A stretch of 33,367 bases of DNA from Filomicrobium sp. Its GTDB lineage: Bacteria; Pseudomonadota; Alphaproteobacteria; Rhizobiales; Hyphomicrobiaceae. The notes under the pieces were generated by a model, which did no database searches, was not told the DNA's origin, and was given only the letters and a program-made list of their open reading frames with translations. Made by a program: the position numbers and the translations under genes. This document shows, piece after piece, positions 1 through 33,367 of this stretch (its first letter is position 1; each line of letters starts with the position of its first letter). The stretch covers positions 1 through 33,367 of the forward strand of contig NZGY01000022.1 in assembly GCA_002689605.1 (NCBI GenBank). Reading direction: 5' to 3'.

Positions 1-56
1 ACTCGGCTGAGATCGCCCAACCGCTCGACAGTTGCCTGAAAATCCTGAGCCTTCAT
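1..56 (-). CDS. 5' end of a CDS running off the left edge, possibly an IS1595-like transposase N-terminus (MKAQDFQATVERLGDLSR...)
   Basis: Minus-strand ATG at 54-56 opens an uninterrupted 18-codon frame to the window edge. The peptide resembles IS1595-type transposase N-termini from memory only. Confidence 0.35.
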   Translation of the reverse strand, partial: MKAQDFQATVERLGDLSR

Positions 57-356
57 GGTATCCTCGCTAGTGACGAACCGTCAGTTAGCAAGGTCTCACA
101 ACATTTAGGCAGAACAGAGCCGCCAACATTGTTATTCAGTTAATCAATTAATTCTTGGACAAATATGTTCTTCAGCCACTCTGTACGATTTTGTGAGGAA
201 TGAGCTTCGCACGGCGCTTAAATGAATGGTCTATCAATAACTAGATGAATACTCAACTTGGTCGACGAACCATTGTCCGCCGTCATTAATCTCGCTTACA
301 TCAACGTCGCTGTGAACGTCCGGCCCATTCTCCCAAGAGGATCTGAGGTATTCGAG

Positions 357-2000
357 ATGGATACATTCGATTACGTGATTGTTGGAGCTGGTTCAGCTGG
401 ATCGGTCCTTGCTAACCGACTGAGCGAAGATGAAGGTGTTACCGTGTGTGTCCTGGAAGCTGGACCACCTGACACCAATCCAATGATCCACATCCCCGCG
501 GGTTTTATGAAGACCTTCTATGACCGGTCAATCAACTGGTGTTACGAGCAGGAGCCTGGGCCTTACACCCAAGGCCGGCGGATCTATTCCCCTAGAGGCA
601 AGACGCTTGGGGGATCAAGTTCGATTAATGGACACATAATTAACCGAGGCCAGGCGGAAGACTTCAATCAGTGGGCGCAAATTGGAAATCCTGGTTGGTC
701 ATATGCGGACATCTTGCCTTACTTCAAACGTATGGAGCGGCGTATTGGGCCAGCTGATGAAGAATATCGCGGCCGCGATGGATACCTGCCAGTCACAGAC
801 GCAGAAGTCCGGCACCCACTTGCCGACGCCTTCATCCAAGGCGCAGTTGAACACGGCATACCCATCAATCCTGACTACAACGCCGGCAGCCAGGAAGGGA
901 TCAACTACGCCCAACGCGCAATCCTCGATGGTCGCAGAGTAAGCGCTGCGCGAGCGTTTCTGCGACCAGCGATGAGACGTCCAAACCTGGAAGTGCGGAC
1001 TGAGGCTCACGTCATAAATCTTGAAATTACGGACAGACGGGCAACCGGCGTACGCTATATGAAGGATGGTGCACAGGGCTCAGAGCAGACAGTTCATGCT
1101 CGAAGAGAGGTTATTCTATCAGGCGGTGCCTATAACTCTCCCCAACTTCTGCTATTGTCCGGCGTTGGCCCGAAGGCGGAGCTTGAGCGCCATGGCATCG
1201 AACCTGTCCACATTCTTGAAGGTGTCGGAGAGGGCCTACAGGACCACTACACATCCCGCACCGTAGTTCGCGTCAAGAATATGCATACGATGAATGAGAA
1301 GGTCCGTGGCTTTGCGCTCGCAGGTGAAGCGCTCAAGTATGCCTTTGGCCGAAAGGGGATCCTCGCTATGACCCCGACGCTGGTTTATTGCTTTTGGCAT
1401 TCCGGGGTGACCGCGGAACGATCTGATGTCCAGCTTACTTTCACACCAGCGAGTTATATGGATGGTGTGAAAGGTAAACTGGAAGACGAACCTGGAATGA
1501 CAGTCCCCTCATGGCAGCAGCGACCTGAGAGCCGCGGCTACCTGCGGCTGAAGTCTTCAGATCCCTTTGATGCACCACTCATTCAAACGAACTATCTGAG
1601 CGAAGAGTTAGACCGCCGTATCTTTGTTGCGGGAATGCGCCTCGCGCGTACCTTACTCAAGTCAAACCCGCTAGCCCCCTACTATGACTATGAATGCTAT
1701 CCAGGTGATGACGTGCAAACCAACGATGAGTTTCTGGATGCCGGGACGCGCCGCGGCCAAACTACATTCCATCCTGGCTGCACTTGTCGAATGGGTCCAG
1801 CTCAGAACCACCTATCGGTCGTTGATCACGAGCTGCGCGTTCATGGCCTGAAAAACCTCCGTGTCGTAGATGCGTCGGTCATGCCCAAAATGATTTCGGC
1901 AAACCTCAATGCATCAACATTAATGATCGCCGAAAAAGCATCAGACATGATTTCCGGGCGATCCGCCATTGAACCGGAAGAGATCCAGGCAGCTCAGTAG
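357..2000 (+). CDS. GMC family FAD-dependent oxidoreductase (choline dehydrogenase-like)
   Basis: MDTFDYVIVGAGSAGSVLANRLSED (Rossmann FAD motif), GGSSSINGHIINRG, and C-terminal HPGCTCRMGP...LRVVDASVMP. ATG at 357 preferred over the ORF-track start at 258. Confidence 0.93.
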   Translation: MDTFDYVIVGAGSAGSVLANRLSEDEGVTVCVLEAGPPDTNPMIHIPAGFMKTFYDRSINWCYEQEPGPYTQGRRIYSPRGKTLGGSSSINGHIINRGQAEDFNQWAQIGNPGWSYADILPYFKRMERRIGPADEEYRGRDGYLPVTDAEVRHPLADAFIQGAVEHGIPINPDYNAGSQEGINYAQRAILDGRRVSAARAFLRPAMRRPNLEVRTEAHVINLEITDRRATGVRYMKDGAQGSEQTVHARREVILSGGAYNSPQLLLLSGVGPKAELERHGIEPVHILEGVGEGLQDHYTSRTVVRVKNMHTMNEKVRGFALAGEALKYAFGRKGILAMTPTLVYCFWHSGVTAERSDVQLTFTPASYMDGVKGKLEDEPGMTVPSWQQRPESRGYLRLKSSDPFDAPLIQTNYLSEELDRRIFVAGMRLARTLLKSNPLAPYYDYECYPGDDVQTNDEFLDAGTRRGQTTFHPGCTCRMGPAQNHLSVVDHELRVHGLKNLRVVDASVMPKMISANLNASTLMIAEKASDMISGRSAIEPEEIQAAQ

Positions 2001-2010
2001 ACACTAAAGG

Positions 2011-3369
2011 CTAGGTTGCGCTTTTCTGTGCGACTTCGTTTTTCTGTGCGACAAGGGCGCGAGCTTTTGCCAGAACACGATCGATTGCAGATTTGGTGCT
2101 TGCAATGATCCAATCGTCGCTGAAAAGGCTATTCTGGACCGCCGATAGCTCAGGTGCGCGCTGACTGAGTGCGTCCCGCAGATGGCGTTGCTCTGCTAGC
2201 GCAGATTTGCAAACCTCCTTCAATAACGCTTGCGCCTCCTGCCGAGGCATATGCTCTGCCAGCATAAATGATGCGGCCTCTGCGTAAGGCAGACCCAGCG
2301 ACGAATCTATATTCGCTCGCATTCGTTCGACGTTCACATCAATAGATTTTATCAAGCCCTCTGCTGTTCGCAATGACGCACCGCACGTTATGACAACTGA
2401 TGGCAGCGTCAGCCATTCCAGCGCCCAGCCAGGGCCACCACGCTCATGCTCTTGAAGGGACGCTTGGTGCACCCCTGAAATCGCACCTGCATTGAAGCGT
2501 GCCAACGTTATGAGCATCTCTGCCGATATTGGATTTGTTTTGTTCGGCATGGTCGATGAACCGCCAGCGCCTCGGATCGAGATCTCACCTACTTCGCTGG
2601 ATGCCAGATGTGCGCAGTCCGCGCCGATCTTCCCGAGTGAACCGCTGACACTGGCACAGAGATCTGCGAACTCGACGATGCGATCACGCTGCGTATGCCA
2701 GACAGTATCAGATTGGGCGAGATGGAGCTCTTTCGCTAACTGTTTTGCAACGGCGTCAGCTTTATCACCAAATACCGAGAGAGTTCCAACTGCACCTGCG
2801 AAGGACAGTACTTCTACGCGTGGGCGAACTTCGCGGACTCTTTCAAGATGGCGCAGCACCGACGATAGCCACGCAGCCACCTTGCCACCAAAGGTCATCG
2901 GTGCCGCCTGCATATGACGCGTTCGACCAAGCATTACAGTTGCTCGATGAGCATCCGCCATATCTGCCAACAGTTCTGCCAATGAGCTCAGACGCCGCTC
3001 AATTATATCCAGCGCTTCGCGGAGCCGCAGAACCAGGCTCGTATCTGTTACATCCTGCGATGTTGCCCCCCAATGCACATAAGGACCAGCAACAGGTCCA
3101 ACAGCCTCCCTGATACGACGAACGAACTCAGGAACCGACACGCCATCGCGCGCAGTGGCGGCACTGAGATGTTCCGGTTCGATCATCAAGTCCAATGCAA
3201 TTTTTCTAATCTGTTCTGCTGCGGCTAGGGGGATAACGCCCTGACTTGCTTCAGCCCGAGCAAGAGCCGCCTCGAAATTCAACATGTATCGAATGTTGCT
3301 ACGATCAGAAAAGAGCGCCTCCATTGCCTCATCACCAAGCAGCTCGGAATGCATAGGGGTCAAAGTCAT
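2011..3369 (-). CDS. Fumarase/aspartase superfamily lyase (adenylosuccinate lyase / 3-carboxymuconate cycloisomerase-like)
   Basis: Signature GGSSTMPNKTNPISAEML plus VHWGATSQDVTDT and GRTRHMQAAPMTFG. Confidence 0.88.
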   Translation of the reverse strand: MTLTPMHSELLGDEAMEALFSDRSNIRYMLNFEAALARAEASQGVIPLAAAEQIRKIALDLMIEPEHLSAATARDGVSVPEFVRRIREAVGPVAGPYVHWGATSQDVTDTSLVLRLREALDIIERRLSSLAELLADMADAHRATVMLGRTRHMQAAPMTFGGKVAAWLSSVLRHLERVREVRPRVEVLSFAGAVGTLSVFGDKADAVAKQLAKELHLAQSDTVWHTQRDRIVEFADLCASVSGSLGKIGADCAHLASSEVGEISIRGAGGSSTMPNKTNPISAEMLITLARFNAGAISGVHQASLQEHERGGPGWALEWLTLPSVVITCGASLRTAEGLIKSIDVNVERMRANIDSSLGLPYAEAASFMLAEHMPRQEAQALLKEVCKSALAEQRHLRDALSQRAPELSAVQNSLFSDDWIIASTKSAIDRVLAKARALVAQKNEVAQKSAT

Positions 3370-3479
3370 TCTAGTCCTTACTCACTTTTGGGCTCCTACT
3401 CGACATGTACTCAACATGGGAATTGGAAGCCTACCCTTCTTTGTGCCAAGCTAGCCTAGCCTGCAGACAAAGGATACCC

Positions 3480-4241
3480 ATGGCCATGTCGTCGAAGTTC
3501 ATCAGGATCTTTGGACTATTAGCCAGCCTTCTATTGGCGCTTACATCGCTGAACTCAGCCTTAGCCAAGGAAGCTGTAGATGTTGAACTCGTCCTTCTGT
3601 CCGACGCATCAAACTCCATTGACAACGCTGAGATCAAGTTCCAACGGCAAGGCTATGCTACGGCCATTACGCATCCAAATGTCCTCGCTGCCATTAGGAA
3701 GGGCGGCCTCGGCAAGATCGCTGTAACATTTATCGAGTGGGCTGATGCTGACAATCAAGATACCGTGGTGCCCTGGATGGTGATTAAGGACAAACAATCC
3801 GCTGAAGCTTTCGCATAAGCATTACTTGCGCGAGATCGCAAAGCTTATGGCAGCAATGCTATTGGCGCCGCCCTTACTCATGCACACGCTCAGATTGATA
3901 CCAACAAATATGAAGGCCACCGCAAGTTTATAGATCTATCGGGCGACAGCGCGAACAACTGGCATGGGATCCCAATATCCGTGGCACGTGACAAGGCCGT
4001 GAAGGCAGGCATCATCATAAACGGGCTTGCTATACTCTGCCGTTCTGAAAATTGTGGCGGCCGACCAGTTGACTACAATCTCGAACAGGCTTTCGCACAA
4101 CAGATCATCGGTGGCCCCAGAAGTTTTGTTGTCACTGTCGATAGTCCCGCCCGCTTTGCTCAGGCAGTGAGAAGCAAACTTATTCTGGAGCTGGCTGCCT
4201 TGCCCTCTGCGGTCTCCTCCGACAACTTGTTTCGCCGATAA
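3480..4241 (+). pseudogene. DUF1194 (vWA-like, secreted) protein interrupted by an in-frame TAA at 3816-3818
   Basis: Signal-peptide-like N-terminus, then VDVELVLLSDASNSIDNAEIKFQRQGYATAI...AEAFA*ALLARDRKAYGSNAIGAALTHAHAQIDTNKYEGHRKFIDLSGDSANNWHGIPISVARDKAVKAGIIINGLAILCRSENCGGRPVDYNLEQAFAQQIIGGPRSFVVT. The same frame continues across the stop. Confidence 0.85.
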
Positions 4242-4364
4242 CAATGACATACGAACTGCAGGCGAATAGACGCGCTGGTTAACTGGGCTAATCCACCATT
4301 GACCCATCATTCACTTGCGTGCACAGCTGGTCGTTTCGAAATCTCGACCGGCAACGCGGCTAAA

Positions 4365-5771
4365 ATGAAAACAAAAACTCATCAGTCGGTTGGTCCTTCT
4401 AACCCACCACCAGAAGTCTCATCTCACCGGCAGGAAGCTGGTGTACTCATGCATATCGCAGGACCGCTGATCGCAGCTTATCTTGCAGAATATGCGATGG
4501 TTCTCACGACCAAAGCCCTGGTCGGCCAACTCGGATTTCGCGAACTTGCTGCCGTTGGGCTGGCCGGTGACCTTGCATCCCAGATCCAAATTGTTCTCCT
4601 TGGAACTTTATCCGTTGTCGGCGTGCTCGTCTCACAAGCGAATGGGAGCGGTGATCAGCACGGCGCCGGCCAGGCAGCGCGGCATGGAATATTTGCAGCT
4701 CTGTTGCTCGCGCTGCCGGCCACAGTTTTGGTTTGGAATCTTGATTGGGTACTTGCAGGAGCTGGATTTGAAGCTGATCTGATTGACCGTATGGCGCCTT
4801 ATCTGCAGCCGGTCTCGCTATCACTGCTTCCCATGCTTTGTTTCTTCGTCCTCAGGATGTTTGTGGCCGCGCTCGCGAAGACAGCAGCGATCTTGTGGAT
4901 TACGATTACTGCGGTGGTTCTCAACTATCTGTTTTGCCAAGGCTTTATCCACGGCGCCTATGGTTTCCCGCAACTCGGCATTGCTGGAGCCGGCTGGGCG
5001 AAAACTGCCGTAGCTGTGTTTATGTCAACGGCTCTCCTGATCTACATATATGTAACGCCGCATTTGCGAGGCTATGGCTTTTTCAAAGGTCGGTTCCGGC
5101 TGAATGTTCAGTTGTGTCGTGAGATTGTCCTTCTTGGATTGCCAGTTGCCGGCATTGTCATCCTGGAAGCAGGGTTGTTTACTGCTGTCTCCATGTTTTC
5201 GGGACTACTAGGCCCGGTTGCGCTTGCGACCTATCAGGTCATCATTGCCTGGGTTGCGATTGCGTTTAAAGCCGCACAGGGCCTTGCCGAAGCGGGTATG
5301 GTCCGCGTTGCCTTTTCAGCCGGTCGTAGCAATCTGGCCCAGGCACAACGATCCGGCCTTTTGACTATGTTGATTGGTATTTCGGGCCTCGTTTGTCTGG
5401 CAATTGTCCCGCTATCCTTTCCGGAGGCGCTGGTGCGCTTGTTCTTGAAGCCCGAGGACCCTGGTTTTCAACCGGTTCTTGAGTTGGCGAGCAAAGTTCT
5501 GGTCCTTGCCGCATTTTTTCAAATCTTTGACGGCGTGCAGGTTATGGCCTCTTTCGCGTTGAGAGGCTTGAAGGACACCCTATTCCCACTCTGGCTCGCC
5601 GCATTTGGATATTGGGTGATGGGCGTAGGGGGAGGTTGGTGGCTTGCCTTCGAACAGGGCCTGGGTGCCGAAGGGCTTTGGTGGGGCATGGCCATGGGCC
5701 TCACGGTTGCTGGAAGTCTCCTTGCTATGCGATTTATGTTTTTAACCCACCAACCGGCTCACGCTTCCTGA
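4365..5771 (+). CDS. MATE family efflux transporter
   Basis: Polytopic membrane protein with MATE-like segments (LVGQLGFRELAAVGLAGDLASQ..., LPVAGIVILEAGLFTAVSMFSGLLGPVALATYQV). Start uncertain (4299 or 4365). Confidence 0.85.
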   Translation: MKTKTHQSVGPSNPPPEVSSHRQEAGVLMHIAGPLIAAYLAEYAMVLTTKALVGQLGFRELAAVGLAGDLASQIQIVLLGTLSVVGVLVSQANGSGDQHGAGQAARHGIFAALLLALPATVLVWNLDWVLAGAGFEADLIDRMAPYLQPVSLSLLPMLCFFVLRMFVAALAKTAAILWITITAVVLNYLFCQGFIHGAYGFPQLGIAGAGWAKTAVAVFMSTALLIYIYVTPHLRGYGFFKGRFRLNVQLCREIVLLGLPVAGIVILEAGLFTAVSMFSGLLGPVALATYQVIIAWVAIAFKAAQGLAEAGMVRVAFSAGRSNLAQAQRSGLLTMLIGISGLVCLAIVPLSFPEALVRLFLKPEDPGFQPVLELASKVLVLAAFFQIFDGVQVMASFALRGLKDTLFPLWLAAFGYWVMGVGGGWWLAFEQGLGAEGLWWGMAMGLTVAGSLLAMRFMFLTHQPAHAS

Positions 5772-5845
5772 CACAAACGCAGCGCATCGAGCACTGCTGC
5801 ATGGATGTTCCGACTGGATACAGCATCTCCGATGCGATGTAGTTC

Positions 5846-7804
5846 TTAGGTACCTGCCGGGTTCGTCTGTCTCGAGCCGCACTGAGCTTCACCGGCAACC
5901 AGGCGCCCCAAGTCGGTAACGCCGCTGTTCACAGAACCTTCTCGTAATTCGTGGTAAAGCCCATCAGCAGGTATCGTGCCGTAGTCAAATATAACCTGCC
6001 CCGCGCTCAGTTCAGTCAGCTCCCCGGTGAGCTCGGTCTGGAGTACAGCTGATAGCTTGTTGCCATCTCTGCGAACCTCTTTGAGTTGTTCTTCAAATCG
6101 CGGTGAAATTTTGCTCTGATGGATCCAGCGCCGCCATACAACGCGCTCCGCATATGCTTGCTCGGTTGCTAAGCTTTCATCGATTGTGGCGAACTGGACT
6201 GACGCGCCTTTGTTCCAACAGTATTGCGCGGCAGTCAGAGCTGCATGTCGCCCAGTACCATCGACAACAAGTACATCACCGCTGGGTGGCGCGTTGCCGC
6301 TCAAGACATCCCAGACGCTTGTGATGTTTGCAGCACCTTGAAGCCAATCGATGTTCGGCGTGCCACCGGTTGCTACGATGACGACATCGGGGTTCCGCTC
6401 GTGGATATCAGCAGTCTCGGCGAAATGATTCAACCGCAGCTCGACACCTAGCCGATCAAGTTCAGAAAGGCGCCAATCGCTAATCGCGACGATGTCTTTT
6501 CGCCAATCAGCTTCGGATGCTAGCAAAACCTGCCCCCCGGCACGCGCAGCTGCCTCAAAGACAACAACATCATGACCACGTTCACCACAGACGCGTGCTG
6601 CCTCCAATCCTGCGGGGCCTGCTCCAACGACAACAACTTTCCGTACATTGGATGCCGGTTGGATGACTTGACGCAAAGTGTTTTCATGACCTGTTGCCGG
6701 GTTGTGCAAGCAGGCTGGACGAAGTTCGCTCATGCAGTGGGTAAAGCCGACACACGGCCGAATTCTCTCTTCTTCGCCTGCTGCAATTTTTGCAACGAGA
6801 TGGGGATCGGCAATTTGTGCGCGGGTCATTCCGACAAGGTCGATTAGACCTTCCCGGACGGCATGGCGCGCGGTTGCGATGTCGGTTATGCGGGCGGCAT
6901 GGAAGACTGGTAGATTGATCTTTTCCTTAAACGCTGCGGCTTTCTCTAACCATGGTCCGATTGGTGAGGCCATGCCGGGCATGTTCTCCATTGCTAAACC
7001 AATCTGCGTGTCCATGCGTCCGTACACGGCATTGAAGAAATCCAAAGTGCCGGAAGACTCAAATATCTTTGCGATCTAGACGCATTCATCAAAACTCAGA
7101 CCGGCATCATGCCCTTCGTCGACTACGAAGCGGAAACCGACAAGGAAATCCTCACCGACTGCCTTGCGGATAGCCTCGTAAACTTCAAGTCCGAACCGAC
7201 ATCGGTTCTCGAGTGAACCGCCGTAAGCATCGGTTCTTCGATTGGTTGCTGGAGAGAGGAATTGTCCTATCAAGTGGGCGCCGGCAAGTGTTTCTATGCC
7301 ATCGAGACCGCCGTCCTTGCAGCGCTTAGCTGCAGCTGCGAAAGCTGTAATGACACGCTGAATGTCGGCATGATCAATTTCTTTAGGAATGCTTCGGTGA
7401 AGTGTCTCTCGAATGACCGATGGTGCAATCGTCGGTAGCATCGCTCCCTTATTGCTTTCACCGCGTCGACCCAAATGTGTGATCTGACACATAATGGCAG
7501 CGCCCTGATCGTGGACCCTGCGCGACAACGCTTGCAGGTGTGGAACGACTTCATCCACGCCGACGTTGAGTTGCTGAAATACAGATGGGGAATCTATATC
7601 GACATTGGAGGAGCCACCAAACATGATCAGCCCGATTCCTTCGCGCGCTTTTTCTTCCTGATAACGTTGGTAGCGATCCTTAGGCATGCCCCCCTCTTCC
7701 AGTCCGCAGGCATGACTTGTACTCATGATGCGGTTGCGCAGTTGCACATGTCTTATCTGAAATGGCTACAGTAATGGATCAGCGGAGACGACTGTATCGT
7801 TCAT
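5846..7804 (-). pseudogene. Old-yellow-enzyme/TMADH-type FAD/FMN oxidoreductase (N-methylproline demethylase-like) with two in-frame TAG codons (7766-7768 and 7076-7078)
   Basis: Minus-strand frame from ATG at 7804: MNDTVVSADPLL*PFQIRHVQLRNRIMSTSHACGLEEGGMPKDRYQRYQEEKA...LSFDECV*IAKIFESSGTLDFFNAVYGRMDTQIG...CVGFTHCMSELRPACLHNPATG...VVVVGAGPAGLEAARVCGERGHDVVVFEA. All three pieces share one frame. Confidence 0.9.
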
Positions 7805-7992
7805 GCGCAACTACACCTAACTCATATGAAAACTCGTTGATTGATCGTGCCACGCCGGCGTCATACACGGCAAGCGATCTCGTATAAGCAGCGATGCACC
7901 ATCGCGAACAAGATTTCGCCGATCACGGCTAGTGTGGGCGTGCTTGCCTATGCGAGTATGATGCTGAGCCTATTATCGGAGCCGTACCAAAA

Positions 7993-8979
7993 ATGTCTGC
8001 TGCTTACGAAGATGCCGTTTTGATTGATGGCCTTGTAATTGCCCGATTTTCACGCGCCGTCTTCGAAGACATGCGCAAAGGCGGGATAACAGCTGCAAAC
8101 TGCACCTGCAGCGTCTGGCATGACTTCGATGCCACGATGGCCAACATTGCCCAATGGAAACATTGGTTTGATGAACATAGCGACCTTATTCTCCAGGTTC
8201 ACACTGCCGACGACATCCGTCGCGCCAAGGAGGAGGGCCGCGTTGGGATAATTCTAGGATGGCAGAATACCAGCGGCATCAATAACGACGTACGCAACCT
8301 GGTTCTATTCCGGGACCTCGGCGTGCGCATCATGCAGCTGACCTACAATAGCCAAAACCTTGTCGGTTCCGGATGCTGGGAGAGCAATGATGGAGGCTTG
8401 AGCGATTTTGGCCGACATGTCATTGACGAAATGAACCGTCTCGGGATTCTGATTGATCTCTCCCACGTTGGTGGACAAACAAGTGATGACGCCATCAGGC
8501 ACTCGAAAGTACCGGTGGCTTATACGCACTGCTGCCCAATGCTGAAGCAGCATGCCCGCAATAAAACTGACGAACAGCTGAAGACAATTGCTGAGGCTGG
8601 TGGCTTCGTCGGGTTCGCGAGCTACACGCCGTTCCTACCCAAGGGAGAGGAGAGCACGTTAGACGACTGCGTTGCAGGGATGGATTACGTGATCAATCTC
8701 GTCGGAGAGCAAAACGTAGGAATCGGCACGGACTGGGTGCAAGATCAGGATGTTGCCTTCTTCGACTATCTCTCTTCAGACAAGGGAACTGGACGCTCTA
8801 CAGCAACACCTCATAAGACTGTCCCGAAGATGCCCAAAGGCCTCGAGACGCTGGGTGACTTTCGCAATTTCATTCCAGCTCTGGAGCGAGCTGGCTGGAG
8901 TGAAACCCGTATTCGAGGCGTGCTTGGTGAAAACTGGCTGCGGTTCCTGAGCGAAGTCTGGGGTGCGCGATCCGCATGA
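7993..8979 (+). CDS. Membrane dipeptidase / peptidase M19 (renal dipeptidase family)
   Basis: GIILGWQNTSGINNDVRNLVLFRDLGVRIMQLTYNSQNLVGSGCWESNDGGLSDFGRHVIDEMNRLGILIDLSHVG...VGIGTDWV. Confidence 0.9.
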   Translation: MSAAYEDAVLIDGLVIARFSRAVFEDMRKGGITAANCTCSVWHDFDATMANIAQWKHWFDEHSDLILQVHTADDIRRAKEEGRVGIILGWQNTSGINNDVRNLVLFRDLGVRIMQLTYNSQNLVGSGCWESNDGGLSDFGRHVIDEMNRLGILIDLSHVGGQTSDDAIRHSKVPVAYTHCCPMLKQHARNKTDEQLKTIAEAGGFVGFASYTPFLPKGEESTLDDCVAGMDYVINLVGEQNVGIGTDWVQDQDVAFFDYLSSDKGTGRSTATPHKTVPKMPKGLETLGDFRNFIPALERAGWSETRIRGVLGENWLRFLSEVWGARSA

Positions 8980-9473
8980 ATGATGAACTTCTGGCCTCAT
9001 TTTCCAATGCTATCGGGTCTGCGTCCAAAATTGCTCAGCTCGGCGAAATCTTGGTGGATTTTCTCCAAGGCTCGGTACAGTTCGATCGCCTAAACATCGG
9101 CCTGATTGATCAGGACGCGCGCACGTTCGAGGATGCTTTCGTCTATGGACAGAATGTCAGCGGCCGCAGTTTAGGGAATGTACGCACATTGGATGGCACC
9201 GTCGTTGAGGCCGCTATGGCCGCTGACGGTGTCTTTGCTTTTGCCAATCATGACCTCGATGCATGGCTGGGGCGATTTCCACGCTTTGGCCCCGTCTATG
9301 ACTCAGGCATGCGCAAGATGCTCGCCATTTTGCTTAAAAATAGATTGGGCAGCAGTGACGCAGCGCTTGTCCTCGCCTCAACGAACTCAGCGCCCTACGA
9401 CACTGAACAGATGAGAGCGATACAACGCGTTGCGGCAATCGCCGCTGAGAAACTATTCGAGCTCGAGCGATGA
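8976..9473 (+). CDS. Stand-alone GAF-domain-like protein
   Basis: 165-aa soluble alpha/beta protein; ATGA overlaps with both the upstream and downstream genes. Confidence 0.65.
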   Translation: MNDELLASFSNAIGSASKIAQLGEILVDFLQGSVQFDRLNIGLIDQDARTFEDAFVYGQNVSGRSLGNVRTLDGTVVEAAMAADGVFAFANHDLDAWLGRFPRFGPVYDSGMRKMLAILLKNRLGSSDAALVLASTNSAPYDTEQMRAIQRVAAIAAEKLFELER

Positions 9474-10489
9474 ACAGTCGCCCTTCAACGCTAGATTCGA
9501 CAAGCATTGTGCAGACCGGACCAGCCATCCTCTGCATGCTTTGTAGCGTTGGCCTTCTCACCTGCAATGATACCATTGTGAAATCTCTGAGTGCGCATTA
9601 TCCAACCGGGCAGTTGTTGTTCATCCGTGGGATCTTTATATGGCCTTGGATCTTCGGTCTGGCATTGTGGTATGGCGGCCTTCATACCCTGAAGATTAAA
9701 AGCTTCGATGGCCAGATCCTGCGTAGCCTATGTGTGATTGCGAGCGCATTCCTTTTCGTTGCGGGGCTGCGCGTCCTTCCATTGGCCGAGACTGTTGCCG
9801 CTGCTTTTACAGGCCCCCTGTTCATCACGGCTCTAGCCCCTTTCATGCTTGGTGAACGCGTCGGCTGGCGAAGATGGCTAGCAGTTTGCGTAGGGTTCGG
9901 TGGTGCGCTCCTCATGATCAAGCCTGGCACGGATACTCTACAATTGGCAGTATTGTTTCCGCTTGCCGCTGCATTTTGCGCTGGATTAAAGGATGTCATC
10001 ACACGCCGCATAGCACAGACCGAGTCACCGGTTGCCGTGCTTGCTGTTGCAACAGCTGCCATGGTGATTGCGGGTGCAGCAACGCTTCCATTTGCCTGGG
10101 TGGACATACGAACTGATCACTTGTGGCGTTTTGCACTGATGGCTGCCGTTATCGCACCAGCTCAATTGTTGATGATCGAAGCTTTCCGTCGTGGCGAAGC
10201 TGCCGTTGTTGCTCCGTTCAAATACACCTCCTTGATATGGGCTCTTATCCTTGGCTTCTTGGTGTTCGGAGATTTTCCAGATAGCTGGACCCTCGGAGGT
10301 GCAGCCATCATTATGTCAGCGGGGCTGTATGTCCTGCATCGAGAAGCTATTGTACGACGGAGCCAAAGGCATGCTGAGAACAGCCCCCCCCCCCAGCGCA
10401 CAAAACATCAGCTCAGAGTGCCAATAGTTCAGATTCATCTATTAGACCGGTTTCCAGTTGAAAGGGCCCTAAGTGACAAAACTCAATGA
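9470..10489 (+). CDS. EamA/DMT family transporter
   Basis: Ten-TM-like hydrophobic pattern with LPLAETVAAAFTGPLFITALAPFMLGERVGWRRWLAVCVGFGGALLMIKPG. Confidence 0.88.
   Translation: MNSRPSTLDSTSIVQTGPAILCMLCSVGLLTCNDTIVKSLSAHYPTGQLLFIRGIFIWPWIFGLALWYGGLHTLKIKSFDGQILRSLCVIASAFLFVAGLRVLPLAETVAAAFTGPLFITALAPFMLGERVGWRRWLAVCVGFGGALLMIKPGTDTLQLAVLFPLAAAFCAGLKDVITRRIAQTESPVAVLAVATAAMVIAGAATLPFAWVDIRTDHLWRFALMAAVIAPAQLLMIEAFRRGEAAVVAPFKYTSLIWALILGFLVFGDFPDSWTLGGAAIIMSAGLYVLHREAIVRRSQRHAENSPPPQRTKHQLRVPIVQIHLLDRFPVERALSDKTQ
10383..10395 (+). repeat. Poly-C homopolymer tract (11 C) in the 3' end of the EamA gene; coordinates approximate
   Basis: Direct reading: cag ccccccccccc agcgcac. Confidence 0.9.
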
Positions 10490-11792
10490 AATGACTGCGA
10501 CAGAGGCTGCCAATAAGATTGCGACTGGCGAAGCCACGGCAGAGCAATTGGTGCAAGCTTGCCTTGATAGGATCTCAGAGCGTGAGGACGACGTGCAGGC
10601 ATGGGTTTACCTGGACCCTGACTATGCGCTTTCCCAGGCAAGGACGGCCGATGAGGCGCGGAATAGTGGCAAAGGGATTGGCCCTCTCCACGGCGTGCCT
10701 GTTGGGATTAAAGATATCATTGATACAGCCGATATGCCGACGGAGAACGGGTCCCCAATCTTTGCAGGGCGCCGGACCAACCATGACGCCAGATGTGTTG
10801 CGGCTTTGCGTGCCGCCGGCGCGATTGTTATGGGCAAGACTGTTACGACGGAACTAGCAAACCTTTGTCCGAATAAGACGCGCAATCCGCACAATTTGGA
10901 ACATACGCCTGGAGGATCTTCATCTGGATCTGGTGCAGGCGTTGCGGATTTTCACATCCCGCTTGCACTCGGCACACAGACGGGCGGCTCGGTGATAAGG
11001 CCAGCATCTTTCAATGGTATATATGGCCTTAAGCCAACGCTTGGTCTGATCCCGCGTGGCGGTGTGTTAATGCAGTCGCATATGCTAGATACTGTCGGCA
11101 CTTACGGGCGATCATTGGATGATCTTGCCCTGATTACCGACGTAATCTCCATCTACGAACCCGAAGACGCGCAGAGTTACACTGGTAGCCGCGGGAGCCT
11201 GCGCGACATGCTTGCGCAAGAACCACCACGCACGCCGCGCTTTGCTTTTCTACGAACACCGGCATGGGACCACGCCGAGCCGGAAGCGCAAAAGGCCATT
11301 GAGGATGTTGCGGCATCACTTGGCGATCAATGCGAAACAATGGACCTACCGGAACCATTTGATCAGATCATCGATTTGCATCTGACCGTCATGGGCGCTG
11401 AAGATCTAGCCTACTACGGAGAGTATCTCGAAAAACAAACTGAGTTGCTCAGTGATGTCATAAAGGAACGTCTCGAGCATGCGAAGACCATTCGCGGAGA
11501 TGCCTATGTCAAAGCTCTGCTTGCCCGCGAAACGATTTACGAAAGTTTGGTGAAGCTGCTTGGTGATTACGACGCAGTTTTGTGTCTGCCATCTTGTGGG
11601 CCAGCACCGAAGAGCCTTGAAACGACAGGCAGTGCGATTTTCAATGGTCTTTGGACCTATCTCGGTGTCCCGTGTGTGTCGTTGCCGAAACTGACCATCA
11701 ACGGAATGCCCCTAGGCGTCCAACTGGTTGGCATGCGTGGCGACGAAGGCCGCTTGCTCAGAACTGCGCGTTGGTTGGATAACCAGCTATAG
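10473..11792 (+). CDS. Amidase (amidase signature family)
   Basis: GIKDIIDTADMPTENGS, TPGGSSSGSGAGVADFHIPLALGTQTGGSVIRPASFNGIYGLKPT (Ser-cisSer-Lys triad context). GTG start overlaps the EamA 3' end by 17 nt. Confidence 0.93.
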   Translation: MTKLNEMTATEAANKIATGEATAEQLVQACLDRISEREDDVQAWVYLDPDYALSQARTADEARNSGKGIGPLHGVPVGIKDIIDTADMPTENGSPIFAGRRTNHDARCVAALRAAGAIVMGKTVTTELANLCPNKTRNPHNLEHTPGGSSSGSGAGVADFHIPLALGTQTGGSVIRPASFNGIYGLKPTLGLIPRGGVLMQSHMLDTVGTYGRSLDDLALITDVISIYEPEDAQSYTGSRGSLRDMLAQEPPRTPRFAFLRTPAWDHAEPEAQKAIEDVAASLGDQCETMDLPEPFDQIIDLHLTVMGAEDLAYYGEYLEKQTELLSDVIKERLEHAKTIRGDAYVKALLARETIYESLVKLLGDYDAVLCLPSCGPAPKSLETTGSAIFNGLWTYLGVPCVSLPKLTINGMPLGVQLVGMRGDEGRLLRTARWLDNQL

Positions 11793-11812
11793 GTAACGGC
11801 CTTATGTCGTTT

Positions 11813-11838
11813 GGGAGTGGCATCGGCATGCCGCTCCC
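11813..11838. terminator. Stem-loop between convergent genes, likely bidirectional terminator
   Basis: gggagtggcat-cggc-atgccgctccc: 11-bp stem with one G.T wobble and a 4-nt loop. Confidence 0.6.
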
Positions 11839-11865
11839 GCCTTATAGGACAATGCGATGCGCGCA

Positions 11866-12630
11866 CTATTCGGCGCGGATGATCTTTTCGAACTTGGCCA
11901 CCGAACGTGGATTCACAAGCGGCTTTCCGTTGATAAAGAATGTGGGTGTCTCAAGCACTCCAAATGTCCCGTCGGCCCGGTTTCGGGCATCCATAATTTT
12001 CTTCAACAATTCCTGTCGCCCGAGACAGGCCTCAAAACTCTTTTCATCCCCTCCATATTCCTTGAATATTCTGGCCAACCCACTGCGCAGATCTTGCCCC
12101 TTTCGCGTGAGCCAATCCTGTTGCCTTTCCAAGAGTGCCCATAAGAACTTGTAGCTGTCTGGTCGTTTCACACAATATGTGAGCATGGCAGAGGCCGCCG
12201 CAATTCGATCTAGCGGAAAGGGACGGATGATAAGCTGCATGTCACCTTTATCGATGTACTTTGATTGCAGTACTGGCAGGATCTTCCGCTGGAAGTGACC
12301 GCACAAACCACAGCTCACCGATGTGTAGGCGACAATCGTCGTTCGCGCGCCCGAACTGCCAAGTCTTAGTTCAGGTAACGAACCTGGTTTGAGCAAATCC
12401 GCAAATCGCTCATTGCCGAGCGCGTCGGGGATCGGTGGTTGGAATTGACTGTGGCTACCAGAATTGCTTTGTGCCATCGCAAATGGCACAGCGGCGCAAA
12501 CCATCAATGCTGCAACAAGCCCATAATTTGCGTGCGACCAAAACCAGAGCAACTTCAGCATCACGATATCCAGCATCTTAGTCTCACCACTACAAGCCGC
12601 CAGCATTGTTTCTGGACAACATTCATGCAC
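11866..12630 (-). CDS. DsbA-like thioredoxin-fold (thiol:disulfide interchange) protein, exported
   Basis: TTIVAYTSVSCGLCGHFQRKILPVLQSKYIDKGDMQLIIRPFPLD...ETPTFFINGKPL; CGLC in the CxxC position; hydrophobic N-terminal segment. Confidence 0.85.
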   Translation of the reverse strand: MHECCPETMLAACSGETKMLDIVMLKLLWFWSHANYGLVAALMVCAAVPFAMAQSNSGSHSQFQPPIPDALGNERFADLLKPGSLPELRLGSSGARTTIVAYTSVSCGLCGHFQRKILPVLQSKYIDKGDMQLIIRPFPLDRIAAASAMLTYCVKRPDSYKFLWALLERQQDWLTRKGQDLRSGLARIFKEYGGDEKSFEACLGRQELLKKIMDARNRADGTFGVLETPTFFINGKPLVNPRSVAKFEKIIRAE

Positions 12631-12695
12631 GCTTAGGTGGCGCGTCCTAGCTCCCGGCGATAATTTCTTCTTGAGACGGCATCAGAGCTTCATGC

Positions 12696-13952
12696 TCAAG
12701 ACAGAAAAGTTTCTTCAAAGGGAAACTGCGACAACACTTCTATTCCAGTCTCAGTCACCAAACATTGTTCCTCCAGCTTGACACCCTCACCTCGACCTTC
12801 TTCGCCGATGAAGCTCTCGACGCAAATTGTCATGTTGGGTTTAACAACCCCGTCGTAGCCAGCATCAGGAAAGTCTGCGCGATGGTAGAGATAGGGGTAC
12901 TCGCCTGTCATTCCCGTGCCGTGAGCTGACAGATAATACCTGTTGGCGAAATACTTATCGGGAATGCTCCAGGCCTGCTCCGCGTATTCTCGGAAACTCA
13001 TTCCGGGTTTCAAGATACCGATATTGTGGTGAACCTGTTCGAAAGCGGTGCGGTAAAGATCCTTCTGCGCATCACTCGGTTTATCTGGTCCGGCGTGGAA
13101 GGTCCGTGAAAAGTCGCAGCAGTATCCATAGCAACCAACAACGTCTGTATCGAGTGCGATGAGAGCATTGGGAGCAATTATGCTATCGGATGACTCCTGG
13201 AACCACGGGTTGGTACGTTCGCCAGCATTCAGCAGGCGCGTCTCGACATAGTCGCCACCTTGGGCGATGACGCCTTGATGTAACACTGACCACAATTCAT
13301 TCTCAGTCATGCTTGGCTTGATGGCATCACGCAAGTTGGCAACTGCTCGCTCCGTTGACTTGATCGATGCACGAATGCACTTCAGTTCTTCTGTGGACTT
13401 GATAGATCGTGCATGTTCAACCGGTTCTTGGGCATCACAAATTCGGAAGCCTTCCTGTGCAATGGCACCAGCAGCCCCGGCGTTGAACCGCTCAACACCG
13501 ACACAGGCAGCTTGACCCACTTTTTCTCTCAGCGTTGACGCCATATCTCGTGCCCAGTGCACCTCACGTTCGGCGATCGCTGGTCCAGCCGCGACGAAGC
13601 TAGCCGTTATAGATGGGCGCACTTCAGAGATTGTCTGAAAACCACCGGCAAGGTGCATGCAGCCAGTGAACTCATAAAGAATGGCATCTGCCTCTGTCAG
13701 CAACAGATAGCGCGCGGGCGCGTTGCGTCCTGTAAAGACTTGCATATTGCGCGTGCCAGTTGCATCCTTGATGTTAACAGAGTCGTTGAGAATGAGCGCA
13801 GCAATGCCGCGCTTTGCCATCTCGGAGCGCACGCGGCCGAGGCGGTATTGGCGAACAGCCACTTCATCGATTTCTCCAGCATCGGGACTGCGATCAAGCA
13901 ATCGTATATCTTTGAGCCCTGCGCGATCTGCGTGCCAATCGAAGTTTGTCAT
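12696..13952 (-). CDS. M24 family metallopeptidase-fold protein, DddP-like
   Basis: NELWSVLHQGVIAQGGDYVETRLLNAGERTNPWFQESSDSIIAPNALIALDTDVVGCYGYCCDFSRTF...HGTGMTGEYPYLYH...CVESFIGEEGRGEGVKLEEQCLVTE (pita-bread metal ligands D, D, H, E, E). Confidence 0.85.
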   Translation of the reverse strand: MTNFDWHADRAGLKDIRLLDRSPDAGEIDEVAVRQYRLGRVRSEMAKRGIAALILNDSVNIKDATGTRNMQVFTGRNAPARYLLLTEADAILYEFTGCMHLAGGFQTISEVRPSITASFVAAGPAIAEREVHWARDMASTLREKVGQAACVGVERFNAGAAGAIAQEGFRICDAQEPVEHARSIKSTEELKCIRASIKSTERAVANLRDAIKPSMTENELWSVLHQGVIAQGGDYVETRLLNAGERTNPWFQESSDSIIAPNALIALDTDVVGCYGYCCDFSRTFHAGPDKPSDAQKDLYRTAFEQVHHNIGILKPGMSFREYAEQAWSIPDKYFANRYYLSAHGTGMTGEYPYLYHRADFPDAGYDGVVKPNMTICVESFIGEEGRGEGVKLEEQCLVTETGIEVLSQFPFEETFLS

Positions 13953-14172
13953 TGTTGCAGTTTGCTCCTATTCCAGAACTGACGTCTCAACTCCAACTTG
14001 CTCAACAACTTTGAGTGCGATCTGATAATAGCTTTCAACGCGATCAGATATTGCCTAGTTACCAGCTCAGATGCCTCGCTCTGAAGCGACGCTTAATGTC
14101 TTGAGGACGAGACAGCGGGTTTGCGACTATTGTAAATTGAACATCGGAACATCTGATGCAGGAGACGTAAGC

Positions 14173-14568
14173 ATGCCAAACATTGTTGGCACATGGCGGT
14201 TGGTTCGCGGATCAGCTGTCGATCAAGATGGGAACCAATTGGCGCCACCCTACGGCGGGGAACAGGCCATGGGCCGTGTCACTTTCAATTCTGATGGGCG
14301 GATGATGGCCGTTCTTTGTGATGGCAGACCATGCTTACCACCAGAGGAAGTGAGAGAGTACACGTCGTACTGCGGCAACTACACTTTTGATGGCAAGCGA
14401 TTAATCACACGGGTCGACGCCGCTTCGGATGCGGATCGCATGGGCACCGATCAGGTGCGTGACGTTCATTTTGAGGGTGAGCTTATGGTATTGCGCCCAC
14501 CGGTGAAGGCATATGGATCTACGGTCCAGCAGCGCGAGTTGGCATGGGAGAAAATTGCCGACGTTTGA
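14173..14568 (+). CDS. Lipocalin-like domain protein
   Basis: MPNIVGTWRLVRGSAVDQDGNQLAPPYGGEQAMGRVTFNSDGRMMAVLCDGR...: GTWRL N-terminal lipocalin-like motif. ATG at 14173 preferred over 14071. Confidence 0.75.
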   Translation: MPNIVGTWRLVRGSAVDQDGNQLAPPYGGEQAMGRVTFNSDGRMMAVLCDGRPCLPPEEVREYTSYCGNYTFDGKRLITRVDAASDADRMGTDQVRDVHFEGELMVLRPPVKAYGSTVQQRELAWEKIADV

Positions 14569-14624
14569 AGACGGACCAGCTTTTTCTGCTCAATCAACTC
14601 AATGTGGAATGTGCCGTCTTAACT

Positions 14625-16022
14625 TCAGGCAATAGCAACAGGCTCCAGTGTTTTCAGCATCCACCGCGCGAGCGATGTCATTCTAGCATCCTCGTGTTTC
14701 TGACCAATGAGCTGCACACCAACCGGCAAGCCATCAACGGCAAGAATAGGCACGTTTACGACAGGTGCAAATAGCATCGAACTTGGATAGTTGAAAACTG
14801 CATTTCCGGTCGGTCGCGCCGCCCGTGGCTCGCCCGGTTTGTCTCCTGCCCAAATCGGTGCCGGCCCGGGACATGATAATGAAATCATTGCATCCGCTTT
14901 GCGTGCCACCTGTCCATGCACTGCTTGTGCCTTTGTCCGTTCCAACAAACGCGCCTGATAGTCCGCCGGCGTCAACGCCTCCGCCTTCTCGAGCGTTGCC
15001 ATCGCCCGCGCACTCAAACCACCACCTTTTTCCTCTACAATATTGCGTTGATACCATCGGTTCTCCCAACCAGTGATATCCGCGCAAATTGCTGTCGCTT
15101 CGCTGATCGCTTGCTCGATTAGTTCCACCTCCGGATCATTGCGACGGTCCAGCAGCTCAATACCAGCGGCGACCAATTGCTCTCGGAAAGCCGCAAACGC
15201 TTGCTTGCTCTTTTCGTCCAGAGCTCCCCATCCTTCGGTTTCGAGAACAATGAGTCGTTGAGGCTTTATAGGAAGCGGTGCTGCAAGCGGACCACTCAGA
15301 GCCATACAGCCACGGTCTCCACCAGCGCGCCTCGCGATCTCAATTGATGCCTGCCACATGTCTTCAATGCATCCAGCGTGAACGCCATGCGTGCTCATAC
15401 TGGTGGCCATTCGCTCTCCACGATTGATGGCCCCTTGAGTTGGCTTCAATGACACGTTGCCACAGAAACCAGACGGCCGAATAATTGATCCACCAACTTG
15501 GCTGCCAATTGCTGCGGGCATCATATGGGCTGCGACCGCGGCTGCTGAACCAGAAGATGATCCACCAGGCGTCCGCGCTTGATCAAACGGATTGGTTGTC
15601 GGGCCAGGATGAGCGCCGCCCAACTCCGCTGTGACCGTCTTGCCGAAGATCACCGCACCTGCTTGTCGCAATGCCCAAACGGCCGCGTTATCACGCTTAG
15701 GAAAGTTTCCTTTGAGTGCCTCGCAATTCATCTCGGTAGGCATCTCTCGGGTTTCAAGAAGATCTTTGATCCCAATGGGCATGCCATCAATGCTCGATAA
15801 AGGATCGCCATCCTTATAGCGCTTGGTACTAGCATCTGCGGCAGCACGCGCGGTTTCGCGATTGAGATTTGCAAAGGCTTGAACGACTGGCTCTCGTTCA
15901 TCGATTGTCGCAAGACATCTCTCTAGATAGTCTCTTGGCGTATCAGCCCCCTCTCGGAAGCTCGCCACGGCATCATGGAATGTCAGCTGCTTGAATGTGC
16001 GAGGATCATAAGTGCCAGGCAT
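14625..16022 (-). CDS. Amidase (amidase signature family)
   Basis: GIKDLLETREMPTEMNC, TPGGSSSGSAAAVAAHMMPAAIGSQVGGSIIRPSGFCGNVSLKPT. Confidence 0.93.
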   Translation of the reverse strand: MPGTYDPRTFKQLTFHDAVASFREGADTPRDYLERCLATIDEREPVVQAFANLNRETARAAADASTKRYKDGDPLSSIDGMPIGIKDLLETREMPTEMNCEALKGNFPKRDNAAVWALRQAGAVIFGKTVTAELGGAHPGPTTNPFDQARTPGGSSSGSAAAVAAHMMPAAIGSQVGGSIIRPSGFCGNVSLKPTQGAINRGERMATSMSTHGVHAGCIEDMWQASIEIARRAGGDRGCMALSGPLAAPLPIKPQRLIVLETEGWGALDEKSKQAFAAFREQLVAAGIELLDRRNDPEVELIEQAISEATAICADITGWENRWYQRNIVEEKGGGLSARAMATLEKAEALTPADYQARLLERTKAQAVHGQVARKADAMISLSCPGPAPIWAGDKPGEPRAARPTGNAVFNYPSSMLFAPVVNVPILAVDGLPVGVQLIGQKHEDARMTSLARWMLKTLEPVAIA

Positions 16023-16040
16023 ATCTGCTCTTTCAAAAAT

Positions 16041-17411
16041 TTAAGATACCTGTTCCAGATTTGGTTGGGGAAATTGCCCACGAGCCTCTTCGAAGGCCTT
16101 ACCGATCCGAAGTGCCAACGGATCATCAAAATGCCGCACAACTATTTGCAATGCTGTCGGCAGCCCCTTGGCGGTCAGATTTATTGGCACCGATAATGCG
16201 GCAAGTTCAAGGTAATTGACGAACCGGGTTAGGATCGACAGTGGCATAATGCTTTCGTCTGCGTCTGAAATGGGAATAGCTGCCATTGGTATCGTCGGCA
16301 GAATGATAGCCTCAATGTTATCGATAACGGCCTCAAAGTCTCGGATGGACGTCTCACGAGCGCGTCGGATGCGGACGAGATCTGCTGCTGTTATTGACTT
16401 GCCGTATCTAAATCTATTGCGGTTTGGCTCGCCAAGTTTCGATTCCGGATCCTCGACCAAATCGGCATAGGTTGCATAAGACTCTGACGACGACACCTGA
16501 CCACACAGACGCTGGTATGCCTTGTAGTCCAGAGGCAATTTAGCTTGCGAAATGGTGGCGCCAGCTTCTCGCAGGCGATTGACAGCAAGTTCGAACGCAG
16601 CGGCAACTTCATCGGTGAGAAAGGGCATTTCAGAAAGTTCCAAGCGCGCCAACCGCACACCTTGAATGCCTCGATCAAGTTGCCGTATGGGGCAAGGGAA
16701 ACTTCTACCAACAGTCGTTGGATCGCTGGGATCTGCACCCTGCATAGCAGCCAGCATGTGTGCAGCAAGTTCCACATTGCTTGTCAGAGGCCCGACAGTG
16801 TCCAGCGTCTCGGATAAAGGCGTGACGCCTGTACGGCTCACTAAACCAATCGATGACTTGTGTCCGACACAACCGCATACAGCCGCTGGTATCCGCACGG
16901 AGCCACCAGTGTCAGTACCCAACCCAGCGCTTGCCAGTCCCGATCCGACCAGCACACCCGTTCCACTTGATGAACCTCCTGGGACATGTGGAACGTCCAT
17001 ACTCCAAGGATTGACCGGCGTTCCAACTGTCTCATTGGTTCCCCAACTGCCGATTGCGAACTCAACTGTATTGGCTTTGGCAATAGGAATTGCACCTACG
17101 GCCCGCAAACCTGCTACAGCAGGTGCGTCCTTCAATGCGGGTGTATTGTCCGCCTGGGTTAGCGATCCGGATTTGGTTGGAACCCCGGCAACGTCAATTA
17201 TGTCTTTGACCACGAACGGCAAGCCATGGAGTGGTCTCAGCGTGCTGCCACAAGACGCTAACTGATCGCGATGCTGCGCATCTGCTCTCGCCTGTTCGTC
17301 AAACCGCGCTGCGACCGCATTGAGAGAATCCTGGTGCCTATTCAATCCTTCCAGCCCAGCATTCACGGCCTCTTGCGCATGTCCCGGCTTGGGCACCCCA
17401 TTCACTGACAT
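16041..17411 (-). CDS. Amidase (amidase signature family)
   Basis: LPFVVKDIIDVAGVPTKSGS, VPGGSSSGTGVLVGSGLASAGLGTDTGGSVRIPAAVCGCVGHKSS. Confidence 0.93.
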   Translation of the reverse strand: MSVNGVPKPGHAQEAVNAGLEGLNRHQDSLNAVAARFDEQARADAQHRDQLASCGSTLRPLHGLPFVVKDIIDVAGVPTKSGSLTQADNTPALKDAPAVAGLRAVGAIPIAKANTVEFAIGSWGTNETVGTPVNPWSMDVPHVPGGSSSGTGVLVGSGLASAGLGTDTGGSVRIPAAVCGCVGHKSSIGLVSRTGVTPLSETLDTVGPLTSNVELAAHMLAAMQGADPSDPTTVGRSFPCPIRQLDRGIQGVRLARLELSEMPFLTDEVAAAFELAVNRLREAGATISQAKLPLDYKAYQRLCGQVSSSESYATYADLVEDPESKLGEPNRNRFRYGKSITAADLVRIRRARETSIRDFEAVIDNIEAIILPTIPMAAIPISDADESIMPLSILTRFVNYLELAALSVPINLTAKGLPTALQIVVRHFDDPLALRIGKAFEEARGQFPQPNLEQVS

Positions 17412-17441
17412 CGGTTACACCATAGTGCTTGTAAGACGGGC

Positions 17442-18083
17442 CTAGTAGATCGTTTCCTTGAGCCGCTTTGGATAATTGCAGTCATATTCATCTCCATCAA
17501 ACTCCTGGCTGAGCGTGGAAATGATCTGGCCGGTCGTCGGCAGCTCCGACCTAACGATCTGACTTTCAGCCTGCCACAATTTTGACCGCACGAGCGCCTT
17601 CGGACACTGAAAATAGATAGTGTCAACTTTGACAAGAATGACTGTCGCTGGGACTTTACCCTGCATTTCAAAGGATGCACGCAACTCCGGTTCGGTAACG
17701 ATGTAGCCGCGCCCATTAATACGTATAGTTTCACCAATGCCGGGGATCAGGAAAAGCAGCGAGGCGCGCGGATCAACCACAAGATTGCGCAAGTTATCGA
17801 TACGATTATTGCCGCGTCTATCAGGTATCGCCACCGTATGCTCGTCGAGTACGCCCGCGAAACCTGGAGGATCCCCACGAGGTGAACAATCAACACCGTC
17901 TGGCCCAACAGTTGCCAACACGACGAACGGCGATTTCTCTATGAACGCCCGGTAATGATCAGAGATGTAGCCAATTTCCTTGACCAGTGAGGCCGGATTA
18001 GCTGGGCCATACGTCTCTTCAAGCTCGGTGAGAGAGGAGATTGTATAGTCTGCGTAGGCGCCTAATTCAGATTTGCTCTTCAT
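17442..18083 (-). CDS. Pyridoxamine 5'-phosphate oxidase-like FMN-binding flavoprotein
   Basis: FIEKSPFVVLATVGPDGVDCSPRGDPPGFAGVLDEHTVAIPDRRGNNRIDNLRNLVVDPRASLLFLIPGIGETIRINGRGYI. Confidence 0.9.
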   Translation of the reverse strand: MKSKSELGAYADYTISSLTELEETYGPANPASLVKEIGYISDHYRAFIEKSPFVVLATVGPDGVDCSPRGDPPGFAGVLDEHTVAIPDRRGNNRIDNLRNLVVDPRASLLFLIPGIGETIRINGRGYIVTEPELRASFEMQGKVPATVILVKVDTIYFQCPKALVRSKLWQAESQIVRSELPTTGQIISTLSQEFDGDEYDCNYPKRLKETIY

Positions 18084-18138
18084 TATCTCCCTTGCCTTTC
18101 ATGGAAGAACTTTTGTTGGCCGCTTGCTGTGTCGCGAA

Positions 18139-19191
18139 CTACTTGTTTCTCTCTGGACCATAGTTCATTTTTCGGAACCAGGTCATGTACTCGACATAAG
18201 TTATGGGATCATACTTCGGAGGATTGTCGGGTGTCGTACACGTAGGCAAGCAACTCATTTGGTGTTCCGCCCAACAGTCAAAGAAAAATGGCAAAGCAAA
18301 TCTCTCCTCACCTGTTCGGTTAACGACCCTGTGCGGAGTTGCAAGAAAGCGATCGTTGGTCCAGCGGCGCAGCATGTCTCCACCGTTGACAAGGAAAGCA
18401 CCATCGTTGACAGGAGCATCGATCCACTTTCCACTTGGACCACGTACGGACAGGCCAGGCACCTTGTTGGGTGCAAGCAATGTCATAAAGCTGGTGTCGG
18501 TATGGGGCGCCAAACCAAACTCGTTATCCTCGACAACCTCCTGCGGCGGATAATGAGACATTCGCAGTTTGTACATCGGCTTGGCAAATGCTTCGTCGAA
18601 GTAGCTCTCCGGCAGATCCAGCGCCAAGGCATAGAGCGGCACAAGTTTCAACGCCAGCGCCTCCAATGCATTCATGTAGTTAAGACACGTCTCACGAAAC
18701 CCCGGCAGATCTGATGGCCACTTGTTGGGTGTGCGGAAAGCCTTTCCGGCAAGCACATCAGGGTCGTCTGGGGTCAGGTCCCGTGCAATGAAGAATGCTT
18801 CGTTCACATTGGGTTTGTTGTTCTGATTGAGCTGAGAGTGACGCGTCGTCCCGCCCCGCATCGGCAAATAGCCAATGTTGTACTCGTTGAGTTTAAGTTT
18901 TAGCTTGTCTTCTAGCGGTTGGGCGTGGAAACGCGCAGCGGCCGCGAAAGCCTCGTCGATCAATTCTTGCGGCACGCCGTGATTGGTAATGAAATAGAAT
19001 CCGATATTCTCAAAAGCATGGCGTAATTCCACGGCAGCCTGCTCCTTTGCTCCGGGTTCGCCAGTGAGATATGGGCCCAAGTCAATGATCGGAATTTCAT
19101 CGACGGCATCCTTACGTAAAGGTGCCAGGGATGGGGCTGGACTTGCCATTCGTTCCTCCAATCTGATGACGTGATCAGCCAACCTCTTCAA
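18139..19191 (-). CDS. 2-oxoglutarate/Fe(II)-dependent oxygenase (isopenicillin N synthase-like)
   Basis: EIPIIDLGPYL, FYFITNHGVPQELIDEAF, HTDTSFMTLL (HxD), ATPHRVVNRTGEERFALPFFFD. Confidence 0.92.
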   Translation of the reverse strand: MKRLADHVIRLEERMASPAPSLAPLRKDAVDEIPIIDLGPYLTGEPGAKEQAAVELRHAFENIGFYFITNHGVPQELIDEAFAAAARFHAQPLEDKLKLKLNEYNIGYLPMRGGTTRHSQLNQNNKPNVNEAFFIARDLTPDDPDVLAGKAFRTPNKWPSDLPGFRETCLNYMNALEALALKLVPLYALALDLPESYFDEAFAKPMYKLRMSHYPPQEVVEDNEFGLAPHTDTSFMTLLAPNKVPGLSVRGPSGKWIDAPVNDGAFLVNGGDMLRRWTNDRFLATPHRVVNRTGEERFALPFFFDCWAEHQMSCLPTCTTPDNPPKYDPITYVEYMTWFRKMNYGPERNK

Positions 19192-20458
19192 TCAGCCAAC
19201 CAGTCATTATTGCTGCAGCTTCCAAGAAATCATCTATCTCCATGGCTTCGTGTGGATTGTGGCTTCCATTCTCATTGCGCACGAACAGCATGGCCGTCGG
19301 CACACCTGCAGCTGTGAATGTTGCTGCATCGTGCGAGGCCGGACTGGCAAGCGGCATTGTCGAAATATCCAATTTCTCCGCGCTGCGTGTCAATGCTGCG
19401 TAGACATCAGGATGGGATGGTGCAACAGGGGCGCTTGCACGCGCTCCTAGATCGATCTTCACGCCGCGTGTTTCTTCAATCGACTTCACGCGTTCGATCA
19501 ATTCATTTTCAAGTTCATCCAAATGCGTTGCATCATAAGCTCGCACATCGAGGCTCAGTGACATTTCACCTGGAACGATTGTGAGTGCATGCGCATCCAG
19601 ATTGGTGTGAAAGCGGCCGATCGTGAACGCCATCGGCTTGCCGGCAGCGTCATTCGCCTTCCACATTTCATCCAGGCCGAGCGCAAAGTCACTTGCCGCC
19701 AAAGCGGCATCGCGGCGGAAACGACGTGGTAGTCCAACGTGGGCGTACTCGCCTTGTATGTGAATATTGGGATAACGGAAGTTGCCTGGTACGCCAGTGC
19801 CAATAGCGGCCGCCACTCCTGCTTCGATCAACTGCGGAGCCTGTTCAATATGGATCTCGACAAACGCGCGAATGTCCCCTGCCTTCAGCCAGGACACGCC
19901 AGCACCGACCTTCTCTACGTCGGCACCACATTCTGCCATATGTTCCGCGAGAGTGCGCCCGGTATCGACGCGTTTTGCATCGAGAGCTCCATCGGGCAAC
20001 ATCCCGAAGGCTGTACGGCTACCAATGTATGAAACCTGAAACCAAACGCTTTCCTCTGCGCGAATAGCCATTGTCGTCACGTCACAGGATGGGGTCATCC
20101 CTAAGTGTTGTAAGACCCGTTGCGCAACAAGACCTCCGATGACACCGGCTGCACCATCGAAATTCCCTCCACGTTTGACTGAATCGAGATGCGAGCCCAT
20201 CATAATCTTTGGTGCTTCGGGGCTTGCTCCCGGAAGTGTCATGTAGAGATTGGCTCCGTGATCATAGACGAGGTCCAAGCCCATCTCGCGAGCCCGCCCT
20301 TCAATGACACGATAGCCAAATTGCTCACCTGCTCCAAAGGTGTCTCGCGTGACACCTTCGACGTCTTTGCTCCCCTCACGCAACTCGTCGAATAGGTCCG
20401 AGACAAACTTCTTCTGAGCTCGAACTGCTGACGCAATCTCTGTTGGGGCAATCGGCAT
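19175..20458 (-). CDS. M20-family Zn-dependent hydrolase (N-carbamoyl-L-amino acid hydrolase / allantoate amidohydrolase type)
   Basis: MMGSHLDSVKRGGNFDGAAGVIGGL, RAEESVWFQVSYIGSRTAFG, FVEIHIEQAPQLIEAG, SPASHDAATFTAAGVPTAMLFVRNENGSHNPHE. Confidence 0.92.
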   Translation of the reverse strand: MPIAPTEIASAVRAQKKFVSDLFDELREGSKDVEGVTRDTFGAGEQFGYRVIEGRAREMGLDLVYDHGANLYMTLPGASPEAPKIMMGSHLDSVKRGGNFDGAAGVIGGLVAQRVLQHLGMTPSCDVTTMAIRAEESVWFQVSYIGSRTAFGMLPDGALDAKRVDTGRTLAEHMAECGADVEKVGAGVSWLKAGDIRAFVEIHIEQAPQLIEAGVAAAIGTGVPGNFRYPNIHIQGEYAHVGLPRRFRRDAALAASDFALGLDEMWKANDAAGKPMAFTIGRFHTNLDAHALTIVPGEMSLSLDVRAYDATHLDELENELIERVKSIEETRGVKIDLGARASAPVAPSHPDVYAALTRSAEKLDISTMPLASPASHDAATFTAAGVPTAMLFVRNENGSHNPHEAMEIDDFLEAAAIMTGWLIEEVG

Positions 20459-20469
20459 TCCGCCTTCTC

Positions 20470-21495
20470 CTAGTATTCTGCGAAGATACGGCGCAACTCA
20501 TTGACATTGGTTGTCTTGCTGAGCGCCACCATCAATAGTACTCGTGCCTTTTGCGGGTTGAGTGTATCAGCTGAGATAAATCCGCGTTCATTCAGTTTTT
20601 GCCGGTTAGGGACCCGTCCTGATCCAGCCCGGTTAGACTGGACAACTGTCACGCCTTGTTTGATAAATTTGTCAAAGGCTTCGTCTTGCTGGGGCGTCAG
20701 GAGACCAGGCGCAAAACCGGCTGAAACCAGCCCCTTGGCTCCTGCTGCCACATAAGCTTCGATAGCAACAGCGTCACTTCCCCCATAGCATGGCACGACG
20801 TCTACCCGCGGCAGTTCCGTGACATCCACCATGTCAAACTCGGTGTCTGGCATTCGACGCCTCAGCGGCGCACGATAATAATGCACCCCGTCTCCATCGA
20901 CTTGACCGAGAACACCGAAGTCAGGTGAGCGGAACGTTTGCATCCTAAGCGTTGACGTCTTGGTGACATCTCGTGCGGCCTGGATTTCGTCGTTAAGCAT
21001 CAAAAGAGCGCCCATGCCACGAGACTCGGGATCGGCTGCAGTCCGCGCAGCATTGAGGAGATTGATTGCAGCATCTGTTGAAATGCCGGAGGCTGGTCTC
21101 TGTGCTCCGACGACGACAACTGGTTGTTCGATCTTTAAAGTAAGGCTCAAAAAATAGACAGTTTCCTCAGCTGAAGCTGTCCCGTGCGTCACGACAAAAC
21201 CTGTGATCGATGGGTCGTCCGCCGCGGCCTTCGTTATTGTCTTATTGAGTTCCAACCATTCCTTGGGACCAATTTGCGTGCTTCCAATCGCTTTGAAGCG
21301 GATGGGTACGGGCTCGACAAATTCTTTCACAAGATCGAACTTCTCGATTAGCTGATCAACCTCGAGTTTTGAGCCGCTATCTGGGTAGTCGACGAGATCA
21401 AGGGCATCGCGTCCAATTGATGAAATCGTGCCGCCTGTTCCAACAAATGCGATCTTTGGCTTGTTCCCTGCCATCCTACTACTCCGTAAATTCAT
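20470..21495 (-). CDS. Asparaginase/glutaminase-fold amidohydrolase with non-canonical second active-site motif
   Basis: FVGTGGTISSIGRDALDLVDY, VTHGTASAEETVYFLSLTL, NDEIQAARDVTKTSTLRMQTFRSPDFGVLG, SNRAGSGRV. Confidence 0.9.
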   Translation of the reverse strand: MNLRSSRMAGNKPKIAFVGTGGTISSIGRDALDLVDYPDSGSKLEVDQLIEKFDLVKEFVEPVPIRFKAIGSTQIGPKEWLELNKTITKAAADDPSITGFVVTHGTASAEETVYFLSLTLKIEQPVVVVGAQRPASGISTDAAINLLNAARTAADPESRGMGALLMLNDEIQAARDVTKTSTLRMQTFRSPDFGVLGQVDGDGVHYYRAPLRRRMPDTEFDMVDVTELPRVDVVPCYGGSDAVAIEAYVAAGAKGLVSAGFAPGLLTPQQDEAFDKFIKQGVTVVQSNRAGSGRVPNRQKLNERGFISADTLNPQKARVLLMVALSKTTNVNELRRIFAEY

Positions 21496-21507
21496 CTGCG
21501 TATTGCA

Positions 21508-22521
21508 TTAGGTCTGAGACTGCTCCTCGGCAAACTCACCGACCTCGATTTCAATCGCACGCAGCAAGGCATTGATCAACGCTTCACTTAAGTTACGTCC
21601 GATGAAGACAATTCTTGTACGATGGTCGTCTGACGGCCAATCGTCTAACCACGCCAAGGGATGAAACACATGCTGCACACCATGAACAACAGCTGGCTGG
21701 TTTGGTGTTTCATCTATGCAAATAAGCCCCTTCATACGAAGTAATCCTTCGCCACAGTGATCGGCCAGGGCCTCCAGAAACAAGGTCAACGCAACAGCTG
21801 CTATGGGCCGATCACGGACGATCGCGAATGTCTGGATCGAACCATTCGCGTGACTATGTTCAGAAGTACTAGAAAATGCGATCTCCGTGAGATCATTCAA
21901 TCTTGCGGCCTGCTCCGTCGATGGATCGGAACCAAACACAACTTCTGGCGCTAGCGCCCCATGGCTCGCCACGATCAACCGAGTTGACGGGTTCAATTCC
22001 AGTATGGCTGCTGATAGCTCATCATCGTGCTGTTGAAGTTGATCACTCTTGGTCAAGACTAGTCTATCGGCGACTGCCACCTGTTTTGCAGCTTCTGGTT
22101 CGCGTGCAGTTGTCGTCAAACCGTGGACTGCATCGACAGTCGTAACGACGCGTTGCAGTTCGAATTTCTGAGCGGCTGTCTCATCGACCATAAGCCCCTG
22201 GAGAATTGGGATCGGATCAGCCAGACCGCTGGTTTCAATCACAACACGTTTGAAGGGAGCTATTTCACCCGCCTCCCTGCGGGTCAGGAGATTATCTAGT
22301 GTCTCGACAAGATCGCCGCGCATCTTGCAACATAAACATCCTGTCTTGAGTGTAACGAGATCCTCATCACTGGTTTCGATCAAATCATGATCAAGCCCGA
22401 TCTCACCAAATTCGTTGATGATCACCGCAGTATCACGGAAGTCATCATGGGCTAGTAGCTTTTTCAAAATCGTCGTCTTGCCACTACCTAAATAGCCAGT
22501 GATTACGGAAACCGGGATCAT
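21508..22521 (-). CDS. CobW/COG0523 family GTP-binding protein (putative metallochaperone)
   Basis: VITGYLGSGKTTILKKLLAH (Walker A), KTGCLCCKMRGDLVETL (CxCC), IETSGLADPIPI, TKSD. Confidence 0.93.
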   Translation of the reverse strand: MIPVSVITGYLGSGKTTILKKLLAHDDFRDTAVIINEFGEIGLDHDLIETSDEDLVTLKTGCLCCKMRGDLVETLDNLLTRREAGEIAPFKRVVIETSGLADPIPILQGLMVDETAAQKFELQRVVTTVDAVHGLTTTAREPEAAKQVAVADRLVLTKSDQLQQHDDELSAAILELNPSTRLIVASHGALAPEVVFGSDPSTEQAARLNDLTEIAFSSTSEHSHANGSIQTFAIVRDRPIAAVALTLFLEALADHCGEGLLRMKGLICIDETPNQPAVVHGVQHVFHPLAWLDDWPSDDHRTRIVFIGRNLSEALINALLRAIEIEVGEFAEEQSQT

Positions 22522-22826
22522 GCCGAATACCCCGGAGATGGCGCTATTGTAAGTTGATAGGGTTGGTAACTAGGTGCCAGGGTCTGGCGCACAACACGCA
22601 AAACACCACTTATAGACGCGGCCGTCCGTTTGCGTTCGTTGATTTCAACAACCCAGCGAAATGGCAGATTGTCCGGTGCGCGGTAGATCTTTAGTCGTGC
22701 AGTTCCGTCAGCTTCAATGTGAATGTGATCATCTACGCTACTTTGGTCGATAGCAACTTCCAATGCCCAGCAATCGATTGACGCCTCCAGCAAGTCCCGT
22801 AATGCGTCAACCAAAACATCGCTCAT
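22518..22826 (-). CDS. 102-aa hypothetical protein between hydantoinase and CobW genes
   Basis: ORF overlaps its neighbours at both ends by ATGA-type junctions (22823-22826 and 22518-22521), consistent with translational coupling. Confidence 0.75.
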   Translation of the reverse strand: MSDVLVDALRDLLEASIDCWALEVAIDQSSVDDHIHIEADGTARLKIYRAPDNLPFRWVVEINERKRTAASISGVLRVVRQTLAPSYQPYQLTIAPSPGYSA

Positions 22827-24274
22827 AGCGCTGGACCTGAGAGAATATCGGCGGGAATCTTACGTGTGAGAAGCTGACCATCATTTGTATCACCCGAGAA
22901 GCTCTTTCCCTCGACGACAACTTTGCCACGTAAAATAGTCATTTCGGGCCAAGCGAAGATGTCATGGCCTTCCCAAGGCGTGTAGTCAGTTTCGTGAAGC
23001 TCGGACGCTGTGACTTTGCCACGGCGGCTGGGGTCAAGAACTGTAATGTCTGCGTCGCTACCAGCTGCGATCGCTCCTTTCCGTGGATATAACCCCATGA
23101 CTTTGGCTGCGTTAGTGGAGACCAAATCAACGTACTGACTGAGTGAATACCCCCGTCGATTGACCATCTCGGTGTACATAACGGCGAGGCGCGGCTCTAC
23201 GCCAGAGTTACCGCCCGTCGTATCGTCAATCCGGTTGCCAAGCGTCTTTTCTTTCAATGTACAGCACAATTCGTCCGTCGCGACGCAATTGATGTCACCC
23301 GTCAGCGTACCATCCCACAGGGCTTTTTGATCTTCCGCTGATTTCAGTGATGGGTAGGTGTGATAGATTTGACCGTTTGGCCGCTTATAGTCTTCAGCCG
23401 TGTAAAGCATATATTGATGCAGCGTCTCGCCGTAAATCGGCAGCCCTTTAGCACGCGCTTCAGAGATGGCTTTGACACCGGTCGCGGCACTGACATGCAT
23501 CATGTAGAGTGCCGTACCAGGTACGTTTTCTGCAAGACGGAGGATGCGACGGAAGCTCAAGTCTTCTGACAGAGCATTATGGGCCTCGTTTAGATGCTCG
23601 AAGCCAACGCGCCCCTCACGGATGAGCTTGTCGTACATATGCATGACGATGTCATGGTCTTCAGCATGGATGACGCCAAGTCCACCTACTTCTGCCAGAA
23701 CTTTGAAGGCTTCCCAGATATCTCCGAAGTCAATCATCCGTCCGGTTCGACCCGGAAGGATGTTGGTTGTGAAGATTTTCAGCGTTGGATGCCCGGCCTG
23801 GATTGCCTCGGCCAACTGTCCAGTAAATGTGTGCGGCGGCTCGCTATGCAACATGATGTGATAAGCATAGTCGCAATAGCTCCGTCCCTTGAAGTCTTTC
23901 TCACGCGCCTCGATTGCCTCCAGCGCTGTTTGTTCTTCGCGCCAATAGGCGAAGTCGATCAGCGTTGTCGTGCCACCATAGAGCGCAGCCTTCCCAACCT
24001 GGTCCGGCCCTGCGGTTATCATCGTTTCACCATCTGGCTTGATCCAGGGATGATGCATGTGAACATGAGGATCAATGCCACCTGGCATGACGATCTTGCC
24101 ACTTGCATCGACGGTTCGCTTGGCGTCTCCATCGCTAAGTGTGTTGGGTGCTGCGACTGCTGATATTTTCTCGCCTTTCACGGCGATATCATAATTGCCG
24201 ACGTCCTGAGGGGTTACGACCTCGCCACCGCGAATAATCATATCCAGCATGAGTCGTCCTCCTATTCGGTTCAT
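22823..24274 (-). CDS. hydA: Dihydropyrimidinase/hydantoinase-type cyclic amidohydrolase
   Basis: VMPGGIDPHVHMHHP (HxH), HPTLKIFTTN (candidate carboxylated Lys), VIHAEDHDI, YMMHVSAATG, NCVATDELCCT, plus C-terminal amidohydrolase pattern GAIAAGSDADITVLDPSRRG. Likely start 24274 or the internal ATG (MLDMIIRGGEVVTPQDV) near 24250. Confidence 0.93.
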   Translation of the reverse strand: MNRIGGRLMLDMIIRGGEVVTPQDVGNYDIAVKGEKISAVAAPNTLSDGDAKRTVDASGKIVMPGGIDPHVHMHHPWIKPDGETMITAGPDQVGKAALYGGTTTLIDFAYWREEQTALEAIEAREKDFKGRSYCDYAYHIMLHSEPPHTFTGQLAEAIQAGHPTLKIFTTNILPGRTGRMIDFGDIWEAFKVLAEVGGLGVIHAEDHDIVMHMYDKLIREGRVGFEHLNEAHNALSEDLSFRRILRLAENVPGTALYMMHVSAATGVKAISEARAKGLPIYGETLHQYMLYTAEDYKRPNGQIYHTYPSLKSAEDQKALWDGTLTGDINCVATDELCCTLKEKTLGNRIDDTTGGNSGVEPRLAVMYTEMVNRRGYSLSQYVDLVSTNAAKVMGLYPRKGAIAAGSDADITVLDPSRRGKVTASELHETDYTPWEGHDIFAWPEMTILRGKVVVEGKSFSGDTNDGQLLTRKIPADILSGPAL

Positions 24275-24492
24275 CTAAGCAGATTGAAATGCTCACCGAT
24301 AGGTTTCGATCATCGAGTTTTTGATTTCTAGTCGCATTCATTGAGCCTGAAGTATTGATGCCAAGGTATGCAATCAACTCCTTGCCCCCTTGATGCGTTC
24401 CCGCAAATCGCACAAGTATCGATGAATTATTCAGCAGAGAGCCTGCTTTTAGAGCAGCTTCACTTCACTCTCTTTCAATAGGGACGAGCACT

Positions 24493-25833
24493 GTGAGTCA
24501 TAATGAACCTTCACGTCGACTGCATCTCGGTGCCTTTATGCGACCGATCAGTATTCATACGGGTGCATGGTGATATCCTGGCGCCTACACAGATGCGAAC
24601 TTCAACTTCGAGCACATTGTGCGGTTCGCCCAAAAGCTGGAGCAAGGCAAGTTCGACGCCTTCTTCATGGCTGATCATCTAGCCCTGCTCAACAAGCCAA
24701 AGGAGGCGCTCCAGCGCAGTGCCACGGTCACGTCTTTCGAGCCAATGACTTTGCTATCCGCACTGGCGGCCGTCACCAAGAATATCGGTCTGATCACAAC
24801 TGGGTCTACAACTTACGATGCGCCATATCATGTCGCTCGGCGGTTTGCATCGCTGGATCACATCAGCGGTGGCCGGGCCGCTTGGAATGTTGTCACAACG
24901 TCGAACCCAGATGCCTCGTTGAATTTTGGATTTGATGAGCAAATGGAGCACGACGAGCGGTACCGCCGAGCTCGTGAATTCTATGATGTCGTAACCGGAC
25001 TATGGGACAGTTTTGATGATGATGCCTTTATCCGTGATACTGACTCAGGCATCTACACCGACTTGGAAAAGTTGCACACGTTGAATCATCACGGCGAATA
25101 CTTTGAGGTACGTGGTCCTCTCAATATTGGGCGCCCTATCCAGGGATGGCCCGTCATTGTTCAAGCAGGCGCGTCGGAAGCCGGTCGCCAACTCGCGGCC
25201 GAGGCCGCAGAAGCGATATTCGCCTCGGTTCGAACGCTGAAAGACGGACAGGCCTTCTATTCGGATATTAAGAGCCGCATGGTGAAGGTTGGCCGAAACC
25301 CCGATCACATGAAAGTACTTCCTGGCTGTCTCGTCGTTGTCGGGGATACGGATGAGGAAGCGCACCAGAAACGCCTTCTGCTTGACAGCAAAGTGCACTA
25401 CGAGAGTGCAATCGCGTCTCTATCAATTGCACTGGGAGTCGATGCCTCAAAATTCGATCCAGATGGCCCGTTGCCTAGTGACATTCCTCAAACTAATACG
25501 AGCCACAGCGGTCGCGAACGAGCAATCAATCTTGCTCGGGAAGAAAACCTGAGTGTCAGACAACTTACCGGTAGATTTGGTGGCTACTCCGGTCTGGCCA
25601 TGGTCGGCACAGCTCAAACCATTGCCGATCAAATGGAGGAGTGGTTGCTGGAGCGCGGTTGTGACGGCTTCAACATCATGTTTCCCTACCTACCAATGGG
25701 ACTTGATGACTTTGTTGATCAGGTGGTTCCGGAATTGCAGCACCGAGGCATTTTTAGAAAAGAATGTGAGGGTCAAACCTTAAGAGAGAATTTGGGATTG
25801 CCGCGGCCAGTCAGTCGTTATGCGGCGAGTTAA
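24493..25833 (+). pseudogene. LLM-class flavin-dependent monooxygenase (NtaA/SnaA/DszA-like) with in-frame TGA at 24571-24573
   Basis: From GTG 24493: MSHNEPSRRLHLGAFMRPISIHTGAW*YPGAYTDANFNFEHIVRFAQKLEQGKFDAFFMADHLALLNKPKEALQRSATVTSFEPMTLLSALAAVTKNIGLITTGSTTYDAPYHVARRFASLDHISGGRAAWNVVTTSNPDASLNFG. Homology-like sequence continues on both sides of the stop in one frame. Confidence 0.88.
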
Positions 25834-25915
25834 TCCGCGTGCAAAAAACGTCGACCGCTACACAACAGAAGTTAGAAGACATCGATGCTTGGAAACGAAT
25901 TGGATGTAGAATAAT

Positions 25916-25984
25916 CGGGCCAGCCCGTTGTAAAGAGCTAGGACCAACCGCTGGCCCGACCATCGGCTCGCGGGGATAAGCCGA
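25916..25984. other. Two consecutive stem-loops in the intergenic region
   Basis: cgggccagc (25916-25924) pairs with gctggcccg (25950-25958), with an inner gttg/caac extension. A second hairpin is tcggct (25963-25968) / agccga (25979-25984). Confidence 0.5.
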
Positions 25985-26238
25985 CACTTGCAAGAATGAC
26001 AATTGAAGTTGCCGGAAATATGTCTTGGTTAATTCCTGGACTGGCCGACATTTTCTTTGAGCAACAGCTCAAGTAGGGCTGCATTGGGGCTGCATTTCTT
26101 ATTCCACAGGGGATATGCGGCGTCCATCCATAGCATGCTTTGGCGAAATGTATTTGCCGGCGATTAATTCCGTCGATTTGAAAGTAGGTTTCACTTGCTG
26201 GTCGTGTTGCCCAAAGATGAATATGCTTATGCAAGGAA

Positions 26239-27450
26239 ATGCGCGGGGAAAAGTCTGTGATTAGTGCAAAGGCTCAATCGTTTGGGTTACTTCTCGTGGC
26301 CGAGGTCGCAGCGATGGCGCTGTGGTTTGTTTCGGCGGCTGTTCTCCCCGAGATGCTCCGTGAGGTTGACTTACCAGCCTTTCAACAGGCCGCACTGACC
26401 AGTAGCGTTCAGGCCGGTTTTGTGATCGGCGCACTTATCTCTGCTGTGACTGGCATTTCTGACCGCTTCGATCCACGCAGGGTTTTCACAATTTCTGCAC
26501 TGGTCGCTGCGGCGTTCAGTTATGCGCTACTATTCGTTCAGCCTGACAGTGTCGCTGCCATCGTTTTTCGGTTCATCACGGGCGCCATGCTGGCCGGTGT
26601 CTATCCTGTAGGAATGAAGATTGCCTCCGGTTGGGGGCTAAAGGACAGAGGTCTCCTTATTGGAGCTGTTGTTGGAGCACTCACACTAGGCTCCGCAGCC
26701 CCACATCTCATCGCATTGAATGGCGGCGCGGACTGGCGGCAAACTGTGACGGTGATCTCAGCAGCCGCTGCTGTGTGCGGGCTTCTCGTTCTGTTTATCT
26801 CGCTTGGCCCATACCACGCGACTGCGAGTAAGTTTGATCTTAAGGTTCTCGCTACCGCCTGGACGAACCGTCGTGTGCGACTAGCCTGCGCCGGCTACCT
26901 CGGCCATATGTGGGAACTCTATGTGATGTGGGCCTGGATTGGTGTGGCGGCTGCCGCTTCCTATTCTGCTACTATGACCGAACAAGCCGCCAACGATTTT
27001 GCCAAGCTCACAGCATTCTTTGCGATCGCCGGTGGGGGCCTAGCCAGTATTGCCGCCGGTTACGCAGCGGATAGAATAGGCAAAGGCAATATCACAATTA
27101 TTGCCATGGTTGTCAGCGGCACTAGCGCATTGCTAACGGCGATTACTTTTGGTGGGCCGCCATGGCTTACATTCTTCGTTGTTTTGATATGGGGAATATC
27201 CGTCATCCCAGACTCGGCACAGTTTTCCGCTCTCGTCGCCGATGCTTCGCCGCCAGATCAAGCTGGCAGTCTTCTTACTCTGCAGACGTCTCTCGGTTTC
27301 ACCCTGACATTTTTCACGGTGCAATTGACGCCAACAGTTGTTGGCTGGGTTGGTTGGCCAGTTTTGATCTCGATCCTTGCTCTCGGGCCAGCTTTCGGAG
27401 TCGTAGCCATGCTGCGGCATCGCCAAATCGACCATGAGCAAGGTGACTGA
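26239..27450 (+). CDS. MFS transporter
   Basis: Polytopic protein with FITGAMLAGVYPVGMKIASGWGLKDRGLLIGAVVGALTLGSAAPH and AGYAADRIGKGNITI. Confidence 0.88.
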   Translation: MRGEKSVISAKAQSFGLLLVAEVAAMALWFVSAAVLPEMLREVDLPAFQQAALTSSVQAGFVIGALISAVTGISDRFDPRRVFTISALVAAAFSYALLFVQPDSVAAIVFRFITGAMLAGVYPVGMKIASGWGLKDRGLLIGAVVGALTLGSAAPHLIALNGGADWRQTVTVISAAAAVCGLLVLFISLGPYHATASKFDLKVLATAWTNRRVRLACAGYLGHMWELYVMWAWIGVAAAASYSATMTEQAANDFAKLTAFFAIAGGGLASIAAGYAADRIGKGNITIIAMVVSGTSALLTAITFGGPPWLTFFVVLIWGISVIPDSAQFSALVADASPPDQAGSLLTLQTSLGFTLTFFTVQLTPTVVGWVGWPVLISILALGPAFGVVAMLRHRQIDHEQGD

Positions 27451-27612
27451 CTTCTGCCACCAAAACTTCTGGCTATCACGCTCGTAATAAACCAGTTCTC
27501 CCTTGACCTTGATGCGCGCAGAAGCAACCCTGTCTCCTCAATCTAAAAGAGCCTGACGCCTGCGCTAAGGGTCGGCAGGAAATGAAGTCGATGAACGCAA
27601 GGAGTGCCAGAC

Positions 27613-28890
27613 ATGGATGCACACATATCACAAGAAGATTGGGTGGGCCGTGCACACAAAGTGCTACCAGCTGGCGGTTTTGGAAACTTTGATCCGAACT
27701 ACGTCATCCGTGAAGGTCAGGGTATTTATGTCTGGGATGAGAACGGCAAGAAATACATCGACTTTCTGATAGGATCAGGGCCAATGGTGCTGGGCCACGG
27801 CCATCCTGAAGTTCTGGAGGTTGTGCAGGAGCAAGTGGCGAAAGGCATGACCTTTTTTGCCAACAATGCACGAGGCATTGAGCTAGCCGAAGAGATCTGT
27901 GATACCATGGCCTGCGCTGATCAGCTCAGATATGTGAGCACGGGTGGCGAAGCAGACATGTATGCTATTCGTCTTGCACGTGCCTACACGGGTCGAGACA
28001 AGATCTTGAAATTCGAGGGCGGATACCACGGCATGTCCGCTGAGTCTCTCATGAGCCTTGCTCCGGATATACTGCAGAACTTTCCACTTGCGGTTCCGGA
28101 CTCAGCCGGCATACCCGAAGCCGTCCGTGACAACATGCTTATTGCCCCTTTCAACGACGCAGACTTTATGCGCCAATTGATTGCAGAATATGCCGATCAA
28201 ATCGCTGCTGTTATTGTGGAGCCCCTACAACGCCTCATTCCACCGGCTCCAGGGTTTCTGGAGGCCCTACGTGAGGAAACCGAGAAGCACGGCATCGTGT
28301 TAATCTTCGACGAAGTCGTCACCGGTTTCCGCCTCGCTTATGGTGGTGCACAAGAGAAGTACGGAGTGACGCCTGATCTTTGTACTCTAGGCAAGGTTAT
28401 AGGCGGCGGGTTTCCTCTTGCGGCCATTGCTGGAAAAGAACCAATCATGGCGCATTTTGATAAAGTAAAAGTCGGCAAGGAAGGATTTACGTTCCAGGTC
28501 GGCACGCTCAGCGGCAACCCTGTAGCCGCTGCAGCTGGTCTGAAGACGCTTGAGATTTTGCGTCGCCCTGGTCAGTACGAAACTTTCAGATCCAACGGAC
28601 AGTTCATTATCGATTCCCTTAAGCGCCATTTGTCAGGTGCTGGTATCGATCACCAGGTTGTTGGCGACCCAACTCTCTTCGATGTTGTGTTCTCGCCGCA
28701 GGCTGTTACCGACTATAGGGGAACAATGCGCGGCAACACCGATATTGCAAAGTCGTTTAACCAGAAGCTGCGAGATGAAGGCCTCTTCAAGTCAGACGGC
28801 AAGTGGTACCCGTCCATTCCATTAAGTGAAGAAGACCTGCAGATGACAGATGCCGCGATTGCGACTGCTGCTGCACATATTGCGCGCTAG
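27613..28890 (+). CDS. Class-III PLP aminotransferase / glutamate-1-semialdehyde aminomutase-like
   Basis: GPMVLGHGHPEV, STGGEADMYAIRLARAYTGRDKILKFEGGYHGMS, LIFDEVVTGFRLAYGGAQEKYGVTPDLCTLGKVIGGGFPLAAIAGK. AAGGAG 8 nt upstream of ATG 27613. Confidence 0.93.
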   Translation: MDAHISQEDWVGRAHKVLPAGGFGNFDPNYVIREGQGIYVWDENGKKYIDFLIGSGPMVLGHGHPEVLEVVQEQVAKGMTFFANNARGIELAEEICDTMACADQLRYVSTGGEADMYAIRLARAYTGRDKILKFEGGYHGMSAESLMSLAPDILQNFPLAVPDSAGIPEAVRDNMLIAPFNDADFMRQLIAEYADQIAAVIVEPLQRLIPPAPGFLEALREETEKHGIVLIFDEVVTGFRLAYGGAQEKYGVTPDLCTLGKVIGGGFPLAAIAGKEPIMAHFDKVKVGKEGFTFQVGTLSGNPVAAAAGLKTLEILRRPGQYETFRSNGQFIIDSLKRHLSGAGIDHQVVGDPTLFDVVFSPQAVTDYRGTMRGNTDIAKSFNQKLRDEGLFKSDGKWYPSIPLSEEDLQMTDAAIATAAAHIAR

Positions 28891-28981
28891 CATGTAGCAC
28901 GTCCAATGAGCTAAGCATGGTTCCAATTGCATGGAACTCGCACTAGTGTCGACGCCAAGTTCTAGTCATTGGCTGAGGCTC

Positions 28982-31057
28982 ATGCAAAATCCTGTTCGTG
29001 TCGCCGTTGACATCGGCGGCACTTTCACCGACCTGCAAATCCATGATGCGCGCACTGGCGACGGCCATGCCTTCAAAACTCCATCAACTCCTCACGATCC
29101 GTCCGTTGGATTGATTGAAGGCCTCACTGGCGCGTCCCAGAGATATGGGTTTCAACTCGGCGAGATTGGTCTCATCTTGCACGGTTCGACCATCGCGACG
29201 AATGCCGTTCTCGAGCGCAAACTGCCTAAGGGAGCACTGCTGACAACAGCCGGGTTTCGAGATGTGCTAGAGATAGGGCGCCATATGCGCAGGAACGTAT
29301 ATGCGCTGAAGGCGGAGCCTCGTCCACTCCTCATACCCAGACATCTCCGATTTGAAGTTATAGAACGCGTTCGTGCGGATGGCACGCTCGACACGCCATT
29401 AGACCTTGGACAGCTGGAAGAGCTTGTGCATCAACTCCAAGATGCAAATGTCGATGCTCTCGCGATAGCTTTCCTGCACGCTTACCGCAATCCGGATCAT
29501 GAGCTGCGCGCGCGTGAGTTTCTACAGAACGCATCACCAAACCTTACAATCTCGACTTCCCACGAAGTGAGTCCCGAAGTCCGTGAGTTTGAACGGACAT
29601 CAACAACGGTTCTAAACGCGCTCCTCAAGCCTGTCATTTCCAGCTACTTGAGTTCCGTCGCCCAGCGCCTGGCTGCCGCTGGCGTCAAGGCTACGCTCTA
29701 TCTTGTTCAGTCAAACGGGGGAGTTGCTTCGCCTGATGAAGCTGCCAATTTGCCTGCGAAGCTGCTGCTGTCCGGACCGGCCGGTGGTGCCATGGCCCTC
29801 GGTCAATTGGCACAACAGCATAGCCTGACTGAATTGGTCGGCCTGGACATGGGAGGCACAAGTTCAGATGTTTCCGTTGTCATGAATGGCGTGATCGGCG
29901 AAACACAAGAATCAAGCATTGACGATTTACCCGTTCGCCTCCCGATGATTGATATTCGAACTGTTGGCGCTGGCGGTGGCAGCATAGCTCGTGCCGAAAC
30001 CGGAGGGTTGAGGGTTGGCCCTCAGAGTGCGGGTGCCTATCCGGGACCTGTTTGCTACGACCGCGGTGGACAGGAGCCAACGGTGACTGACGGCAATGCG
30101 GCCCTTGGACGGATCATTCCCGATAGTTTCCTTGGCGGCGGCATGTCGCTTAAGGTTGCAGAGGCATTACAGTCCTGCGAAACGATGATAGCCAAGCCGC
30201 TCAATATGCAGCCGACCGCCGCCGCCGAGGGCATCGTCAATGTCGCCACCGCACATATGGCTAGTGCCATCCGTCTGTCGCTATTTGAAAAGGGTGTTGA
30301 TCCAGTTGACTTTGTCCTAGCTCCGTTCGGTGGCGCAGCCGGCCTCCATGCCTGCGCGGTTGCGGACGAACTTGGCATCGACCGGATCATCTTTCCCTCC
30401 GATGCATCAACGTTGTCGGCGCGCGGTATGTTGTTTGCGGATCTTCGCCACGACCTGTCCCGTTCAGAATTGCTGATTGCTGCTGATGAGAACCTTCTCC
30501 GTCTAACAGAGCTGGTTACTCAGCTTAGAAACGAAGCGCAGGCCTTGCTGCAACGTGATGGCATTGCCGAGGAGGAGCAGCGGATTGAAATCGCGTTCGA
30601 TATGCGCTATCGCGGTCAAGCCTACGAGATTACGACGCCCTGCCTAACGATTAATGGACAATCGACGGCAGCGCCACTCGTCGATCTAAGCGACGTCCTC
30701 GCAAAGTTTCACACCCTTCACGAGCAGCGCTTTGCCCATAGCTCCCCGAACGAGGCTGTTGAAATTGTGACTGTTAGAGCAGCTGCAATTGGCAAGCTTG
30801 AGAAGCCCCAACTTACTTTCGCGGTCCAGGAGCGCTCTCGGGCGTCAGGTGGTGACAAACATCGAAGCGTTTGGATTGAAGGACAGCAACGAGACATCGC
30901 TTGTATTCGTCGCGATCAGGTTGTCGGCGACATAAAGATCAAAGGCCCAGCATTGATCGAAGAGGACTACACTATTCTGTTTATCCATTATGGCTGGGAG
31001 CTCACGGGGCTGCCAAATGGCGATCTCAACTGCGTCCGCTCAGGCAAGGAGCAGTGA
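28982..31057 (+). CDS. hyuA: Hydantoinase/oxoprolinase subunit A (HyuA-type, ATP-dependent)
   Basis: RVAVDIGGTFTDLQIHD, LILHGSTIATNAVLERKLPKGALLTTAGFRDVLEIGR, LDMGGTSSDVSVV, VGAGGGSIA, GPQSAGAYPGPVCYDRGGQEPTVTD. Confidence 0.95.
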   Translation: MQNPVRVAVDIGGTFTDLQIHDARTGDGHAFKTPSTPHDPSVGLIEGLTGASQRYGFQLGEIGLILHGSTIATNAVLERKLPKGALLTTAGFRDVLEIGRHMRRNVYALKAEPRPLLIPRHLRFEVIERVRADGTLDTPLDLGQLEELVHQLQDANVDALAIAFLHAYRNPDHELRAREFLQNASPNLTISTSHEVSPEVREFERTSTTVLNALLKPVISSYLSSVAQRLAAAGVKATLYLVQSNGGVASPDEAANLPAKLLLSGPAGGAMALGQLAQQHSLTELVGLDMGGTSSDVSVVMNGVIGETQESSIDDLPVRLPMIDIRTVGAGGGSIARAETGGLRVGPQSAGAYPGPVCYDRGGQEPTVTDGNAALGRIIPDSFLGGGMSLKVAEALQSCETMIAKPLNMQPTAAAEGIVNVATAHMASAIRLSLFEKGVDPVDFVLAPFGGAAGLHACAVADELGIDRIIFPSDASTLSARGMLFADLRHDLSRSELLIAADENLLRLTELVTQLRNEAQALLQRDGIAEEEQRIEIAFDMRYRGQAYEITTPCLTINGQSTAAPLVDLSDVLAKFHTLHEQRFAHSSPNEAVEIVTVRAAAIGKLEKPQLTFAVQERSRASGGDKHRSVWIEGQQRDIACIRRDQVVGDIKIKGPALIEEDYTILFIHYGWELTGLPNGDLNCVRSGKEQ

Positions 31058-31058
31058 C

Positions 31059-32711
31059 ATGACCGATTTGAAACTCGATCCGGCTCGCCTTGAGGTTATC
31101 CGCAATGCCTTGATTGCTGGTGCCGAGGAAATGAATCTATCGATCTGGCGAACGGCACGCTCAACAGTTGTACGCGAGACCCTCGACTATTCTACAGCAT
31201 TATTCGACGGCAAAGGTCAGTCTGTTGCGCAGTCTACGAGAATACCAATTCACCTCAATAGTATGTCTGTCTGCCTGGACGAAATTGTTGCCAACCACTT
31301 GCCGTTGGATGATTGGCAGCCGGGCGATGTCATCCTAACGAACGATCCCTACTGCGGGGGCCAGCACCTTCCCGATTTCGTTGCATTCCAACCGATATTT
31401 TCTGGTGATCGACGCGTTGCGATTTCTGCATCAATTGTCCATCACGTCGATGTCGGCGGTGGTGCGCCTGGCAGCTACTATGCGGGCGCACGCGAGGTCC
31501 ACCAGGAAGGGTTACGCCTACCGCCGGTTCGTCTTGTTGAGCAAGGCCAGATCAATGAAACAGTCATTCGCATTATTCGGCAGAACAGCCGAGAGCCTGA
31601 CAAAATTGCTGGTGATGTCTACGCGCAGATTGCCTGCTTGAAGGTCGGTGCGAACGCCATCGAACGACTGATCAAGCGTTACAATGCCAACGCAGTTGTT
31701 GCTGCGATGGATGCGGTGCTCGACCAATCAGAAGCCGAGATGCGCGCTGCCATTGGTGAGCTGCCCGATGGTGAATACTCGTTCCAAGACTTCGTGGATG
31801 ATGATGGGCAAGAGGCGATCGGGCTTGAGATTGATGCCCATGTCACCATCAAAGGAGAGACTTGCGTCGTTGACCTATCTCGATCTGCTGATCAGGCACC
31901 GGGGCCAGTTAACTGCACATTGAATATGGCAAAGTCAGGGGTCTACTGCGCTCTGCTCTGCGCAGCTGGTGGACGAGCGATGGCGAATTCAGGTGCATAC
32001 CGTCCTATCGAGGTTGTTGCGCGACCTGGCTCTATAGTCAGCTGCCTTGCCCCCGCACCTGTTGCTAACCGGATGGCGACAGGGCACAGGGTTGTGACTA
32101 CCGTGCTCGGTGCTATCGCAAAGGCTTCGCCCAGCACTATCCCGGCAGCTTACTACGGTGTGTCCTATGTGGCGGCGCTATCGGCGCCAGATCCGGTTGT
32201 GGAAGGTGAACGGCGGGTCTACTTCGAGGTCGAAGTTGGCGGATGGGGTGCGCACCCTGAGGCTGACGGTGCCGATGGTTTTTCCGCCGGGTTCCACAAT
32301 CTCGCGAATTCGCCAATTGAGATGTGCGAGACGCTGTTTCCCATTACATTTACTGAGTACGCGTTTATCCCTGATAGTGGGGGACGGGGTCAGTTTCGTG
32401 GCGGTTTAGGGCTGGCGCGCGAATGGCGATTGGATGCCGACTGGGGTGTGCTCTCGGGGAATTTTGAGCGCTTTCGCTATCCACCGTATGGATTGAATGG
32501 TGGAGAGCCTGGTTCGCTCGGGCGCTTCCAACTCACCCGGAATGGCGAAGCTACCGTTCTTCCATCAAAGATATCTGGCGTCGACTTGCAACTTGGCGAC
32601 GTAGTTCGACTGGATACTTCTGGTGGCGGTGGATGGGGTCCCCCTGGAGAGAGAGATCCTGCAAAGACGGACCATGATATAAAGGGCGGCTACATCAGTT
32701 CATCGGATTAG
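31059..32711 (+). CDS. hyuB: Hydantoinase/oxoprolinase subunit B (HyuB-type)
   Basis: LDPARLEVIRNALIAGAEEMNLSIWRTARSTVVRETLDYSTALFDGKGQSVAQSTRIPIHL, DVILTNDPYCGGQHLPDF, SGGGGWGPP. Starts 1 nt after the hyuA stop. Confidence 0.95.
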   Translation: MTDLKLDPARLEVIRNALIAGAEEMNLSIWRTARSTVVRETLDYSTALFDGKGQSVAQSTRIPIHLNSMSVCLDEIVANHLPLDDWQPGDVILTNDPYCGGQHLPDFVAFQPIFSGDRRVAISASIVHHVDVGGGAPGSYYAGAREVHQEGLRLPPVRLVEQGQINETVIRIIRQNSREPDKIAGDVYAQIACLKVGANAIERLIKRYNANAVVAAMDAVLDQSEAEMRAAIGELPDGEYSFQDFVDDDGQEAIGLEIDAHVTIKGETCVVDLSRSADQAPGPVNCTLNMAKSGVYCALLCAAGGRAMANSGAYRPIEVVARPGSIVSCLAPAPVANRMATGHRVVTTVLGAIAKASPSTIPAAYYGVSYVAALSAPDPVVEGERRVYFEVEVGGWGAHPEADGADGFSAGFHNLANSPIEMCETLFPITFTEYAFIPDSGGRGQFRGGLGLAREWRLDADWGVLSGNFERFRYPPYGLNGGEPGSLGRFQLTRNGEATVLPSKISGVDLQLGDVVRLDTSGGGGWGPPGERDPAKTDHDIKGGYISSSD

Positions 32712-32720
32712 AGCGCTGCC

Positions 32721-32999
32721 TTAGCGGCGAATGCCAAGATGCTCGATCTCTTTGACCAAGTTGCGCACGTACCGCTCTAAGATCAGATTCATTGCATCTG
32801 ACAGTTCTTCGCGGAAGATCTTGCCAGCTTCACCCTTGGCCGTGATCGAGGATTGATCGTGGATCTCAACCTCTGAACGTTCATTCTTGATAGACGTCAG
32901 TCAGCTTTCAAGGAGGCTCTGCACGCAGGCCAATTCCTCCGTGTAGGCCGAAGCGAGTTCATCACGGAGCTCTTGGAAAAGCTCTTGCTTATTGATCAT
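32721..32999 (-). pseudogene. Small charged hypothetical protein interrupted by an in-frame TGA at 32901-32903
   Basis: Minus frame from ATG 32999: MINKQELFQELRDELASAYTEELACVQSLLES*LTSIKNERSEVEIHDQSSITAKGEAGKIFREELSDAMNLILERYVRNLVKEIEHLGIRR then TAA. Composition is protein-like on both sides of the TGA; no family recognised. Confidence 0.45.
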
Positions 33000-33367
33000 A
33001 ACTCCACGTTGACGCGTCCGAGCCCAGTGGCTACGGAGGAACAATGATTGACCTAAACTAGCTGCCGAGGCTGCCGTTTCAGCGCTCGGCCGTCGGATAG
33101 AAATCCAGTGGCAAATACCTATTAGCAAACACACCTGCAAGATTCGTTCGATGGCAACACCAGTAACGTTCCAAACACCACAGATACCTTCACTGGCTCC
33201 AAATGTACGCTCCTCGTCAGCTATGCAAAAAAGAACAAGACTTTCATGCATTTGCTCATACTGCGTGAATGGCTCTGTTCGGCTCTGATGTAGTTTTCCC
33301 TTCTAACTCCTGGCGCCGGCGAGGCATTGGCGGGGCGTAAGTCGCTCGCCGTCACGTTCAATCATGC

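Follow-up and report, generated by a model that had tools for sequence, protein, structure and literature searches.

An asparaginase-fold protein with a remodelled amino-group pocket, encoded in a hydantoinase-CobW operon of Filomicrobium sp.

In L-asparaginases, Asp90 (numbering of the E. coli type-II enzyme AnsB, here EcAII) is invariant and critical for the binding of canonical substrates, the alpha-carboxylate of the substrate is held by Ser58, and Glu283 destabilises negative ligands (PMC6667453). Asp90 is also a member of the Thr-Lys-Asp catalytic triad (PMC8948990; PMC6667453), so that its loss concerns catalysis as well as binding. FraE, the fructose-asparagine asparaginase, has the type-II fold with an altered Asn248/Glu283 region and is annotated for an N-substituted asparagine, but it keeps the HGTDT motif around Asp90 and is reported to be periplasmic (PMC4072780). 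The asparaginase-like gene of the succinamopine plasmid pTiEU6 (L131, 8971-9984), situated in the succinamopine catabolic region and adjoining HyuA and HyuB (hydantoinase/oxoprolinase A and B), has HGTGT at this position. The available part of its published account describes the product as acting on released asparagine and cites no assay; the enzyme may act on N-substituted asparagine or its lactam instead of free asparagine. The half-amidase of cyclic imide metabolism in Blastobacter is reportedly a 48-kDa monomer inhibited by thiol reagents, and for this reason probably belongs to another family than the protein described here, which it resembles only in proposed role, as the second step after a dihydropyrimidinase-like imidase.

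The window, i.e., the whole stretch of 33,367 nucleotides that was analysed, contains on its minus strand an open reading frame with a stop-free translation that includes VTHGTASAEET. According to the original prediction, this protein has HGTAS in place of HGTDT and retains the flanking Thr and the distant Lys in its TKTST context. Both statements are borne out by alignment with EcAII, in which the identities of the key EcAII residues were confirmed by script: the change from Asp to Ala falls at Asp90, and K179 corresponds to Lys162. The relevant positions are the following.

20470..21495 (-): asparaginase-fold enzyme with remodelled amino-group pocket, 341 amino acids, no obvious signal peptide (Pfam, alignment, model)
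21427..21429 (-): codon of Thr23, the presumed nucleophile (EcAII Thr12; alignment)
21172..21186 (-): HGTAS motif, residues 104-108 (EcAII HGTDT, 87-91; Asp90 to Ala107; translation and alignment)
20959..20961 (-): codon of Lys179 (EcAII Lys162; alignment)

The protein scores 167.7 bits with PF00710 (gathering score 22.5) and 103.7 bits with PF17763 (gathering score 34.6), which places both of its domains in the asparaginase superfamily, and 291.6 bits with the type-II L-asparaginase model TIGR00520, which is under the curated cut-off of 314.3. Its closest solved relatives are type-II L-asparaginases, and the same group gives the top structural matches (TMq about 0.9) of a model predicted from 32 clade sequences with pLDDT 90.1 and pTM 0.91, so that a type-II asparaginase fold of the predicted structure is well supported. 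GatD and type-I asparaginase belong to the same superfamily, and both identities were rejected, GatD at 109.1 bits on NF003217 against a curated cut-off of 310 and type I with a model score far under its cut-off.

In common with the type-II enzymes (EcAII, Wolinella 1wsa, B. subtilis 9bad), the protein has the two-domain fold and retains the catalytic Thr12, Tyr25, Thr89 and Lys162 as well as Ser58. It differs from them in that Gln59, Asp90, Asn248 and Glu283, the contacts of the substrate amino group, are all replaced, with T-A-S aligned to Thr89-Asp90-Thr91, in having Gln at the Met115 position and an APG loop, and in the absence of an obvious signal peptide. These features were followed through a clade set of 97 sequences that included the best 80 named loci of public genomes and 16 sequences from the order of the host; the scan used conserved-peptide probes and retained the best 80 matches, and is thereby biased toward the clade. 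Asp90 is missing in all 97 (Ala in 88, Ser in 8, Cys in 1), the motif being HGTAT in 62, HGTAS in 26, HGTSS and HGTST in 4 each and HGTCT in 1, and since it is absent throughout, the HGTAS of the window cannot be put down to chance or to an error of sequencing. Thr12, Tyr25, Thr89 and Lys162 are conserved across the same set, and the carboxylate-binding Ser58 position (Ser72 in the window protein) is invariant. Together with Asp90, the clade has lost Gln59, Asn248 and Glu283, and the replacements are in many cases hydrophobic or basic. At the Glu283 position most sequences have Arg, Lys, Tyr or Ser, in a loop shortened by two residues. The GNG loop of EcAII has become APG, with Pro in 96 of the 97 sequences, and Gln occupies the Met115 position in 96 of them.

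As the pocket columns change together, the amino-group pocket of the clade looks, on the alignment, rebuilt and not damaged. The joint loss of Gln59, Asn248 and Glu283 beside an invariant Ser58 strengthens the earlier suggestion, read from the sequence, that the substrate may lack an alpha-amino group. The clade is a large bacterial branch of the asparaginase family that has given up the residues gripping the amino group and has kept its cutting machinery, and it probably acts on a different amide. Its lid loop carries conserved acids, D33 and often D36, which might substitute in part for Asp90.

HGTDT is retained in about 39 other asparaginase-family sequences sampled. In this wider set, where 6 of 40 extra sequences were unreadable in frame and some fragments were too short for all columns, neither the roughly 39 HGTDT sequences nor two QGTDT sequences have Pro in the loop at the APG position, and seven further HGTA or HGTG sequences do; no sequence of the set combines APG with the Asp. 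The pTiEU6 gene and an Arthrobacter plasmid gene with HGTNT are without Asp, yet keep a different loop, and two distant AGTNV sequences combine Asn with the loop Pro. The pTiEU6 protein, which shares with the window protein the lack of Asp90, is 40% identical to it and differs also in keeping Met115. A maximum-likelihood tree, built quickly from 118 sequences and with SH-aLRT support only, separates the clade from the HGTDT enzymes by a long branch (1.11, support 100); the long-branched plasmid sequences are less certainly placed. Its members are mainly Alphaproteobacteria (Acetobacteraceae, other Rhodospirillales, Reyranella and Rhizobiales), with a few metagenome-assembled genomes labelled Rokuibacteriota, Chloroflexi, Alcaligenaceae and Gammaproteobacteria, labels that may be wrong.

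The gene belongs to an intact operon of nine minus-strand genes, running from 24274 down to 14625 with intergenic gaps of -17 to +55 bp. Its other members are, in order of transcription:

22823..24274 (-): hydantoinase/dihydropyrimidinase family protein, gene 1 of the operon, metal-ligand motifs present (TIGR02033, 331.8 bits, under the cut-off of 393; solved hydantoinases)
22518..22826 (-): small ORF, 102 amino acids, no Pfam match; at other loci its relatives immediately precede cobW
21508..22521 (-): CobW/COG0523 GTPase with GCLCC (CXCC) motif, putative metallochaperone (Pfam; motif read in the sequence)
19175..20458 (-): M20 hydantoinase/carbamoylase-family amidase (TIGR01879, 240.7 bits, above the cut-off of 204)
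18139..19191 (-): 2OG/Fe(II) oxygenase (Pfam); in loci L099 and L105 a relative immediately precedes the asparaginase-like gene
17442..18083 (-): PPOX-type FMN flavoprotein (TIGR04025)
16041..17411 (-): amidase-signature enzyme (PF01425)
14625..16022 (-): amidase-signature enzyme (PF01425)

Judged by eye, the alignment of the hydantoinase with its solved counterparts extends through the metal-ligand motifs. The M20 gene starts 11 bp downstream of the asparaginase-like gene, and the nearest solved relative of its product is an N-carbamoyl-L-amino acid hydrolase. For COG0523 proteins there is a precedent as activator of an adjacent metalloenzyme, nitrile hydratase (PMC2770081). The small ORF of the window has counterparts in L084, L123, L061, L073, L080 and L096, where, as in the window, a protein of about 85-100 amino acids with no Pfam match is encoded immediately ahead of cobW and beside the hydantoinase. 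The AF2 model is alpha-beta (pLDDT 81.5), and a fold search against the PDB gave no significant match, the best being frataxin CyaY at E 0.11. Divergent from the operon (28931-32711, plus strand) lie a HyuA/HyuB (hydantoinase/oxoprolinase) pair, a class-III aminotransferase and an MFS transporter.

The link to a cyclic amidohydrolase, noticed at first in this one cluster, recurs elsewhere. In 9 of the best 80 named loci the asparaginase-like gene has, no more than 5 kb away, a hydantoinase at least 50% identical to that of the window; by the same distance limit, CobW is present in 11, an amidase-signature gene in 18 and an M20 relative in 3. Neighbours are under-counted here, since the window proteins served as probes and many of the contigs are short. 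All 9 hydantoinase-bearing loci also carry CobW, so that a hydantoinase-CobW-asparaginase module is present in 9 of the 80; M20 is absent from most of the other modules. The hydantoinase subfamily of the window occurs in 4 of 398 genomes of the order, the host's own counted. When each locus is given a chance of 1%, the probability of at least 9 in 80 is about 1e-7, a figure to be used as a guide only, since the 1% is a rough value and the loci are related to one another. The proposal that HGTA[ST] marks a hydantoinase-linked clade does not hold: most members are without an adjacent hydantoinase, and the linked ones require about five changes on the tree. Two genomes (L144, L145) have hydantoinase-CobW without an adjacent asparaginase-like gene and with amidase-signature genes flanking the pair, and in L143 an amidase-signature gene is nearby. 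This suggests that the step after ring opening is the hydrolysis of an amide, and that it can be performed by two unrelated folds.

The activity, the substrate class, the order of the steps and the role of CobW we infer as follows, with a probability of roughly 0.55. The window protein would be a cytosolic, Thr-dependent amidase that acts, after ring opening by the hydantoinase, on a carboxylate-bearing amide without free alpha-ammonium. Thr23, aided by Tyr37 (EcAII Tyr25), would attack the carboxamide in the usual two-step Thr mechanism via an acyl-enzyme, and Thr106 and Lys179 (EcAII Thr89 and Lys162) would assist the release of acid and ammonia. A carboxylate on the substrate, bound at Ser72, is proposed because the Ser58 position is invariant. 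The substrate would most likely be the ring-opened product of the neighbouring hydantoinase, which CobW and the small ORF are proposed to metallate; it could be a dicarboxylic-acid half-amide, succinamate-like, or an N-carbamoyl or otherwise N-blocked acid with a terminal carboxamide, from which the M20 enzyme could strip the carbamoyl group. We slightly prefer a half-amide to an N-carbamoyl or otherwise N-blocked asparagine, since the recurring core consists of hydantoinase, CobW and amide hydrolase and M20 occurs in few loci. The activity could be low, as Asp90 belongs also to the triad. With somewhat less confidence, at a little under even odds, the whole clade would be a widespread, unrecognised family of asparaginase-fold amidases that lack the triad Asp and act on carboxamides without a free alpha-amino group, with one branch that, together with hydantoinase, a CobW metallochaperone of its own and the new small protein, forms a pathway acting on cyclic imides or on rings of the hydantoin type.

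The main reading can be narrowed to N-alpha-blocked asparagine or glutamine, for instance N-carbamoyl-asparagine from a carboxamide-bearing hydantoin; elsewhere in the clade the substrates may be opine-like or acylated asparagines. The carbamoylase-family gene immediately downstream speaks for such a substrate, as does the pTiEU6 gene with its HGTGT motif and its hydantoinase A/B neighbours. The narrowing is nevertheless rather unlikely: M20 relatives accompany few of the 80 loci, and the HGTDT of FraE means that N-substitution in itself does not call for loss of Asp, bearing in mind that the amine of the FraE substrate can still be charged. Fructose-asparagine-type substrates are disfavoured by the same motif.

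That the protein is still the L-asparaginase or glutaminase of the cell, with altered kinetics, is improbable, as Asp90 is invariant and critical for the canonical substrates (PMC6667453) and the remaining amino-group contacts have all gone too; this must be set against the retained fold and main catalytic residues, a TIGR00520 score near the cut-off, and a host genome in which a search for three asparaginase families gave no further match. It is also highly improbable that the homologue is catalytically dead or regulatory. One residue of the Thr-Lys-Asp triad is indeed missing, and in-frame stops in several other genes of the window point to a genome that may be decaying, but the operon itself is intact, and the nucleophilic Thr, the Tyr, the second Thr and the Lys are conserved clade-wide.

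These stops are located at 24571 (LLM monooxygenase), 7076-7078 (NADH:flavin oxidoreductase) and 3816-3818 (DUF1194 gene), being TGA, TAG and TAA; similarly split genes occur on some other contigs of the host genome, and the stops reflect genome decay or assembly errors. The asparaginase-like gene was not found in 20 genomes of the same family, and the host assembly has 6.2% contamination; contamination by this contig is not favoured, its GC content of 0.53 and tetranucleotide distances resembling those of the other contigs.

Literature searches (asparaginase-fold half-amidase, maleamate/succinamate asparaginase homologue, aconitamide amidase) returned nothing useful, and neither a substrate for any clade member nor an asparaginase-fold enzyme in a ring-degradation pathway was found described in the literature searched. 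An enzyme of this fold would join such a pathway should its substrate prove to be a half-amide or an N-carbamoyl acid. A large natural clade without Asp90 permits a test of how specificity and catalysis are divided in a therapeutically used fold, and many alphaproteobacterial genes annotated as 'asparaginase' probably encode something else.

The clade may serve several pathways, since genes for transporters of the peptide or tricarboxylate type are close to other members. A Terrarubrum plasmid relative (55%) is found among rutA-like, isochorismatase, nitrilase-like, polysaccharide-deacetylase and flavin reductase genes, a context that resembles nitrogen-heterocycle catabolism. On the plasmid of Agrobacterium sp. 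33MFTa1.1 (L133, 8995-9993), an HGTGS relative stands among SIS-domain, PfkB, ROK and argininosuccinate-lyase-like genes, resembling the catabolism of sugar-amino acid (Amadori-type) compounds, and the HGTNT relative of Arthrobacter pLDW-10 (L136, 7019-8014) adjoins molybdenum hydroxylase and polysaccharide-deacetylase genes, in a setting resembling N-heterocycle catabolism.
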